From Bacteroidales bacterium (GTDB lineage Bacteria > Bacteroidota > Bacteroidia > Bacteroidales > P3): a DNA stretch of 64,000 nucleotides. Below the pieces are notes generated by a model. The model worked only from the letters and a program-made list of their open reading frames with translations. It did not search any database and was not told the origin of the DNA. The DNA is taken from assembly GCA_017934545.1 (NCBI GenBank), contig JAGBJI010000001.1, forward strand, positions 124,001-188,000, given 5' to 3'. Shown one piece after another: positions 1 through 64,000 of this stretch. Numbering within the stretch: position 1 is the stretch's first letter; the number at the start of each line of letters is the position of its first letter. A program made the position numbers and the translations under genes.

Positions 1-43
1 TGAATCAATAACTCACAACAATCAAACGAAATTTCATTTAAAT

Positions 44-178
44 TTTGCCGAATGCGGAATCATCCGTTAAAAAACCACTTTTTTTAACCGAAAAAAAGTG
101 GTTTTTTAAGTAAAAAAAGCAGGTTTTTTGTAATAAAAAAAGTGGTTTTTCCGTTGTTAAAGTGTGAATCGGCAAAAA
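44..178. repeat. 22-bp modular A/T repeat, copy A (four modules)
   Basis: Four consecutive 22-bp modules start at 69, 91, 113 and 135. Each has the form A6-7, about five bases, T5-7, then a short spacer. Module 1 (AAAAAACCACTTTTTTT) and module 2 (AAAAAAAGTGGTTTTTT) are exact reverse complements, so the core could also fold as one long hairpin. Imperfect inverted arms (TTTGCCGAAT near 43-52 and AATCGGCAAA near 167-176) bracket the core. It lies upstream of the HU gene and resembles nine other copies in the window. No coding potential is proposed. Confidence 0.8.
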
Positions 179-256
179 TGAAGTGCGGAAGCAAAAAAAT
201 ATTTTCACAAAACTATATACATAGAAATTATAAACAATTAAAAACAAAGCAAAGCG

Positions 257-700
257 ATGGCAATAAAATTCAGAAAAATGGTACGCAACGTGTACCGCAA
301 CGGCAAGACAACCAAGATGTATAACGCAAAAATAGTTCATTCGGGCGTTGTAACCGAAAAAGACATAGCCAAACGTATGGTTCAGTATTCTACGATAGGC
401 GAAGCCGACGTGGCATTGGCGATAGTGGCTTTTAAAGAACAGTTTATACATTATCTTACGCAGGGTATGATAATAGAATTGGGCGAGTTGGGCAGATTTA
501 AAGCAAGTTTTAAAACCAATGCCTGCGAAGACTTGGACAGCGTAAACGCAAAAACGGTCAAAAACATCACCTGTATATACAAACCGGGTAAGGAAATAAA
601 ACAGGCATTGGAAGAAACACCGTTGATAATGGAGAGGGATTTGGACGAGAACGGGCAATTGGTTTTGAATTCACATTCAAAAAAATCGGACAAAGAGTAG
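257..700 (+). CDS. HU-family DNA-binding protein (HU-HIG type)
   Basis: A 147-residue basic protein with the HU/IHF fold seen in Bacteroidota HU-HIG proteins. It begins MAIKFRKM and has a mid-protein stretch (ELGELGRFKASFKT) that matches the beta-arm region of these proteins. The C-terminal tail is polar and acidic. By family it binds and bends DNA as a dimer and shapes the nucleoid. It stands alone between repeat copy A and the yitT promoter. The start at 257 is the first ATG that gives the conserved N-terminus. An antisense frame of similar length exists but shows no family features. A nucleoid role is known for the family; any binding to the neighbouring A-tract repeat is only a guess. Confidence 0.85.
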   Translation: MAIKFRKMVRNVYRNGKTTKMYNAKIVHSGVVTEKDIAKRMVQYSTIGEADVALAIVAFKEQFIHYLTQGMIIELGELGRFKASFKTNACEDLDSVNAKTVKNITCIYKPGKEIKQALEETPLIMERDLDENGQLVLNSHSKKSDKE

Positions 701-724
701 TTTTGCCCTAATTCATGCGCGGAC

Positions 725-755
725 TTTGTCAATACAAATAATTGTATTAATTTTG
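725..755 (+). promoter_or_regulatory. Bacteroidota-type promoter for the yitT-family gene
   Basis: TTTG at 725-728, a 19-bp spacer, then TAATTTTG at 748-755. This matches the Bacteroidota primary-sigma pattern TTTG / TAnnTTTG and would start transcription about 30 bases before the ATG at 793. Confidence 0.65.
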
Positions 756-792
756 CAAAAAATTTGTACAATATTGTAAGACTTTAATTTTT

Positions 793-1830
793 ATGGAAAA
801 CAAAGGCAAGTTAAAGGCGTGGATAGACCGTTTCACCAAAGAAAGCGAAAAACCGTTCACCAAACAATGGTATTCGGCTTACGGTAAGATAGTGTTGGGT
901 TGTTTTTTGTTTGCATTGGCGGACTTTTTGTTCGTAGTTCCTTACGGTATGGCACCCGGAGGAGTGTACGGATTGATGTCCGTGTTTAACAACCTGTGGT
1001 CTTGGCCGATGGATTTGGTTATTTTGATGGATTTGCCTCTGTTTATAATCGGATTGATTGTACTCGGGGCTAACTTCGGAGTGAAAACATTGCTTTCGGT
1101 TATACTTACATGGGTTTTTACTTGGTTTGCGGAAAACGTATTCTATATTCCCCAATTCGGATATATACCTTTGATACATTCGGGTGACTTTATATCGGCC
1201 GAAACCTTCTCTGCGTTGGGACAGCAATTGCAGGAATTGTATTTACCCGTAAGAGGATTGGGGGAAAGTAACATTGTAAGTTATTTCCGTCCGGATTACC
1301 TGTTGAATTCCATAGTCGGAGGATTGGCTTACGGCGTTTCAATAGCCATGATATTCTCTTCAGGGGCTACATCGGGCGGAACGGACGTGGTATCCATGAT
1401 TCTGCACAAGTATACCCATCTTCCGTTGGGAACGCTTGTGATGATAGTGGATTCAATCATCGCTTTGACCTCGTTTGCAATAGGAGGCGACATCCGTTTG
1501 CCTATATTCTCTGTGATACTTATATTTGTTGAAAGCAAAGTTATAGACATTGTTATTGACAACAAGGTAAACAAAACCATGCTGATTATAAGTAACAACA
1601 CCGAAGGCATGAAAAAACTCATCTTGGATGATTTGCAACGCAGCGGAACGGTGTTTAACGGCAGGGGTTTGTATATGGATTCGGAGCGTAATATGATTTA
1701 TACCACCGTAAGTAGAAAAGAATACAACAAAATAAAATATTCGGCCAAGAATATAGACCCTCATTGTTTTATAACCATAATCAATAACACTGAAACGTTG
1801 GGCGAGGGTTTTGACGAGTTGCCCGATTGA
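793..1830 (+). CDS. YitT family membrane protein (DUF161/DUF2179)
   Basis: A 345-residue inner-membrane protein. A charged N-terminus of about 28 residues is followed by several hydrophobic helices up to about residue 250. The rest is a soluble C-terminal domain typical of the DUF2179 module (segment GRGLYMDSERNMIYTTVSRK). Glycine-rich turns such as SSGATSGGTDVVSM are characteristic of the family. The biochemical role of YitT proteins is poorly defined; transport has been suggested. It has its own promoter (725-755), and 69 bases separate it from sufD, so it may lead the sufD-nadK run. Family assignment is firm; substrate is unknown. Confidence 0.88.
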   Translation: MENKGKLKAWIDRFTKESEKPFTKQWYSAYGKIVLGCFLFALADFLFVVPYGMAPGGVYGLMSVFNNLWSWPMDLVILMDLPLFIIGLIVLGANFGVKTLLSVILTWVFTWFAENVFYIPQFGYIPLIHSGDFISAETFSALGQQLQELYLPVRGLGESNIVSYFRPDYLLNSIVGGLAYGVSIAMIFSSGATSGGTDVVSMILHKYTHLPLGTLVMIVDSIIALTSFAIGGDIRLPIFSVILIFVESKVIDIVIDNKVNKTMLIISNNTEGMKKLILDDLQRSGTVFNGRGLYMDSERNMIYTTVSRKEYNKIKYSAKNIDPHCFITIINNTETLGEGFDELPD

Positions 1831-1899
1831 TAATAAAACATTGTTTTGGGATTTGTCAAGTAAAGATTGTTCGGATTAAATTAACATCATATTTTCGTA

Positions 1900-2940
1900 A
1901 TGGGACAACAGGATAATATTTGCGAGTGCTTTGCGTGTGATATACCGTCGTTGGATACAATCAAAATCAAACGCCGCAACGGTGAATTTATAAAAGAAAA
2001 CGGAGCAGTGTTCAATTGCCTGCAACAACAGATGGAAGTAACGTCTTTAGGCGGCAATCACTGCGTGATAAAAATACGTGACAATGCCGAAATATTGCGT
2101 CCCATACAGATTATAAACTTACTTGACGGGGAGAAAAACGAAAACATATCGTCCGAAGTTACGATTGTGGCGGGCGAAAATTCAAAAGTTACTTTTTTGT
2201 ATTGCGATGATACGCTGCCCAAAACAGAAGTGTCGCTGACCAATACTATAAACGTTAAACTCAATAGTTATTCCGCTGTTGAGTTTTATAAAATGGAGAA
2301 CGTAAACAATGCAACCCGTGTTTCGTCTTCGCTTGTCTTTGATTCGGAAAGCCAAAGCAATTTGAAAACTTTCTTCATTACGCTCAACGGAGGGCATCTT
2401 AAAAACAATATATGCGTAAATTTCAACGGCGAACACGCACTTGCCGACCTCAACGGGTTGTATCTGATGGATAGGCAGCAAAGCGTGGAAACTCAAATGC
2501 GTGTCAACCACTACAAAAACTCATGCCGCAGCATCCAATTGTTTAAAGGAATCTTGGATGACGAGGCTAAAGCCGATTTTTTGGGACATATCCTCGTTGA
2601 TTACAATGCCCAAGGTAACGATGCCAGACAAACCAACAACAATATTCTTCTTACCGATAAGGCAAAGGTAAATACGCGTCCTGTGTTGGAGATTTACAAC
2701 GACGATGTGCAATGTTCGCACGGTGCAACCACAGGACAATTGGACGAACAGGCACTTTACTACCTTCAATCACGCGGAATAAGCAAAAAACAGGCGAAAA
2801 TGCTTCTGATGAATGCCTTTTGCCAAAGCGTGATAGCCAAAAGCGGAATAGAAGAACTCAAAAACGGACTTTCCGAACTGATTCAAAAACGTTTGGACGG
2901 CGGTTTGTCAATGGAGAATCCGTTTAAGATACAATTGTAA
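1900..2940 (+). CDS. sufD: Fe-S cluster assembly protein SufD
   Basis: A 346-residue beta-helix protein of the SufBD family. The C-terminal signature SHGATTGQLDEQALYYLQSR is the SufD form (HGAT.G.LD) rather than the SufB form (HEAT). SufD works with SufB and the ATPase SufC as the scaffold that builds and passes on iron-sulfur clusters in the cytoplasm. It is shorter than typical SufD proteins (about 420-450 residues), mostly at the N-terminal side. No sufB, sufC or sufS lies in the window, although suf genes are usually clustered. The stop lies 12 bases before the nadK start, so the two are probably co-transcribed. Confidence 0.82.
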   Translation: MGQQDNICECFACDIPSLDTIKIKRRNGEFIKENGAVFNCLQQQMEVTSLGGNHCVIKIRDNAEILRPIQIINLLDGEKNENISSEVTIVAGENSKVTFLYCDDTLPKTEVSLTNTINVKLNSYSAVEFYKMENVNNATRVSSSLVFDSESQSNLKTFFITLNGGHLKNNICVNFNGEHALADLNGLYLMDRQQSVETQMRVNHYKNSCRSIQLFKGILDDEAKADFLGHILVDYNAQGNDARQTNNNILLTDKAKVNTRPVLEIYNDDVQCSHGATTGQLDEQALYYLQSRGISKKQAKMLLMNAFCQSVIAKSGIEELKNGLSELIQKRLDGGLSMENPFKIQL

Positions 2941-2952
2941 TTACCTTTCATT

Positions 2953-3846
2953 ATGACAATATCCGTTTACGGCAAAGTGCCGAAGAATCCTCAGGACAGG
3001 GAATTGATAAAATCGTTGTTTGAAGATTTGATTCAGGCGTATGATAAAATCATTGTATGGCAACCGTTTTTTGAATCCGTCAGCGACATTGTGGCGGATA
3101 AATCAAAGCTTACTACTTTTAGTACCAAAGAAGAGTTGACCTTAGAGCCGTCGGTTTTGCTTTCGTTGGGCGGCGACGGCACTATGTTGGACACGGTTGA
3201 CTATGTAATAGGAACGGATATAGCAGTTCTGGGTATAAACCTCGGACATTTGGGATTTTTAACCACTGCGGGACGCAGCGATATACAAAATATCGTCAGG
3301 GAAATATCACTGAATAAATTTACAATAGAAAAACGGCCTTTGTTGCAGACGGAATATTCGTTTGAATGTACGGGCAGAAAATATGCAGTCAACGAAACCT
3401 GTTTTCTTTCCACCAACCGCGGCAGTATTATAGATTTGGAAGTGTTTGTCAACGGAAAATACGTTTCCACGTTCTCGGGTGACGGACTGTTGATAGCCAC
3501 TCCGACGGGTTCCACTGCCTATTCCATGTCGGCGGGAGGCCCTATAATAACGCCCGACAGCAAATGCCTGTGTTTAACCCCTATCGCACCGCACAATCTT
3601 ACGTTCCGCCCCGTGATAATTTCAGACCACAATGTAATCAAAGTAAGCATTCCCAATTCTGACAACCCGTGCAAGATGTTGATGGACGGTTATTCCGTTT
3701 TCGAACGCTCGGGCGAACATGTTACAATCCGCAAAGCACCGTACGATTGGAACCTTGTCAGACTGCAAAACCAAGATTTCTTTTTGGCATTGCGTAACAA
3801 ACTCATGTGGGGAACCGCCCTGAAATCGTTAAGCGGCGATTTATAA
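2953..3846 (+). CDS. nadK: NAD kinase
   Basis: A 297-residue cytoplasmic enzyme that phosphorylates NAD to NADP using ATP or polyphosphate. The diagnostic GGDGTML motif is at residues 73-79, followed by GINLGHLGFL, the NE pair in YAVNETCF, and ATPTGSTAYSMSAGGP, which are the substrate-binding segments of the family. Length is normal. It lies 12 bases after sufD on the same strand. The following 400 bases hold no gene, so this is probably the end of the transcript. Confidence 0.95.
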   Translation: MTISVYGKVPKNPQDRELIKSLFEDLIQAYDKIIVWQPFFESVSDIVADKSKLTTFSTKEELTLEPSVLLSLGGDGTMLDTVDYVIGTDIAVLGINLGHLGFLTTAGRSDIQNIVREISLNKFTIEKRPLLQTEYSFECTGRKYAVNETCFLSTNRGSIIDLEVFVNGKYVSTFSGDGLLIATPTGSTAYSMSAGGPIITPDSKCLCLTPIAPHNLTFRPVIISDHNVIKVSIPNSDNPCKMLMDGYSVFERSGEHVTIRKAPYDWNLVRLQNQDFFLALRNKLMWGTALKSLSGDL

Positions 3847-4018
3847 TCACAGAGTTTTGGATATAGAATTTTTAATTCCGAAGATAAATATTTTTGTGCA
3901 GGTATAATGCCTGTGTTTTATTGTTTTATCATCAGTAAAAACAGACGGTAAAAACTTTTTTGCGTGTAAAAACACCGCCTTTTTTGAAACAACTTTTGCT
4001 TAACGGCAAAAGGTTTTT

Positions 4019-4124
4019 GCCCCTTGTGAAAGTAAATTCAAAAAAAATAGGTTTTTTATGGTAAAAAATCAGATTTTTTCACTCAAAAAACCTATTTTTT
4101 TCAAGGTTACTTTCGCAAAGGGCG
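4019..4124. repeat. 22-bp modular A/T repeat, copy B
   Basis: Three 22-bp modules at 4041, 4063 and 4085 have centres ATAGG, TCAGA and CCTAT. Modules 1 and 3 are therefore the same motif in opposite orientations. Inverted arms GCCCCTTGTGAAAGTAA (4019-4035) and TTACTTTCGCAAAGGGCG (4107-4124) pair around the core. It fills the 406-bp gap between nadK and prfA. The only other structure seen there is a weak hairpin (GTGT/ACAC) followed by a T run near 3964-3985, possibly the nadK terminator. Confidence 0.85.
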
Positions 4125-4186
4125 GAAATATATTCTGAAGATAATTTCCCAATCGGGCGAAGGGATGAAAAAAGATGTACTTTGAA

Positions 4187-4219
4187 TTTGGATTTATATT
4201 CTAATTCTTCGTATCTTTG
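4187..4219 (+). promoter_or_regulatory. Promoter for prfA-porZ-recO
   Basis: TTTG at 4187-4190, a 21-bp spacer and TATCTTTG at 4212-4219 fit the Bacteroidota promoter pattern. Predicted transcription starts about 27 bases before the prfA ATG at 4253. Confidence 0.65.
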
Positions 4220-4252
4220 CACATGGATTTTAGATTTAAGGAGTAAGATATT

Positions 4253-5335
4253 ATGACAGACATGCTTGATAAACTTGAGGCAATCAATGCCAAATACATG
4301 CAATTGCAGGAAAAAATCAACGACCCCGAACTTATCAACGACATGAAGAACTATGTCAAAATAAGCAAGGAATACAAAGATTTGGAACCCGTGATTGCGG
4401 CTTACAAAGAGTACAAAGACATCCTCTCAAATATTGAAAATGCCAAAGATGTTATAGAAAAAGAAAAAGACGAAGAGTTCAGGGACATGGCCAAAGAAGA
4501 GTTGGTTGAGTTTCAGCAGCGTCAGCAAAAAATGGAAGAGGACATAAGGCTTATGCTTGTGCCTGCCGACCCTCAGGATGGTAAGAATGCGGTCTTTGAA
4601 ATCCGTGCCGGAACGGGCGGAGATGAGGCAAGCATATTCGCAGGCGACTTGTACAGAATGTATATCAAGTATTTTGAGAAGCGGGGATGGAAAACGGAGA
4701 TAGTGGATTATACTCCGGGAACGGCAGGCGGTTACAAGGAAATAGTAATCAACGTAAGCGGCAGGGACGGAGTGTATGGTCAGATGAAGTATGAGTCGGG
4801 CGTTCACCGTGTGCAGCGTGTTCCGCAGACCGAAACGCAGGGACGAGTGCATACATCGGCAGCAAGCGTGGTGGTATTGCCCGAAGCCGAAGAGTTTGAC
4901 GTGGATTTGAAGATGAGCGATATACGCAAAGATATTTTCTGTGCGAGCGGTCCGGGCGGACAAAGTGTGAACACGACCTATTCGGCAATACGTTTGACCC
5001 ATATTCCTACGGGTATAGTGGTGTCGTGTCAGGACCAAAAATCGCAGGTTAAGAATTTGGAAAAAGCATTGACGGTATTGCGTACGCGTTTGTTTGAAAA
5101 AGAATATGCAAAATATCTTGAGGGTATCGCATCCAAGCGTAAGACTATGGTATCTACGGGTGACCGCAGTGCCAAAATACGCACTTACAACTATCCGCAG
5201 TCGCGTATAACCGACCACAGAATAAATTGGACAATGTACAATCTGCCCGCATTCATGGACGGCGACATTCAGGAGGTGTTGGATGCGTTGCAGTTGGCGG
5301 AAAATGCCGAGAGATTGAAAGAATCATTAGAATAA
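4253..5335 (+). CDS. prfA: Peptide chain release factor 1
   Basis: A 360-residue class I release factor that recognises UAA and UAG stop codons in the ribosomal A site and triggers release of the peptide. The catalytic GGQ is at residues 235-237 in SGPGGQSVN. The recognition loop has [13 protein letters not shown] at the place of the RF1 tripeptide, and the N-terminal coiled coil covers about residues 1-105. It has no RF2-type SPF loop. The gene heads a tight run with porZ (6-base gap) and recO (1-base overlap) and has its own promoter. A long antisense frame over it (4427-5218) has no recognisable motif and is discounted. Confidence 0.96.
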
Positions 5336-5341
5336 ACCAAG

Positions 5342-7669
5342 ATGAAACGGATAATAACATTGCTTTTGTGTTGTTTTGCTGCGGCAGGGACATATGCCCA
5401 GACAACGTCAAGCGTAAGTATCGGACAGTGGAGGGACCATCTTTCTTATTATATGACGCATGCAGTGTGCCAAGCAGGCAACCGCGTGTTGGTAGCGGCA
5501 CAGTCGGCACTGTTTTATTACGACCCGCAGACGCAGACTACGGAAAAACTTTCCAAAGTCAACGGTTTGTCGGACGCAGGTATAGGTGCAGTGGCGTACG
5601 ATTCGGTGACCAAGTCAATAGTTATAAGTTACGAAAACTCCAATATAGATATTGTGCAGGGAAGCAATGTTTATAACATCCCTGATATAAAGAACCGTTC
5701 CATTGAAGGCAGCAAATCAATCAACAGTATATGTTTTTACAACAACAAAGCCTATCTTTCGTGCGGTTTCGGCATAGTTGTGTTGGATTTGCAACGCCAC
5801 GAGATATACGACACTTGGTATTTGGGCGAGAATTCTTCCGCAATCAATGTAAACTGTGTGTATATTGACGACACCAGTATCTATGCCGGAACGAAGGAAG
5901 GGTTGCTTTATGCCGACAAAAACAGCAAAGCCCTTGCTGCGTCGCAGACTTGGAGCGGTAAATACATAGCCGGACAGAATAATAAGGAGATAAAAAACAT
6001 TGTTCCTATAACTCCGACCCGTATTTTGATAGATATAAAGGACAGCAATTCCACTATGTCAACATTGATTGACTACAACGGACAACAGGTTGACACCGTG
6101 TTTGCCTCAATATATATTCGCAGCATGCGCAATTGCAACGGTATTGTGGGCATTGTAGGTTATATGGGAATGTCTTTATATGACACGATGATGAATCAGG
6201 TTTACCATTTGAGCGATGAATGGTATCCCGTGCCGGGAGTTACAATCAATGTGTTGGATTTTTATGTTGACCAAACGGATTTATACCTTGCCCATTTCAA
6301 CAGAGGATTGATTCATCTGCCTAACTACAAAACGGAATGGACTTCACAACGCAGAATAGTGTATCCTAACGGTCCGCTGACCAATGAAGTTTACGGTCTG
6401 ACATCTACGCCAAGCGGAAAAATATATGTAGCCCCCGGCGGAAAAACATCGTCAAACGTCAACAAAAATGTGCCTGCCGATGCTTATGTGTTCAACAATT
6501 ACTATTGGTATAACTTAAGTTACGGCGATGTAACCGATTCGCTGCGTGATGTATTGAATATCACCGTTGACCCGAACGACGAAAACCACCTTATGATGTC
6601 GTCGTGGAAAGACGGAGTTATAGAAGTAAAGAACGATACTATAATCAACGTATACAATCAATCAAATACCGACAGTATGTTGGCACCTTCGTCCTTTAAC
6701 TATAGAATTGCAGGGGTGAAATACGACAAGGCGGGCAATTTGATTGTTGCAAATTCGTTGGTAAATGCGGCTTTGGTTTATTTGAATTATCACGGCAAGT
6801 GGGGCAACTTCTTAACCAACGAGTTTATATTGTCGGAAGAAGTCTTGGGATTGGCATTGGACGACAACAATTTCTATATGTTGCTCTACACTTCGGCTAA
6901 TAAAATTTTGCTTATCAACATGGCGGGCGATATGTTGTGGATAGACCCGAACAAAGGTTCGCTTTTGCAGACGGCAAAGATAAACTGCATAACCCAAGAC
7001 CATGACGGTGAGATGTGGATAGGCACTGAAAAAGGTATCAAAGTGATATATTCTTTGTACGATGCGTTCACCAACACTACGGGAAACACATCCAATGCGG
7101 AGTGCAACAACATAGTGTATGACGAAAACGGCATTGCACAATATTTGTTAAGCTTTGAAAACATAACCTGTATAGCAGTTGACGGGGCCAACCGCAAATG
7201 GATAGGCACCGAACGCAACGGCGTGTATGTATTGTCAGCAAACGGCGACAGGGAAATACATCATTTTACGTTGGAAAACTCGCCTTTGTTCTCCAACCGT
7301 ATACAATGTATAGAGCAAAACCCGTTAACGGGCGAAGTATTCATAGGTACAGACCGCGGTTTGATGTCTTACAGGGCGGAAAGTGCAGCCCCGGAGGAAA
7401 AAGACCGCTCTTTGACCGTATTTCCCAACCCTGTACGGCCTGAATACGACGGATTGATAGCCATAAAAGGTTTTGTTGAAGATTCTGACGTAAGGATTAC
7501 GGACGCTAACGGACGTATGGTTGCCCATCTTCAGTCGTTAGGCGGATTGGCAGTGTGGGACGGCAAAAATTTTAACGGACAAAGAGTGGGTACGGGCGTG
7601 TATTTCATCTTTTCCTCCGCCAATGAGGGCAACAACAAGGCAGCCGGCAAAGTGCTGATAGTACGTTGA
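5342..7669 (+). CDS. porZ: T9SS component PorZ (two-propeller protein with C-terminal sorting domain)
   Basis: A 775-residue exported protein. Signal peptide MKRIITLLLCCFAAAGTYAQ precedes many repeats typical of two-component-regulator beta-propellers (for example IYAGTKEGLLYA, EMWIGTEKGIKVIY, KWIGTERNGVYVL, VFIGTDRGLMSY). A C-terminal T9SS sorting domain starts near LTVFPNPV. The length is almost the same as Porphyromonas PorZ, a surface component of the T9SS attachment complex that presents anionic lipopolysaccharide to the sortase PorU. It overlaps recO by one base and follows prfA by six, so it is expressed with housekeeping genes. A generic propeller protein is the alternative, but size and architecture favour PorZ. 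Confidence 0.85.
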   Translation: MKRIITLLLCCFAAAGTYAQTTSSVSIGQWRDHLSYYMTHAVCQAGNRVLVAAQSALFYYDPQTQTTEKLSKVNGLSDAGIGAVAYDSVTKSIVISYENSNIDIVQGSNVYNIPDIKNRSIEGSKSINSICFYNNKAYLSCGFGIVVLDLQRHEIYDTWYLGENSSAINVNCVYIDDTSIYAGTKEGLLYADKNSKALAASQTWSGKYIAGQNNKEIKNIVPITPTRILIDIKDSNSTMSTLIDYNGQQVDTVFASIYIRSMRNCNGIVGIVGYMGMSLYDTMMNQVYHLSDEWYPVPGVTINVLDFYVDQTDLYLAHFNRGLIHLPNYKTEWTSQRRIVYPNGPLTNEVYGLTSTPSGKIYVAPGGKTSSNVNKNVPADAYVFNNYYWYNLSYGDVTDSLRDVLNITVDPNDENHLMMSSWKDGVIEVKNDTIINVYNQSNTDSMLAPSSFNYRIAGVKYDKAGNLIVANSLVNAALVYLNYHGKWGNFLTNEFILSEEVLGLALDDNNFYMLLYTSANKILLINMAGDMLWIDPNKGSLLQTAKINCITQDHDGEMWIGTEKGIKVIYSLYDAFTNTTGNTSNAECNNIVYDENGIAQYLLSFENITCIAVDGANRKWIGTERNGVYVLSANGDREIHHFTLENSPLFSNRIQCIEQNPLTGEVFIGTDRGLMSYRAESAAPEEKDRSLTVFPNPVRPEYDGLIAIKGFVEDSDVRITDANGRMVAHLQSLGGLAVWDGKNFNGQRVGTGVYFIFSSANEGNNKAAGKVLIVR

Positions 7670-8388
7670 TGTTAGAAAAAACTGATTCCGTTATCTTGAA
7701 ATCCGTTCCGTACAAGGAAAGCAGCAGTATTGTGTCTGCCTATACGGAAGAATTCGGATTGAAAAGTTTTATCGTCAAGGCGGGACGCAAAAAAAACGCA
7801 CCCGTGCGGTCGTCGTTTTTCCAGCCTTTGCAACTTATGCACCTTGTAATATACGACAACGCCAAACAATCCTTAAATCAAATCAAAGAGTGTAGCATAT
7901 ACAACCATCTGACCGCTTTAAGAACCGATATAATCAAATCCGCCGTCGTTTTTTTCATAACCGAGATATTGCAATTGTCGCTTAAAGAGAAAAACCCCGA
8001 CGCCGAATTGTTTGCCTTTATCAAACAAAGCGTGTTATATCTCAATGACAACGACGGCAAACATATAAAAGATTTCCATATATATTTCCTTATTAAATTG
8101 AGTTCGTATTTGGGTTTTGAGCCGATGGACAACTATTCCGACGAAACATGTTTTTTTGACCTGTCGGAAGGGAAGTTCAAGCCGCAGGCCGACGTCTGCA
8201 CGGCGGACAAAGACAATTCGTTGCTTTGGCACAACTGTTTGCAAAGTTGCTTAATGAATTACAGTCCCTTTGTAGACCAAGCCTTGCAACGCAGGGAGCT
8301 TTTGGGCATGGCGGTTCAGTTTTACCAATATCATATCACCAATTCACGCCCAGTAAAATCATTGGCGGTTTTGCATTCGTTGATGTAA
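7669..8388 (+). CDS. recO: DNA repair protein RecO
   Basis: A 239-residue protein with the RecO N-terminal OB fold (MLEKTDSVILKSVPYKESSS) and a helical C-terminal part. RecO helps load RecA on SSB-coated DNA in the RecFOR gap-repair pathway. The ATG at 7669 overlaps the porZ stop as TGATG, which suggests translational coupling; a TTG one codon earlier is less likely. The C-terminal half has several cysteines (CFFDL, CTADKD, CLQSC) but not a clear four-cysteine zinc knuckle. It is the last gene before a repeat-filled gap. Confidence 0.9.
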   Translation: MLEKTDSVILKSVPYKESSSIVSAYTEEFGLKSFIVKAGRKKNAPVRSSFFQPLQLMHLVIYDNAKQSLNQIKECSIYNHLTALRTDIIKSAVVFFITEILQLSLKEKNPDAELFAFIKQSVLYLNDNDGKHIKDFHIYFLIKLSSYLGFEPMDNYSDETCFFDLSEGKFKPQADVCTADKDNSLLWHNCLQSCLMNYSPFVDQALQRRELLGMAVQFYQYHITNSRPVKSLAVLHSLM

Positions 8389-8459
8389 AACGGTTTTTGT
8401 AACCGTATATATATCTGCCTTTTACCTTTTTTGTTTTTGCCCTTTGCGTTTTTATTTTT

Positions 8460-8565
8460 GCCCTTTCAGAAAAGAGTTTTGAAAAAATGTGGTTTTTTGT
8501 CTTAAAAAATCACATTTTTTGCATCAAAAAACCTGTTTTTTTTGAAATTAAATTCAGAAGGGGCG
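8460..8565. repeat. 22-bp modular A/T repeat, copy C
   Basis: Three 22-bp modules at 8482, 8504 and 8526 have centres TGTGG, TCACA and CCTG(T). Arms begin GCCCTTTCAGAAAAGAG (8460-8476) and end TTCAGAAGGGGCGG near 8552-8565. Short degenerate echoes of the arm (AAAGGGCAAAAA) continue to about 8612. The element sits in the 494-bp gap between recO and the subtilase gene. Confidence 0.82.
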
Positions 8566-8685
8566 GCGTCAAAAACTCAAAAGGCAAAATCGTAAACACA
8601 AAGGGCAAAAATTTAAACTCAAAAAACATTTGTATTTTCGGAATATAAAGTTGATTTCTTTTGAATGTTTTTGCGTGATTTAAAA

Positions 8686-8855
8686 CTTCGCCGAAGTTTA
8701 CTTTGCACTTTAAAATAAAAAGAAAAGCAAGCTTTCCTTTTGCATTTCACTCGTTTTTGCGTAACTTTGGCTTCGCCGAAGTTGACTTTGCACTCGGAAA
8801 TAAAAAGAAAAGCAAGCTTTCCTTTTGTATTTCACTCGTTTTTGCGTAACTTTGC
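8686..8855 (+). repeat. Tandem 85-bp direct repeat carrying two promoters
   Basis: Two consecutive 85-bp units (8686-8770 and 8771-8855) are almost identical. Each starts with the palindrome CTTCGCCGAAG and ends with TTTG, a 19-bp spacer and TAACTTTG (8739-8769 and 8824-8854), a full Bacteroidota promoter. The second promoter would start transcription about 22 bases before the ATG at 8883. Confidence 0.85.
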
Positions 8856-8882
8856 AACTTAAATGAAAAAAATTAATATTCA

Positions 8883-11072
8883 ATGAATATGAAAAAGATT
8901 TTGATTAGCATGCTATGCCTTGTGTCCGCTTTGTGGTGCGGGGACAACGCCTTGCATTCGCAGCCCATAACGGGCAACGGCTTCAACTGTTTTGCAGCCC
9001 AACGCAGCAGTACCAAATCATTGACAAATTCTTTCGCCCAAAGGTTTTGCCTTTACGATATAAACGGCAAAGAGTATATCTCTTTGATATTAAGGTTGAA
9101 AGACAACAAAGAAAAAACTTCGGAATTTTTGAATAAATACGATTGTTTCGTGGGTTCAAAATGCGGAAGAATAGTCACGTTGAGGTTGAATGTAAACCAA
9201 TTGGACAAGATTGCCAAGGAAAAAAACATACTTGAGATTGAAACGGCACGCAAAGCCGCCGGACAAAATCTGAAAGAAGCCGTATACGATTTGGGTGTGG
9301 ACAAAATCAAGCAAAGCGAACAATTGCTTATGCCGTATACGGGTAAAGACGTTATAATAGGTATAGCCGATTGGGGATTTGATTATACCAACCCCAATTT
9401 TTACGATTCCCTTATGACCCAATACAGAGTTTTGGGTGCTTGGGACCAATACCGCAACCAAGGACCCGCACCCGAAGGGTTTTCTTACGGCACGGTGTTC
9501 ACCGACAAAGAGTCATTGCTTAACGCAGGTACGGATACAGCCAATATTTATGACACGGGATACCACGCTTCGCACGTTGCAGGCATCACGGGCGGCGGAG
9601 GAGCGGGAACGCAATACCAAGGCGTTGCTCCGCAGGCAGAATGGTTGTTTTTGTCTTGGCTGGTTGACGAAGCCTCTTATATGGACGGTTGTTCGTGGAT
9701 GAGAAATGTTGCCAAGCAAAAGAACAAACGTTTGGTTATAAACAATTCATGGGGAGTGTATCTGTTCGGTTATATGGACGGAAGCAGCATGTTGGACGAA
9801 TTCATCAACACCATGAGCGATGAAGACAGCGTAGTGTTCGTCGTAAGTGCGGGTAACAACGGCGGGGAAAACTTCCATATTGAAATAAATCCTGCAAACA
9901 TTGAGGGCGATACGGCAAGAAGCGAGATTGAATTCAATTTCCCTACTCCTGCAAGCAAGAACTATTGGGGTGAAACCATTACTTTGCAGGGCGTTGACAA
10001 CGCAAAATTCGCTTCTTTTATAGAAGTTTACAATTACAAATGGGAAAAACTTTACGAAAGTCCCGTTTTGAAATGCGACGGTTCGGTTGTAAGCGAAGAT
10101 TTCTTCATTATGCCAGAAGGCGACAGCATTATATTCAGAGCCTCTTCGCGTTTTCCGTCGGACAACAGACCTTTGGTTGATTGGGAAATAAGACAAAACA
10201 GATACAAAAACAATATGAACCACGTGGTGTTAGTAGTTACCGACATGGAAGGCACTGTCCACGCATGGAATTTGGCATGTCTGACCACGGGAGTGGGCAA
10301 TTGGGGATTGTCTTTCAAGGATTCGCAAACGGGTTATCTGAAAGGGAATGATTCTTACGGCGTTTCGGAACCTGCATTGGCTGAAAAATGTATCGCCGTA
10401 GCGGCTCATATGTACCGCCGTGACGGATTTTGGATGCCTCAGATAACGGGTTTTTCTTCTCGGGGTCCCGTTTTGGCTCCGTATACCAAACCCGAAATAT
10501 CGGCACCGGGCTATACGATAACATCTTCTTATAACAGTTTTGCTTCAACTCCGAGTACATCTAAAATCAAAGTTGAATTTGAAGGCAGGACATATACCTT
10601 TGATGCGTTAAGCGGTACGTCCATGTCCGCGCCTATGGTTTCGGGTGCGGTAGCATTGATGATGCAGGCCAACGCTTCGCTTTCTGCAGGGCAAATAAAG
10701 CAGATAATCATCTCTACGGCCAAGACTGACGACTACACGGGGGCATGTCCTAACGATACTTGGGGATGGGGCAAACTTGATGCGTACAGTTGCGTTAAAC
10801 AAGCCGAAGAATTGTTGGGTTTGAATGACGCAAAAACCGAGCAGATGTATGTTTACCCCGTACCGAGCGAGGATTATATATATGTAAACGGATTGAACAA
10901 TGCGGACGGTTATACTTGCAAAGTGACGGTTACCGATATGATGCAGCGGCAATATGATTGTAGGATTACAAACGGCAATTGCGTTGAAATAAAGAATCTT
11001 AATACGGGCGTTTATATGCTGAATATTAGGTATAAGAACGAGGTTAAAAGATTTAAATTCATAAAAAAATAA
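8883..11072 (+). CDS. Secreted subtilisin-like serine protease (S8) with T9SS sorting domain
   Basis: A 729-residue exported protease. After a signal peptide (about residues 1-26) comes a propeptide-like region, then the S8 catalytic domain. The triad is visible: Asp163 in IADWGFDYTNP, His228 in YHASHVAGI and Ser580 in GTSMSAPMVSG. The oxyanion Asn lies in SAGNNGG. The His motif is HASH instead of the usual HGTH, and Asp is followed by WG instead of SG or TG. About 200 residues, including a beta-rich insert, lie between the Asn and Ser motifs. A C-terminal sorting domain (MYVYPVPSEDYIYV to the end) marks it as T9SS cargo for the cell surface or exterior. It is a single-gene unit behind a duplicated promoter. 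The substrate is unknown. Confidence 0.92.
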   Translation: MNMKKILISMLCLVSALWCGDNALHSQPITGNGFNCFAAQRSSTKSLTNSFAQRFCLYDINGKEYISLILRLKDNKEKTSEFLNKYDCFVGSKCGRIVTLRLNVNQLDKIAKEKNILEIETARKAAGQNLKEAVYDLGVDKIKQSEQLLMPYTGKDVIIGIADWGFDYTNPNFYDSLMTQYRVLGAWDQYRNQGPAPEGFSYGTVFTDKESLLNAGTDTANIYDTGYHASHVAGITGGGGAGTQYQGVAPQAEWLFLSWLVDEASYMDGCSWMRNVAKQKNKRLVINNSWGVYLFGYMDGSSMLDEFINTMSDEDSVVFVVSAGNNGGENFHIEINPANIEGDTARSEIEFNFPTPASKNYWGETITLQGVDNAKFASFIEVYNYKWEKLYESPVLKCDGSVVSEDFFIMPEGDSIIFRASSRFPSDNRPLVDWEIRQNRYKNNMNHVVLVVTDMEGTVHAWNLACLTTGVGNWGLSFKDSQTGYLKGNDSYGVSEPALAEKCIAVAAHMYRRDGFWMPQITGFSSRGPVLAPYTKPEISAPGYTITSSYNSFASTPSTSKIKVEFEGRTYTFDALSGTSMSAPMVSGAVALMMQANASLSAGQIKQIIISTAKTDDYTGACPNDTWGWGKLDAYSCVKQAEELLGLNDAKTEQMYVYPVPSEDYIYVNGLNNADGYTCKVTVTDMMQRQYDCRITNGNCVEIKNLNTGVYMLNIRYKNEVKRFKFIKK

Positions 11073-11092
11073 AAATAATCTTTGTTTTGTTG

Positions 11093-11122
11093 TTTGTAGT
11101 ATAGAAAAAAATTGTAATTTTG
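11093..11122 (+). promoter_or_regulatory. Promoter for gcvH
   Basis: TTTG at 11093-11096, an 18-bp spacer and TAATTTTG at 11115-11122. The spacer is one base shorter than usual. Predicted start is about 38 bases upstream of the gcvH ATG. Confidence 0.55.
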
Positions 11123-11166
11123 AAGCCTGAAAATACATAATTAACTAATATAAAAAAGGTATAAAG

Positions 11167-11547
11167 ATGAATATTCCACAAAATTTAAAGTATTCGGACG
11201 ACCACGAGTGGTTAAGAATAGAAGGAAATGAAGCTTACGTAGGTATAACTGACTATGCACAACACGAATTGGGCGATATAGTTTACGTAGATGTTGACAC
11301 TGAAGGCGAAACTGTAGAAATGGGTGAAGCATTCGGCAGCATTGAGGCTGTAAAAACAGTATCCGAGTTGTTGATGCCTGTAAGCGGAGAAATATTAGAA
11401 GTAAATGCTGACTTGGAAGACAATGCTGCAGCAATCAATTCAGACCCTTATGGAGCAGGATGGATTGTTAAAATACGCATGACTGATGTAAGTCAGGCAG
11501 AAAGTCTTAAAGATGCCGCTCAATATTCACAAATGTTGGGTCTTTAA
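11167..11547 (+). CDS. gcvH: Glycine cleavage system H protein
   Basis: A 126-residue lipoyl-carrier protein that shuttles the aminomethyl group between the P, T and L proteins of the glycine cleavage complex. The lipoylated lysine is Lys63 in [13 protein letters not shown], and the family start KYSDDHEWL is intact. Neither gcvP nor gcvT is in the window, so the gene stands alone, as is common in Bacteroidota. It has its own promoter and a strong terminator immediately downstream (11583-11614), consistent with a monocistronic transcript. Confidence 0.96.
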
Positions 11548-11582
11548 TATATTTTAAGACATTAAAATGTTTAATAAAAAGT

Positions 11583-11614
11583 AAGGACAGACACTTGCAA
11601 AAGTGTTTGTCCTT
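11583..11614 (+). terminator. Rho-independent terminator of gcvH
   Basis: A 14-bp stem AAGGACAGACACTT / AAGTGTTTGTCCTT with a 4-base loop, one G-T pair, followed by ATTTTAATTTG. Confidence 0.8.
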
Positions 11615-11629
11615 ATTTTAATTTGTTTG

Positions 11630-12049
11630 ATGCGGTTTATGGATTTTTTAAAACGGATTTCGCAAAAACAATACATAGCCCTGTTGATTGCATGGACGGC
11701 AATCATTTTGTTGTTGTTGCTTTTGCCGTCAAAGGCATTCGCATCGGGCGGTAGATTGTTGACAATACCGCATGCCGATAAGGCGGTTCATTTCGTTTTG
11801 TTCGCAACGGAAACTTTTCTTTGCATAAAAAACTTGGAATTCGTTAAGGAAAAAATTCATTACAATATATATCTGTCGGCAGTAACGGACATCTTCTTTT
11901 TCGGGTTACTGACCGAAATCTTGCAGGGTTTGATGTACAACACTGCAAAACGCACTTTCTCGTGGGCGGATTTAGCTTTTGATACATTGGCTGCAATTGC
12001 TGCGGCACTTGTCATGTATTTCAACAAAAGAAAATGTCAAAGAAAATAA
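11630..12049 (+). CDS. VanZ-like membrane protein
   Basis: About 139 residues with the VanZ-like pattern: a hydrophobic first helix (ALLIAWTAIILLLLLLPSKA), the conserved HADKAVHFVLFA segment, and two or three further helices ending in a basic tail. The name comes from VanZ of teicoplanin resistance, but most homologues have no proven role. The start is placed at the ATG at 11630 (11639 is also possible); the frame runs open to 11603, but that lies inside the gcvH terminator stem. Its end overlaps the next gene by 16 bases, so the two are likely co-translated. Confidence 0.7.
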   Translation: MRFMDFLKRISQKQYIALLIAWTAIILLLLLLPSKAFASGGRLLTIPHADKAVHFVLFATETFLCIKNLEFVKEKIHYNIYLSAVTDIFFFGLLTEILQGLMYNTAKRTFSWADLAFDTLAAIAAALVMYFNKRKCQRK

Positions 12050-12870
12050 TTTTTTTTGTAATCTTTTGCGGCACATTGTCCGTTTGTCTTAAAGCACAGA
12101 CGACTGCGGACAGTTTAATCAGCGTGCAGAACACTCCGATGTTAAAAACATTGTGGCAGGACTATTTCAAAAGCAAAGAAAACCGCAAAGAAAAGCGTGC
12201 ATGCTACGTCCGCTACGGACAGTTGTTCCTTAAAACTATTTATTCGCAGGTTTCAGGGCCGATAGGTTATGTAGGTTATTATCTAAACAGGAAAAAGATA
12301 ACCGCAAGGCTTGAAAATTTTTACAACGAAAACAATTTAGGCGACATGGAAAACATAGGTAAAGACATTGCAAACGGCAAAGTGGACAAACAATGTATAA
12401 AAAATTGTTTGGGAGAGTGGTATTACAAACTGTGGTTGTACGGAGATACCCGCTCGCCTGTGGAAAACGGGGGAGTGCCTGATGATTACAAGCCCGGTTA
12501 TTCCATGTTTGTCAGGCGTTGGTTCTATTCCGGGGTGAGAAATCCGCGTTGGAACGCCACCTATATCAACGATTACAGCGACACAATAGTTGAGCTGCAA
12601 ACCGTTTACGACACACGGACGGATGTAAACACCCATAACTACGGAACGGGAGATACCAAATTGGGTACTGTTTTGCGGTGGTACACCGACAATGAGGGTA
12701 AGTGGTGGTTTTTTTATGAGAACACACGCCCTACAGAGCCGAAAAAAGGCAAACTGTTTTACTTCGGAGCGGTTGGATTGGGTACAAAAACCGACGGAAA
12801 ATACAGCACAAACGCAAGCAAACGCGGAAGGTTTGAATTTTCTTTGAACCGTACCGTCACTATTGACTGA
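12034..12870 (+). CDS. Secreted protein of unknown function
   Basis: A 278-residue protein that I do not recognise. A signal peptide (MSKKIIFFVIFCGTLSVCLKAQ) implies export. The mature part starts with a basic helical region (about 30-120) and then becomes rich in Trp, Tyr and Asp (for example RRWFYSGVRNPRWNATYIND and GKWWFFYENTRP), which suggests a compact beta-rich domain. No T9SS sorting domain or lipobox is seen. It overlaps the VanZ-like gene by 16 bases. The aromatic RNPRWN segment is vaguely reminiscent of some phage-derived proteins of unknown function, which is only an impression. Confidence 0.6.
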   Translation: MSKKIIFFVIFCGTLSVCLKAQTTADSLISVQNTPMLKTLWQDYFKSKENRKEKRACYVRYGQLFLKTIYSQVSGPIGYVGYYLNRKKITARLENFYNENNLGDMENIGKDIANGKVDKQCIKNCLGEWYYKLWLYGDTRSPVENGGVPDDYKPGYSMFVRRWFYSGVRNPRWNATYINDYSDTIVELQTVYDTRTDVNTHNYGTGDTKLGTVLRWYTDNEGKWWFFYENTRPTEPKKGKLFYFGAVGLGTKTDGKYSTNASKRGRFEFSLNRTVTID

Positions 12871-12985
12871 TAATAATCTGATTCTTATTTCTTTAAACGT
12901 TCTGTTTTCTGCCTTTAACGGTTGTAAAACATTGTGTAAACCGTGCCTTTTAGCATCGTATAAATGCCTTTTGTTACTTTGTTTT

Positions 12986-13095
12986 TGCCCTTTCAGAAAG
13001 TAATCTCAAAAAAATGTGATTTTTTGAGGCAAAAAAATAGGTTTTTTCACTAAAAAAATCTGATTTTTTTAAAATTGCTTTCAGAAAGGGCAAAA
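12986..13095. repeat. 22-bp modular A/T repeat, copy D
   Basis: Modules at 13009, 13031 and 13053 have centres TGTGA, ATAGG and TCTGA. Arms are TGCCCTTTCAGAAAGTAAT (12986-13004) and ATTGCTTTCAGAAAGGGCA (13074-13092). It lies in the 421-bp gap between the unknown secreted protein and the activase gene. Apart from the promoter at 13237-13268 I see nothing else in that gap. Confidence 0.85.
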
Positions 13096-13236
13096 CTCTT
13101 TTCGCAAAGGGCGGAGGTTTTATGAAAAAGGGCTGCGGTAAAAAGGTTTAAGGGTAAAAGTTTTTGAAGTATTTGGTACATGTTGTTTAATACGGGTTGC
13201 AATAGGATATTAAGACCATATTTTAATACCTTTTTA

Positions 13237-13268
13237 TTTCAGTAGTTCGGAAAGATTTAGTAATTTTG
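13237..13268 (+). promoter_or_regulatory. Promoter for the activase gene
   Basis: TTTC at 13237-13240, a 20-bp spacer and TAATTTTG at 13261-13268. The -33 box has one mismatch. Predicted start is about 15-20 bases before the ATG at 13292. Confidence 0.5.
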
Positions 13269-13291
13269 CACGTTTAATTAATTTACCGCTT

Positions 13292-16200
13292 ATGAATACA
13301 GGCAATACCGATATATACCTTGCAGGGTTGGATATAGGCTCAACGACAGCCAAAAGCGTGGTTGCCGACCCGCAGGGCAACATAGTTTATTCCGTATATA
13401 TGCGTCACAATGCGGATATAAAAGGAACGGTCAAAGAGATTTTTACTCAAATACGCAACAAATTAGGCAAAATATCACTTAAGATGACTTTGTCAGGCTC
13501 TGCGGCGATGGGTCTGGCTGAAAGATGTTCGCTGCCGTTCATTCAGGAGGTGGTTGCACTGAACAATTTTGCCTCAAACATACAGGACAATCTACACACG
13601 ATAATAGATATAGGCGGAGAAGACGCAAAGATAATATTTTTGGAAAAGGACGCATTGCCAGACATGCGTATGAACGGCAACTGTGCTGGCGGTACGGGTG
13701 CGTTTATAGACCAAATGGCGGCGATACTCAACATGACAATAGCCGAAATGGACGCAAAAGCGGCACAAAGCACCTGCCTTTATCCGATAGCATCGCGTTG
13801 CGGAGTGTTTTCCAAGACCGACGTTCAGAATTTGGTTGCCAAAAACGTTCCGGTTGAAGACATTGCGGCAAGCATTTTCCACGCCATAGCGGTGCAGGTG
13901 GTCAGTGCGTTGTCAAGGGGTAAGGATATAAAACAGAAAATATTGTTGGCAGGCGGTCCGTTGACCTTTATTACTTCGCTGAAAAAAGCCTTTTTGGAAT
14001 ATTTGGATATAGACGCTTCGTCGCTTGTGCAGGTCAAAGACAACAACCTTTTGGTTGCAATGGGTTGTATGTACAACAAAAAAGCGGAAGTTTTGACTGC
14101 AGACGAGATTGAACGGCGTATAATGGCCGACGACACTTCGCTGACGGTGAAAAACGATAAGAATCTTCAGCAGTTGTTCTCCTGTGAAGAGGAGTATCAG
14201 GCGTGGAAAGAAGAAAAAATAAAGTTGGGCGGCAATGAAGGAGAACTCAAGGGCTATAACAAAAAAGCATATTTAGGCATAGATTCGGGCAGTACGACAA
14301 CGAAGATAGTGTTGTGCGGCGAAGACGAGAAAATATTGTTTAAGTATTACGGCAAAAACGACGGTAACCCTATCAATGCAGTCATCAAAGGGTTGAAACA
14401 ACTTAAATCGGAGATTGAAAAACAAGGAGCCGCTCCCGTGATTTGTGCAGGCTGTTCAACGGGTTACGGAGAAGATTTGATTAAGGCGGCGTTTTCGTTC
14501 AATACTTCCGTCGTTGAAACCATTGCACACTACAAAGCGGCCAAAAAGACGCTGCCTTCGGTGGATTTTATCCTTGACATAGGCGGACAGGATATGAAAG
14601 CCATGTACATAGAAGACGGCGTGCTGAACAGAATTGAGCTTAACGAAGCGTGTTCTTCGGGTTGCGGAACGTTTATAGATACGTTTGCAACGGGATTGGG
14701 GCGAAAGATTGAAGATTTTGCACATGAAGCCTTGTTTGCATCTTCGCCCTGCGATTTGGGAACGCGGTGTACGGTGTTTATGAACTCAAAGGTAAAGCAG
14801 TTTTTGAGGGAAGGACGTTCGGTTGCCGACATTTCGGCGGGATTGTCCTACTCTGTAGTCAGAAATTGTCTGTACAAAGTGTTGAAATTAGAGGGAAGAA
14901 CATTGGGCGAAAACATAGTCGTTCAAGGCGGAACCATGAAAAACGACAGCGTAGTGCGGGCTTTGGAGATTTTGTTAGGCACCGAAGTTTACCGTTCCGT
15001 ATCTCCAGAGCTTATGGGTGCGTACGGATGTGCGTTGCATGCCAAACAGTACAATTACAACAAGGAGATAGTTCCGTTGGAATTGGACAATCTTATACAG
15101 GCAGATGATTATACTTCAAAAAATACAGTATGCAAGGGTTGCCAAAACAATTGTACGGTCACTACATACAAGTTTAAAAACAACAATATCTTTCATTCGG
15201 GCAACAGATGCGAAAAAGTGTTCAACTCATCAGCCCAAGCCGTAGTGAAAGGTGACAATATATACCATTATAAATATAAAAGACTGTTCGGTTCTGATAA
15301 ACAATACGAGAAAGAAAAGTACGATACGGGCGTCAAAGACAGAAAATTTGCTTATCAAATAGGCATTCCGCGGGCGCTGAATATGTTTGAAGATTATCCG
15401 TTTTGGAAATCACTGTTTGAAAACTGCGGAATAGAACCCGTACTTTCAGATGTTTCCCGTTACAATACATATGAGAAAAGTCTGAACCAAGTAATGAGTG
15501 AGAATATTTGCTTTCCTGCCAAGCTTACGCATTCGCATGTGGACAATCTTGTGCAGAAAGGATTCAAACATATATTCTTTCCGTATATAGTATATGAGAA
15601 ATCATCGCAGGGAAAGGAGAACAACACGTACAATTGTCCGATAGTATCGTCGTACAATGTAATAATAAAACATCTGAAAGCTAAATACAAAGACATAACT
15701 ATTGACAATCCCGTCTTTACTTTCAAGGATGAAAAGTTGTTAAAGAAGAATTGCTTTGAATATTTTGCCCAAACGTTTAACGTAAACAAGAAAGTGTTTG
15801 ACAAAGCATTCGCATCGGCTTTGAACGCAAGGGCTGAATTTGAAAAGGATTTGTATTTGAAAAACGTTGAGTTCTACAACCGTGCAAAGAAAAACAATCA
15901 ACTGATAATTTTGCTTGCAGGCCGTCCGTACCATACCGACGATTTAATCCAACACTCAATAGCAAATATTGCATCGCATTTAGGTGCTACGGTGATAAAC
16001 GAGGATATTGCACGCAATGAAAGCTATCTTAACGGCGGCAATTCGTTCATCGTGTCGCAATGGTCGTACATCAACCGCATAGAAAACGCCGCCTTTTTTG
16101 TGGCAAAACAAGGCAATGACGTACATTATGCACAAATGACCTCGTTCGGTTGCGGACCCGATGCCTTTCTTTTGGACGATGTACAGGATATATTGAAGCG

Positions 16201-17575
16201 TCACCACAAGTCAGCTACGTTTTTGAAGATTGACGATATACAAAATGCGGGCAGCTTAAAACTCCGTATCAGGTCGTTGATAGAAAGTATAAAGATAAAC
16301 GGCAATCCTGCACAAAAACAATCAATACCTTTTACCGACACCAAGGATTTCTCCGTGCAGGAGAAGCACCGCACCATACTTGCTCCGTTCTTTACGGAGT
16401 ATATCTCGCCGTTTCTGCCCGAATTGTTCAAGATTAACGGCTACGAACTTGAGGTTTTGCCCAAGAGTGATGAGATTTCGGCCGAAGAAGGTCTGAAATA
16501 CGCCAACAACGAAGTGTGTTACCCCGCAACATTAATAGTGGGCGATGTGATAAAAGCCCTGAAGAGCGGAAAATATGATTTGAATAAAGTGGCGTTCGGC
16601 ATAACCCAGACAGGAGGACAATGCCGTGCGACGAACTATTATGCAATAATACGCAAGGCATTGGTAGATGCGGGATTCAAGGACGTTCCCGTTATGAGCG
16701 TATCGTTCGGAGCCGACACTGCAAAGAAACAGGACGGATTTAAACTCAATTGGCGTAAAACCCTTCCGATAGCTTTGTCGGTGCTACTTTTCGGAGATGC
16801 ACTCTCAAGACTGTATTGTTCTACCGTAGTGCGTTGCAATAGCGAAGACAAAGACAGGGTTAAAGACCTGCACGACGGCTACATACAAAAAGTAAAGCAG
16901 TTGATACTAAAGCAGGACGGCAAAAGCATAGACAAGTTGCTCAAAGCGGCGGTTGAAGACTTTAATTCGTTCCTGCCCGAAGAGAATATGCCGCGGCAAA
17001 AAGTCGGAATAGTAGGGGAGATATACCTTAAATACCATTCTTTTGCCAACCACGACGTAAGCAATTGGCTTATAGAACAGGGCATAGAGGTTATACCGCC
17101 GAGTTTGATAACTTTCTTCGTTCAGACTTTCGTTAACGGAAAAGTGAACCGTGAGTTTAACGTGGAAAAACGTTCCGTTCCGCAGTTCGTTATGGATTTC
17201 TTCTACAAATTGGTCAAAAAACGTATTGACAGATGCAACGAAGCACTGCGTAAGTTCCGCTATTATCACCCGATAGACGATATTTTCTCGCTTGCCGATA
17301 AGGTTAAAGGCATATTGCCTCTGTATACGCAATTCGGCGAAGGTTGGTTGCTGCCCGCAGAAATAGTCAACATGGTGCAAAGCGGGGTGAATACGGTAGT
17401 GTCGCTGCAACCTTTCGGCTGCATAGCCAATCATATAATATCAAAAGGCGTGGAGAACAAAATCAAACAGATGTATCCGAAACTTAATTATCTGGCTTTG
17501 GATTTTGACAACTCCGTAACGGACGTAAACATCAAAAACAGACTGTTGTTGATGTTGGAAAGCATAGAGAGTTAA
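13292..17575 (+). CDS. Acyl-CoA dehydratase activase fusion (BadF/HgdC type, tandem ATPase domains)
   Basis: A 1427-residue fusion. Two ASKHA-fold ATPase domains of the BadF/BadG/BcrA/BcrD family are visible: the first from LDIGSTTAK (13-21), the second from IDSGSTTTK near residue 330. Each has its own cysteine segment (NGNCAGGTGAF and NEACSSGCGTF), the region that in HgdC-type activases holds a shared 4Fe-4S cluster. A DUF2229-like region (about 680-900) and a dehydratase-D-like C-terminal part follow. Activases use ATP to inject one electron into 2-hydroxyacyl-CoA dehydratases or related reductases. No such partner is in the window. It is monocistronic, with its own promoter and a strong terminator. 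The true substrate of this long-fusion subgroup is not known to me. Confidence 0.85.
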   Translation: MNTGNTDIYLAGLDIGSTTAKSVVADPQGNIVYSVYMRHNADIKGTVKEIFTQIRNKLGKISLKMTLSGSAAMGLAERCSLPFIQEVVALNNFASNIQDNLHTIIDIGGEDAKIIFLEKDALPDMRMNGNCAGGTGAFIDQMAAILNMTIAEMDAKAAQSTCLYPIASRCGVFSKTDVQNLVAKNVPVEDIAASIFHAIAVQVVSALSRGKDIKQKILLAGGPLTFITSLKKAFLEYLDIDASSLVQVKDNNLLVAMGCMYNKKAEVLTADEIERRIMADDTSLTVKNDKNLQQLFSCEEEYQAWKEEKIKLGGNEGELKGYNKKAYLGIDSGSTTTKIVLCGEDEKILFKYYGKNDGNPINAVIKGLKQLKSEIEKQGAAPVICAGCSTGYGEDLIKAAFSFNTSVVETIAHYKAAKKTLPSVDFILDIGGQDMKAMYIEDGVLNRIELNEACSSGCGTFIDTFATGLGRKIEDFAHEALFASSPCDLGTRCTVFMNSKVKQFLREGRSVADISAGLSYSVVRNCLYKVLKLEGRTLGENIVVQGGTMKNDSVVRALEILLGTEVYRSVSPELMGAYGCALHAKQYNYNKEIVPLELDNLIQADDYTSKNTVCKGCQNNCTVTTYKFKNNNIFHSGNRCEKVFNSSAQAVVKGDNIYHYKYKRLFGSDKQYEKEKYDTGVKDRKFAYQIGIPRALNMFEDYPFWKSLFENCGIEPVLSDVSRYNTYEKSLNQVMSENICFPAKLTHSHVDNLVQKGFKHIFFPYIVYEKSSQGKENNTYNCPIVSSYNVIIKHLKAKYKDITIDNPVFTFKDEKLLKKNCFEYFAQTFNVNKKVFDKAFASALNARAEFEKDLYLKNVEFYNRAKKNNQLIILLAGRPYHTDDLIQHSIANIASHLGATVINEDIARNESYLNGGNSFIVSQWSYINRIENAAFFVAKQGNDVHYAQMTSFGCGPDAFLLDDVQDILKRHHKSATFLKIDDIQNAGSLKLRIRSLIESIKINGNPAQKQSIPFTDTKDFSVQEKHRTILAPFFTEYISPFLPELFKINGYELEVLPKSDEISAEEGLKYANNEVCYPATLIVGDVIKALKSGKYDLNKVAFGITQTGGQCRATNYYAIIRKALVDAGFKDVPVMSVSFGADTAKKQDGFKLNWRKTLPIALSVLLFGDALSRLYCSTVVRCNSEDKDRVKDLHDGYIQKVKQLILKQDGKSIDKLLKAAVEDFNSFLPEENMPRQKVGIVGEIYLKYHSFANHDVSNWLIEQGIEVIPPSLITFFVQTFVNGKVNREFNVEKRSVPQFVMDFFYKLVKKRIDRCNEALRKFRYYHPIDDIFSLADKVKGILPLYTQFGEGWLLPAEIVNMVQSGVNTVVSLQPFGCIANHIISKGVENKIKQMYPKLNYLALDFDNSVTDVNIKNRLLLMLESIES

Positions 17576-17609
17576 TAGTTTTTGTACTGAAGAATACATA
17601 ATTCTTTGT

Positions 17610-17640
17610 AGCCGCAACCGAAAAGGTTGCGGCTTTTTTT
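17610..17640 (+). terminator. Rho-independent terminator of the activase gene
   Basis: A perfect 10-bp stem AGCCGCAACC / GGTTGCGGCT with a 5-base loop, followed by six T. Confidence 0.92.
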
Positions 17641-17650
17641 AGTTTTAATT

Positions 17651-17762
17651 TTTGCCCCTTGAGAAAGTAATTCCGAAAAAATCACATTTTTTGCCTCAAA
17701 AAAATAGGTTTTTTCACTGAAAAAATCTGATTTTTTTCAAACTCTTTTCAGAAGGGGCAAAA
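17651..17762. repeat. 22-bp modular A/T repeat, copy E
   Basis: Modules at 17676, 17698 and 17720 have centres TCACA, ATAGG and TCTGA. Arms are TTTGCCCCTTGAGAAAGTAA and CTTTTCAGAAGGGGCAAAA. Between the activase and barrel genes. A degenerate trail of AAGGGCAA-like echoes runs on to about 17930. Confidence 0.85.
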
Positions 17763-17929
17763 CTCTTTTCGCAAGAAGCAAGAACAAATCTGCGATGGGC
17801 AAGAATATTTTTACAAAGAGGCAGACTCAAAATGGCAAAGTGCAGAAATATTTTCACAAAAAGGCAGAAAAATTTTCTGAACAGGTAATTAATGTTGCCG
17901 CACAGGATAAAAACAAAGATATAAAGGGC

Positions 17930-17972
17930 AAAAAACAAAAACCGCTTAAGGTTATGAAAAAACGTTAAGCGG
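17930..17972 (-). terminator. Terminator of the minus-strand barrel gene
   Basis: On the minus strand CCGCTTAA (17965-17972) pairs with TTAAGCGG (17942-17949), then a T-rich run (complement of 17930-17941). It lies 26 bases past the stop of the barrel gene. Confidence 0.75.
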
Positions 17973-17998
17973 CGTTTTGATTATTTATGATTATCAGG

Positions 17999-19813
17999 TT
18001 AAAATCTGTAGGCGGCACCGAGCATTCCGATAAACGAATAAACCGGGTAGTAGTAATAGCGTTGGTATTTTTGGAATGCCAAGTTTTCCAAGTCAATGAA
18101 AAACGACCAATTGTCATTGTATTGGTATGAAGCCTCCAAGTTGATGTCTACCGTCGCTTTTAAATTGTATTCGTCAAGGATATATCTTGCTTTTTGCTTG
18201 CTTTTGAATGTCGGAGTAAGGGTTACAAACAGTCTGTTATCATATTTATATGTTGCTTTCATGCTTGCAATGAATTTAGGGCAGTACCACGCCGTTACGT
18301 CGTCATTGCGTTTTATGTTTTGGAAGGTTGCGTTGAGATTAAGGTTAAATGAATTGGACAGATTGAAATGTGTTTCCAACAAAGCGTAGTAGCGTTTTGC
18401 GTTGGCGTAGTCTATATTCATTGTGTTGTATACGGGTTTTGCCGCAATCGGAAGATTGTAAAAGAAATGGTAATTTCGCATTTCCGTTAAGCCGCCCTCC
18501 AACGACAATTGGGCATTGGGCGATATGGTGGTGATGAATTTTACGAATAAATTCTCGTTTGCTTCGTCTTGCAAGCGTATTGATGCTGACAGGAACGGAT
18601 TTTCTTTGGTCAACTCATACAAAGACGGCAGTTTGGCTTCACTTTTGAATCCTCCGTACAGGGAAAGTATGTTTTGAATCAATTCAAAAGATATTGTAGC
18701 GGTAGGCAGAATCTGGAAACTGTTATATCCGTTGATTTTAGGTATGAATGCAAGCGACGCAAAGAAGTGAAACTTTTGATAATCAAAGATAAAATAAGGC
18801 GAGAAATTGAACAAAGCACGGCCTTGTGAGTAGTTGTCCATGTTATCCCACTCATCAAACAACCAATCCGTATGGTCAAACGGATAAGTTATGCCCGTGG
18901 TTTGGTAAGAATCCCACGAACCTTTGTATTTTCTGAACGCATGGCGGTAATCAAAGGTCATACCTAAAGTTTGTTCGGTATTGCCGAAAAATTTTACGGT
19001 TTTGTTGCCGTCAAGCATTGCATGCAAATCCAATTCTTTGGATTTAAGTTTGGAAGCCGTGTAATTGACACCCACAAGTGAATTGAAACGGAAGGAATTT
19101 TCCCTTAAACCTCTTTTATATACCAAATCCATACCTATATTATGGTATGCTGTGCGGTAATCTTTCTTTTTTATGGCGTCCTGTTGGGTGTTCAGGTCCA
19201 TGTGTTCATTAAACAAATTGTCACCGTAATAATAGTGTCGGTTGTAATTATAAAATGCACGTCCTGTAAGGATTTCATTGTCAAAAATTCTCTTTGCCCA
19301 AAGATTTAAATCGTTATTGCTGTATCCGGCATACCCGTAATCTTTTTGCTGTCCTATAACACTGCGGGAATAAATGTCCGCTCCGTACAAAAGACGTCTG
19401 TTTCTCAAAGACGAGTATGACGCTTGGACCATCGGAGTAAAGCCGTTGCCGAGTTGTTTTGACAATGCCATTCCCAAACCTCCCTTTATGTTGAAGTTAT
19501 ACAACTTTGCAACGGGTTCGCCTTTGACTTGTGCGGCTTTGATTGTGTCAAAAGCCAAGTGGGTTGCGTATCCTTTGTCAATTTTTTCAAAACTAAGGTT
19601 GATTTGTGAGAAAGAAGTGTCAAAAATGCCGGGGTTTTCCGTTATCTTGTTGGCATCGGTCACAATAGGGTTGAATCCTACGTTGACAATAACGCTTTCG
19701 TTGTATACAGTGTCGCGTTGGGCGTAAGTAAAATTGTGAACCGTTGTTAATGAATAAGCAAGAGAGAATATTAATAATGTATTCCTAATGATTTTTGCTG
19801 TATTTGTTCTCAT
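17999..19813 (-). CDS. Outer-membrane beta-barrel protein (TonB-receptor-like barrel without plug)
   Basis: A 604-residue exported protein. The N-terminal hydrophobic segment ends at ...TVHNFTYAQ and works as a signal peptide. There is a short periplasmic or plug-like stretch (residues 33-105), then alternating amphipathic strands rich in Tyr and Phe to the C-terminus, which ends GMLGAAYRF with the terminal Phe typical of barrels inserted by BAM. No CarboxypepD-like domain or TonB-box plug is evident, so it is probably a porin-like or receptor-like barrel rather than a full TonB-dependent transporter. It is divergent from the M23 peptidase gene. Ligand unknown. Confidence 0.75.
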   Translation of the reverse strand: MRTNTAKIIRNTLLIFSLAYSLTTVHNFTYAQRDTVYNESVIVNVGFNPIVTDANKITENPGIFDTSFSQINLSFEKIDKGYATHLAFDTIKAAQVKGEPVAKLYNFNIKGGLGMALSKQLGNGFTPMVQASYSSLRNRRLLYGADIYSRSVIGQQKDYGYAGYSNNDLNLWAKRIFDNEILTGRAFYNYNRHYYYGDNLFNEHMDLNTQQDAIKKKDYRTAYHNIGMDLVYKRGLRENSFRFNSLVGVNYTASKLKSKELDLHAMLDGNKTVKFFGNTEQTLGMTFDYRHAFRKYKGSWDSYQTTGITYPFDHTDWLFDEWDNMDNYSQGRALFNFSPYFIFDYQKFHFFASLAFIPKINGYNSFQILPTATISFELIQNILSLYGGFKSEAKLPSLYELTKENPFLSASIRLQDEANENLFVKFITTISPNAQLSLEGGLTEMRNYHFFYNLPIAAKPVYNTMNIDYANAKRYYALLETHFNLSNSFNLNLNATFQNIKRNDDVTAWYCPKFIASMKATYKYDNRLFVTLTPTFKSKQKARYILDEYNLKATVDINLEASYQYNDNWSFFIDLENLAFQKYQRYYYYPVYSFIGMLGAAYRF

Positions 19814-19892
19814 TTTTTATTAGAATTTACTTAATTATTACGTTGCGAAATTAATATAATTTCTTTATTTATTGCAGAAAATCATAAAAATA

Positions 19893-19924
19893 TTTGGTCA
19901 TGTCGCAGAAAGTTTGTAATTTTG
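19893..19924 (+). promoter_or_regulatory. Promoter for the M23 peptidase gene
   Basis: TTTG at 19893-19896, a 20-bp spacer and TAATTTTG at 19917-19924, about 70 bases before the ATG. Confidence 0.6.
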
Positions 19925-19982
19925 AAACTTCAAAATATTTTTATAAGCGGAAATAAGTCTGCTTTTTTAATCTGAAATTAAC

Positions 19983-19989
19983 GGGAGGA
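19983..19989 (+). promoter_or_regulatory. Shine-Dalgarno sequence of the M23 peptidase gene
   Basis: GGGAGGA at 19983-19989 lies seven bases before the ATG at 19996. Such clear ribosome-binding sites are scarce in this window, so this one fixes the start. Confidence 0.65.
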
Positions 19990-19995
19990 CAGAAA

Positions 19996-20988
19996 ATGAC
20001 ACTAATAAACAAATGTTTGACGGCTTTAACTTTGATTGCTTTACCGCTGACAGGGTTTTCACAGATACACGAAAGAAGTATGATGAAAAACAGGACTGAT
20101 GTTGAAACGGAGAGTTCTGATTATACTTTAGGAATATTTAAAGATACTGCCCAATACAGACAAAAACTTATAGAGTTCGCTGCGTTTGAAGACAATGATG
20201 ACGACGCTGCATTGGACGAAAACGATATTGTATACGAGTCTTTTGACAATCAAATCGTACATTATCTTAAACAGTTTGATTATTCTTCCATGCAAGGGCA
20301 AATACCTGTACGTTTGACTGACGAGAAACATAAAAAGTATTACACATGTCCAGTAGAAGGTCCGGTTACTTCACACTTCGGACCGAGAAGAAACAGATTT
20401 CATTACGGTACGGATATAGGAATGCGCAGCGGAACGCCGATTAAAGCGATGTTCGACGGCGTTGTACGCTATGCAAAATGGTCTAACGGATACGGAAACT
20501 TGGTTGTAATAAGACACGACAACGGATTGGAAACATATTACGGCCATATGTCCAAGATAAGTGCTAAACTCAATCAAAAAGTAAAAGCAGGTGAGATAAT
20601 AGGATTAGTAGGTTCTACCGGCAGAAGCACGGGTCCGCACTTACATTTGGAGATTCGTTACTTGGGTTCCGCAATAAATCCGGAACATATGGTGAATTTT
20701 GCGGACTTTACTCTTAAAGATAATAACGAGATGTTTTATTTGACACGTTCCGATTTTAAACCTGCGTCAGCAGGAAGAACATCCGTTAAGAAATCTTCTT
20801 CATCTCAATTGGCTAAAAGCAACAAATCACGTTCTACAAGGTCGGGTAAAAGTTCGGTAACCGTAAGAAAAGGAGAAACTCTTTCGCAGATAGCCAAACG
20901 GAACGGCACCACGGTTCAGAAATTGTGTAAATTGAACGGAATAAAAAATAATAAAATAAAAGCAGGACAAAAATTGAAAGTGAAGTAA
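19996..20988 (+). CDS. M23 metallopeptidase with C-terminal LysM domain
   Basis: A 330-residue envelope protein. A signal peptide ends near FSQ (21-23). An acidic linker precedes the LytM/M23 domain with zinc ligands His136 and Asp140 (HYGTD) and the HLH motif at 215-217. A Ser/Lys-rich linker then leads to a LysM peptidoglycan-binding domain at about 287-329. All catalytic residues are present, so it is likely an active endopeptidase that cuts peptide cross-links or, in a septal setting, activates an amidase. It has its own promoter and a terminator overlapping its stop, so it is monocistronic. Confidence 0.92.
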   Translation: MTLINKCLTALTLIALPLTGFSQIHERSMMKNRTDVETESSDYTLGIFKDTAQYRQKLIEFAAFEDNDDDAALDENDIVYESFDNQIVHYLKQFDYSSMQGQIPVRLTDEKHKKYYTCPVEGPVTSHFGPRRNRFHYGTDIGMRSGTPIKAMFDGVVRYAKWSNGYGNLVVIRHDNGLETYYGHMSKISAKLNQKVKAGEIIGLVGSTGRSTGPHLHLEIRYLGSAINPEHMVNFADFTLKDNNEMFYLTRSDFKPASAGRTSVKKSSSSQLAKSNKSRSTRSGKSSVTVRKGETLSQIAKRNGTTVQKLCKLNGIKNNKIKAGQKLKVK

Positions 20989-21006
20989 TTCACTTTCAAT
21001 TTTTTT
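20973..21006 (+). terminator. Terminator overlapping the M23 peptidase stop codon
   Basis: A perfect 12-bp stem ATTGAAAGTGAA / TTCACTTTCAAT with loop GTAA, then six T. The last four codons and the stop lie inside the hairpin. Confidence 0.88.
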
Positions 21007-21059
21007 ATATCAGATTTTAATTCCGTTATATCGGGATTTAACCGCTTTAACAGACCTCT

Positions 21060-21776
21060 TTAATTCTTTTTATATTTGTTTTTGGAAAGATTAGGCGTCT
21101 TTTCTTCTTTTTCAGTTGCGGATAAGATTACGACTATTTCGCCTTTGAATTCTTTGTCTTTATATTCTGCGGCAATATCTTTAAGATTTCCGCGTATGTG
21201 TTGCTCAAATTTCTTGCTGATTTCGCGGCATATGCACACCTTACGCTCTTCTCCGAAGGTGTCCAGCAATTCCGTCAGAAGTTTTCCTACACGGAACGGA
21301 CTCTCATAGAATATTACCGTGCGTTTTTCATCTTTCAATTCCTGCAAACGAGATTGCCGTCCTTTTTTGTGCGGCAAAAAACCTTCAAAACAAAACTTCT
21401 CGCAGGCAAAACCTGAATCTATCAACGCAGGAACAAACGCCGTCGCTCCCGGAAGACACTCCACGTCAATATTTTCTTTTATACACTCACGCACAAGCAA
21501 GAATCCGGGGTCGGAAATACCGGGCGTTCCCGCATCTGTTATCAATGCAATGTCTTCTCCTGATTTCAGCCTATTGATTACGGCGTTTAGGGTTTCGTGT
21601 TCGTTGAACAGATGGTGGGATTGCAAAGGTGTGTGAATGTCATAATGGTTTAAAAGCGGTAAGGATGTTCTTGTGTCTTCGCAAAGTATCAACGATACCT
21701 GCTTTAACGTCCTTACCGCTCTAAAAGTAATATCCTCTAAATTGCCGACAGGCGTCGGAACAAGGAAAAGTTTCAT
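21060..21776 (-). CDS. rsmI: 16S rRNA (cytidine-1402-2'-O)-methyltransferase RsmI
   Basis: A 238-residue tetrapyrrole-methylase-fold enzyme. Family motifs are PTPVGNLEDIT at the N-terminus, LCEDTRTS, ALITDAGTPGISDPG and CLPGATAFVPALIDSGF. It methylates the ribose of C1402 in the decoding centre, with RsmH adding the base methyl. It is slightly shorter than E. coli RsmI because the C-terminal helical extension is replaced by a short lysine-rich tail. It lies 50 bases downstream of yebC on the same strand and probably shares its transcript. Confidence 0.94.
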   Translation of the reverse strand: MKLFLVPTPVGNLEDITFRAVRTLKQVSLILCEDTRTSLPLLNHYDIHTPLQSHHLFNEHETLNAVINRLKSGEDIALITDAGTPGISDPGFLLVRECIKENIDVECLPGATAFVPALIDSGFACEKFCFEGFLPHKKGRQSRLQELKDEKRTVIFYESPFRVGKLLTELLDTFGEERKVCICREISKKFEQHIRGNLKDIAAEYKDKEFKGEIVVILSATEKEEKTPNLSKNKYKKN

Positions 21777-21826
21777 TGTTAAATTTGTATAAGCGGTTTG
21801 TACAATTGCTTACAAGCGTTTAAGGA

Positions 21827-22570
21827 TTATTCCTGTGCCGCTGCAAGTTCGTCGGTTATCTCAAGGTTGTGATAAACCGCCTGTACGTCGTCGTCTTCCT
21901 CAATTGTGTCAACAAGTTTCAATACTTTCAAGCCGTCTTCCACGCTTAACTCGGTGGTATTGTTCGGTATACGCTGCAATTCCGCACTTTCGGCTTCAAT
22001 ACCTGCTTCTTCCAATGCTTTGTTCATAGACGAAAAATCTTCCATCTTTGTGTATACGGTGAAGTATTCTTCATCTTGTTCAATGTCGTCAGCACCTGCT
22101 TCAATTAATTGCATTTCCAATTCTTCAGGGTCCCTGTCACCGATTTTTATTTGGAACACTCCTTTGCGTTCAAACAAAAACGAAAGCGAACCGTTTGTGC
22201 CTAAGTTGCCGCCCAACTTATTGAAAATACTTCTTACATTGGCAACCGTACGGTTGTTGTTGTCCGTTAAACATTCCACAAACACTGCTATGCCGTGCGG
22301 AGCGTAGCCCTCAAAGGTTATTTCCTGCAATGCAGCCGTTCCTTTGTCGGATGCTTTGGTTATAGCGCGCTGCAAAGTGTCTTTAGGCATGTTTGCACCT
22401 TTTGCGTTCTGAACTGCCAAACGCAAACGTGCATTACTGTCAGGGTCAGGTCCGCCCTCTTTGACTGCAACAGTTATATCCTTGATGATTTTTGAGAAAA
22501 CTTTGGAACGTTTTGCGTCCAATGCACCTTTTTTACGCTTAATGGTGCTCCATTTATTATGTCCTGACAT
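21827..22570 (-). CDS. yebC: YebC/PmpR family protein
   Basis: A 247-residue protein starting with the family signature GHNKWSTIKRKKGALDAKRS. It matches the normal YebC/TACO1 length and has the acidic C-terminal domain. YebC proteins are annotated as transcriptional regulators, and members have also been linked to translation of difficult motifs such as polyproline. The gene lies between trpS and rsmI, three translation-related genes on one strand, which fits a translation role (inference). Confidence 0.94.
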   Translation of the reverse strand: MSGHNKWSTIKRKKGALDAKRSKVFSKIIKDITVAVKEGGPDPDSNARLRLAVQNAKGANMPKDTLQRAITKASDKGTAALQEITFEGYAPHGIAVFVECLTDNNNRTVANVRSIFNKLGGNLGTNGSLSFLFERKGVFQIKIGDRDPEELEMQLIEAGADDIEQDEEYFTVYTKMEDFSSMNKALEEAGIEAESAELQRIPNNTTELSVEDGLKVLKLVDTIEEDDDVQAVYHNLEITDELAAAQE

Positions 22571-22627
22571 ATCTGATTATTAATTTTAATTGTTTATAAT
22601 TATTACTTATTGTTTTTCTTCGTGCAT

Positions 22628-23629
22628 TTATTGCATAACAGGACTGAATCCTATTATTTCCCTTACTTCTTTCAATGTTTTTTGTGCCGAAAGCCTTGCT
22701 TTCTGTGTACCTATTGCTATAACTTTGTCCAAATACGCTTTGTCGGAATATATTTCTTTTATTCTCTCTCTTATAGGCTGCAAGAACGCATCCATATCCG
22801 CAAGCAGTTGTTTCTTTAAATCGCCGTATCTAATGCTGCAATCGGCGTACGCATCTTCAAAATGTTTTACAGTATCTTCGCTTGACACCAATTTTAACAG
22901 AGAAAACAAATTTTCAATCTCAATGGATTTCGGTGAATTCATGCTTTGCGGACCTTCATCCGTCTTTGCACTCATTATTTTCTTTTTTAGCACGTTGCCC
23001 TCGTCGGTTAGATAAACCGTAGCTTTCTCTCCGTAAGATTTGCTCATCTTTCCGTTGCCGTCGAGCGACGGAATTTTTACCAGCTCTCCCTCAAAATTGA
23101 ACGCAACGGGCAAAGGAAAATAATCAACGCCGTACATACGGTTGAATCTCTCGGCTATATTGCGGGTCATCTCCAAATGCTGCTGTTGGTCTTTGCCTAC
23201 GGGAACTTTCGTTGCCCGGTGCAGAAGTATGTCGGCAGCCATAAGGGTCGGGTATGTCAAAAGACCTGCATTGACATTGTTCGGATTTTGACGCACCTTT
23301 TCCTTGAAAGCACTTGTCCGCTCCAACTCGCCCACATATGTAATCATATTGAGATACATGTACAATTCCGAAACTTCGGGTACCATGCTCTGAACGTAGA
23401 TAGTGGCTTTGTCGGCATCAAGCCCGCTTGCCAGATATTCGCTTAATATTATGCGGACATTATCCTGCAAATCACTTGGGTTGGGATGCGTTGTAAGCAT
23501 GTGATAGTCAGCAATAAAAAAGTAGCAATTGAAATCGTTTTGCATTTTTATGAAATTGGTCAACGCTCCGAAGTAATTGCCTAAATGCAAGTGACCCGTA
23601 GGCCTCATTCCGCTCAATATTGTGTCCAT
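22628..23629 (-). CDS. trpS: Tryptophanyl-tRNA synthetase
   Basis: A 333-residue class I aminoacyl-tRNA synthetase that charges tRNA-Trp. The HIGH-type motif is HLHLGN near residues 14-19, and the second ATP-binding motif is GKMSKS. GKDQQQHLEMTR is the typical TrpRS segment. Length is standard. It leads the trpS-yebC-rsmI minus-strand run. A TATCTTTG box on the minus strand (complement of 23657-23664) lies about 30 bases upstream, but no clear -33 box is seen. Confidence 0.96.
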   Translation of the reverse strand: MDTILSGMRPTGHLHLGNYFGALTNFIKMQNDFNCYFFIADYHMLTTHPNPSDLQDNVRIILSEYLASGLDADKATIYVQSMVPEVSELYMYLNMITYVGELERTSAFKEKVRQNPNNVNAGLLTYPTLMAADILLHRATKVPVGKDQQQHLEMTRNIAERFNRMYGVDYFPLPVAFNFEGELVKIPSLDGNGKMSKSYGEKATVYLTDEGNVLKKKIMSAKTDEGPQSMNSPKSIEIENLFSLLKLVSSEDTVKHFEDAYADCSIRYGDLKKQLLADMDAFLQPIRERIKEIYSDKAYLDKVIAIGTQKARLSAQKTLKEVREIIGFSPVMQ

Positions 23630-23776
23630 ATAATTGAAAAAAATAACTCAAAGATGCAAAGATAAGAATAATTTTTTAAATGAATATAATTTTTACTTCA
23701 AAAAACGACGGCGGTAAAAAGCAACTGAAAAACCGCCCTTTTGCTTTGTATGGATGCTTTTTTGCATATTGCCGCC

Positions 23777-23885
23777 GCCCCTTGCGAAAGTAATCCCGAA
23801 AAAACCACATTTTTTGCCTCAAAAAAATAGGTTTTTTGGGTGAAAAAATCTGATTTTTTTAAAACTCTTTTCAGAAAGGGCAAAA
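23777..23885. repeat. 22-bp modular A/T repeat, copy F
   Basis: Modules at 23799, 23821 and 23843 have centres CCACA, ATAGG and TCTGA. Arms are GCCCCTTGCGAAAGTAAT and CTTTTCAGAAAGGGCAAAAA. It lies in the 440-bp gap between trpS and the nuclease gene. The remaining 180 bases hold a run of short AAAGGCAA/AAAGGTAA-like words (about 23880-24050) with no gene. Confidence 0.85.
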
Positions 23886-24069
23886 ATCAAAACGCAAAAG
23901 GCATTTTTTAATGCACATAGGGCATCGGTTAAGTATGCAAAGATTATCAGTTGAATATTAAAAAGACAAAGGTTAAGGTCGCAAAGTATCGGTCAAATAC
24001 GCAAAGGTATCGGTCAAGCGATAAAAAGGCAACGGTCGGTTGTGATATATCTGTATTAAAAGATAAAAA

Positions 24070-24957
24070 TTATTTCCACGAAAGTGTGTCAAGCGATGAT
24101 TTCATCTGTTTGACAATCGGCAAATTGACGTGATGCGGAAAGAATTTCAACCCTGTGCGTTTTTCAACGGTGTTGATGTCGGTTGCATAAGAGAAAAGAC
24201 CTTGTTTGACTGGTGCATTGTCCATGATAAAGGCTATTGCCTTGCATTTAGGATAGGATATATCAATGATAATCTTGTAAAAAGCACACGGAACGGTTAC
24301 TTTGCTGCGGCCTATATGCCCTTTGTTGCAGTCAAAGACAGGACCTGCAATAACCAAAAGGCTGTCGTTTTTGGTAGCCCACGCCCTTGTCAGCACTTCC
24401 AAATCGTTCCACTGTCCTTGGTTCAATTTCTTTATCTGCGGACAGATGTTGCTCAACAGAAAAGTTTCCTTTGACGCCTGTTTGCTCCATGTCATATCGC
24501 CGTTGGGACACATATGCCCGCGGTCGTAACCGCTTCGGTTGTAGTCATAATTGTATGCCATGCAGCACCTAAGCGACGAATCTTCCCGGAATGTATTTTC
24601 CCTTTTGACGTTGCGGTTTTGAACCATCTTGCGTGTGAGAAGCCAAGCGGAATATCCGGGTTGTTTGTGGCGGGTGCTGTATCCGATAATGAAATATCCG
24701 TGGTCGTATTTGTCAAGCGTATATTCCGTGCTTTCGGGCAGCAGATTGTCAAGGGTGAATATGTCTTCGGTGATTTTTTCCCCTGTATAGCGGCATTTGT
24801 TGCTTATTTCAATGTATTGGGCGGGTATTTCGTCATCGTTTGTTTGACTGACAAACGTTTGCTTTACACTCTCCGTTGTGTTTTGCTGACAAGATACGGC
24901 AACAATCAGCACGCATGCCGAAAGTAAAAAAAGTTTCCCTTTTATGCTTCTTGCCAT
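24070..24957 (-). CDS. DNA/RNA non-specific endonuclease (NUC1 family), lipoprotein
   Basis: A 295-residue nuclease. The N-terminus MARSIKGKLFLLSACVLIV runs into AVSCQQ, a lipobox, so it is probably a lipoprotein. The beta-beta-alpha metal active site is present: DRGH in YDRGHMCPNGDM, followed by SNICPQ with the metal-binding Asn further on. Enzymes of this family cut DNA and RNA without sequence preference and need Mg. A surface-anchored nuclease could serve nutrient salvage or defence (inference). It overlaps the upstream ispG by 16 bases and ends the four-gene minus-strand operon. Confidence 0.9.
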   Translation of the reverse strand: MARSIKGKLFLLSACVLIVAVSCQQNTTESVKQTFVSQTNDDEIPAQYIEISNKCRYTGEKITEDIFTLDNLLPESTEYTLDKYDHGYFIIGYSTRHKQPGYSAWLLTRKMVQNRNVKRENTFREDSSLRCCMAYNYDYNRSGYDRGHMCPNGDMTWSKQASKETFLLSNICPQIKKLNQGQWNDLEVLTRAWATKNDSLLVIAGPVFDCNKGHIGRSKVTVPCAFYKIIIDISYPKCKAIAFIMDNAPVKQGLFSYATDINTVEKRTGLKFFPHHVNLPIVKQMKSSLDTLSWK

Positions 24958-26210
24958 TTGCCGTCGGCTTTTATGATTTCAATAAGTTTGTTTACCGCAT
25001 CTTCCTGTTTTACATGCGTATATACTGGTGTTTTTCCACGGTACAGATTGACCGTGTCGTCGCCTGCACCTATATAACCGTAATCGGCATCCGCCATCTC
25101 ACCCGGTCCGTTGACAATGCAACCCATTACCGCAATTTTCAGGCTCTTTAGGTGCGAACAGGCTTGTTTTACCTGCGATAAAGCTTCCTGTATGTTGTAT
25201 TTGGTGCGGCCGCAGGACGGGCAGGCGATAAATTCGGCCTTGTAACGCTCTATGTCCAAAGCCTGCAATATGTCTTTGTCCGAAGGATTGGTCTTGTCAA
25301 GCGTAGAGATTTTGTTTTCCAAAAGACCGTATGCCTTTTCGGCTATGTAAAGCACCTCTTTATCGGGGCAATCGGTGCATACGGAGGCAATACTTTTAGC
25401 AACGGGTATTTCGTTTTCGGGTTCTTCGGTCAGGGAAACCCTTATTGTGCTGCCTATGTGCTGCATTAAAAGCGGTGCTATGCCGCAAATGCTTTTTATT
25501 CTGCCCTGCAATTCATCTCCGGCTTCGGTTACGCCCAAATGAAGCGGATAATACATGTCTTCTTTTTGCATCATATCCACCAGAAGTTTGTTCGCCTGAT
25601 ACATGGTTCTGACTTGCGAAGCTTTAAGCGACACCACAATGTTGTGAAAATCCATTTGATTGAACAGACGCAGGTATTCCATTGCACTTTCCGCCATTGC
25701 TTTGGGTGTGTTGCCGTATTTGAACAGTATGCGTTCGCTTAACGAGCCGTGATTGACACCAATGCGTATGGCGGTGTTGTGCTTGCGGCACGTATCTACC
25801 AAAGGCAAAAGGTTTTCTTTTGCTTTGTTTAAAATGTCTTCATAATCCGATTCGGTAAAGGACGGTTTCCACTTGCGGTCTACATAATTGCCGGGATTTA
25901 TTCTTATCTTGTCCGCAACCGATGCTGAAATCAAGGCAGCCTTCGGGCTGAAATGTATGTCGGCAACTAAAGGCACGTTGCAGCCAAGGCGTTGCAACTC
26001 ATTCTTTATATTGTACAGGTTCTCGGCTTGCTCAATGTCGGCGGCGGTAAGACGTACCAATTGGCAGCCTTGTTGAACCAATCTTTGTATTTGTGCAACC
26101 GTTGCCGTGGTGTCGCAAGTGTCGGTGTTGGTCATTGATTGTATCACCACAGGGTTATTTCCCCCGATAATCAAATCACCGACTTTTACTTCAATGCTCG
26201 TTTTTTTCAT
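24942..26210 (-). CDS. ispG: 4-hydroxy-3-methylbut-2-enyl diphosphate synthase, compact form
   Basis: A 422-residue enzyme of the MEP isoprenoid pathway that converts MEcPP to HMBPP using a 4Fe-4S cluster. The cluster ligands are visible at Cys330, Cys333 and Cys364 with Glu371 (ACPSCGRT and GCIVNGPGE). The TIM barrel carries ADIHFSPKAALIS and IRINPGNY. The start at 26210 (MKKTSIEV) is preferred over an in-frame ATG 33 bases earlier, which lies deeper inside the TPR gene. Bacteroidota IspG is usually about 600 residues with an extra middle domain; that domain seems absent here, although the barrel sequence is of the long-type style. It overlaps TPR and nuclease genes on either side. Confidence 0.92.
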   Translation of the reverse strand: MKKTSIEVKVGDLIIGGNNPVVIQSMTNTDTCDTTATVAQIQRLVQQGCQLVRLTAADIEQAENLYNIKNELQRLGCNVPLVADIHFSPKAALISASVADKIRINPGNYVDRKWKPSFTESDYEDILNKAKENLLPLVDTCRKHNTAIRIGVNHGSLSERILFKYGNTPKAMAESAMEYLRLFNQMDFHNIVVSLKASQVRTMYQANKLLVDMMQKEDMYYPLHLGVTEAGDELQGRIKSICGIAPLLMQHIGSTIRVSLTEEPENEIPVAKSIASVCTDCPDKEVLYIAEKAYGLLENKISTLDKTNPSDKDILQALDIERYKAEFIACPSCGRTKYNIQEALSQVKQACSHLKSLKIAVMGCIVNGPGEMADADYGYIGAGDDTVNLYRGKTPVYTHVKQEDAVNKLIEIIKADGKWQEA

Positions 26211-28059
26211 ATTCGTTGTACTTTTTGCGTGCTTGGGGAACATAAAGCGATGACGGATAATCCAATATTAATTTTTCGTAATAATATTCGGCTTTCTTAC
26301 GGTCTGATTTCTTCTCTTCGTTGAGCCATGCCAACAGCATAAGAGCGTCGTCTGCCATAAGGTCGTTAGGATATTTCGTTATTATATCCTCAAGTAAAGA
26401 ATCCGCAACGCTGTATTGTTCCAACTTTATCGCAATCTGCGCCCGTTTGTAAAGAATTTCGTCAAACAAAGGGTGGTAATAAAACATTTTTTCAATGGAA
26501 TCCAAGTATTCGGTTGCCTGTTTGTAGTTGTGTCTGTACAATGCAAAATCCGCTTGTGCGTAAAGCTTAAGTCCGATGTACGAACTGTCGGGGTCAACGT
26601 TCTCTTTTATCAAAAGCGAATACTCCATTGCATCGTTTGCAATCAGTTTTGTCGTTGACGCTCTCAACGTATTGAACTGCGAATACGCCCAATCAAAGTC
26701 GCCCGTGTAGTAAGAAAGCATGGCATTGCGGAATTTGGCAACAGAACCTATCACTTCGTTTTTCATATCCTTGGAAACCTGGGAATAAGTCAGCGATGCT
26801 TCCCACACATCTCCGTTCATAAGAAAGATGTCTGCACGTTCGGTTTTGCATTCTGCCTGAATTTGTTTGGGTACGTTGCGCATTTGAATTATTGAATCCA
26901 GCAAATCCACCGCTTGTTGCGGACGGTCAAGATGGTAAGCCTGCAGTTCGGCGTATTGTTTCATTATAGGAACGGACTGAAGCGTGTAGCCCAAGGTGCT
27001 GAATGCTTTTTTGTATTCGTTGTCAAGGTATTCCGTTTGCTTGGAAGTAGGTTGCGGCTGCGATATGTATTGATTGTAAAGGCATGAAAGCCTGTTTTGC
27101 ATGGCTTGGTTGAGTGTTTGCTCGTCCTTGTTGTGCTTTAAAATATAGTCATACGCCTCAACGGCATATTTGTACTGCCCTGCATTTTGCGAACAATAGG
27201 CAAAATCGCTTACGTATCTGTTTTCATCGGCGTAAAAGCGTTTGTCTATCGCTTTGGCTTGTATGAATGCTTCGGCGAAATTGTTTTTCTGCAACAACAA
27301 CCAATAGTAAAGTTGGCTGTATTGGCGGTTGTTAGGATTTTTTTTGGTCTTTTCCAATACATAATCGTGTGCCGTACGGTAAAGATTGTCGTCTTTGTCG
27401 GCATTCATCAGATTGTTTATGTTGACTTCCGCCTGATTGAGCAACTCCGGGTTGGCGTCCAAAAGGTTTATATACTCTTTTATTATTTCGTCGTTGCGTC
27501 CTAAAGTCTGGTAAATGTAGGAAAGTTCGTAAGTATATGCCGTAGGATTGCGGAAAAGTTTCCTTGCCTGAAGATAGGTCTTGACGGCATAGTCGTAGTT
27601 GCGGTGCGAAACAAAACAGTTAGCCGTTTGGATTACTTCCGAATTGTTTGCCTTGAGCGAGGATATTACATTGTCGTATTGTTTTATGCCTTTGCTTTGT
27701 TGGGAATTGTTCGTGTAAAAATCTCCGAGGTCTATAATATAATTGTATTTACCGTCGCTGAGTTTTATTGCTTTTTTTATCAGTTTCTCCTGTTTTTTTA
27801 CGCTTTTGTTTTCCGAATACAACGTCATCAGCATGTCGTAATATTTTTGCTGAAAATGTTTCTCGGAAAGTTCTTCCAATATTTTTACCGCTGCGTCTTC
27901 TTTGCCTTCGGACAGATATTGTTTTGCAAGGTTGTAATTCATCTTTTCTTCATCGCCCTGTTGGCAATACGCAGGAGCAATTGCACAACCAAAGGCAATG
28001 AAAAGCATAATTGTTTTCAAAAAATGCAGAACCTGTTTTCTTGAAGGCTTAAAGTACAT
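26191..28059 (-). CDS. Exported tetratricopeptide-repeat protein
   Basis: A 622-residue protein with a signal peptide (cleavage near APAYCQ, residues 28-33) followed almost entirely by TPR-like helical pairs (for example NYNLAKQYLSEGKEDAAVKI, QYSVADSLLEDIITKYPNDL, KAEYYYEKLILDYPSSLYVP). The last repeats resemble YbgF/CpoB-type TPRs. It is likely a periplasmic or outer-membrane-associated scaffold for protein complexes; Bacteroidota use such proteins in envelope and T9SS assembly, but no specific partner can be named. It overlaps yicC by 11 bases and ispG by 20 bases. Confidence 0.82.
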   Translation of the reverse strand: MYFKPSRKQVLHFLKTIMLFIAFGCAIAPAYCQQGDEEKMNYNLAKQYLSEGKEDAAVKILEELSEKHFQQKYYDMLMTLYSENKSVKKQEKLIKKAIKLSDGKYNYIIDLGDFYTNNSQQSKGIKQYDNVISSLKANNSEVIQTANCFVSHRNYDYAVKTYLQARKLFRNPTAYTYELSYIYQTLGRNDEIIKEYINLLDANPELLNQAEVNINNLMNADKDDNLYRTAHDYVLEKTKKNPNNRQYSQLYYWLLLQKNNFAEAFIQAKAIDKRFYADENRYVSDFAYCSQNAGQYKYAVEAYDYILKHNKDEQTLNQAMQNRLSCLYNQYISQPQPTSKQTEYLDNEYKKAFSTLGYTLQSVPIMKQYAELQAYHLDRPQQAVDLLDSIIQMRNVPKQIQAECKTERADIFLMNGDVWEASLTYSQVSKDMKNEVIGSVAKFRNAMLSYYTGDFDWAYSQFNTLRASTTKLIANDAMEYSLLIKENVDPDSSYIGLKLYAQADFALYRHNYKQATEYLDSIEKMFYYHPLFDEILYKRAQIAIKLEQYSVADSLLEDIITKYPNDLMADDALMLLAWLNEEKKSDRKKAEYYYEKLILDYPSSLYVPQARKKYNEYEKNEH

Positions 28060-28915
28060 TGGCTGATTGTTCTTTGATTTTTTCCAGCTCGTCTTTCATA
28101 AGCACGACAATGCGTTGCATGGCGGCATCGTTGCTTTTTGAACCCAAGGTGTTTATTTCCCGTCCCATTTCCTGGGCGATAAAGCCGATTTTTTTGCCCA
28201 AAACCTCTTCGTTTTGCATACATTGGCGGAAATAACCTATATGTTGGTTCAACCTTATGCGTTCTTCCGTTACGTCCAATTTCTCCAAATAAAAAATCAA
28301 TTCCTGTTCCAACCTTTCGGGATTCACGCCTTCAACGTTCAACTCCTTGAAACGCTGCAAAAATTTCTCTTTTATCTTCGGTACGCGGTCTTTTTCAAAC
28401 GGTTCGGCCTGTTTTGCCAAATCTTCAATGACACAAAGATGGTTTACAAAGGCTTTTTCCAACGCCGCACCTTCGGTTTGGCGGTAAAGGTTTACCTGTT
28501 GCAAAGCCTGCAAGGTGCATTCTGTCAACGCCTGACGCTCCTTGTCGGAAATCTCTGCGGATTCGGGCTGGTTGACATCGTCACGCGAAAGCAAGAACTC
28601 GGTAAGATAATCGTCGTCCGCATCAACTTCGTCGGTCATTTCGGACAATTGTCGGTAATAGTCCTTGAATAAATCTTTGTTTATATCCAACACGGCTGCA
28701 CCTTTTTGATATGCAAGGGTGATATAACAGTCTATTTTACCCCTTTGCAGTTCCTGTTTGATAAGGTTGTTCAATTCTATTTCGCATTGACGGTATATAT
28801 TCGGCAGACGTATGTTGATGTCGGCCTGTTTGCTGTTCAGGGTGCGTATTTCTACGTTTATGGTTTTGTTTTCAAAATCTTTTGCGGCTTTGCCGTAACC
28901 TGTCATTGATTTCAT
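28049..28915 (-). CDS. YicC family endoribonuclease
   Basis: A 288-residue protein starting MKSMTGYGKA, the family signature, with INVEIRTLNSKQADINIRLP and the C-terminal GREINTLGSKSND segment. YicC proteins are metal-dependent endoribonucleases implicated in small-RNA turnover. Length is standard. In many genomes gmk follows yicC; here a TPR gene follows, overlapping by 11 bases. It is the first gene of the yicC-TPR-ispG-nuclease run. Confidence 0.92.
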   Translation of the reverse strand: MKSMTGYGKAAKDFENKTINVEIRTLNSKQADINIRLPNIYRQCEIELNNLIKQELQRGKIDCYITLAYQKGAAVLDINKDLFKDYYRQLSEMTDEVDADDDYLTEFLLSRDDVNQPESAEISDKERQALTECTLQALQQVNLYRQTEGAALEKAFVNHLCVIEDLAKQAEPFEKDRVPKIKEKFLQRFKELNVEGVNPERLEQELIFYLEKLDVTEERIRLNQHIGYFRQCMQNEEVLGKKIGFIAQEMGREINTLGSKSNDAAMQRIVVLMKDELEKIKEQSANVL

Positions 28916-28993
28916 GTTGTATAACCGATTTTATTGTTGAAAGTGCAAATTTACAACATTATTTTAATTTACTCAAACCGCACTTCATTATTT

Positions 28994-29081
28994 TGCAAAA
29001 CCGTCTTGCAAGGTCTGCAAAACGGTTTTGTAACCTCTGCAAAACGGTCTTGCAATGCTTGCAAAACGGTTTTGCAGGAAA
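28994..29081. repeat. 22-bp modular repeat, GCAAAACGG variant (four modules)
   Basis: Four exact 22-bp modules start at 28994, 29016, 29038 and 29060. Each contains a near-palindrome of the type TGCAAAACGGTTTTGCA, with CCGTC or GGTC variants. It shares the 22-bp period, intergenic position and a downstream CTTTCAGAAAAGG arm-like word (29085-29097) with the A/T repeats, but has different base content. It lies in the 345-bp gap between the divergent yicC and zinc-peptidase genes, where only a TAACTTTG box (29197-29204) is otherwise visible. Confidence 0.85.
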
Positions 29082-29246
29082 ATGCTTTCAGAAAAGGAAA
29101 AATCAAAACAAGTAAAGAAAACGGTCTTTTTCGGGTTAAAACAGGTTTAATTATATATTATAGGTATAATAGTATCAACGTAAATAATTTTTTTCGTAAC
29201 TTTGCGTTTTATTTTTTAGAACAGAGAATTTTTAACATAGAAATAC

Positions 29247-29252
29247 AGGAGG
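29247..29252 (+). promoter_or_regulatory. Canonical Shine-Dalgarno, AGGAGG
   Basis: AGGAGG eight bases before the ATG at 29261. It decides the start: the frame is open for 109 codons further upstream but that part runs through the repeat and a promoter box. Confidence 0.75.
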
Positions 29253-29260
29253 AAAAATAT

Positions 29261-29962
29261 ATGCAGACAATGGGAGCAAACGGATTGTATTGGTTGATAT
29301 TTATTGCCACTGCAGTAGTTTCATGGATTATAAGCAATTCTTTGAGAAAAGCGTTTAAGGAATACTCAAACATACCTTCGCAGGGCAATATCACCGGTCG
29401 TGAAGTTGCACAGCAAATGCTTCACGACAACGATATTTACGATGTGCAGATAACCTGCATAGAAGGACAGTTGACCGACAACTACAACCCAGTGAACAAA
29501 ACCCTTAACTTGAGCAAAGCCGTGTATTTCGGTGACAACGTGGCTGCCGCAGCGGTCGCCGCACACGAATGCGGACACGCCGTTCAGCATGCACATGCCT
29601 ATGCTCCGTTGCAGATGCGCAGTGCATTGGTTCCCGTTGTGTCTTTCGCTTCCAAATGGGTGATGTGGGTTTTGTTGGCAGGTATGTTGCTGATTAAAAC
29701 TTTTCCTTCGTTGATGTTGATAGGCATTATATTGTTTGCAGCCACCACTTTGTTTTCGTTCGTTACGCTGCCTGTTGAAATAGACGCTTCAAAAAGAGCG
29801 TTGCAGTGGCTCAACGTCCACAACATAACCACCCCGCAGTCGCACCCCAAAGCACAAAGGGCATTGCGTCTTGCAGCTTATACTTATGTAGTTGCGGCTT
29901 TAGGTTCGTTGGCTACGTTGTTGTATTATGTAATGATATTTTCAGGAGCCCGCAGGGACTAA
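29261..29962 (+). CDS. Membrane zinc metallopeptidase (YugP-like, Zn_peptidase_2)
   Basis: About 233 residues. An N-terminal helix (LYWLIFIATAVVSWIISNSL) precedes a zinc site HECGHAVQH and several C-terminal helices (for example SKWVMWVLLAGMLLI and LFSFVTLPVEIDAS). This matches the YugP family of inner-membrane metallopeptidases; their substrates are unknown. It starts a tight run with the PASTA protein (4-base gap), a T9SS cargo and rluD-like gene. The frame extends upstream to 28934, but the strong ribosome-binding site and TAACTTTG box support the start used. Confidence 0.88.
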   Translation: MQTMGANGLYWLIFIATAVVSWIISNSLRKAFKEYSNIPSQGNITGREVAQQMLHDNDIYDVQITCIEGQLTDNYNPVNKTLNLSKAVYFGDNVAAAAVAAHECGHAVQHAHAYAPLQMRSALVPVVSFASKWVMWVLLAGMLLIKTFPSLMLIGIILFAATTLFSFVTLPVEIDASKRALQWLNVHNITTPQSHPKAQRALRLAAYTYVVAALGSLATLLYYVMIFSGARRD

Positions 29963-29966
29963 ACAT

Positions 29967-30830
29967 ATGGGATTTGTCAGTTTTGTAAAGAGTAAGACGT
30001 TTTTCAAACACCTGTTATTGATATTGGCATCGTTTCTGGTGTTGATATTCATAACCTCTTTTCTGCTTAAAATATATACGCGTCACGGCAAAGAATATTC
30101 AGTTCCTAAAATAACGGGGCTGAAGTTGCAGGATATAGAAAACAGCGAGCAATTGCGTCACTTTGAACTAATGGTTATGGACTCTGTATACAAAGAAGGA
30201 GTTGAGTGGGGGACGGTTCTGACCCAAGACCCGTCGGAAGGTTCGTTGGTAAAAAGCGGAAGAAAGATTTATATCACCGTTGCATCGCAGTCGGGCGAAA
30301 CAGTGCTTATGCCGAATTGCAAAGACAAGAGCATAAAAGCGGCGGTACAATCGCTTATAGATGCAGGTCTGCGTGTGGGAACCATCATGTACCGCACCGG
30401 AGAGATAAACGGCATAGTTACAAACCAAAGATACCGCGGCAAAGAGATAAACTCTGGCAGCGACATTCAGTACGGCGAACGCGTGGACTTGATTGTTGAG
30501 GTTCATTCCACAACACAGGCCGTCAGCATGCCCGACATACTTTCCAAAACGGAAAACGATGCCGAAGTTTTGTTGTGGAAAGCGGGTTTGAATACGGGCA
30601 GACGCACGTACCAAGGCAAACAGGAAGCGGGACATATGCGTGTGGTTTCGTTTTCTCCCAATTCGCAGCGTTTGTTAATAGGTTCGGCAGTCAATTTAAC
30701 CCTTGTCAACGATTCGGAATCTGCATACAACAAACAGATAGAGGCGTTTAAAAAGAGCGACAAGGACGAAGAACCTTTGATAGAAGAAAATGACACTGAC
30801 GATGTTGAACTTCCGCAAAATATTGAGTAG
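29967..30830 (+). CDS. PASTA-domain membrane protein
   Basis: A 287-residue single-pass protein. A short cytoplasmic N-terminus and TM helix (about 15-37) are followed by three PASTA domains (roughly 43-110, 112-180 and 186-251) in the periplasm, each with the P-x-x-x-G/S start and I/V-x-V end. The C-terminal tail is acidic. PASTA domains bind muropeptides or cross-linked peptidoglycan in kinases and PBPs; here there is no kinase or transpeptidase domain. The tail overlaps the following T9SS cargo gene by 29 bases. Conserved linkage to an rluD-like gene is typical of Bacteroidota. Confidence 0.85.
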   Translation: MGFVSFVKSKTFFKHLLLILASFLVLIFITSFLLKIYTRHGKEYSVPKITGLKLQDIENSEQLRHFELMVMDSVYKEGVEWGTVLTQDPSEGSLVKSGRKIYITVASQSGETVLMPNCKDKSIKAAVQSLIDAGLRVGTIMYRTGEINGIVTNQRYRGKEINSGSDIQYGERVDLIVEVHSTTQAVSMPDILSKTENDAEVLLWKAGLNTGRRTYQGKQEAGHMRVVSFSPNSQRLLIGSAVNLTLVNDSESAYNKQIEAFKKSDKDEEPLIEENDTDDVELPQNIE

Positions 30831-32628
30831 TTTTGCCGTTGCAATCTGTGCATTTACGGCAGCAGGACAGGGCATATACCTGCCTTTAACGGACGATTTT
30901 TCTTCTTATACGGGCATTCCCGACACTGCATTGTGGGTAAACTACGGGTGCAATGTCAACACGGGCTATCAGTTTTACCCTCCCTCTGTCGGAGTTGTGA
31001 CAATGGATATATTGGATTCGCAGGGCAGAATCTACGAACAGGCGAATATTTATTCTTTTTCCGCCGATACACTTTGTTCCAAGTCCGTTAGGATGGATTC
31101 TTTGCAGGAACCTACGGCAAGAAAAATTGAATTGTCCGATTCCGTTTACCTTTCCTTTTTCATACAACCCGGAGGTTCTATGGGTAATATGTGGGAAAGG
31201 ATAGGTTCTACGCCGAGTGTGAAAGATTCGGTTATATTGCAATTCTATAAATCGCAGCAGGACACTTGGAATACCGTATGGAGCATAAGCGGGACGGACG
31301 TAGAAACTATTTACAAACAGGATTCGTCTTATTTTATTTATGTTCTTTTGCCGTTAACCGACACTTCGTACTTCAACAGTGACTTTCGGTTCCGCTTTAT
31401 CAACTACGGGTCGCTGGATGCCAACCCTTCATATGATTACGTTACCAACAAAGGACAATGGAATATAGATTACATATATTTAAACGTCAACAGAAACTGG
31501 CAGGATAAGTATTTCAGGGACATTTCTTTTGTCAATCCCGCCGTATCGTTGCTGAAGAATTACACATCATTGCCTGCCAAACACTACAAACCGGAATACA
31601 TGAAGGATTCGTTGCAAACGGTTATAGTGAATTTGGATTCTTCTGCGTTGAATTCAAATTATAACTTCAGTATAAAGGACAGCGAAGACAATGTTTTGTA
31701 TTCGTACAACGGCGGATTTGAGAACATTTATCCGTATTCCAAGACACATTCCTTCCAAACGGCACAAAAGCACAGCAATCCTGCGTTGGAGTTCGCCTTT
31801 TCGCCGCAACCCGGTAAGTTTTCTTCGTATCAAATCACCCATGTGATACAGGAAGGTGTGGGACAGGACAAATTGCAAAGCAATGATACGGTGAAATTCG
31901 TGCAGAAATTTGAAAACTATTTCGCATATGATGACGCAACAAGTGAAAGCGGCTTCGGAATAGAGCCTGTTAACTCATCCATGCTTGCATTGGGCTTTGA
32001 TTTGCTGCAAACCGATACATTGTATGCGGTGGATATTTACTTCAATGCAGCGTTTCATGACGCCAATATGAAACCTTTTGTAATCAATATATACAACGCT
32101 ACGCAGGATTCCGTTGCACGCCCCGACAAATTGCTTTATTCCACGGGTAAAATGCAACCCGGCTTTGATTCTTTGGACAAATACATCCGTTATTATACGG
32201 AACAGCCCGTTGTATTGCCTGCCGGACGGTTTTTTGTGGCACTTCAGGCGTTGTCGTCCACGTATCTGAACATCGGATTGGACCAAAACAACGATGCAAG
32301 GGGAAATATGTTTGAGAAAAGGGCGAACCAATGGTTGGATATATTCCACCGCGGAGCCCCGATGATAAGACCGTACTTCGGATACTCAACCATAGGAATT
32401 GAAAACCTGCCTGCACAAACGGAAAACATAACCTGCATGCCTAACCCTGCAAAAGACGAGATTTATATCACGGGATTGCAGGACAATACCCCGGTATACA
32501 TTTACAGTATCACGGGACGCTTGCTTATAAAGACCGCAGGCAACCGCGTAAATGTCGCTTCGCTGGCAAACGGTGTATATTTAGTGAAAGTAAAGGGCAA
32601 AACGTTGAAACTTATAATAGCACGATGA
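30802..32628 (+). CDS. Secreted protein with T9SS type A sorting domain
   Basis: A 608-residue exported protein of unknown function. The start MLNFRKILSS gives a good signal peptide ending near TAAGQG; an ATG four codons earlier is possible. The body is beta-rich with aromatic residues and no catalytic motif I can identify. The C-terminus (CMPNPAKDEIYITG ... GVYLVKVKG) is a T9SS sorting domain, so it is sent to the surface or released. It overlaps the PASTA gene by 29 bases at its start and the rluD-like gene by four at its end, so the surface protein is expressed with a peptidoglycan-binding membrane protein. Confidence 0.82.
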   Translation: MLNFRKILSSFAVAICAFTAAGQGIYLPLTDDFSSYTGIPDTALWVNYGCNVNTGYQFYPPSVGVVTMDILDSQGRIYEQANIYSFSADTLCSKSVRMDSLQEPTARKIELSDSVYLSFFIQPGGSMGNMWERIGSTPSVKDSVILQFYKSQQDTWNTVWSISGTDVETIYKQDSSYFIYVLLPLTDTSYFNSDFRFRFINYGSLDANPSYDYVTNKGQWNIDYIYLNVNRNWQDKYFRDISFVNPAVSLLKNYTSLPAKHYKPEYMKDSLQTVIVNLDSSALNSNYNFSIKDSEDNVLYSYNGGFENIYPYSKTHSFQTAQKHSNPALEFAFSPQPGKFSSYQITHVIQEGVGQDKLQSNDTVKFVQKFENYFAYDDATSESGFGIEPVNSSMLALGFDLLQTDTLYAVDIYFNAAFHDANMKPFVINIYNATQDSVARPDKLLYSTGKMQPGFDSLDKYIRYYTEQPVVLPAGRFFVALQALSSTYLNIGLDQNNDARGNMFEKRANQWLDIFHRGAPMIRPYFGYSTIGIENLPAQTENITCMPNPAKDEIYITGLQDNTPVYIYSITGRLLIKTAGNRVNVASLANGVYLVKVKGKTLKLIIAR

Positions 32629-33674
32629 CAACAGAAACTGCGGAACAGGGTACGGAAAACGAACTTTATGAACATTGGAGGTTTGTTGTTGACAAGGGAC
32701 AGGTGCCTTTGCGGATTGACAAATACCTTATGCGGAGGTTGGAAAACTCTTCGCGAAACAAGATTCAGAAAGCGGCACAAAACGACTGCATAAAAGTCAA
32801 CGGCAACAGCGTTAAACCCAATTACAAAGTAAAGCCGTCGGATGTCATTCAGATATTTCTTACCACCGAACCGCACGACAGCGAGATAATTCCGCAGGAC
32901 ATACCGTTGGATATAGTTTACGAGGACGAACATCTTATCATTGTCAACAAACCTGCACAAATGGTTGTCCACCCTGCATACGGCAATTACGACGGAACGC
33001 TGGTCAATGCCCTGACATACTACTTTCAAAACACGCCTCACAACAATGCGGAAACCAAACCTTTGTTGGTTCACCGTATAGATAAAGATACGACGGGATT
33101 GTTAGTTGTCGCCAAAACCGAACAGGCACAGACCAAACTTGCAGAGCAATTTTTTTACCACACAATAGAACGTACCTATACTGCATTGGTATGGGGCGAC
33201 TTTAAAGAGGACAGCGGTACGGTTCAGGCCAATATATCGCGCGATACTGCCGACCGCAAACGCATGGCAGTGTGCAGCGAAGACAGCGGAAAACATGCCG
33301 TAACGCATTGGCAGGTAATTGAGCGGTTCGGATACACCACTTTGATACGTTGCAAGTTGGAAACGGGACGCACGCATCAGATACGCGTGCATATGAAAAG
33401 CATAGGACATCCGTTGTTTAACGATTCCACCTACGGAGGCAACCAAATACTGAAAGGGACTACGTTTACAAAATACAAACAATTTATTTTGAATTGTTTT
33501 GACATTATTCCGCGGCAGGCACTGCACGCCACAACGCTCGGCTTTGAACATCCCGTGACTTTGCAGCCTATGATGTTTTCTTCGCCTTTGCCTTCGGATA
33601 TGCAGCAAGTAATAGACAAATGGCGTAACTACGTGATTAACAAAGAAAGTTATAACCAAAACCAAGCCCTATGA
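32625..33674 (+). CDS. Ribosomal large-subunit pseudouridine synthase, RluD family
   Basis: A 349-residue RluA/RluD-type enzyme. The N-terminal S4 RNA-binding domain covers about residues 28-90. The catalytic Asp is in HRIDKDTTGLLVVAK, followed by ERTYTALVWG and GRTHQIRVHMKSIGHP. It isomerises uridines in 23S rRNA. The start overlaps the stop of the upstream gene as ATGA. The closest functional match is RluD (helix 69), which is the usual assignment for the PASTA-linked copy, but RluC-like specificity cannot be excluded. Confidence 0.92.
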   Translation: MTTETAEQGTENELYEHWRFVVDKGQVPLRIDKYLMRRLENSSRNKIQKAAQNDCIKVNGNSVKPNYKVKPSDVIQIFLTTEPHDSEIIPQDIPLDIVYEDEHLIIVNKPAQMVVHPAYGNYDGTLVNALTYYFQNTPHNNAETKPLLVHRIDKDTTGLLVVAKTEQAQTKLAEQFFYHTIERTYTALVWGDFKEDSGTVQANISRDTADRKRMAVCSEDSGKHAVTHWQVIERFGYTTLIRCKLETGRTHQIRVHMKSIGHPLFNDSTYGGNQILKGTTFTKYKQFILNCFDIIPRQALHATTLGFEHPVTLQPMMFSSPLPSDMQQVIDKWRNYVINKESYNQNQAL

Positions 33675-33705
33675 CCTTACGCTGACGCCTTTTGCGGTTT
33701 TGTTT

Positions 33706-33813
33706 CCGCCTTTTCAGAAAAGAATTTCAAAAAAAATAGTTTTTTTCGGTCAAAAAAATAGTTTTTTTGAGGTAAAAAATCAGATTTTTTCCGGATTAAA
33801 GTGCGAAGGGGCG
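33706..33813. repeat. 22-bp modular A/T repeat, copy G
   Basis: Modules at 33730, 33752 and 33774 have centres TAG, TAG (seven-A and seven-T flanks) and TCAGA. Arms are CCGCCTTTTCAGAAAAGAAT and ATTAAAGTGCGAAGGGGCGG. It lies between the rluD-like gene and the gldB-like gene. Confidence 0.82.
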
Positions 33814-33898
33814 GCGAAAAAGTGCGAAAGGGCAAAAATTGAATGCGAAAGGGCGTTTTTTAAATGATGATGAAACGGCAGCAGAACAAGAAAAGAAG

Positions 33899-34942
33899 AT
33901 GAAAAAAAAGATAATAACCAAAATAGCAGCACTGTGCATTGCAGTTGTATGTGCCGTAGGTTGCAGCAAGGACAAAAAAGAAGTTAAGTTTACGGACAGT
34001 CAGGGCAAACAACAGACAATAGAGATAATACGTTTTGACAAATTGTTGTTTGAAAAACCGCTTCCAAACATTGAAGACTTCCTTAAAAACCTGCAAAAGC
34101 AATATCCGCAGATGTTCCAAACCACTTTGGACGACAGAGAGTATCTTTCGGCGGTGGAACAATTTATAACCGACGCACAAATGCAGCAAGTGCCTGGCAT
34201 AGTGCAGAGATGTTACCCCGATTTAAACTTTTTGCAACAGGATTTAACGTCGGCGTTTGCCCGTTTAAGCAAACAGGACACGTCCGTAAAGTTGCCCGAA
34301 AAAGTTTTTTCGTTGATATTCGGTCCTGCGGACTTTTCTTACAGTTTTGAAAACCGCGTATACACCAACGGGCAATACAGTGCAATATCGTTGGATATGT
34401 ACAGTTTTCCGCAGTTGGACAAACATCCGTACTACCAACACATTCCGCAATACCTGCAAGGCACCTTGAACCAACGCTACATAGCACCCGATTTCATGCG
34501 TATGTATTTGAAAAACATTATCTACGCACATACTGCCGATGTAAACATGAACCCCGACTGTACGTTGTTGGACTGTATCGTTGACGAGGGCAAATACACT
34601 TACATACTCTCAAAGATAATGCCTGAATACAAATTGTACGAGATTTTAAGGTATACCGAATCACAGGCAAAATGGGTTGAGGACAACGAAAAGACAATTT
34701 GGGCATACATAGTTCAGAACAACCTTTTGTACGAAAAGGACCGCTCAAAATATATGTCCCTTACGGCCGAAGGACCTACGAGCAAACCTCTGACCGATTC
34801 GCCTTCAAGGGTAGGATATTATATAGGCTGGAAAATAGTGGAGGGTTTTATGAACAACAACCATATAACCTTTGACAGTCTGATGAACATTGCTTCGTCG
34901 CAAACCATACTTAACAATTCAAAATACAAACCTGCAAAATAA
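33899..34942 (+). CDS. GldB-like lipoprotein
   Basis: A 347-residue lipoprotein. The start MKKKIITKIAALCIAVV leads to the lipobox AVGC. The body has the GldB pattern: an opening IEIIRFDKLLFEKPL, repeated Leu/Tyr spacing and helical segments without catalytic motifs. GldB is needed for gliding in Flavobacterium and is found with T9SS genes in non-gliding Bacteroidota. An in-frame TTG at 33839 falls in repeat tail sequence and is not used. It is followed after 14 bases by the sulfatase-type gene. Confidence 0.8.
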   Translation: MKKKIITKIAALCIAVVCAVGCSKDKKEVKFTDSQGKQQTIEIIRFDKLLFEKPLPNIEDFLKNLQKQYPQMFQTTLDDREYLSAVEQFITDAQMQQVPGIVQRCYPDLNFLQQDLTSAFARLSKQDTSVKLPEKVFSLIFGPADFSYSFENRVYTNGQYSAISLDMYSFPQLDKHPYYQHIPQYLQGTLNQRYIAPDFMRMYLKNIIYAHTADVNMNPDCTLLDCIVDEGKYTYILSKIMPEYKLYEILRYTESQAKWVEDNEKTIWAYIVQNNLLYEKDRSKYMSLTAEGPTSKPLTDSPSRVGYYIGWKIVEGFMNNNHITFDSLMNIASSQTILNNSKYKPAK

Positions 34943-34956
34943 CAAACAATAAAAAT

Positions 34957-36879
34957 ATGAAAGCACAGTATAAACTTACTTTTTTAAGATATCTTTTGAC
35001 GTTGGGTCTTTTGCTTTTGACTCAGGTAATATTCTATTTGCTCAACACGGAACTGTTTAACGTGGATTCGTTCAACGCTTTTTTGCGTATTTGTTGGGGA
35101 AATATCAAGTTTGCGTTGTCAACGTTGAGTTTTTATTTAGCCACTTTCTTGTTTTTTGCACTCGTTCCGCTTCCGTTCAAAAACAAAAGGGCGTACAGGA
35201 TAGCGGTTTCAATTTTGTATTTTGTCGCAACGGAGTTCATAATGGTAGCAAACCTTATTGACTGCGGTTATTTCAGATTTACATTCAAGCGTATCACTTT
35301 TGACATCTTTAACTATTTGGGCGTAGGGGGTGATTTCAATTCTTTGATTCCTACTTTCCTAAAGGATTATTGGCATATAGTTTTGATATTTATAGTTTTG
35401 AACTTCGTTCTTTATTGGACGGACAGCCGTTTAAGGAAAAAATATTACAGCGAAGACATGGTTCCTTACGGTATATCGGGTTATGCCAAGGGTACGGCGG
35501 CATTGCTTGCAATTGCATTCGTAATGGTTATATTCCAAAGGGGCGGTTTTCAAAAACGGGCAATGAATCCTATTCAGGCAAGCAACTATGCAACGACGAT
35601 GAATACGGCTTTGGTTCTTAACACTCCTTATACTTTTTACCGTACAATAGGAAAGAGTGAGTTGGAACAAAAGAACTATTTTGCAGATTCGCAGTTGGAT
35701 GCCGTTTTTACACCCGTTAACTCTCCCAATGCGGATATTTGGACTGATACTTTGTTCGTTTCGCCGTTGCAAACGGGCAAAACCAACGTGATGATTATAA
35801 TCATTGAGAGCATGAGTGCAGAATATACTGGCATATACAACCAATCTATAGAAACATATACGCCGTTCTTGGATTCTTTGGCACAACACAGCATAGTTTT
35901 CAACGGAATGAGCAACGGCAAAAAGAGCATTGACGGCATTCCGGCCATAACTGCGTCCATGCCGTTGTTGAACGAAACGCCTTATATTACGTCTTCTTAC
36001 GGCGGAAACAAATTGGAAAGCATCGCTTCCATATTAAAAAAGGAAGGATATCAGACTGCATTTTTCCACGGTGGCTATAACGGAACCATGAATTTTGACG
36101 GTTTTGCCCACCAAGTGGGATATGATGAGTATTACGGTATGAATGAATACAACAACAATAAGGATTACGACGGCAATTGGGGAATCTTTGACGAGCCGTT
36201 CTTACAATACACGGTCAAAAAGATAAACCAAATCCGCCAACCGTTCATTACCACCTTGTTTACTCTGTCCAACCATTCGCCTTATACCATTCCGCCGCAG
36301 CATACGGGACATTTTCCGAAAGGAAATCTGTGTTACCATGAAACAGTCGGCTATACTGATTTTGCGTTGAGGCGTTTCTTTCAAGCAGCTTCGCAACAGG
36401 ATTGGTTCAACAATACACTCTTTGTCATTACAGCCGACCACAGTGCGTTGAATCAGACAAAAGAATTCAAAACTGCGTTGGGTCTTTACCGTATACCCGT
36501 GATAATATACAGTCCGATGCTTAAACACGGACAACGGACCGACATTACAATGCAACAGATAGATATTTTGCCGACACTGAACGATATGTTGCACACCGGC
36601 AAACCTGTGTTTGCATACGGCAAAAGCATATTTTCCGACAAACACGACTACTATATATTTTATTCAAACGGCGAATACATATTGCAATCGGGCGATTACG
36701 TAAGCAAATACCGTGACGGTTTTGCAACGGAACTGTTTAACGTCAAAACAGACCCCGACATGAAAATCAACATTGCAAAGAAGTATCCTTCCGTAACCGA
36801 AAAACACAAACGTTTGACGCAGGCAATAATCCAGCAATATAACAACCGTTTGATTAAGAATAAGACCACATTGCAATAA
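34957..36879 (+). CDS. LTA synthase/sulfatase-family membrane phosphotransferase
   Basis: A 640-residue protein. About five TM helices fill residues 1-200 and are followed by an alkaline-phosphatase-fold catalytic domain (about 270-600). The metal and nucleophile segments are MIIIIESMSAEYTG, NGKKSIDGIPAI with Ser in place of the usual Thr nucleophile, FFHGGYNGTMNFD and ITADHSALN. Such enzymes move phosphoglycerol or phosphoethanolamine groups onto envelope glycolipids in the periplasm; the exact substrate here is unknown. It lies 20 bases before a diacylglycerol-kinase-like gene, which would recycle the lipid by-product of phosphoglycerol transfer (inference). Confidence 0.87.
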   Translation: MKAQYKLTFLRYLLTLGLLLLTQVIFYLLNTELFNVDSFNAFLRICWGNIKFALSTLSFYLATFLFFALVPLPFKNKRAYRIAVSILYFVATEFIMVANLIDCGYFRFTFKRITFDIFNYLGVGGDFNSLIPTFLKDYWHIVLIFIVLNFVLYWTDSRLRKKYYSEDMVPYGISGYAKGTAALLAIAFVMVIFQRGGFQKRAMNPIQASNYATTMNTALVLNTPYTFYRTIGKSELEQKNYFADSQLDAVFTPVNSPNADIWTDTLFVSPLQTGKTNVMIIIIESMSAEYTGIYNQSIETYTPFLDSLAQHSIVFNGMSNGKKSIDGIPAITASMPLLNETPYITSSYGGNKLESIASILKKEGYQTAFFHGGYNGTMNFDGFAHQVGYDEYYGMNEYNNNKDYDGNWGIFDEPFLQYTVKKINQIRQPFITTLFTLSNHSPYTIPPQHTGHFPKGNLCYHETVGYTDFALRRFFQAASQQDWFNNTLFVITADHSALNQTKEFKTALGLYRIPVIIYSPMLKHGQRTDITMQQIDILPTLNDMLHTGKPVFAYGKSIFSDKHDYYIFYSNGEYILQSGDYVSKYRDGFATELFNVKTDPDMKINIAKKYPSVTEKHKRLTQAIIQQYNNRLIKNKTTLQ

Positions 36880-36899
36880 AAACCGAAAAGAAAACAACA

Positions 36900-37853
36900 A
36901 TGAAAGAAAAAATATTGTTCATAATCAATCCCGTGTCGGGTATAGGCAAACAAAAAACGGTTGAAAACTGTTTGGACAAATGTTTGGATAAGACACGGTT
37001 TGAGCCGCAGGTTGCTTACACGGAATATGCACACCATGCAACGGAGATAGCCCGCAATGCTGCACAGTCAGGCATAAACACCGTGGTCGCAGTGGGCGGT
37101 GACGGAAGTATAAACGATTGCGTAAGGGGTCTTATTGATACGGATGTACGGCTCGGAATCATACCTGCGGGCAGCGGAAACGGATTGGCAAGATGTCTTC
37201 ATATACCTTTGAATACCGAAAAGGCAATAGAGGTCATCAACAACTGCAAAGATATCAACATGGACACTGTCTGCGTGAACAATATACCTTATGCGTCCAT
37301 AGCAGGAGTGGGTTTTGACGCTTTGATAGCCAAACAGTTTACGGGAAGCACTGTCAGAGGATTTCAAACCTACTTAAAACTGGTCCTGCAGGATTACCTT
37401 AACTATACACCGCGTAAATATACTCTTCTAATAGACGGAAAAGAAGTTCAAACGGAGGCACTTTTCATATCTTTTTCCAATTCCAATCAGTTCGGATACA
37501 ACGCCGTAGTGGCACCCAAGGCCTTGGTCAACGACGGATTGCTGGACGTAAGCATTGTGAAAAAGGTTCCCTTGGCGTTGGCTCCGCTTGCAGTGCAGTT
37601 TCTTTTCTTCCGCAACTTTGACAAAAGCCCTTGGGTCAAAACCTTTGAGGCACGCAACGTGAAGGTATTGGGTTTTGAGGACGGCCTTATCAATTTGGAC
37701 GGCGAGGCAGTGGAAACTGCGGACAGCGAATTGGAGTTTTCCGTTAAACCCTCTTCGCTTAACGTCATCATACCCGACGAAAAACGCAGCGAAGTCTTTC
37801 CGGGCGAAGCCAAGATAGCCGAGTTAATCAAACAAATCAAAGAAAGATTATGA
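36900..37853 (+). CDS. YegS/DgkB-type lipid kinase
   Basis: A 317-residue cytoplasmic diacylglycerol kinase-like protein. Motifs are INPVSGIGK at the N-terminus, the nucleotide loop GGDGSINDC and PAGSGNGLAR. The C-terminal beta-sandwich ends LNVIIPDEK. It phosphorylates diacylglycerol or a related lipid, returning it to phospholipid synthesis. Overlap of four bases with the YciH/SUI1 gene and 20-base spacing from the sulfatase-type gene indicate one operon. Confidence 0.9.
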   Translation: MKEKILFIINPVSGIGKQKTVENCLDKCLDKTRFEPQVAYTEYAHHATEIARNAAQSGINTVVAVGGDGSINDCVRGLIDTDVRLGIIPAGSGNGLARCLHIPLNTEKAIEVINNCKDINMDTVCVNNIPYASIAGVGFDALIAKQFTGSTVRGFQTYLKLVLQDYLNYTPRKYTLLIDGKEVQTEALFISFSNSNQFGYNAVVAPKALVNDGLLDVSIVKKVPLALAPLAVQFLFFRNFDKSPWVKTFEARNVKVLGFEDGLINLDGEAVETADSELEFSVKPSSLNVIIPDEKRSEVFPGEAKIAELIKQIKERL

Positions 37854-38209
37854 AAAAGTTAAACAGTTTGGAAGACTTGTCGTCGTTGAACATAGTTTAT
37901 TCCACCGACCCCGATTTTGATTTCTCACCGCAACAGGACGGTGAGCCGCAGGAAAAGCTTCCTAACGACAAGCAAACACTCTATATATCGCTTGACAAAA
38001 AACAGCGTGCAGGAAAAAAAGTGACGAAAATAGAGAATTTTATCGGCAACGACGAAGACCTGACAGCGTTGTCCAAGTTTTTGAAGACTAAATGCGGAGT
38101 GGGCGGTTCGGCAAAGGACGGCGTTATATTGATTCAAGGAGATGTAAGGGACAAAGCGGAGGAAATCTTGCACTCACAAGGCTTTAAAACCAAACGCAAA
38201 GGCGGTTGA
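37850..38209 (+). CDS. YciH/SUI1 (eIF1-like) translation factor
   Basis: A 119-residue protein with the SUI1 fold in its C-terminal part: QRAGKKVTKIENF, LKTKCGVGGSAKDG and ILIQGDVRDK. The N-terminal 50 residues are acidic and unstructured. Bacterial YciH is thought to monitor initiation fidelity as eIF1 does, and is not essential. Its ATG overlaps the lipid kinase stop by four bases, suggesting translational coupling. Repeat copy H follows. Confidence 0.92.
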   Translation: MKKLNSLEDLSSLNIVYSTDPDFDFSPQQDGEPQEKLPNDKQTLYISLDKKQRAGKKVTKIENFIGNDEDLTALSKFLKTKCGVGGSAKDGVILIQGDVRDKAEEILHSQGFKTKRKGG

Positions 38210-38319
38210 CACTAGATTTTTTTGCTTTTCTGTTTTTTAATCAACATAATATTTTTGCTCTTTTCACATCCGGCTTTCGCCTTATGATATTTTGTTTTTG
38301 CCTTTTGATATTTAATTTT

Positions 38320-38429
38320 TGCCCCTTGCGAAAGTAATCCCGAAAAAATCACATTTTTTGCCTCAAAAAAATAGGTTTTTTTAGTGAAAAAATCTGATTT
38401 TTTTCAAACTCTTTTCAGAAAGGGCAAAA
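38320..38429. repeat. 22-bp modular A/T repeat, copy H
   Basis: Modules at 38343, 38365 and 38387 have centres TCACA, ATAGG and TCTGA, the same order as copy E. Arms are GCCCCTTGCGAAAGTAAT and CTTTTCAGAAAGGGCAAAA. It sits between the convergent yciH and comEC-like genes. Confidence 0.85.
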
Positions 38430-38477
38430 TTCTTTTCACAAACGGCAAGAACAAAGCGACGGAAGGCAAGAATATTT

Positions 38478-39764
38478 TCAGAAGAAATTTTTGTCAAATG
38501 CAGAGGCGATGAACATCAAAAGCGACATCTCTGCGTTGCAAACCCATTCAACAGCGTTGCAAACCAAAGGTATGTCGGCAAAGACAAGCATGATTATCAA
38601 TGAAATGAGAATTATCTGCATCAAGGGCAGCACTATCAAGTTTGTAATCAGAAACATAACGGGGAAAGCATGGAAATCCATAATCAGTACGGGCATAACA
38701 GCCAATTGTGCCGACGTGCTTGCGGCGGCATCGGATATAATGCGTTGAAAAAAGCGGCGTTTGGGTTTTGTCAAACGCAGAACATAACCCTGCAGGATAG
38801 GTTTTAATATCAAAATACCCGCCATTGAAAGAAATGACAACTGAAAAGACAGGTTGTACATCAGCAACGGGTCAAAACAGAGAAACACAAAAGCAACGGT
38901 AAGCAGCAGGTTGAGAGGGTTACTGTTGAGGTTTACAAAACGGGAAATAATAAATAGCGTAAGCATCAGTGCAACACGCATAGCCGAAGGGGTTAGCCCG
39001 ACAATGAAAGCAATAATCCAACACGTCAGCACAAGCAAAGCATTGCGTATATACACAAAAGTCAGCCCTGCGGGCAGGATATATTTAAGCAAAAAGGAAA
39101 GAAAAGAGATTATAAGCATTATGTGCAGCCCCGAAACGCAGAGTATGTGGGCTAAGCCCGAAGTGTTGAATTGGTTTCTTATCTGTTTGTCCAAGTCTTG
39201 CTTATCTCCTAACAAAAGAGCTGCGGCAAGATTTTTCTGATTTATGCCCATAGAAGTTTTTTCCAATCTTTTGTGCAGGTAAGCATTGGAAAGTTTGGCG
39301 GCGTTTATGATTTTGTTTCCCTGATTTGAATCCGTAAGGCTGAAAGAACGGACAAAACATATGTGGTAAATACGTTTGTGTTTCATATAACGTACGTAGT
39401 TGAACGTTGAGTCGTAATTGCTTACGGGCAGAAGCCTGTCTGAAGAAACTATGACGTCGCCGTATTTCAGTACGGGCGTGTTTTGCAGGTTTGAATCCCG
39501 TTTTGCAACGTACAGTTTTATCTTGCCTTTGGTTGCACTCCACTGTTGCAGGGTTGAATCGTAATAAGAAATTATTTTTGCTTCGTATGCACGGAAGTTT
39601 TTGCTATCTTTGCAATTGTCGGTTATAAGATATTTGAATGTTTTTTGTGCAGGATATTGGTTGATGTAGTGTTTGCCGGAAAAAACCGCCGGCAAGAACG
39701 TGTCAACAACAGCAGTTGCGGTGATAAGAACAGCCAAAAGTATTGCAACGGGGTATCTGAACAT
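38478..39764 (-). CDS. ComEC/Rec2-type competence channel, short form
   Basis: A 428-residue polytopic membrane protein. After one N-terminal helix and an OB-like periplasmic region (about 45-150) comes the competence core with the family motif HILCVSGLHIMLI and about seven helices. ComEC carries single-stranded DNA across the inner membrane during transformation. Family members usually add a second N-terminal helix and a C-terminal metallo-beta-lactamase-like nuclease domain, for a total of about 650-800 residues. That domain is absent and the protein ends soon after the last helix at AFDKNFF. It diverges from dxs. Confidence 0.85.
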   Translation of the reverse strand: MFRYPVAILLAVLITATAVVDTFLPAVFSGKHYINQYPAQKTFKYLITDNCKDSKNFRAYEAKIISYYDSTLQQWSATKGKIKLYVAKRDSNLQNTPVLKYGDVIVSSDRLLPVSNYDSTFNYVRYMKHKRIYHICFVRSFSLTDSNQGNKIINAAKLSNAYLHKRLEKTSMGINQKNLAAALLLGDKQDLDKQIRNQFNTSGLAHILCVSGLHIMLIISFLSFLLKYILPAGLTFVYIRNALLVLTCWIIAFIVGLTPSAMRVALMLTLFIISRFVNLNSNPLNLLLTVAFVFLCFDPLLMYNLSFQLSFLSMAGILILKPILQGYVLRLTKPKRRFFQRIISDAAASTSAQLAVMPVLIMDFHAFPVMFLITNLIVLPLMQIILISLIIMLVFADIPLVCNAVEWVCNAEMSLLMFIASAFDKNFF

Positions 39765-39879
39765 TTATACATTAATATATAAGGTTGTGCAAAATTAAGA
39801 AAATTACGGTACAGTTTACGTTAATTGCTTATTATTTTGTATTTTTGCAAAGATTTCAAGCAACTGACGTATTTTAAAC

Positions 39880-41778
39880 ATGGAAACAGATACGGAATAC
39901 ACGGTTTTGAACCGTATAAACTCACCTTCGGACGTTAAGAAACTCAACTCAAGTGAATTGAAAACATTATGCGATGAGTTGCGGCAATATATAATCAATG
40001 TTTTAAGCGAAAATCCGGGTCATTTGGCTTCGTCGCTCGGAACCGTGGAGTTGATTGTTGCCCTGCACTATCTGTTCAATGTTCCGCAGGATACGTTGAT
40101 ATTTGACGTAGGTCACCAGGCATATGCCCACAAAGTGATTACAGGACGCAGGGAAGAGTTTAAAAACATCCGTAAATTAGGCGGATTGAGCGGATTTCCC
40201 AAAAGAAGCGAAAGTAAGTACGACTGTTTCGGTACGGGGCATGCTTCCACGAGCATATCTGCCGCTTTGGCAATGGCTTTGGCAGATAAGATAAACGGGG
40301 AGGATAACTTCCATATCGCAGTTATAGGTGACGGAAGCATGACAGGGGGAATGGCTTTTGAAGCATTGAACCATGCGGGCAGCACCAACGCAAATCTCTT
40401 GGTTATACTCAACGACAACGGCATCAGTATTGACAAACGTGTCGGTGCGATGAGCCAATACTTCACCAGTATCACCTCTTCGCATACATATAATAAAGTA
40501 AAAAACCAGATATGGAACGCTTTGGGCGGTAACAACCGTCAATACAATAAGCACAGAACGTTTTTCCGCAGTATTCTTTTGTTCTTTAAAAATCTTTTTG
40601 CGGGGCAAAGCAATTTTTTTGAGGCACTTAACATAAGATATTTCGGCCCTATAGACGGACATGATATAGACGGGTTGGTGCAAACCATAGAAAAACTGAA
40701 AAAAATTCAGGGTCCGAAATTGTTGCATATAATAACCAAGAAAGGCAAAGGGCTTACGGCTGCGGAAAACAATCCTACGGTTTATCATGCACCGGGTGTT
40801 TTTGACGCCAGAACGGGAGAACGCGAAAGCAAAAAGGCGGATAACGGCAAGCCGTTGAACTTTGCCGAAGTGTTCGGCAGGACTTTGGTTCAATTGGCCG
40901 ACATGCAAAACAATATAGTTGCCATAACACCTGCCATGTTGAGCGGTTCGTGTTTGAACAAAATGAACGAAAAATACCCTGAACGTACGTTTGATGTCGG
41001 CATAGCGGAAGAACATGCCGTCACACTTGCCGCAGGGTTCGCCGCCAAAGGCATACGGCCGTTTTGTTGTATATATTCGTCGTTCATGCAGAGAGGTTTT
41101 GACCAGATTATACACGACATTGCATTGCAGGATTTGCCCGTTACCTTGTGTTTAGACCGCGCAGGATTGGTCGGCGACGACGGAGCAACCCACCACGGTG
41201 TGTTTGACATTGCGTATCTGAACATGATACCCAATTTGATTGTGTCTGCACCGAAAGACGAAGTGGATATGCGTAATTTAATGTACACTTCGCTGCATTG
41301 CTCTCATCCGTTTGCCGTCCGTTATCCGAGAGGCAGCGGATTTATAAGCGATTGGAATCAGCCTTTTTCTGAAATCACCGTCGGCAAAGCGGAATGTATT
41401 TATTCAGGGGAACATACGGCGGTTTTGTTTACGGGAACCGTCGGCAAGGATGCACAACAGGCCGTTGAAGAATTGCAAAAAGAGGGTAAAAATGCAGGAT
41501 TGTATTATTTCAGATTCATAAAACCGTTGGACAAGGATATGCTTGAAGAGATTTTTAAGACATATAAATATATTGTAACCGTAGAAGACGGCGTTAAAAC
41601 GGGAGGTTTCGGACAGAGTGTTGTGTCCTATGCCTGCCAAAGAGGATATTGCAATGAGATAACGGTGATGGGAATTGACGATAAATTCGTAGAACAGGGT
41701 TCAATTCAGCAGTTGAAGAAATTGTGTTCAATAGATAAAGACAGTATAAAGCAAAAAATTTTTGAAAAATATCAGTAA
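39880..41778 (+). CDS. dxs: 1-deoxy-D-xylulose-5-phosphate synthase
   Basis: A 632-residue thiamine-diphosphate enzyme that condenses pyruvate and glyceraldehyde 3-phosphate, the entry step of the MEP pathway also represented here by ispG. Motifs include DVGHQAYAHKVITGR, GTGHASTSISAALAMA, the ThDP motif GDGSMTGGMAFEALN, and DVGIAEEHAVTLAAG and GDDGATHHGVFD in the C-terminal half. Length is standard. A TATTTTTG box at 39840-39847 lies shortly upstream but its -33 box is weak. A long antisense frame (40177-41115) has no family features. Confidence 0.96.
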   Translation: METDTEYTVLNRINSPSDVKKLNSSELKTLCDELRQYIINVLSENPGHLASSLGTVELIVALHYLFNVPQDTLIFDVGHQAYAHKVITGRREEFKNIRKLGGLSGFPKRSESKYDCFGTGHASTSISAALAMALADKINGEDNFHIAVIGDGSMTGGMAFEALNHAGSTNANLLVILNDNGISIDKRVGAMSQYFTSITSSHTYNKVKNQIWNALGGNNRQYNKHRTFFRSILLFFKNLFAGQSNFFEALNIRYFGPIDGHDIDGLVQTIEKLKKIQGPKLLHIITKKGKGLTAAENNPTVYHAPGVFDARTGERESKKADNGKPLNFAEVFGRTLVQLADMQNNIVAITPAMLSGSCLNKMNEKYPERTFDVGIAEEHAVTLAAGFAAKGIRPFCCIYSSFMQRGFDQIIHDIALQDLPVTLCLDRAGLVGDDGATHHGVFDIAYLNMIPNLIVSAPKDEVDMRNLMYTSLHCSHPFAVRYPRGSGFISDWNQPFSEITVGKAECIYSGEHTAVLFTGTVGKDAQQAVEELQKEGKNAGLYYFRFIKPLDKDMLEEIFKTYKYIVTVEDGVKTGGFGQSVVSYACQRGYCNEITVMGIDDKFVEQGSIQQLKKLCSIDKDSIKQKIFEKYQ

Positions 41779-41781
41779 AAA

Positions 41782-41813
41782 TTTGGCGGATAACGGATAA
41801 ATTGATATTTTTG
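41782..41813 (+). promoter_or_regulatory. Promoter for the Omp28-like gene
   Basis: TTTG at 41782-41785, a 20-bp spacer and TATTTTTG at 41806-41813, about 50 bases before the ATG and just after the dxs stop. Confidence 0.65.
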
Positions 41814-41870
41814 CACAATTAAAACGGATTTTATTCTGAATTTAAAATAATTTAATAAAAACATAAAGCA

Positions 41871-43667
41871 ATGAAAAGATTATTATTTGCCGTGGCAGCG
41901 ATGACTTTCGGATTCGGAATCTCTGCCCAAACTATCGTAAGCACGCAAGTGCAGAAGAGAAATGCCGTTATAGAAGAATATACGGGCGTTAATTGTACGT
42001 GGTGTCCCGACGGACATAAGATAGCACAGCAATTGGCAAGTGCAAATCCCGGAAAAGTCATACCTATTAATATACATGTCGGTGGGTATGCTGCATTGTA
42101 TAAGACCCAATGGGGAGATGCCATCCTTAATCAGACCAACTGTTCTGGTTTTCCTGCAGGAAGCGTAAACAGAATAGTATCCTCTTGCAAGGTTGAGGCA
42201 TACAGCCGCGGTGATTGGGCAACGCTTGTCAGCGGAGTGTTGGCTGAAGACTCGCCTGTTAACATCGCAGCAACCGCAAAGGTGGATGCAAAGACAAGAA
42301 AGATGACCATACATGTTGAAGTTTATTATACTGCCGACGTAGAACAGAACTCCAACAGATTGAATGTAGTTCTTTTGCAAAACAATATATTAGGTCCGCA
42401 AACGGGAGGGGCAAATCTTAACCCTGCACAGATGGTCGGCGACAAATACAGCCACATGCACATGTTCCGTGATATGATTACGGGAAATCAATGGGGCGAT
42501 GAAATCGCAGCAAACGAAGACGGAAAGATAGAAGCAGGTACATTTGTTGAAAAAGATTATGTATACGAAATACCGGAAGTAATATCCAACGAAGAAGTAG
42601 TGCTTGGTGATTTGGACGTAGCATTGTTTGTAACCGACGATACAGACCCTGACTGTGCTGCATTGCACTCTCCAAACATTTGGACGGGTATAGAAATCAC
42701 TCCGGAATACGAAAACGTAGAGGGATTGAGTGCTTCGTTGGTAAAAGTTGAGCTTTCCCCTGTTATGACCAAGTGTAATGATGAAGTCAGTGCAGTAATC
42801 ACTGTAAGAAACATGGCTTCCACTGAAGTTACATCAATGAAAATTGAATACGGAAACCCTGCAATAAACCAGCCATACCAAACTTACAACTGGACAGGTA
42901 ACATTTCACTGTTCGACAAAGAAGACATAACTTTGCCTAACAATGTTTCGGTAGCTTTTGATGAGTTGTCAACAATAGAAGTAATGGTTTCTGAACTTAA
43001 CGGAGAAGAACTTGAACAAGTATTGAGCGGAAGTGCAACGATAACCAAGCCTTCCGTTAACAAAGGAGCGGGTAATGCTACTTTAATATGCAAAACTGAC
43101 CAATATGCTTCCGAATTTACTTGGAATCTTTATGACGAATCGGGAAATATAGTTCAGAAAAATTCAAAGAAATATTCTGACGGAAAAGCAGTAAGAGATA
43201 CAATATTGTTGACGGGTATAGCTTCTGACGGATGCTACAGCCTTGAAATCTTGGACGCATACGGTGACGGATGCCCGGGAGGTAACTATAAAGTTGTTGA
43301 TGCCAACGGAAAAACCATTATAAAGAACACTAAAGGAACTTGGGGTTCGGGTGAGCAGACTGATTTCACAATGGAAGCCGTTTCGGCGTTGTCTTCGGTA
43401 ACCGAAAACATATATCAAACCGTTGTTTATCCTAATCCTGCAAGAGAAAACGTTACTTTGACAATCAACGCTCTTAATTCGGAAAAAGTACAAATAAATG
43501 TAGTTGATTTGATGGGAAGAATTGTTGTAAACCTTGGTCAACAGAACATAAAAGACGGTGCAAACAATTTCAATATAAACACCTCTGCATTGGATAACGG
43601 CGTATATTACGTAAGAATTATCTCTGATAACGGAATATCAACAAGCAAATTGTCCGTAACAAAATAA
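41871..43667 (+). CDS. Omp28-related secreted protein with T9SS sorting domain
   Basis: A 598-residue exported protein. Signal peptide MKRLLFAVAAMTFGFGISAQ precedes an Omp28-like thioredoxin-fold domain whose CxxC is in GVNCTWCPDG. A beta-sandwich region follows, then a segment with YGDGCPGGNYKV, seen in several T9SS cargos, and a C-terminal sorting domain starting at TVVYPNPARENV. The CxxC suggests a redox or disulfide role at the surface, although Omp28 function is not established. It has its own promoter and a terminator at 43691-43732. Confidence 0.88.
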   Translation: MKRLLFAVAAMTFGFGISAQTIVSTQVQKRNAVIEEYTGVNCTWCPDGHKIAQQLASANPGKVIPINIHVGGYAALYKTQWGDAILNQTNCSGFPAGSVNRIVSSCKVEAYSRGDWATLVSGVLAEDSPVNIAATAKVDAKTRKMTIHVEVYYTADVEQNSNRLNVVLLQNNILGPQTGGANLNPAQMVGDKYSHMHMFRDMITGNQWGDEIAANEDGKIEAGTFVEKDYVYEIPEVISNEEVVLGDLDVALFVTDDTDPDCAALHSPNIWTGIEITPEYENVEGLSASLVKVELSPVMTKCNDEVSAVITVRNMASTEVTSMKIEYGNPAINQPYQTYNWTGNISLFDKEDITLPNNVSVAFDELSTIEVMVSELNGEELEQVLSGSATITKPSVNKGAGNATLICKTDQYASEFTWNLYDESGNIVQKNSKKYSDGKAVRDTILLTGIASDGCYSLEILDAYGDGCPGGNYKVVDANGKTIIKNTKGTWGSGEQTDFTMEAVSALSSVTENIYQTVVYPNPARENVTLTINALNSEKVQINVVDLMGRIVVNLGQQNIKDGANNFNINTSALDNGVYYVRIISDNGISTSKLSVTK

Positions 43668-43690
43668 TGAAACAAAGCGTAAAATAACGC

Positions 43691-43732
43691 AAAAAAGCCG
43701 GTAGCTTAGCATATAATCTGCCGGCTTTTTAG
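43691..43732 (+). terminator. Terminator of the Omp28-like gene
   Basis: A 10-bp stem AAAAAGCCGG / CCGGCTTTTT around a 19-base loop, 25 bases after the stop. Confidence 0.75.
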
Positions 43733-43782
43733 TATAAAGAAAACTTAAGTCAAATTTTATTGAACAGAAAACGCAACAGATA

Positions 43783-44397
43783 ATGACTGATATGCAACCG
43801 GGCTACGAAAAACTTGAACGTTACAACCCTGAAACAATAGAAAAACTTGCCCGACATTACAAAGAAATACTTACTTTGATAGGAGAAGACCCTCAAAGAG
43901 AGGGTTTGTTGAAAACACCCGAAAGAGTGGCAAAGGCAATGCAATTTTTCACTCACGGATACGACACCGACCCGTCGGAAATTCTGAAAAGTGCAATGTT
44001 TAAAGAAGATTACAAACAGATGGTGTTAGTAAAAGACATAGAGATATATTCTTTGTGCGAACATCATTTGGTGCCTTTTGTTGGCAAAGCCCACGTTGCA
44101 TATATTCCTAACGGCACAATAGTTGGGTTGAGCAAGATTCCGCGTGTTGTGGATTGCTATGCCAGAAGATTGCAAGTCCAGGAACGTATGACAAGGGAGA
44201 TTTTGACTTGTATCCAAGACACGCTCAATCCTTTGGGAGTGGCGGTTGTTATAGAAGCACAGCACTTGTGTATGAGTATGCGGGGAGTTCAAAAACAAAA
44301 CTCTTTGACTACAACGTCCGATTTTACCGGTGCATTCAAACGCGACCAGCGTACAAGGGAAGAGTTTATGCACTTGATAGGCGTGCATCTTAATTAA
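43783..44397 (+). CDS. folE: GTP cyclohydrolase I
   Basis: A 204-residue enzyme that turns GTP into dihydroneopterin triphosphate, the first step of folate synthesis. The zinc ligands Cys92 and His95 (LCEHHLVPF) and Cys163 (HLCMSMRG) are present, as is the C-terminal [11 protein letters not shown] segment. Length is normal. No other folate gene is nearby. A bidirectional terminator separates it from the convergent Sel1-repeat gene. Confidence 0.96.
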
Positions 44398-44441
44398 AAA
44401 GCATTGTAATCATGTCTTAATAAAAGCAAAAGACATTGACT

Positions 44442-44476
44442 AAAAAAAATCCTTTCAAAAGAAAGGATTTTTTTTG
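44442..44476. terminator. Bidirectional terminator between folE and the Sel1-repeat gene
   Basis: A perfect 15-bp stem AAAAAAAATCCTTTC / GAAAGGATTTTTTTT with a 4-base loop. A/T runs on both sides allow termination in both directions. Confidence 0.9.
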
Positions 44477-44520
44477 TATATAATAAAGTAAAACTCTTGT
44501 TTGAAAAAGTACAACAAATA

Positions 44521-45312
44521 TTATTGTTTGGTTGTTGTGCTTTCCGTGCCTGCAGAAGCAGAAGATGTTTGGTTTTGAGTAGAAGACGGTTGAACGGAAA
44601 CGTCCTGTTTGATTATTTCAATAAGTTTTGCTGCGGGGTCGTAGCCTTGTGAGGCCGATTTGTTCAGATAGAACAATGCTTTTTCCGTATTCTTGTCCAC
44701 TGCCGTGCCGTAGTAATAGGCTTTTCCCACCTTGTATAAACCCTCTTTGTCGTCCTGCCGTGCAGCCATGAAATAATATTTAAATGCGTTACGTGTATCT
44801 TTCTCCGTTCCGTCGCCCTGCGTGTAGCAATCGCCCAAAAGCAACATAGCTTTCGTATTGCCGTTGTTTGCACTGCGGATAAACCATTCTACAGCCTGTT
44901 GTTTGTCCTGTGTAAATCCGTCCGTACCAGAAAAATAACGCAACGCCACGGAAAGTTGTGCCTGCGGGTCGTTGTTGTTTGCCTTGTCAAGTACAGGGTC
45001 TGTGCTTTGCGGCGTCTGGGATACTGATTCTGTTTGAGTGGAAGTATTTTCGTTAGGATTAGTTCCTGTATATGTTAAAAAGTTGATAAGCATTGCTGCG
45101 ATGACTGCGGCGAAAAGACCCAAAAATACGCTCAACACTATAATGGTTCTTTTCTTTTTGCGGTTAAGGTCTTTCAACCGCTCAATCTCACGGCGGTCGG
45201 TGTCAATTTTGGCACGCAATGCCGCAATATCGTTCTGTTTCACTTCTTCGCTTGCTGCACTTTCGCGGTTTACAATGTCTTTGAGAGTGTCCTGTTTTTC
45301 CGTTTGATTCAT
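44521..45312 (-). CDS. Membrane-anchored Sel1-repeat protein
   Basis: A 263-residue protein. A charged cytoplasmic N-terminus with a short coiled coil (about 20-50) and a basic stretch precede one TM helix (TIIVLSVFLGLFAAVIAAML). Beyond a Ser/Thr-rich linker lie about three Sel1/TPR repeats (for example AQLSVALRYF, AMLLLGDCYTQGDGTEKD, GLYKVGKAYYYGT). It is probably a protein-interaction module facing the periplasm. The start MNQTEKQ at 45312 is used because an earlier ATG (45336) falls in a minus-strand TAACTTTG promoter box (complement of 45334-45341). Confidence 0.8.
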   Translation of the reverse strand: MNQTEKQDTLKDIVNRESAASEEVKQNDIAALRAKIDTDRREIERLKDLNRKKKRTIIVLSVFLGLFAAVIAAMLINFLTYTGTNPNENTSTQTESVSQTPQSTDPVLDKANNNDPQAQLSVALRYFSGTDGFTQDKQQAVEWFIRSANNGNTKAMLLLGDCYTQGDGTEKDTRNAFKYYFMAARQDDKEGLYKVGKAYYYGTAVDKNTEKALFYLNKSASQGYDPAAKLIEIIKQDVSVQPSSTQNQTSSASAGTESTTTKQ

Positions 45313-45435
45313 AGTAAATTGATGTTTGGAGTGCAAAGTTATTACATTTTATAAAAATAAAATCCGAACAAAAGGAAATAAATTGATATTTTGAAATTGC
45401 TTTGTTGCATTATGTTGCCGCTTTTTGCCGTTTTA

Positions 45436-45550
45436 TTTTTGCCCCTTCGCATTTTAATCCCGAAAAAATCAGATTTTTTGCAGTAAAAAAATAGGTTTTT
45501 TTTGCGAAAAAATCACATTTTTTTGAGATTAAAATGCGAAGGGGCAAAAA
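45436..45550. repeat. 22-bp modular A/T repeat, copy I (perfect 24-bp arms)
   Basis: The two outer arms, 45436-45459 and 45527-45550, are perfect reverse complements over 24 bp. Between them lie modules at 45463, 45485 and 45507 with centres TCAGA, ATAGG and TCACA. It is the best preserved copy. The 375-bp gap between the Sel1-repeat gene and the S41 protease gene otherwise holds only promoters. Confidence 0.92.
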
Positions 45551-45645
45551 TAAAAAGCCAAAGGGCTGCGGCGTATTCAAAAAAGGCGGTATTGCAATTG
45601 GGATTCTATTTTTTTAAGGCGGAGAATATTTTTGCCGTTTACAAC

Positions 45646-45675
45646 TTGTTTATTGACAATAAATGCTTAACTTTG
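45646..45675 (+). promoter_or_regulatory. Promoter for the S41 protease gene
   Basis: TTG at 45646-45648, a 19-bp spacer and TAACTTTG at 45668-45675. Predicted start is about 30 bases before the ATG at 45712, which supports that start. Confidence 0.6.
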
Positions 45676-45711
45676 CCGAATAATTTATTAACATGTAACA
45701 ATACTGCAACT

Positions 45712-47376
45712 ATGAGAAGAACAATCAAATTGATGCTTTGCATATTCATTTCCGTGTCGGTTGTGACAACGGCGTATGCCCAGAAAAACACAAAAACGGA
45801 CAGGGGATTTGAACTTTCTAAAAATTTGGAGATATTTTCAAGCGTATACAAAACGCTTTACAATACATATGTTGACGACATAAACGAGGGCGAACTTATG
45901 CAGACTGCCATAGACGCCATGCTTGCCAAGTTAGACCCGTACACCAATTTTTACCCGGAGAGCAATATGGAGGATGTAAAGCTGCAATTGTTGGGTGAAT
46001 ACGGCGGAATAGGGGCGTTGATTCATTCCCAAAACGGCAAAACCGTGATATCCGAACCCTACGAGGGCATGCCGGCCTATGAAGCGGGCGTCAGAGCGGG
46101 CGATATTATCTTGGAAGTCAACGGACAGAGTGCCGAGGGAAAGACAAACGAGAACGTAAGACAGCAATTACGCGGTCAGGCTGGTTCGGACATAAGTCTG
46201 AAAGTGGAAAGAAACGGACGGCCGATGACCTTTAACTTCAAACGCAAATCAATTGCCTTGCCCAACGTTCCTTTCAGCGGCGTGATATACGGCAACATAG
46301 GTTACATAAAACTCAATGAGTTTACAAAAAATGCAGCCGACAATGTGCTGGCGGCATTCAACAATTTGAAAAAGTCGGGTGTTGCAGGCGTTATCTTGGA
46401 TTTACGCGGCAACGGCGGCGGATTGCTTAACGAGGCGGTGGATATAATAAATATATTCGTTGACAAGAACACTACGGTCGTTACAACCAAGGGAAAAGTT
46501 GACGCAAAGAACCAAACCTTTAAGACAATGCGTAAGGCGGTGGACACGAACATACCCGTAGTGGTTTTGATTGACCCCGCTTCTGCCTCGGCAAGCGAGA
46601 TTGTAAGCGGCAGTTTGCAGGATTTGGACCGTGCGGTGATAATGGGACAGCGTAGTTTCGGCAAAGGATTGGTACAAAACGTGCTTCCGTTGGTTTACAA
46701 TACGCAGATGAAAGTCACGGTTTCCAAATACTACATTCCTTCGGGCAGATGTATTCAGGCAATAGACTATTCGCACCGCGACACTAACGGACGGGCGGTC
46801 AAAATACAGGATTCGCTCCGCACGGCTTATAAAACCAAGAACGGCCGTACGGTTTACGACGGCTACGGAATAGAACCCGACATTGCATTGGAGCCGCAAT
46901 ATGCAAGTCAAATATCGTTTGCCTTAATCTCAAAATTCCTTCCGTTTGATTATGCTACGGAGTTTGTAAGAAAAAATCCCGTTATAGCCCCTGCAAAAGA
47001 CTTTAAGATAACGGACAGTATATATGACGATTTCGTACAATTTCTTAAAGACAAAGACTATTCGTATACCACCGCAACGGAGGAGGGAATAAAGTTTTTG
47101 ACCGAGAGTGCCAAAAAAGAGAAATGCGGACAGACGGTCTTGCAATTGTTGGACGAAGCCAAACAACAGATAGATAACGACAAACAAAACGATTTGTACA
47201 AATTCAAAGACGAGATAAAAGATATTTTGTTGAGCGAGATAACGGTGCGGTATTACAATCAAAAAGGACGTACCGAGGCCATGATTAACGCAGACCCCGA
47301 GGTTAAACAGGCAGCGGAGTTGTTGAAAGACAAAGAAAAGTATTTGTCGGTATTGAAACCTGAAAGTAAAAAATAA
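45712..47376 (+). CDS. C-terminal processing protease (S41 family, PDZ domain)
   Basis: A 554-residue exported serine protease. The start MRRTIKLMLCIFISVSVV gives a signal peptide ending AYAQ; the frame is open back to 45502, but that stretch is repeat copy I. A PDZ domain sits at about residues 85-170 (GYGGIGALI ... GDIILEVNG). The catalytic domain has Ser in SASASEIVSG and the general-base Lys in FGKGLVQ. Ctp proteases trim or degrade periplasmic proteins. The next gene starts six bases after its stop, so a transglutaminase-like protein is co-expressed. Confidence 0.93.
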   Translation: MRRTIKLMLCIFISVSVVTTAYAQKNTKTDRGFELSKNLEIFSSVYKTLYNTYVDDINEGELMQTAIDAMLAKLDPYTNFYPESNMEDVKLQLLGEYGGIGALIHSQNGKTVISEPYEGMPAYEAGVRAGDIILEVNGQSAEGKTNENVRQQLRGQAGSDISLKVERNGRPMTFNFKRKSIALPNVPFSGVIYGNIGYIKLNEFTKNAADNVLAAFNNLKKSGVAGVILDLRGNGGGLLNEAVDIINIFVDKNTTVVTTKGKVDAKNQTFKTMRKAVDTNIPVVVLIDPASASASEIVSGSLQDLDRAVIMGQRSFGKGLVQNVLPLVYNTQMKVTVSKYYIPSGRCIQAIDYSHRDTNGRAVKIQDSLRTAYKTKNGRTVYDGYGIEPDIALEPQYASQISFALISKFLPFDYATEFVRKNPVIAPAKDFKITDSIYDDFVQFLKDKDYSYTTATEEGIKFLTESAKKEKCGQTVLQLLDEAKQQIDNDKQNDLYKFKDEIKDILLSEITVRYYNQKGRTEAMINADPEVKQAAELLKDKEKYLSVLKPESKK

Positions 47377-47382
47377 GAAACG

Positions 47383-49938
47383 ATGAAAAGATTGCACATA
47401 AATATAATTGCGGTGTTGCTTTGCGGCTTTATGATGAATTCTTTTAACGCTTTGGCACAGAATAAGCAACTTTCGCCGCAGGAAAAACAATATTTGGATT
47501 TTCTGTATGAATATATGCCGTTGAGCGACAGGATAGATTACGACACGGATTTCTATATCATGCAGGTTAAATACGCATTGAAAGCCCGCGAAACGTTTTC
47601 TTGGGGTAAGAAAATACCCGAAGACATTTTCAAACACTTTGTCCTTGTGTACAGGGTGAACAATGAAAACTTGGATACGGCACGTGTTGTTATGTTCAAC
47701 GCATTGCATGACCGTGTAAAGAATTTAAGCATGTATCAAGCGGCGTTGGAAGTCAACCATTGGTGCCATGAATACGTCAACTACAAGGCTTCCGACGGCA
47801 GAACGTCTTCGCCGTTGGCTACGATGAGAACCTCGTGGGGCAGATGCGGTGAAGAGAGTACTTTTGCCGTAACTGCACTTCGCAGTGTGGGAATCCCCGC
47901 CCGCCAATGCTATACTCCCCGTTGGGCTCACACGGATGACAATCATGCGTGGGTGGAAGTTTGGATTGAAGGCAGATGGTACCACCTCGGAGCGTGCGAA
48001 CCCGAAGCTGAATTGAACGTTGCGTGGTTTGATGCGCCCAGTAAACGTGCTATGATGGTGCATACAACCGTTTTCGGTAAGTATGACGGCCGTGAAGAGA
48101 AGAACTTTGTCAGTGAAAAGTATTCCAAGATAAACCTTTTGTCAAACTACGCTTCCGTAAAGAAACTTACCGTTACCGTAATGGATAAAAAAGGCAACAA
48201 AGTGAAAGATGCACAGGTCAGTTTCGGACTTTACAACTATGCGGAGTATTTTCCTTTGGCTAAAGTGACAACCGACGCCGAGGGAAAGGCATCGCTTACC
48301 ACCGGATACGGAGATATTATCATTTGGGCAAAGAAAGGCAAAAATTTTGTGCAGAAACAAGCCTTTGCAAACGACACTGACGTAACCGTAGTGTTGTCCG
48401 ACGAAAATGATTTGCTGAACCAAACCCTTACAATCACACCTCCCAAGGAGCAAACTACGGAAGTTTTGAGTGAAGAGGCGGTTAAAAAGAATAATTTGCG
48501 GTTGGTGTACGAGGATTCTTTGCGTAACGCTTACATAGCAACGTTCCCTACCGACGGAGATATAGATAAATTCGTTGAAAACATAAAATTGCAGACTGTA
48601 AACAAGAATGCCTACATGCAACCTATACCTAACGGCCGTGAAGAGATGAAACAATTTATCAAAAACTCATGGGGCAACTACAAAGAGATAGAAAAAGTTA
48701 TTCAATATACACCTGAAGAGGGTATAAACTACAATCTTTCGCTTCTTTCGTTGATATACGAAAAGGATTTGCGTGATGCAAAAGCCAAAGTGTTAACCGA
48801 CCATCTTGATTACTATCAAAAAACAAATACAAAAACATACTATCAAAACGCAACGCCGCAGACAAAACTTCCGTCCGTGGAATATACCCTTAATCCGCGT
48901 ATTGCGTTGGAGAAAATTACGCCGTGGAGAAGTTTTATATGGAACTATTTTAATAAACCATTTAAAGACGGAGAGGAAATAGCAAGATGGATTGAGAAAA
49001 ACATAAACCTTAACACCAAAGACAACTATTACGGCGTTCCAATCTCGCCCGAGGGCGTTTTAAAGGCAAAACAATGTGACAAAAAGTCAAGGGAAATACT
49101 TTTTGTGGCGATGTGCCGTACCTTTATGACGGATGCCCGCTATGAATGGGCAACGGGACGCGCCCAATGGCGTAAAAACGCTGACAGCGAGTGGCAATAC
49201 GCTTTCAAAGAGAAGAAAAGCAAGGACAAAAACAACTGTCTGTTGGTTGTAAACAACGCAACAACCAATTCCATCAAGCCCGAATACTATTCGCAGTTCA
49301 CTATACAAAGATTGAAAGACAATGAATTCATCACATTGGACTACGAATACGACCCGCACTTTGCTTCGCTGCCCGACAGTCTGTATATGCCTTCGGGTAT
49401 ATACCGTTTAGTAGTTGGCAACCGCAACTCAAAAGGCAAGGTTCAGGTTTCGGAAACATATTTTACGCTTTCGGAGGGTAAACGCTGCGATGTAACCGTT
49501 GTCATACCCGAAGTTGCGGAAGACGTTGCTTCATACGGAGAGTTCAAAACGCAACACCTGACGGACAATCTACTGAATATCGTTGCCGTAATAGACCCTT
49601 ACAAAGAGCCTTCGCGTCATCTGTTGGTGGATATATCAAAATCCAAGGACGAATTCAACAAACACAAAGACGTTCAGCTGATTTTGGTTTTGGACGAGTC
49701 GCTTTTGAACAAAGATTTCTCACCCGAAACATTTCCGCCGTTGCCTGACAATACCAAAATCATATACAGCAAAGACAAATCCGAAGAAAAAGCCATAGTA
49801 AAGGCAACTGGACTTGATTTTTTGAACAATTATCCTATTCTTACGTTGATTAACGACGGTAATATTATATATTTGTCGCAGGGGTATAAGATTTCGTCGC
49901 AGGAAGAATTGTTAAAAGTGATAAATAAACTGAAATGA
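47383..49938 (+). CDS. Exported transglutaminase-like protein
   Basis: An 851-residue protein with a signal peptide (about 1-26). The transglutaminase-like core has Cys155 in SWGRCGEESTF and His188 in DDNHAWVEVW; the usual third residue corresponds to the LGACEPE segment. A carboxypeptidase-regulatory-like beta domain (about 265-335) follows, and the remaining 450 residues have a second beta-rich part and a thioredoxin-like tail (DVQLILVLDESLL). It may be a peptidase or cross-linker acting on surface proteins or peptidoglycan; substrate unknown. It lies between the S41 protease and a small barrel, with a 4-base overlap to the latter. Confidence 0.82.
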   Translation: MKRLHINIIAVLLCGFMMNSFNALAQNKQLSPQEKQYLDFLYEYMPLSDRIDYDTDFYIMQVKYALKARETFSWGKKIPEDIFKHFVLVYRVNNENLDTARVVMFNALHDRVKNLSMYQAALEVNHWCHEYVNYKASDGRTSSPLATMRTSWGRCGEESTFAVTALRSVGIPARQCYTPRWAHTDDNHAWVEVWIEGRWYHLGACEPEAELNVAWFDAPSKRAMMVHTTVFGKYDGREEKNFVSEKYSKINLLSNYASVKKLTVTVMDKKGNKVKDAQVSFGLYNYAEYFPLAKVTTDAEGKASLTTGYGDIIIWAKKGKNFVQKQAFANDTDVTVVLSDENDLLNQTLTITPPKEQTTEVLSEEAVKKNNLRLVYEDSLRNAYIATFPTDGDIDKFVENIKLQTVNKNAYMQPIPNGREEMKQFIKNSWGNYKEIEKVIQYTPEEGINYNLSLLSLIYEKDLRDAKAKVLTDHLDYYQKTNTKTYYQNATPQTKLPSVEYTLNPRIALEKITPWRSFIWNYFNKPFKDGEEIARWIEKNINLNTKDNYYGVPISPEGVLKAKQCDKKSREILFVAMCRTFMTDARYEWATGRAQWRKNADSEWQYAFKEKKSKDKNNCLLVVNNATTNSIKPEYYSQFTIQRLKDNEFITLDYEYDPHFASLPDSLYMPSGIYRLVVGNRNSKGKVQVSETYFTLSEGKRCDVTVVIPEVAEDVASYGEFKTQHLTDNLLNIVAVIDPYKEPSRHLLVDISKSKDEFNKHKDVQLILVLDESLLNKDFSPETFPPLPDNTKIIYSKDKSEEKAIVKATGLDFLNNYPILTLINDGNIIYLSQGYKISSQEELLKVINKLK

Positions 49939-50606
49939 AAAAAACAATCTCTGTATTTGTGCTTGCCTTAAGTGCGTTTTTGACTTTGTATGCACAGATT
50001 GAATACGGCTATGACCGCCCTAAAAGCAGTACAGACCCGTGGAAATGGGGTATAAACGCCGATGTGTCGTTGGATTGGATAAACCAACAGTCCGATATTG
50101 ACAAAAAAACGGGTTGGCGGTTCGGTTTATCGGCCGAAAAACACCTTATATATAATATATATTTCCGTCCTACCGTAAGTTTTGCCAAAAAAGGTTTTTC
50201 GTGTTATACACAGAACAATTTTTCCAACGATGTTACGGCTTATCATATCTATTCCGAACTGAACATGGAGTTGAAATTCGGCGACGAATACAGGGGCAGG
50301 GGATTGTTGGTGTATTTTGCACCCTATTTTTCGTACGGTATAGCGGGTACAAGCCGCTATGTAAACCTCAATCCTAACGATACGACAAATTTCAACCAAC
50401 CTGTTGACTACGACACATACGGAGAAAACAGCGTAAAGAAAGAAGATTTGGGTTTTTTGTTCGGAGCGGGCTACGACATAAACCATCATTTGGAGATTAA
50501 CTTCGGATTTTCCGTCGGTTATTTGAACATGGGTTCGTTCAATAACTTCCGTTGGCGGAGCGTATCGGCGGGAATAACATATTTCTTTAACAATCCGAAG
50601 AAATAA
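49935..50606 (+). CDS. Small outer-membrane beta-barrel protein (PorT-like)
   Basis: A 223-residue protein. Signal peptide MKKTISVFVLALSAFLTLYAQ precedes amphipathic strands that would build an eight-stranded barrel (WRFGLSAEKHLIY, IYFRPTVSFAKKGF, HLEINFGFSVGYLNM, WRSVSAGITYFF). PorT-family and Opa-like porins have this length and pattern. The start overlaps the transglutaminase-like gene by four bases, giving a three-gene envelope operon with the S41 protease. Confidence 0.75.
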   Translation: MKKTISVFVLALSAFLTLYAQIEYGYDRPKSSTDPWKWGINADVSLDWINQQSDIDKKTGWRFGLSAEKHLIYNIYFRPTVSFAKKGFSCYTQNNFSNDVTAYHIYSELNMELKFGDEYRGRGLLVYFAPYFSYGIAGTSRYVNLNPNDTTNFNQPVDYDTYGENSVKKEDLGFLFGAGYDINHHLEINFGFSVGYLNMGSFNNFRWRSVSAGITYFFNNPKK

Positions 50607-50664
50607 ATACATATTGTAAATCAGCCTTATGCGAAGACAAAGACGCTTTTTGTGTTTTTGTCTT

Positions 50665-50773
50665 CGCCCTTTCAGAAAGTAGTCTCAAAAAAAATAGGTT
50701 TTTCGGGTCAAAAAAATAGGTTTTTTTAGTGAAAAAATCAGATTTTTTTGTAATTACTTTCGCAAGGGGCGGC
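50665..50773. repeat. 22-bp modular A/T repeat, copy J
   Basis: Modules at 50688, 50710 and 50732 have centres ATAGG, ATAGG and TCAGA. Arms are CGCCCTTTCAGAAAGTAGT and ATTACTTTCGCAAGGGGCG. It lies in the 388-bp gap between the small barrel and the dksA-like gene. A TATCTTTG box at 50921-50928 is the only other signal seen there. Confidence 0.85.
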
Positions 50774-50994
50774 GGTGAAAACACGAAGGGCAAAAATTTT
50801 TTCAAAAAGGGCGGCGGTTGATTCTGAAAAAAACGGCGTAAAGCCTATATATAAATGCGTTATACGGCAAAGAGATTAAAAAATTTTCCTTACGGACATA
50901 TTTTCTTAATATAATTATTGTATCTTTGCAACCTAAAATTTAGATGTAATTATTAAACGGAAATTAAAAAATATAAAAACAACCGGTTTAAGAT

Positions 50995-51393
50995 ATGAGC
51001 GGCAAAGAAGAAAAAACAAGATATTCTGACGAAGAATTGCAGGAGTTCAAAGAAATAATATTGGATAAGTTGCAAAAGGCACAGAAAAACCTTGAAATGC
51101 TTGATGATGACGCATTTAACAAGAATTCCAATGATATAAAAGACACTTCGGCGGTTTATCATACGCTTGACGACGACTTTACTGCGGAAGCGGAAAATAA
51201 AGAAGAGAATGCACGTATGGCGGCAAGGCAACGCAAATACATAAAAGATTTGGAGGCTGCCTTGGTACGTATAGAAAACAAGACATACGGCATATGCAGG
51301 GTGACGGGCAAGCTTATACCTAAAGAAAGATTGCGTTTGGTGCCTCATGCAACGTTGAGTATAGAAGCCAAATTGCAGCGTGACAGTAAGTAA
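50995..51393 (+). CDS. DksA/TraR-like protein without the zinc cysteines
   Basis: A 132-residue acidic protein with a long N-terminal coiled coil (about 10-90) and a C-terminal DksA-type globular end (ENKTYGICRVTGKLIPKERL). Only one of the four usual zinc-binding cysteines is present. Cysteine-poor forms occur in Bacteroidota. By family it may reach into the RNA polymerase secondary channel and tune transcription, for example with ppGpp. It lies seven bases before lspA, a pairing that is common in Bacteroidota. A TATCTTTG box lies about 70 bases upstream. Confidence 0.87.
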   Translation: MSGKEEKTRYSDEELQEFKEIILDKLQKAQKNLEMLDDDAFNKNSNDIKDTSAVYHTLDDDFTAEAENKEENARMAARQRKYIKDLEAALVRIENKTYGICRVTGKLIPKERLRLVPHATLSIEAKLQRDSK

Positions 51394-51400
51394 GCGTTAG

Positions 51401-52033
51401 ATGAAGAAACCTTTAATATTAATATTTCTGATTCTTTTAACAGACCAGATAATTAAAATTTATGTCAAAACCCATTTTTATTTAGGTGAGGAAACCGAAG
51501 TGTTGGGTTTGTCATGGTTTAAAATACATTTCCTTGAAAACAAGGGCATGGCGTTCGGCATGAATTTCGGTGATACGCTGGGCAAATTTCTTTTGACTTT
51601 TGTCAGAATAGCAGCCTCGGTGTTCATATATATATTCATGCGTAAATTGGTGGCAAGAAACGAAAACAAAGTCATCATCTATTCTTTTGCCTTGATATTG
51701 GCGGGTGCTGCGGGCAATATTATAGACTCCGTATTCTACGGCGTTTTGTTTTCTTCCAGTACGTTTTTCCAAGTGGCTGCGTTTCTGCCCGAGGGAGGAG
51801 GGTATGCTCCGCTGTTTTTCGGAAAAGTGGTGGATATGTTCTACTTTCCGTTGATTGATACCTCTCTTCCGCAATGGTTACCCGTAGTCGGAGGCAGGCA
51901 TTTCAGTTTCTTTGATGCGGTTTTCAACTTTTCCGATGCCGCAATAACAATAGGCGTTGCCATGTTGTTGATTTTTATTTTGGTAAACGGTAAATCGTTT
52001 TCGTTTAAAACCCAAACCGACGCTGAAAAATAG
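51401..52033 (+). CDS. lspA: Signal peptidase II (lipoprotein)
   Basis: A 210-residue polytopic protease that cleaves prolipoprotein signal peptides after lipid modification. The two catalytic aspartates lie in AGNIIDSV and FNFSDAAI. Four TM helices are visible, with a longer third loop (about 110-160) than in E. coli LspA, as is usual in Bacteroidota. It serves lipoproteins such as the GldB-like protein and the nuclease in this window. It follows the DksA-like gene by seven bases and precedes the CorC-type gene by three. Confidence 0.95.
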   Translation: MKKPLILIFLILLTDQIIKIYVKTHFYLGEETEVLGLSWFKIHFLENKGMAFGMNFGDTLGKFLLTFVRIAASVFIYIFMRKLVARNENKVIIYSFALILAGAAGNIIDSVFYGVLFSSSTFFQVAAFLPEGGGYAPLFFGKVVDMFYFPLIDTSLPQWLPVVGGRHFSFFDAVFNFSDAAITIGVAMLLIFILVNGKSFSFKTQTDAEK

Positions 52034-52036
52034 GCA

Positions 52037-53344
52037 ATGGAGATACTTATAATTATATTATTTGTATTGCTCAACGGCTTTTTCTCCATGGCGGAGATAG
52101 CCGTAGTGTCTTCACGCCGCACCAAATTGGAATCGGAAGCGAAAAAAGGTGACAAAACTTCGCAATTGGTTTTGGCAACCGTTGACCGTTCGGACAGATT
52201 TTTATCAGCCATTCAGATAGCCATCACAACCATCGGATTGATTATAGGTTTGTACACGGGAGAAAGTTATGTCAACCGTTTGGCTGAAGTTTTTGCCAAA
52301 ATGAACGTTGATGCTTCTTTTGCAGTTATTATATCAAGGGTCGTTATAGTGGTGGTTGAAACGTTTTTCATGCTTGTTTTCGGCGAACTTCTGCCCAAAC
52401 GCATTGGCATGAGCAACCCCGAGAAAGTGTCGGGCATAGTTATACGGCCTATGAATTTCATCACACGGTTGTTCGCTCCGCTTGTGTCGGTGTTGTCTTG
52501 GACTACATCGTCGCTGGCCAAGTTAATAGGAATAAAAAACGTAACCCAAAAGAAAGCAACCGAAGAGGAAATCAAATCCATTATAGACGACAGTGCCGAC
52601 GCAGGTGAAATAGACCAAACCGAACAAGACATAGTCAACCGCGTTTTTGATTTGGACAGCCGCAGTATAGTTTCGCTTATGACGCCGCGTAATGAGTTGG
52701 AGTGGTTGGAGCGTAACGATACTTTGAAAGATATAGCCGCAAAAGTGGCACATAATCTGCACTACATATATCCTGTTTGCAACAAGAGTTTGGATGATAT
52801 TGTTGGGGTGATGTATATAAAGGACGTCTTTTCCGTTGCAGGCAAAGAAACCATGCGTGTAGGCGATATTATGCGTGAACCTCAGTTTATACACGAGAGT
52901 GTTTCGGTTTACGATATTTTGAAGATTTTTAAAAAGACAAAGATACATTACGCTTTTATAATCGATGAGTTCGGCATGGTTCAGGGCATGGTTACCATGA
53001 ACGATATCTTGGAGGCCATCATCGGCAACAGTGCGGGATTGGAATCCGAAGGCGGAACGCAGGAGTTCGTTAAGCGTGACGACGGTTCATATTTGATTGA
53101 CGGTCAATATCCGTTCTACGACTTTTTAAGTCATTTTGATTTGGAGGACATGTATCAACAATACGGAGGATACAACACCATAAGCGGATTGATTCTTGCA
53201 ATAACGGGCAAAGTTCCCAAAGTAGGAGAAAAAATACAATGGAACGGTTTTACCATTGAGATAGTTGATATGGATTCGGTGCGTATTGACAAAGTTTTAG
53301 TGATTGAAAATAAGGATAAAAGCAAGCTGAAAGAAGAAAATTGA
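52037..53344 (+). CDS. CNNM/CorC-type hemolysin-family membrane protein
   Basis: A 435-residue protein. A DUF21/CNNM membrane domain (about 1-190, four helices) is followed by two CBS domains (about 205-330, for example MTPRNELEWLERN and AFIIDEFGMVQGMVTMNDIL) and a CorC-HlyC C-terminal domain (about 345-425). These proteins are linked to Mg/Co efflux or cation sensing; the hemolysin label is historical. It starts three bases after lspA, so the DksA-like, lspA and CorC-type genes form one operon. Confidence 0.93.
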   Translation: MEILIIILFVLLNGFFSMAEIAVVSSRRTKLESEAKKGDKTSQLVLATVDRSDRFLSAIQIAITTIGLIIGLYTGESYVNRLAEVFAKMNVDASFAVIISRVVIVVVETFFMLVFGELLPKRIGMSNPEKVSGIVIRPMNFITRLFAPLVSVLSWTTSSLAKLIGIKNVTQKKATEEEIKSIIDDSADAGEIDQTEQDIVNRVFDLDSRSIVSLMTPRNELEWLERNDTLKDIAAKVAHNLHYIYPVCNKSLDDIVGVMYIKDVFSVAGKETMRVGDIMREPQFIHESVSVYDILKIFKKTKIHYAFIIDEFGMVQGMVTMNDILEAIIGNSAGLESEGGTQEFVKRDDGSYLIDGQYPFYDFLSHFDLEDMYQQYGGYNTISGLILAITGKVPKVGEKIQWNGFTIEIVDMDSVRIDKVLVIENKDKSKLKEEN

Positions 53345-53366
53345 GTAAAAAAAACGTAAAATGTCA

Positions 53367-53396
53367 TTGTATTTTGAAAATAAGGTTGTATTTTTG
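53367..53396 (+). promoter_or_regulatory. Promoter for the exbB-exbD operon
   Basis: TTG at 53367-53369, a 19-bp spacer and TATTTTTG at 53389-53396, about 55 bases before the exbB ATG. Confidence 0.6.
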
Positions 53397-53451
53397 CAAT
53401 TAAAATCATAAAATAAAAGTAGAAACAATTAATAAAAACAGTTAAAAAACT

Positions 53452-54261
53452 ATGAAAAAAGTATGTGCTTACTTGTCAATAATGTTTTTCTTATTGACAT
53501 TCGTATCAAACGGTGCATTTGCACAAAAAGCAGATGCCGCAACGGAAACAGCAACTGAAACCGAAGCAACTGCAACGGTTACAGAGCAAACGCAAACAGA
53601 GTCCGAAGCAACTGCAGAGGTTGCAGAATCAAAGTCTTTCCACCAAGTATTGAAGACTAAATATATAGAAGGTGGAGTAGGCTGGATGACTCCTATTCTT
53701 ATTTGTTTGATTTTGGGATTGGGATTGGTTATAGAAAGAATTATTTACCTAAACCTTGCTACCACCAATACGGACAAACTTTTGAAAAAAGTTGAAGAAT
53801 ATGTAAAGAACGGGGATTATGACGGTGCAGAGAAATATACTGCAGCTGCAAGAGGCCCTGTTGCAAGTATATTTACGCAGGGATTGCAGAGAAGAACCAA
53901 TGGATTGGAAGATGTAGAGAAAGCTATAACTTCTTACGGCGGTGTACAGATGGCAAAATTGGAAAGCAATATGGTATGGATTTCATTGTTTATTGCAATC
54001 GCTCCGTCATTGGGATTCTTGGGTACAGTTGTCGGAATGGTACAGGCATTTGACGATATAGAACAAGCTGGTGATATTTCTCCGACTGTTGTTGCTGGAG
54101 GTATGAAAGTAGCTTTGATTACCACAATCTTCGGTTTGATTGTAGCGTTGATACTTCAAGTATGTTATAACTACTTATTGTCAAAGATAGAAAGTTTGGT
54201 TTCTTCAATGGAAAATGCTTCTATATCGTTTATGGACCTATTGGTAGAGAACAAAAAGTAA
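53452..54261 (+). CDS. ExbB/TolQ/MotA-family proton channel protein
   Basis: A 269-residue inner-membrane protein. A cleavable or first hydrophobic segment (MKKVCAYLSIMFFLLTFVSN) is followed by a low-complexity region of Ala/Thr/Glu repeats (ATETATETEATATVTEQTQT) and then the three-helix ExbB core with SLGFLGTVVGMVQAF. ExbB pentamers form the proton channel that powers TonB or Tol. The periplasmic TE-rich insertion is typical of Bacteroidota. It heads an operon with a small membrane protein and two ExbD proteins. Confidence 0.92.
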   Translation: MKKVCAYLSIMFFLLTFVSNGAFAQKADAATETATETEATATVTEQTQTESEATAEVAESKSFHQVLKTKYIEGGVGWMTPILICLILGLGLVIERIIYLNLATTNTDKLLKKVEEYVKNGDYDGAEKYTAAARGPVASIFTQGLQRRTNGLEDVEKAITSYGGVQMAKLESNMVWISLFIAIAPSLGFLGTVVGMVQAFDDIEQAGDISPTVVAGGMKVALITTIFGLIVALILQVCYNYLLSKIESLVSSMENASISFMDLLVENKK

Positions 54262-54335
54262 ATACGGTATCAACCTGATGAATCATTGAAAAGTTTTCAG
54301 GTATAATCAAAAGTTTATTTACTTAAATTAAAACC

Positions 54336-54343
54336 AAGGAGGA
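54336..54343 (+). promoter_or_regulatory. Canonical Shine-Dalgarno, AAGGAGGA
   Basis: AAGGAGGA six bases before the ATG at 54350. It supports that start and a high translation rate for the small membrane protein. Confidence 0.75.
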
Positions 54344-54349
54344 CATAAA

Positions 54350-54799
54350 ATGAAAAAAGAAAAAAGAATTCCATTGATAATAATGATGGTTATTGCTGTT
54401 TTGGCATCAATATCAACTATTGTGTATGCAATGACATTTAATGATAAATTGTCATTGGACCAACAGCCGACAGCAGCTACTTTCTGGAATATTGCTTATT
54501 GGACTGCAGTGGTTTTGACTGTATGTGCAGCAATAGGAATTGTAGTATTCCTTGTTAAGCAAATCATAGAAGAAAAACAGAAAGGTATAATAATAATCTT
54601 TGCAATCACGGTAGTAGCATTGATAGTAAGTTATCTTTGTGCATCGGGAACGGATATTCCGCAGATGGTTTTTGAAAAAACAGGTGCAGATTACGGTTCG
54701 TCAAAACTGATAAGTGCTGCATTGTATACGGTATATGTTTTGTTCGCCGGAGTATTGCTGTCAATTGTTTATGCAGAGGTTTCAAAACGTTTAAAATAA
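54350..54799 (+). CDS. Small polytopic membrane protein of the exbB-exbD operon
   Basis: A 149-residue protein with four predicted TM helices (about 8-30, 48-70, 80-100 and 120-143). I know no named domain for it. Such a gene is often found between exbB and exbD in Bacteroidales. It lies eight bases before the first exbD and has the strongest ribosome-binding site of the operon, so it is probably a structural partner of the ExbB-ExbD complex (inference). Confidence 0.8.
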   Translation: MKKEKRIPLIIMMVIAVLASISTIVYAMTFNDKLSLDQQPTAATFWNIAYWTAVVLTVCAAIGIVVFLVKQIIEEKQKGIIIIFAITVVALIVSYLCASGTDIPQMVFEKTGADYGSSKLISAALYTVYVLFAGVLLSIVYAEVSKRLK

Positions 54800-54806
54800 C
54801 AGGATT

Positions 54807-55394
54807 ATGGCAGGAAAAAAATTACCGGCATTAAACAGTTCGTCAATGTCTGATATTTCGTTTCTGTTGCTGACGTTCTTCTTGATGGTATCATCTATCA
54901 ATACAGATCAAGGTATACAAAGACGTTTGCCGCCTCCTGCGGATCCTAATCAGACGCCGCCGGAAATACATGAAAGAAATACTTTCAGAGTATTGGTGGA
55001 CATGAACGACCGTTTGATGTTTAACGGAGAAATCGGAGATATCAATTTATTGCGAGGCAGGGCAAAGGAGTTTCTTTCCAATCCGACCAATGCTGCAAAT
55101 CTGCCAGAAAAGGAAACAAAGAATATTCCTTTGTTAGGACAGGTACAGGTTTCAAAGGGAATTATTTCTTTGCAGAACGACCGCGGAACTTCGTACGATA
55201 TGTATTTGAAAGTTCAGAATGAGTTGACGGCTGCCGTAAATGAATTGAGGGACGAGATGGCTAAAGAAAAATTTTCAAGAAAATATGTTGACTGCTCAAA
55301 TGAACAAAGAGATGCTATAGATAAAGCGATACCTGTCGCTATATCGGAGGCAGAACCAAAGAACATAAGCGGTCAAAAAACGGGAGGTAACTAA
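54807..55394 (+). CDS. ExbD/TolR-family protein 1
   Basis: A 195-residue single-helix protein. The membrane Asp that carries protons lies in SMSDISFLLLTFFLM. The periplasmic part (about 40-195) is longer than in E. coli ExbD (141 residues), with a proline-rich linker PPPADPNQTPPE. It overlaps the second exbD by one base (stop and ATG share TAATG). Confidence 0.93.
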   Translation: MAGKKLPALNSSSMSDISFLLLTFFLMVSSINTDQGIQRRLPPPADPNQTPPEIHERNTFRVLVDMNDRLMFNGEIGDINLLRGRAKEFLSNPTNAANLPEKETKNIPLLGQVQVSKGIISLQNDRGTSYDMYLKVQNELTAAVNELRDEMAKEKFSRKYVDCSNEQRDAIDKAIPVAISEAEPKNISGQKTGGN

Positions 55395-55864
55395 TGGCAA
55401 GATTTAAGAAAAAAGGTTCGAATGACTTACCTGCAATGAATTCAGGTTCAATGTCAGATATAGTGTTTATACTTTTGTTCTTTTTCATGGTTATTTCCAA
55501 TATGAGAGAGTCCACTGTAATGGTGCGGTTGACAGTTCCTCAAGCTTCGGAAATACAAAAACTTGAAAAGAAATCATTAGCGTCCAATATTTATATCGGT
55601 TCTCCGATTGAATCCAATAAATACGGTCTTGGAACACGAATTCAGCTTAACGACCAATTCAGCGAAGTGTCTGATATCATCGCATTCGTTGAAAGCGAAA
55701 GAGCTCAACGCAACGAAGCGGACAGAGCTATGATAACAACGACGTTGAAATGCGACAAAGAAGTACGCATGGGCGATGTTGTTGACGTTAAGCAGGAATT
55801 GAGAAAAGCGGGAGCATTGCGTATAATGTATTCTGCATCAAAACGTGTAAAAGACAGCTATTAA
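55394..55864 (+). CDS. ExbD/TolR-family protein 2
   Basis: A 156-residue single-helix protein with the proton-carrying Asp in SMSDIVFILLFFFMV. It is a paralogue of the preceding protein but shorter and diverged in the periplasmic domain. Two ExbD proteins per ExbB are normal in Bacteroidota, where they may form heterodimers. It ends the operon, followed by a hairpin at 55889-55925. Confidence 0.93.
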   Translation: MARFKKKGSNDLPAMNSGSMSDIVFILLFFFMVISNMRESTVMVRLTVPQASEIQKLEKKSLASNIYIGSPIESNKYGLGTRIQLNDQFSEVSDIIAFVESERAQRNEADRAMITTTLKCDKEVRMGDVVDVKQELRKAGALRIMYSASKRVKDSY

Positions 55865-55888
55865 CAGAGTATAAAAACTTAAAATCAG

Positions 55889-55925
55889 AACGACTGTTTG
55901 ATGAATTTTTGTCAATCAGTCGTTT
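55889..55925 (+). terminator. Probable terminator of the exbB-exbD operon
   Basis: An 8-bp stem AACGACTG / CAGTCGTT with a 20-base loop that can pair partly (TTTGAT/GTCAAT), then TCTTTG. The T run is short. Confidence 0.55.
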
Positions 55926-55961
55926 CTTTGTTGTATAGCAAAGAGTAAAAATTTTTATAGT

Positions 55962-56699
55962 ATGGAGTTTTATTGCAAACAGTTTGCACTTAACCACGGC
56001 AAATCCTCAATGAAAGTCGGCACGGACGCAATTCTTTTGGCAGGATTTACGGCGGAATATTTTGCGGCATCAGTTGAGGAAAAATATAATATAAAAACCG
56101 TTCTTGATGTGGGAACGGGTTGCGGTATTTTGGCGTTGTGTATGGCACAAGTGTTTACCCAAGCAAACGTTACGGCAATAGATATAGACCCGATGTCTGT
56201 TGAACAAGCAAAAGAAAATTTTGCATCTTCGCTCTTTGCCGACAGACTGCAGGCGGTTTGCACTTCGTTCCAAAATTTTTCTTTGCAAACAACTTCAAAC
56301 TATGACTTGATAATATCCAATCCGCCTTTCTTTACGTCGTCGTTGCATTCACCCGACATCAGACGCAATGCAGCACGGCACAACGTTCAACTGCCGCTGG
56401 AGGATTTTGTTTTGGCCGTTGATAAAGTGAAAGATGCTAAAACCGCCATCGCCGTTATTTTGCCCGCAGAGGAGATGAACAAGATAAAAATCTTGTTTAA
56501 AGAAAAAAATATATTCCCCGTACAATCGCTGCAAATCTTTCCTGCAAATGATAAACCGTTGAAACGGATTATTACCATATTCAAATATTCTTCAGACGGC
56601 GAAATTTTGAAAGAGAATACCTGCAAATTGATGATAAGAACCGATACAGGTGGCTACACCGAAGATTACATGTGTCTGACTTCCGCCTTTTTGCTTTAA
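55962..56699 (+). CDS. trmN6: tRNA1(Val) (adenine-37-N6)-methyltransferase
   Basis: A 245-residue SAM-dependent methyltransferase. It starts with the family pattern FYCKQFALNHGKSSMKVGTDAILL, in which the MKVGTD segment is diagnostic. The SAM loop is DVGTGCGILAL and the catalytic motif is SNPPFF, typical of N6-adenine enzymes. In E. coli the homologue YfiC/TrmN6 methylates A37 of tRNA-Val. It sits alone, with a hairpin terminator at 56736-56786. Confidence 0.9.
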   Translation: MEFYCKQFALNHGKSSMKVGTDAILLAGFTAEYFAASVEEKYNIKTVLDVGTGCGILALCMAQVFTQANVTAIDIDPMSVEQAKENFASSLFADRLQAVCTSFQNFSLQTTSNYDLIISNPPFFTSSLHSPDIRRNAARHNVQLPLEDFVLAVDKVKDAKTAIAVILPAEEMNKIKILFKEKNIFPVQSLQIFPANDKPLKRIITIFKYSSDGEILKENTCKLMIRTDTGGYTEDYMCLTSAFLL

Positions 56700-56735
56700 A
56701 TTTATATCTATGTAGAAGGAAAGCGGTATGAAAAG

Positions 56736-56786
56736 AAAAACGGACGGATTGTTAAACATCATGGTTTACAACTCCGCCCGTTTTTT
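56736..56786 (+). terminator. Terminator of the trmN6 gene
   Basis: Stem AAAAACGG-CGGA / TCCG-CCGTTTTT, extended inside by partial pairing of GTTAAAC with GTTTAC, ending in six T (56781-56786). One opposed A/C pair interrupts the stem. Confidence 0.7.
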
Positions 56787-56925
56787 ATGATATAATGGCC
56801 AAAACATAGATTAAAATGGAGTTAAATCAATAATTTGTCTTGACTTATGCAAATAAATCAAATACAATCATATCTATGTTTTCGTAAAACCAAATCCTAA
56901 TTTCTATAAATTATTGTGTTTTTAA

Positions 56926-57172
56926 ACCAAGAATAAAACGCCGTTTTATTTTCGGTAAAGTGACGTTTTGTAAATTTCTGTTCTGAAAACAATTTATTTT
57001 GAACCGTCCGAACTTACATTTCAGACCGTCTAAAATATCATTTTGAACCGTCTGAAACTATATTTTGGACGGTCTGAAATAATTTCTTTTCAGGATTAAA
57101 TTTTTTCCTTTCTGAAAAGAATTTTTTAAAATGTTATTTTGGTTTTGATAATTTGTGATTTGGTAATATTGG
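56926..57172 (+). repeat. ACCGTC-type 22-bp modular repeat, left copy of a direct pair
   Basis: Four exact 22-bp modules start at 56997, 57019, 57041 and 57063, each with a near-palindrome around GACCGTC or GACGGTC (for example TTTCAGACCGTCTAAAA). A diverged hairpin arm (AATAAAACG / CGTTTTATT around 56932-56950) lies to the left. Sequence similarity to the copy at 61451-61693 continues on both sides to about 56926 and 57172. It occupies most of the 538-bp gap after trmN6. Confidence 0.85.
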
Positions 57173-57237
57173 ATTGTTTATTCAGTTTTCTTAAATCAAC
57201 AATTTTTCAGCAAAATTCGGATAATATTTTTGGTTTG

Positions 57238-58014
57238 TCACATTTGCAAAACATAAAAGCAAGAAGTTGTGAAATAATTCCTTATATAAGGCAGGTGGGA
57301 AATGATATTGTTTTGTTTGCGTGGCATAAGGCCAAATTTTTGTTTATAATGCGGATTGATAAACCATATGGTACGGTCCACACATCGCAATCCGACAAAT
57401 TTATACAACTTTTCAAACTTTTCAATTGACATTTTCGCTTCCCTAATACTTAACAATTCTTTTATACAATCATCATTCTCTCCGCTCAATCTTAATATTG
57501 CGGTATAGAATTGTAGTGGCAACAGATGAATAAAAGGAATCGTTGAAATAATACTCCTGCATATCTGCTGGTGTCCGCCAAAAGGCATCTGCCAAGGGGG
57601 AAATGCAATGAATATTATACCGTCAGATTCTAATAAAGTGATTGTTAAACGCATAAATTCCTGCTTCTTATCAGACGGTATATGTTCAATAACATCGTGA
57701 ATGATAATTATATCAAATTTATGTGCGGATTTGTAATCAAAAAAGTCGCAACATACCAAATCGCAATCAAAATTCAGGGCAGCAAAATATTCATTGCCTG
57801 CATTTATTTTCGTTTCACTCAAATCCATACCTGCAACGAAACATCCCTTTTCTGCAAACGGTAAAAGATTCCCGCCTTCTCCGCAACCGATTTCTAATAT
57901 TTTTAGATTGTTGTCTATTTTCTTGAATTTATTTATATACTTCAAGTAAAATTCGCTGCTTGTCAGTGCCAGTTCTTCAAAATACAGTCTTCTGTTATTA
58001 TGTCTTTCTTGCAT
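57238..58014 (-). CDS. Class I SAM-dependent methyltransferase
   Basis: A 258-residue methyltransferase. The SAM-binding motif is ILEIGCGEGGNLLPFAEKG, with an acidic residue in AGMDLSETK and the motif IIIIHDVIEHIPSD. The C-terminal 100 residues are hydrophobic and cysteine-containing, with FPPWQMPFGGHQQ. This pattern is close to glycan or ubiquinone/menaquinone-type methyltransferases, and the substrate cannot be told. The start at 58014 (MQERHNNRRLYFEELAL) is used; the frame extends 39 codons upstream into the next gene without conserved sequence. It lies 76 bases after the sigma-barrel gene on the same strand, inside the direct-repeat-bounded segment. Confidence 0.82.
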   Translation of the reverse strand: MQERHNNRRLYFEELALTSSEFYLKYINKFKKIDNNLKILEIGCGEGGNLLPFAEKGCFVAGMDLSETKINAGNEYFAALNFDCDLVCCDFFDYKSAHKFDIIIIHDVIEHIPSDKKQEFMRLTITLLESDGIIFIAFPPWQMPFGGHQQICRSIISTIPFIHLLPLQFYTAILRLSGENDDCIKELLSIREAKMSIEKFEKLYKFVGLRCVDRTIWFINPHYKQKFGLMPRKQNNIISHLPYIRNYFTTSCFYVLQM

Positions 58015-58090
58015 ATCTTTGTAGTTTAGCGTCTTGTTTCTTGTTATTAAGATGACCAAAACACAAAAAGACTGCGTTAGGTGCGGTAAT

Positions 58091-59713
58091 TTACAGCACA
58101 ATTCTGATTCCGAAACAAGAAGTCGGCACAAAAGGATTATCAGTTGTAAAAGTGCTGATGTTTTTGTCGTCCTTAATAAAGTATTGTGCTGATTGGGAGA
58201 AATATAAACTCATTTTACCGCTTAAATTATATGATAAAGATATGCCAAGTTGCAGTGACAATTTTTCTTTAGGCGACAATGTTCTGTTCTTTTCAAAAAC
58301 TATGTCGCCGTTAAGCGAATAGACTGTATGTAAGTTACTGTTTATCGGAACGTAATAAGTTATGCCGGCAGCGGAATGCAACTCAAATCTCTTGTTTTTA
58401 TAAATCCTTAAATTAGGTTGCAAACTAAGTCCGATAAATTGCAATTTTTGTTCACTGTTTATTGATGCCATCTGCCAGCCTGCTGAATATAGGCTCTTAA
58501 ATTCAGTATATTTTATGCCGAAATCTAATGAAAATCCGTTGTTTATATTTTTTGAAAACATGAGTCCGAACTCTACGGGGTTAAAATGTTTTGTTGCCGT
58601 TTGGATTTCATAAAAATTGTTGGCAATATTGGAATTGGCGATGTCTATTAAGAAATTAATTTCGTCAATTGAAGAAACCGCTGAAGGCTGATGTGATAAA
58701 AATTCAGCCAAATCCTGCCACGTTGAAATGCCTTGCGTAATACCCTCAATATTTTGCAATGAAATAACATTGTTAAGCGAACCAGTCGCAATCATATCAT
58801 TGTTGAATACAGCACTTTGTGAATAATAAAGGGCAAACTTCCATTTTGATATTTGTTTACTAAATTTAAGTTTTCCGAAATCTGAAACTATGTCGTCAGA
58901 ATAATATTCCGACGGATTAAACGGTGATATATATCGGGTGAAATCAATATTTTGCGGCTTAATATCAAATAATGATGGCTTAATATCAAATGTGTCAAAA
59001 TTAAAGTGGCGTTTCGCTCGACTAATGCCTGACTTTATTTCACTGATGTCTGACTTTAATATTTTCCTTTGCGGTTTTACTTTTGTCTGTTCAGTAATCT
59101 GCTTTTGAGCATCGTATTTCGGTAGATTTTTTAGCAAAGGAAGTGAAAGGAAAACTAATATCAGTGTTATTAGTTGCAATGCCCAATAATTTCTTACGGC
59201 ACTTTTCAACAATTTTCTCGCACGGTAATAATTTGAAGACGAAGTATGCGGTGCTATGTTGAGGATTTGCGAGATTTCCTTGTGGGATTTGTTTTCCAAG
59301 GCATAATAAGTAAAAATTGTCTTGTAACCTTCAGGCAACTGTTCTATCATTGAGTTAAGTTCTTGTGCGGAGATAGTTTCCTCTTGTTTGCTTTCAGTGT
59401 CAGACAGGTACTCTTCCAAACGCTCATCAATGGAAACGAATTTGTTTTCCATGAATTTGTTTTTGCGAAGATATAACAACGCCAAATTTTTCACTATACT
59501 GTTTGCCCAAGATTCAAATTTAGAGTTGTCTTTCAATGATTTGATGTTTGTAAATATGATTATAGAGGCATCCTGAACAATATCTTTTGCCGTATCTTCA
59601 TCTTTTACAAAAATTATTGCAGTGTTGAGTAATTTAGTATAACACCTTGAAATCAAAATGTCAAAAGCCTTATTGTTGCCTTGTTGAGCTTTGGTAACTA
59701 AATCTTGTAACAT
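58091..59713 (-). CDS. ECF sigma factor fused to a TM helix and a predicted outer-membrane beta-barrel
   Basis: One uninterrupted 540-residue frame. Residues 1-87 form sigma region 2 (AFDILISRCYTKLLNTAIIF ... FESWANSIVKNLALLYLRK). Residues about 113-177 form sigma region 4 with the helix-turn-helix SHKEISQILNIAPHTSSSNY. One TM helix (178-196, ALQLITLILVFLSLPLL) comes directly after, preceded by a basic stretch (RARKLLKSAVR) that places the sigma part inside. Residues 197-290 are a charged linker with a small internal repeat (FDIKPSLFDIKP). Residues about 291-540 alternate in the manner of beta-barrel strands (WKFALYYSQSAV, FGLMFSKNINNGFSLDFGIK, HSAAGITYYVPI, KLSLQLGISLSYNLS) and end GIRIVL. 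The start MLQDLVTKA at 59713 is preferred over upstream codons. No anti-sigma gene is adjacent. The sigma part is certain; the barrel is inferred from strand pattern alone. Confidence 0.85.
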   Translation of the reverse strand: MLQDLVTKAQQGNNKAFDILISRCYTKLLNTAIIFVKDEDTAKDIVQDASIIIFTNIKSLKDNSKFESWANSIVKNLALLYLRKNKFMENKFVSIDERLEEYLSDTESKQEETISAQELNSMIEQLPEGYKTIFTYYALENKSHKEISQILNIAPHTSSSNYYRARKLLKSAVRNYWALQLITLILVFLSLPLLKNLPKYDAQKQITEQTKVKPQRKILKSDISEIKSGISRAKRHFNFDTFDIKPSLFDIKPQNIDFTRYISPFNPSEYYSDDIVSDFGKLKFSKQISKWKFALYYSQSAVFNNDMIATGSLNNVISLQNIEGITQGISTWQDLAEFLSHQPSAVSSIDEINFLIDIANSNIANNFYEIQTATKHFNPVEFGLMFSKNINNGFSLDFGIKYTEFKSLYSAGWQMASINSEQKLQFIGLSLQPNLRIYKNKRFELHSAAGITYYVPINSNLHTVYSLNGDIVFEKNRTLSPKEKLSLQLGISLSYNLSGKMSLYFSQSAQYFIKDDKNISTFTTDNPFVPTSCFGIRIVL

Positions 59714-59757
59714 AATCATAATAACATAATTTACCAAGATTATGTTGCATAAAAACT

Positions 59758-59788
59758 AAAAAGACTGCGTCAAAGACACAATCTTTTT
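59758..59788 (-). terminator. Terminator between the Fic gene and the sigma-barrel gene
   Basis: A 14-bp minus-strand stem AAAAAGATTGTGTC / GACGCAGTCTTTTT with two wobble pairs and a 3-base loop, then TAGTTTTTA. It separates the Fic transcript from the sigma-barrel gene. Confidence 0.72.
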
Positions 59789-59868
59789 GATTAGTTAAGG
59801 TAATTCTTCCTAAAAATGGAAAGCTGTTTTCAATTAACAAGAAAATAAAGAATTAAAACACAAAACAT

Positions 59869-61167
59869 TTATTCCTCTTGTTTTTTGATATATCCGCGTG
59901 TGACTTTATTGATAGCAAACTCCGTTAGATAGCCTTGTGCAACCAAATCCGTAAGGTCTTTTCTTGCTGTCATGGAAGAAACAGAAAATAAATCCTGTAT
60001 ATCTTTTACGGTGATGATTTCGTCAGGTTCTTCAGTCAAACGTTGCAAAATCATCGCCTGCCGCCTGTTTATATTTCCTTTCAACATAAACGCTTTTGCC
60101 GATTTCTTTTGTTGTTGCTTCCTTTGTATGTAATCGTTTAGTTGACGGAAAGATGTTTGCAGCGTTTTCAGATTATACATCACAAAATAGCCTATGTCAT
60201 TGCTGTCGCTCTCGCAATAACGGAACGTTTTCTCATAACTTTTCTTTGACTTGGCAATAACCCTTGATATTGACATATATTCCGTAAGCCAATACTTCTC
60301 TTTAAGCATATACCAATAGAACAAAGCACGTGCAGTTCTGCCGTTGCCGTCTGCAAACGGGTGCATAAACGCCAACATAAAGTGAATAATGATGCCTTTT
60401 ATGATAGGATGGATAAACGTTTGCGGATAGTTGTCGCTGTTAAACATTTCGCAAAGAGTATGAACAAACTCCGGGATTTCTTTATACGTCGGCGGGGTAT
60501 AAACAACTTTGTTTGCGGTTATGTCTGTCACGACTACATCGTCGTTAGTTCTAAATTGACCTGCATTTTCGGGATTATCCAATGTTTTTTCAGTCATAAG
60601 CCTGTGAACATTCAACAAACCCTCTTCGGTCAATGGGTCGTTGCGGTGCTGTGTTATATATTGAATAGTGTTGTAGTTGTTGACAATCATTTGTTGGGAC
60701 TTGTTCTGCGGAGATTTCTTTTTCCTTAACATTTCCTTTGCAACAATGCGTGTGGTTGAAGCTCCCTCTATCTGGCTGGAATAGATGGCTTCTTCCATCA
60801 AAGAACTGATAAGATAATTTTTCTTCTCCACCGTCTGCGTTTCGTTATCCGAAGCCCAAAAACTCTCAAACATTTTGTCAAATCCGTAACACAAACGCTG
60901 CATTTGCGAAGTGATGCAAAGTTTAACATTGTACTTGTCCCAAAAGGTTATTATGTTTTTCTGACGCTCCGCCTTGACACAAGTCCATAACATTTGCGGA
61001 GTATAACCATCGGGCAAAGGCTTATATTTTACCTTATCCCAATATTCATAATCCGCATTGATATTTTTCACAAGTGAATTGATGTCATCGGGTACTTGAC
61101 CTGTCAAAACCTTGTTGAAAAGTTTCTTGTCTATTTTCGGCGGTGATTCTATCATATAACAATCCAA
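59869..61167 (-). CDS. Fic-family AMP-transferase, class II, with C-terminal winged helix
   Basis: A 432-residue Fic protein. The catalytic motif HPFADGNGRTAR is complete at residues 269-280. An N-terminal inhibitory helix is present: SSQIEG at 130-135 fits [S/T]xxxE[G/N], which marks a self-inhibited class II enzyme. A DUF4172-like N-terminal region precedes it. The C-terminal 70 residues look like a winged helix (ITVKDIQDLFSVSSMTARKD), suggesting DNA binding or autoregulation. Fic enzymes usually add AMP to a Ser, Thr or Tyr of a target protein. A minus-strand TACTTTTG box (complement of 61182-61189) with TTG 19 bases further lies just upstream. Confidence 0.92.
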   Translation of the reverse strand: MDCYMIESPPKIDKKLFNKVLTGQVPDDINSLVKNINADYEYWDKVKYKPLPDGYTPQMLWTCVKAERQKNIITFWDKYNVKLCITSQMQRLCYGFDKMFESFWASDNETQTVEKKNYLISSLMEEAIYSSQIEGASTTRIVAKEMLRKKKSPQNKSQQMIVNNYNTIQYITQHRNDPLTEEGLLNVHRLMTEKTLDNPENAGQFRTNDDVVVTDITANKVVYTPPTYKEIPEFVHTLCEMFNSDNYPQTFIHPIIKGIIIHFMLAFMHPFADGNGRTARALFYWYMLKEKYWLTEYMSISRVIAKSKKSYEKTFRYCESDSNDIGYFVMYNLKTLQTSFRQLNDYIQRKQQQKKSAKAFMLKGNINRRQAMILQRLTEEPDEIITVKDIQDLFSVSSMTARKDLTDLVAQGYLTEFAINKVTRGYIKKQEE

Positions 61168-61450
61168 CTAAATTTCATTTGCAAAAGTACAAAGAAAACT
61201 TTACAAAACAAGAAAATTCTTGCAAGTTTTTGCAAAATTAGCAAGAATTTGCAAGTTTTGATAAGGTTGAATAAGATTAAATTTTATTTAAAATAATCTT
61301 AAAAACATATGTTTATCATGCTTTTATAACCAAAACGTAATTTTTAAATGTCAGCAACTTATAATAAATTTGCAATACACAACAAAATGTTCATATTTTT
61401 ATATTTTTTCAAAAGTAAAAATTGATTTCTTGGTATTATTATGTATTAAA

Positions 61451-61693
61451 ACCGAAAATAAAACGCCGTTTTATTTTCGGTAAAGTGATGTTTTGCAAAT
61501 TCCTTTTCTGAAAACAATTTGTTTTAAACCGTCCGAAATATAAGTTTGAACCGTCCAAAACTACATTTCGGACGGTTTGAAATTTAGTTTCGGACGGTCT
61601 GAAATAATTTCTTTTCAGAATTAAATTTTTTCCTTTCTGAAAATAATTTTTTAAATGTTGTTTTGGTTTTGACGACTTGTGATTTAGTGATAT
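61451..61693 (+). repeat. ACCGTC-type 22-bp modular repeat, right copy of a direct pair
   Basis: Four exact 22-bp modules start at 61522, 61544, 61566 and 61588 with cores ACCGTCC or GGACGGT. The left side is a perfect 15-bp hairpin (ACCGAAAATAAAACG and its complement, 61451-61465 and 61467-61481). It is in the same orientation as the copy at 56926-57172, about 4.52 kb away, and looks at least about 80 percent identical by eye. Confidence 0.87.
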
Positions 61694-62089
61694 TATAAAT
61701 GAATAAATAAAACGGCAGAAGATTGTTTTTACTTCCGCTGTTTATGATTGGTTAGTAAAAAAATTACTGTAAAAACTCTTCAGGGGTTAATATCTTAATA
61801 TCTGATATTGCAAAATCTTTCTTTTAACATATATATTCATAATCCGCCTGCAGATTACAAAAAGTTTTTATATAGAAATAGGAGGGTGGTTGTCTTTTTG
61901 ACATTGGGGTTAATTTACTGTTTGAACAATCAGGTGATATTTAATGTAAAAAGCATGGTGATTTTATCAGATTCTTAATATAAATAATTGAAGTGTTTTA
62001 TAAAAACATTGGAATAAAGTATTATTTTTATAAGATTATTTAATTAATAATCAAAAAATTGTAACTTTTGTTCGTTTTAAAACTATAAA

Positions 62090-62135
62090 TTTATTCGCTG
62101 GTATCAAATAAATTTGTATCTTTGCAGCGAATAAA
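62090..62135 (+). promoter_or_regulatory. Promoter with flanking 11-bp inverted repeat (operator candidate)
   Basis: TTTATTCGCTG (62090-62100) and CAGCGAATAAA (62125-62135) are perfect reverse complements. The -7-like box TATCTTTG (62117-62124) ends directly against the right arm, and GTATC occurs twice in the loop (62101-62105 and 62116-62120). The expected -33 zone falls on the left arm. A protein bound to the arms would cover the promoter of the ATPase gene 15 bases downstream. Confidence 0.6.
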
Positions 62136-62149
62136 TATCTTTATATAAG

Positions 62150-63370
62150 ATGGTAACACGGCAGATTATAGCTCAAGCGATTGACAATCAGAGAAAAGAA
62201 TTGGAAAACACTTCTTTGGGAATACAACGTGAGGTTTTTGACTTATTGCCTCAAGTTGATAATTTTGCAACTATAGTAACGGGATTGCGTAGGTGCGGAA
62301 AAAGTACATTGTTATTGCAAAAAATACGGCAAAATCCTGAAAACGTTTTGTTTTTGAACTTTGATGATATACGTTTAAGTGATTTTGATACCTCGGATTT
62401 CAGCCGTTTGCATTTAGAAATACAAGAAAGAGGTGTCAAGTCTATCTTTCTTGATGAAATTCAAGTAATTGATAAATGGGAAATATTTGTGCATCAACTG
62501 TTGCGTGAAAACTATAAAGTATTTATAACAGGCAGCAACGCAACTCTTTTAAGTGTTGAACTATCCACGCATTTGACAGGAAGAAACCTTAGTTTTGAGT
62601 TGTTTCCATTCTCTTATAATGAATTCTTGCGATTTAAAAATTTATCTGCTAATGAAGATACTGCAACGGAATATTTGTTAAAAGGCGGAATGCCAGAATA
62701 TTTGAAAACCAATCAAAGCCTTGTTCTTTCGCAGTTGGTAGATGATATTTTGTTGAAAGATATAGCCGTAAGGTATGGGGTAAAGGATGTTTCTTCTTTA
62801 AGGCAGATGGCGGTATATCTGCTCTCTAATGTAGGTAATTATCTTTCTGCTAATAAATTGCGGGGAATGTTTAATATCAAATCCGTTTCCTCTTTAACGG
62901 ATTATCTTTCCTTTATGGAGAATGTATATTTGTTTTATTTTGTACCTGTTTTTGATTATTCGTTGCGTGTTCAGCAACGCAACCCCCGTAAAATCTATTG
63001 CGTGGATTCCGGAATGGTCAGCGTTATATCGCAATCTTTTTCAACGGACTATGGTCATAGATTGGAGAATTTAGTGTTTATGCACTTAAGGCGTAAAACC
63101 AAGCGGATATATTATTATAAGGGTAGAGGAGAGTGTGATTTTGTTGCGGTTTTCAATCAAGGCAAAAAAACTTTGACGCAAGTGTGTGCGGAATTGACGG
63201 ATTTTAATTTAGATAGAGAAATAAACGGTATGTTTGAAGCCCTTGACGATTTATCCGAAACAAAAGGCACAATAGTAACAATCAATCAAACGGACGAATT
63301 TACAAAAGACAGCAAAACCATTAAAGTAGTACCATTATATAAATTCCTAACGGGTAGCACAGAATTATAA
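62150..63370 (+). CDS. AAA-type ATPase with DUF4143
   Basis: A 406-residue ATP-binding protein. Walker A is GLRRCGKST (45-53) and Walker B is SIFLDEIQ (98-105), followed by the sensor-like FITGSNATLL. The C-terminal half (about 215-390) is the DUF4143 domain with a restriction-endonuclease-like fold (GRGECDFVAVF and Glu/Asp pattern). The family is very common in Bacteroidota, often on mobile or variable DNA, and its role is not established. It is convergent with the nucleotidyltransferase gene; the 74 bases between them are short and hold no clear terminator. Its promoter carries an inverted repeat. Confidence 0.88.
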   Translation: MVTRQIIAQAIDNQRKELENTSLGIQREVFDLLPQVDNFATIVTGLRRCGKSTLLLQKIRQNPENVLFLNFDDIRLSDFDTSDFSRLHLEIQERGVKSIFLDEIQVIDKWEIFVHQLLRENYKVFITGSNATLLSVELSTHLTGRNLSFELFPFSYNEFLRFKNLSANEDTATEYLLKGGMPEYLKTNQSLVLSQLVDDILLKDIAVRYGVKDVSSLRQMAVYLLSNVGNYLSANKLRGMFNIKSVSSLTDYLSFMENVYLFYFVPVFDYSLRVQQRNPRKIYCVDSGMVSVISQSFSTDYGHRLENLVFMHLRRKTKRIYYYKGRGECDFVAVFNQGKKTLTQVCAELTDFNLDREINGMFEALDDLSETKGTIVTINQTDEFTKDSKTIKVVPLYKFLTGSTEL

Positions 63371-63444
63371 AGACAATCAGTCTATTATGTAGACAAAATA
63401 ATCACTTGAAAAAAGTTTTCCGTTTGATAATAATGCTACAAAGT

Positions 63445-64000
63445 TTATAACTTACTAAAAACATTATTTGGATTATCCTGCATTTTTAATAGCCTTGCAG
63501 CAACTTTTTTCCAAGAATAATTGCCGTCAAGTACCAATAACGGTTCTTCAAAATTAATCTCATCAAAGAAAGTTAAACCCTTTAATGGCATAAGTGTTGA
63601 AGAATGATATTTTTCTTCATAAAAAGATAACATCATATTCAAAGAAAATCTATCAGACAGATAGGCTATATCCACAAAGTCCTTTATCCTTGTTCCGTTT
63701 GAAGATATGGCGTTGAGTTTCATTGCAATTATGTCTTCAATACTTGCAAAACGTATGTTATCCTCTGTTTTAAACTCTCTAATCCAAGGATAGTAATGCG
63801 TAAGGCAATCTATCTGTACATTGTTTATAGTTCCCTTTATTGTATCTTGTGCTTCAAATTCAGCAATAAATCCGTATTTCTTCTGCAAGTGTCTTTTTAA
63901 TGTTTGTGTATCAAAACTATTTTCCGTAAACAGGTCAATATCCACACTTTTACGGTGTCCTATCTGCAAAGCAAGTGATGTTCCGCCTACAAGAACAAAA
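63445..64000 (-). CDS. AbiEii/MNT-type nucleotidyltransferase, 5' end outside the window
   Basis: At least 185 residues are visible; the start lies beyond position 64000. The nucleotidyltransferase core reads VGGTSLALQIGHRKSVDIDLF with the metal-binding DID pair. A helical part with DIIAMKLNAISSNGTRIKDFVDIA follows, then a domain typical of the AbiEii/AbiGii toxin-like family. AbiEii toxins act with an antitoxin as abortive-infection or toxin-antitoxin systems. No AbiEi-type antitoxin is visible on the downstream side; it would have to be upstream beyond the edge. It could equally be an orphan. Confidence 0.82.
   Translation of the reverse strand, partial: FVLVGGTSLALQIGHRKSVDIDLFTENSFDTQTLKRHLQKKYGFIAEFEAQDTIKGTINNVQIDCLTHYYPWIREFKTEDNIRFASIEDIIAMKLNAISSNGTRIKDFVDIAYLSDRFSLNMMLSFYEEKYHSSTLMPLKGLTFFDEINFEEPLLVLDGNYSWKKVAARLLKMQDNPNNVFSKL

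Follow-up and report, generated by a model that had tools for sequence, protein, structure and literature searches.

A Dma3-type fusion of an ECF sigma factor to a predicted outer-membrane barrel, with no anti-sigma segment detected and with paired promoter-like motifs

Introduction

In classical cell-surface signalling of the FecA-FecR-FecI type, an outer-membrane signal reaches an ECF sigma factor by way of a TonB-dependent receptor and a distinct anti-sigma protein. A further arrangement is that of the Dma (dual membrane-spanning anti-sigma) proteins, whose two-gene Das/Dma organisation has been published (PMC13088901). As described in the accessible parts of the respective reports, Dma1/Das1, Dma2/Das2 and an unusual sigma/anti-sigma pair of P. 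vulgatus, likened there to the EcfO pair of B. fragilis (PMC9308784), each combine an ECF sigma factor with a transmembrane (TM) helix, a disordered tether and a C-terminal barrel encoded in two genes. Dma3 of B. thetaiotaomicron differs in having its own N-terminal sigma domain instead of an adjoining ECF21 gene, in a locus of two genes, bt_2778-2779 (Pardue et al., PMC13088901). The fusion of a sigma domain to a barrel is therefore already in print as Dma3, although very little is known about this branch according to the accessible part of that article (PMC13088901). The accessible part of a study of iron deprivation also lists BT2778, under the annotation of a sigma-70 family factor (PMC10434189).

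Single chains that unite a sigma domain with a membrane part include IutY (ECF243) of Pseudomonas putida and the ECF48, ECF52 and ECF53 fusions. In contrast to the protein studied here, these carry an anti-sigma-like extension, and the accessible part of a 2022 review, in which IutY is the sole fused ECF sigma factor of this activation kind characterised experimentally, mentions no outer-membrane barrel in the chain (PMC8999054).

Here we analysed a stretch of 64,000 nucleotides (the window; contig JAGBJI010000001.1 of the Bacteroidales bacterium assembly GCA_017934545.1, positions 124,001 to 188,000), which encodes a fusion of this kind. A signalling path from cell surface to promoter could hardly be shorter than a sigma domain covalently joined to an outer-membrane barrel. 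To the published architecture our analysis adds a clade of fused proteins set apart from the two-gene pairs, the apparent loss of the anti-sigma segment, and paired promoter motifs; neither the missing segment nor the promoter pair, nor any experiment on the window protein or on how Dma3 works, was found in the accessible parts of the open-licence literature searched on Dma-type systems.

Results

The preliminary description had proposed that sigma regions 2 and 4, one TM helix, a linker of roughly 95 residues and a strand-rich C-terminus lie in one continuous frame, with no anti-sigma gene adjoining. Pfam matches and a full-chain structure model confirmed this single-chain architecture over all 540 codons (Table 1). 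The two sigma regions were separated by a short linker, as in ECF sigma factors; the model contained a single TM helix and a disordered tether of about 90 residues. Sigma region 4 ended in a helix that ran on unbroken into the TM helix (residues 155-195), with moderate pLDDT values of 71-78 for sigma region 4 and the TM helix. In the preliminary description, the barrel call had depended on strand alternation; here a simple strand-alternation score was replaced by the structure model, which together with fold comparison (one structure search) gave 8 strands at the C-terminus; a soluble C-terminal domain was rejected on these grounds. Strands 1 and 2 were separated by an insertion of 70-80 residues, which in the model is probably extracellular loop 1. 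Across 30 fused proteins, the disordered tether measured 93-160 residues.

Table 1. Features of the fused gene and its flanks (window coordinates).
Feature	Position	Strand	Remarks
Fused ECF sigma, TM helix, linker and outer-membrane barrel gene (Dma3-type)	58091..59713	-	540 aa
Sigma70 region 2, residues 20-86	59456..59656	-	PF04542, E 6.7e-9
Sigma70 region 4, residues 117-169	59207..59365	-	PF08281, E 2.1e-13
Transmembrane helix, about residues 177-195	59129..59185	-	within predicted helix 155-195 (structure model)
Disordered linker, residues 197-287, presumably periplasmic	58853..59125	-	pLDDT <50
Predicted 8-strand outer-membrane barrel, residues 291-540	58094..58843	-	structure model and fold comparison
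P1, CGCAGTCTTTTT, proposed -35 of the fused gene's own promoter	59758..59769	-	no clear -10 match at usual spacing
P2, second CGCAGTCTTTTT, proposed -35 of the downstream methyltransferase promoter	58065..58076	-	
P2 proposed -10 element, ATCTTA	58048..58053	-	
Class I SAM-dependent methyltransferase, proposed target	57238..58014	-	258 aa, start MQERHNNRR

Consistently with the Dma family, the window protein thus has a single TM helix, a long disordered tether and a predicted C-terminal outer-membrane beta-barrel; like Dma3, it has an N-terminal sigma domain within the one chain and no adjoining sigma gene, and the fused gene and methyltransferase gene recall the two-gene dma3 locus. Unlike the FecA type, it includes its own small barrel of 8 strands, and no membrane anti-sigma gene lies beside it, the neighbours being a Fic-domain gene and the methyltransferase gene. 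By its architecture, we take the protein to be a Dma3-type member.

The Fic-domain protein, with a C-terminal HTH, is encoded on the strand of the fused gene and upstream of it (59869-61167), and an AAA_14/DUF4143 ATPase gene lies beyond it (62150-63370).

The preliminary description had named a soluble C-terminal domain, or a frameshift or stop between the sigma and barrel parts, as refuting the fusion, and neither was seen. The closest relative (L011), from a separate assembly, was 80% identical over the chain and encoded in an intact single frame. Between the two genes, dN/dS was 0.107 in the sigma part, 0.132 in the transmembrane part, 0.58 in the linker (residues 201-285) and 0.16 in the C-terminus; with low values at both ends and 0.58 between them, the sigma and barrel ends are kept while the tether drifts. 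The source genome is a 14-contig assembly with an estimated contamination of 8.1%, a setting in which an assembly or annotation artefact might have joined two genes. We rejected this explanation as practically negligible in view of the intact orthologue, of 43 distinct fused frames from many assemblies, and of dN/dS values well below 1 on either side of the junction. The same architecture, which had been proposed for a search of other genomes, recurs, and the earlier interpretation was supported, release of sigma by cleavage or a conformational change being its inferred step.

The loci were collected by a contig search with the window protein as query, using the best 80 of 111 confirmed loci, and ratios of fused to split loci are thus not frequencies. 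Among these best 80 of 111, a complete single fused frame was present at 25 loci and two more were cut by contig ends (L029 and L031, left out of the fused counts together with L111, which has no barrel match). L128, L136 and L155-L164 were added to the fused set; L120-L122, L150 and L151 were removed as repeats of counted loci, and L123, a two-gene locus, stood outside the fused count. L006 (the same gene as L002) and L091 (a near copy of L011) were left out of the 43 and of the trees, and were kept among the 33 fused proteins of the sigma-to-TM distance measure. A second fused gene in the source genome (L002:529-2043, minus strand; C11:78104-79609) belonged to another branch and had no upstream GCAGT motif. 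In the genus of L032, whose contig is titled Bacteroides ilei, 10 of 60 genomes had fused homologs (E<=1e-60). Order-wide, at least 2 of 198 genomes had a match at E<=1e-70, one of them spanning 207 residues only, among the matches listed (at most 7 candidates per genome), and the prevalence of fused genes is uncertain.

Two loci of this collection deserve separate mention. L020, on a contig titled Staphylococcus sp., holds a fused gene that falls inside the Bacteroidota clade and probably stems from a mislabelled assembly. L111:1006-2001 (minus strand) encodes a 331-residue ECF sigma factor whose C-terminal extension has a hydrophobic stretch.

At many other loci, which show the published Das/Dma organisation, a sigma gene was followed by a second gene, whose product of about 350-480 residues had an N-terminal segment, TM helix, linker and barrel of its own; the two genes overlapped by 4 bases in 22 of 54 pairs, and these loci were homologous to the window protein over both halves. 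Their partner proteins had 39-84 residues ahead of the TM helix (n = 54), a stretch bearing the anti-sigma segment and a motif around P..LW. The TM segment of the fused proteins, by contrast, began -3 to 6 residues after the sigma match ended (n = 33). A profile of the anti-sigma segment trained on 27 split partners recovered 27/27 held-out partners (E<0.01), and the profile of all 54 partners detected the segment in none of the 43 fused proteins, window included, at the same threshold (best E 0.23). When 7633 frames of the fused loci were scanned with the 54-partner profile, only two separate split Dma genes were recovered, both at L019, the next best match having E 1.4. We also rejected the idea that such a segment might be hidden at another place in the chain or in its flanks: a loose regular expression returned noise (52 matches at 43 loci) and the profile test was negative.

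A sigma tree was built from 31 fused, 54 split and 6 other sigma factor rows. All 31 fused rows lay on one side of a branch with support 100/99, recovered in 100% of 200 bootstrap trees, and four split rows diverged before the fused and the remaining split rows separated (98/91), so the fused clade is nested among split rows, with the caveat of long outgroup branches. The barrel tree, built from 43 fused and 54 split rows, again placed the fused rows on one side of a branch, with weak support (SH-aLRT 79). The simplest reading of these sequences would be one fusion event accompanied by loss of the anti-sigma segment.

Turning to the flanking DNA, we observed ACGCAGTCTTTTT on both sides of the window gene, upstream and just downstream, in the same orientation as the gene; GCAGTCTTTTT likewise flanked the fused gene on both sides in two further genomes (G001 and G002). 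Exact GCAGT[CA]TTT occurred within 150 nt upstream of 25/43 fused genes (opposite strand 0/43, shuffle mean 0.09), within 300 nt downstream of 17/43 (opposite strand 0/43, shuffle mean 0.17), and at both places in 14/43. The remaining 18 of the 43, including the second fused gene of the source genome, had no exact upstream match. Among 34 representatives below 75% identity, the counts were 21 upstream, 13 downstream, 11 at both places and 0 on the opposite strand, and the motif was found at 1/42 other ECF sigma genes. An RTCWW element lay 17-27 nt on from the motif in 31/42 instances (background 0.16), starting exactly 22 nt after the G of GCAGT in 22/42. ECF promoters are laid out as such -35-like and -10-like blocks at set spacing. 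From the sequence, GCAGT[CA]TTT with RTCWW would be an ECF-like promoter, which the fused sigma may read.

Other origins of the paired motif were also considered: it might represent the arms of a terminator, repeats that flank the gene, or binding sites for a different regulator. By eye, the P1 copy is part of a hairpin-like stretch that follows the Fic gene; it is able to pair with the preceding AAAAAGATTGTGTC and could belong to a terminator; the hairpin seems, again by eye only, to be absent in L011 and L092. Such origins are nevertheless improbable, given that the motif is strand-specific, usually sits 40-60 nt upstream with a -10-like element at fixed spacing, is conserved at fused proteins only 19-27% identical to that of the window, and occurs at just 1/42 other ECF genes. 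GCAGTATTT was also present upstream of 10/54 two-gene sigma genes (counted from rows). Allowing one mismatch, GCAGTATTT was less clean at the two-gene relatives (16/54 vs 6/54 on the opposite strand).

Genome-wide, the two-block pattern GCAGTMTTTN{10,16}ATCWTA had exactly two matches each in G084 and G123, one before the fused gene and one between the fused gene and the methyltransferase gene; these genomes are not independent, since their fused genes are nearly identical. The source genome had one match, before the methyltransferase; G001 had one at the fused gene and one elsewhere, and G002 one elsewhere only. No match to the pattern was obtained at the upstream sites of the source genome and G001 or at either site of G002; the reversed control matched once, in G123. 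GCAGTCTTTTT alone had 9 matches in the source genome vs 3 for the reversed control, two of them flanking the window gene; in G002 it was not enriched genome-wide (4 matches vs 6). A wide regulon was not found: of the seven other GCAGTCTTTTT sites, the survey covered four (L171, L177, L183 and L189), none with a convincing target, the other three being on C7 (two) and C10 (one).

The genes downstream of the fused gene varied by branch of the fused clade. A methyltransferase with the same N-terminal sequence as that of the window followed the fused gene in L092, L158, L159 and L161-L164 (Pfam run for L092 and L159 only), and in L011 a class I methyltransferase came after a radical-SAM gene and a GFO/IDH oxidoreductase gene. 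Lipoprotein and/or radical-SAM(/SPASM) genes of the TIGR04134/TIGR04133 kind followed in L016, L022 and L024 (by family search) and in L026, L030, L034 and L041 (by sequence clustering), with a promoter-like motif in between in some of these loci; a lipoprotein and a radical-SAM protein were also encoded downstream in L128 and L155. Directly downstream in L033 was a secreted serpin (L033:7002-8276; PF00079, E 7.4e-71), with a similar protein in L066 (6852-8135), a neighbour that perhaps points to a link with protease stress. A DUF4377 gene lay downstream in L028, and L038 encoded a similar protein.

At the two-gene locus L123, a lipoprotein gene (L123:3323-4051) comes after the sigma/Dma pair, and its product may be NigD-like. 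In B. thetaiotaomicron, nigD1 is among the Dma1-controlled genes given in the accessible part of the Dma report (PMC13088901).

Discussion

We propose that the window protein, as a Dma3-type sigma factor, carries out surface signalling in a single chain, which would be silenced by its tether and whose sigma part, once released, would activate its own and the neighbouring gene; we put the probability of this reading at about 0.7. Since its last helix continues into the TM helix, the sigma domain would be fixed to the cytoplasmic side of the inner membrane, with the disordered tether crossing the periplasm and the 8-strand barrel acting as a sensor in the outer membrane. In the two-gene relatives, the short N-terminal anti-sigma segment of the Dma protein holds the separate sigma factor; as this segment is absent from the fused proteins, we take tethering itself to keep the sigma inactive. 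A change in the barrel, or failure of its assembly, would lead to cleavage in or near the TM helix and thereby free the sigma domain. An M50 (RseP-type) peptidase is present in the source genome and is weak evidence for such cleavage, since it was found in 14/14 control genomes. The freed sigma would then read promoters of the GCAGT[CA]TTT-N13-RTCWW type at its own gene, giving positive feedback, and at the next gene, here the SAM methyltransferase.

The sigma domain might instead be active while tethered, movement of the barrel or tether reorienting region 4 and RNA polymerase being recruited at the membrane with no cleavage. Mechanical transfer of this kind could pass along the single predicted helix that joins region 4 to the TM segment, and no cleavage site was identified in the fused protein. 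Region 4 lies, however, only a few residues away from the membrane and would need to contact both the -35 DNA and the RNA polymerase flap from that position, and fused IutY is freed by Prc and RseP according to the accessible part of the review, its release by RIP being a precedent for freeing a fused sigma (PMC8999054). We consider activity in the tethered state unlikely and prefer release by cleavage.

What signal the chain would respond to is a separate matter. Barrel and tether might report outer-membrane assembly itself, the chain being cut when barrel assembly fails under BAM or envelope stress, with no ligand; this is compatible with the preferred reading and differs in the signal only. 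In the accessible part of the report on Phocaeicola vulgatus, the two-gene relative is toxin-induced, the same treatment induces many genes responsive to a BamA inhibitor, and envelope stress is the likely signal according to the authors (PMC9308784). Moreover, the final residue of the barrel was W, L or F in 39/43 fused proteins. Against assembly sensing, the insertion between strands 1 and 2 was variable (30-94 residues in 30 fused proteins), suggesting an exposed, changing surface that assembly sensing would not need, and we regard a ligand-free assembly signal as somewhat unlikely.

More broadly, Dma3-type fusions may form a signalling class of their own, in which a sigma factor free of any anti-sigma would be silenced solely by tethering between inner and outer membrane and would serve a tiny private regulon (its own gene and one neighbouring target, be it a methyltransferase, a radical-SAM/lipoprotein pair, a serpin or others) through a recognisable promoter; we advance this generalisation tentatively, at slightly less than an even chance. 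Loss of the segment sharpens the questions of whether tethering suffices to silence a sigma factor and of what frees it. The paired motifs offer a ready reporter and the conserved neighbours are candidate targets of the Dma3 branch, and the mechanism is directly testable because it combines an anti-sigma-free tether with a small, recognisable regulon.

In the source genome, the search found no full-length two-gene Dma partner and returned four weaker partial matches (E 3e-6 to 1.4e-4). One of these, L152 (C12:1770-2219; E 3e-6), is a weak match to part of the fused/split alignment; the frame, of 283 residues, adjoins the ECF sigma gene L007, with which it probably forms another sigma/anti-sigma pair. 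A broader claim, that the source genome holds no Dma-type anti-sigma segment, was dropped, since such segments occur in other pairs of this genome, and for the same reason inhibition of the fused sigma in trans is conceivable. Two further sigma/anti-sigma pairs, L208:784-1617 (minus strand, C10) and L209:1483-2313 (plus strand, C1), encode second proteins with a Dma-like N-terminal segment (E 1.2e-4 and only 0.05, respectively), a hydrophobic segment, a linker and a C-terminal CHU_C domain, which is a type IX secretion signal domain. A membrane anti-sigma factor bearing such a T9SS signal could serve to sense the secretion system. Proteins related to that of L209 over nearly the full length were present in 14 of 40 relatives, 7 of these adjoining an ECF sigma match.
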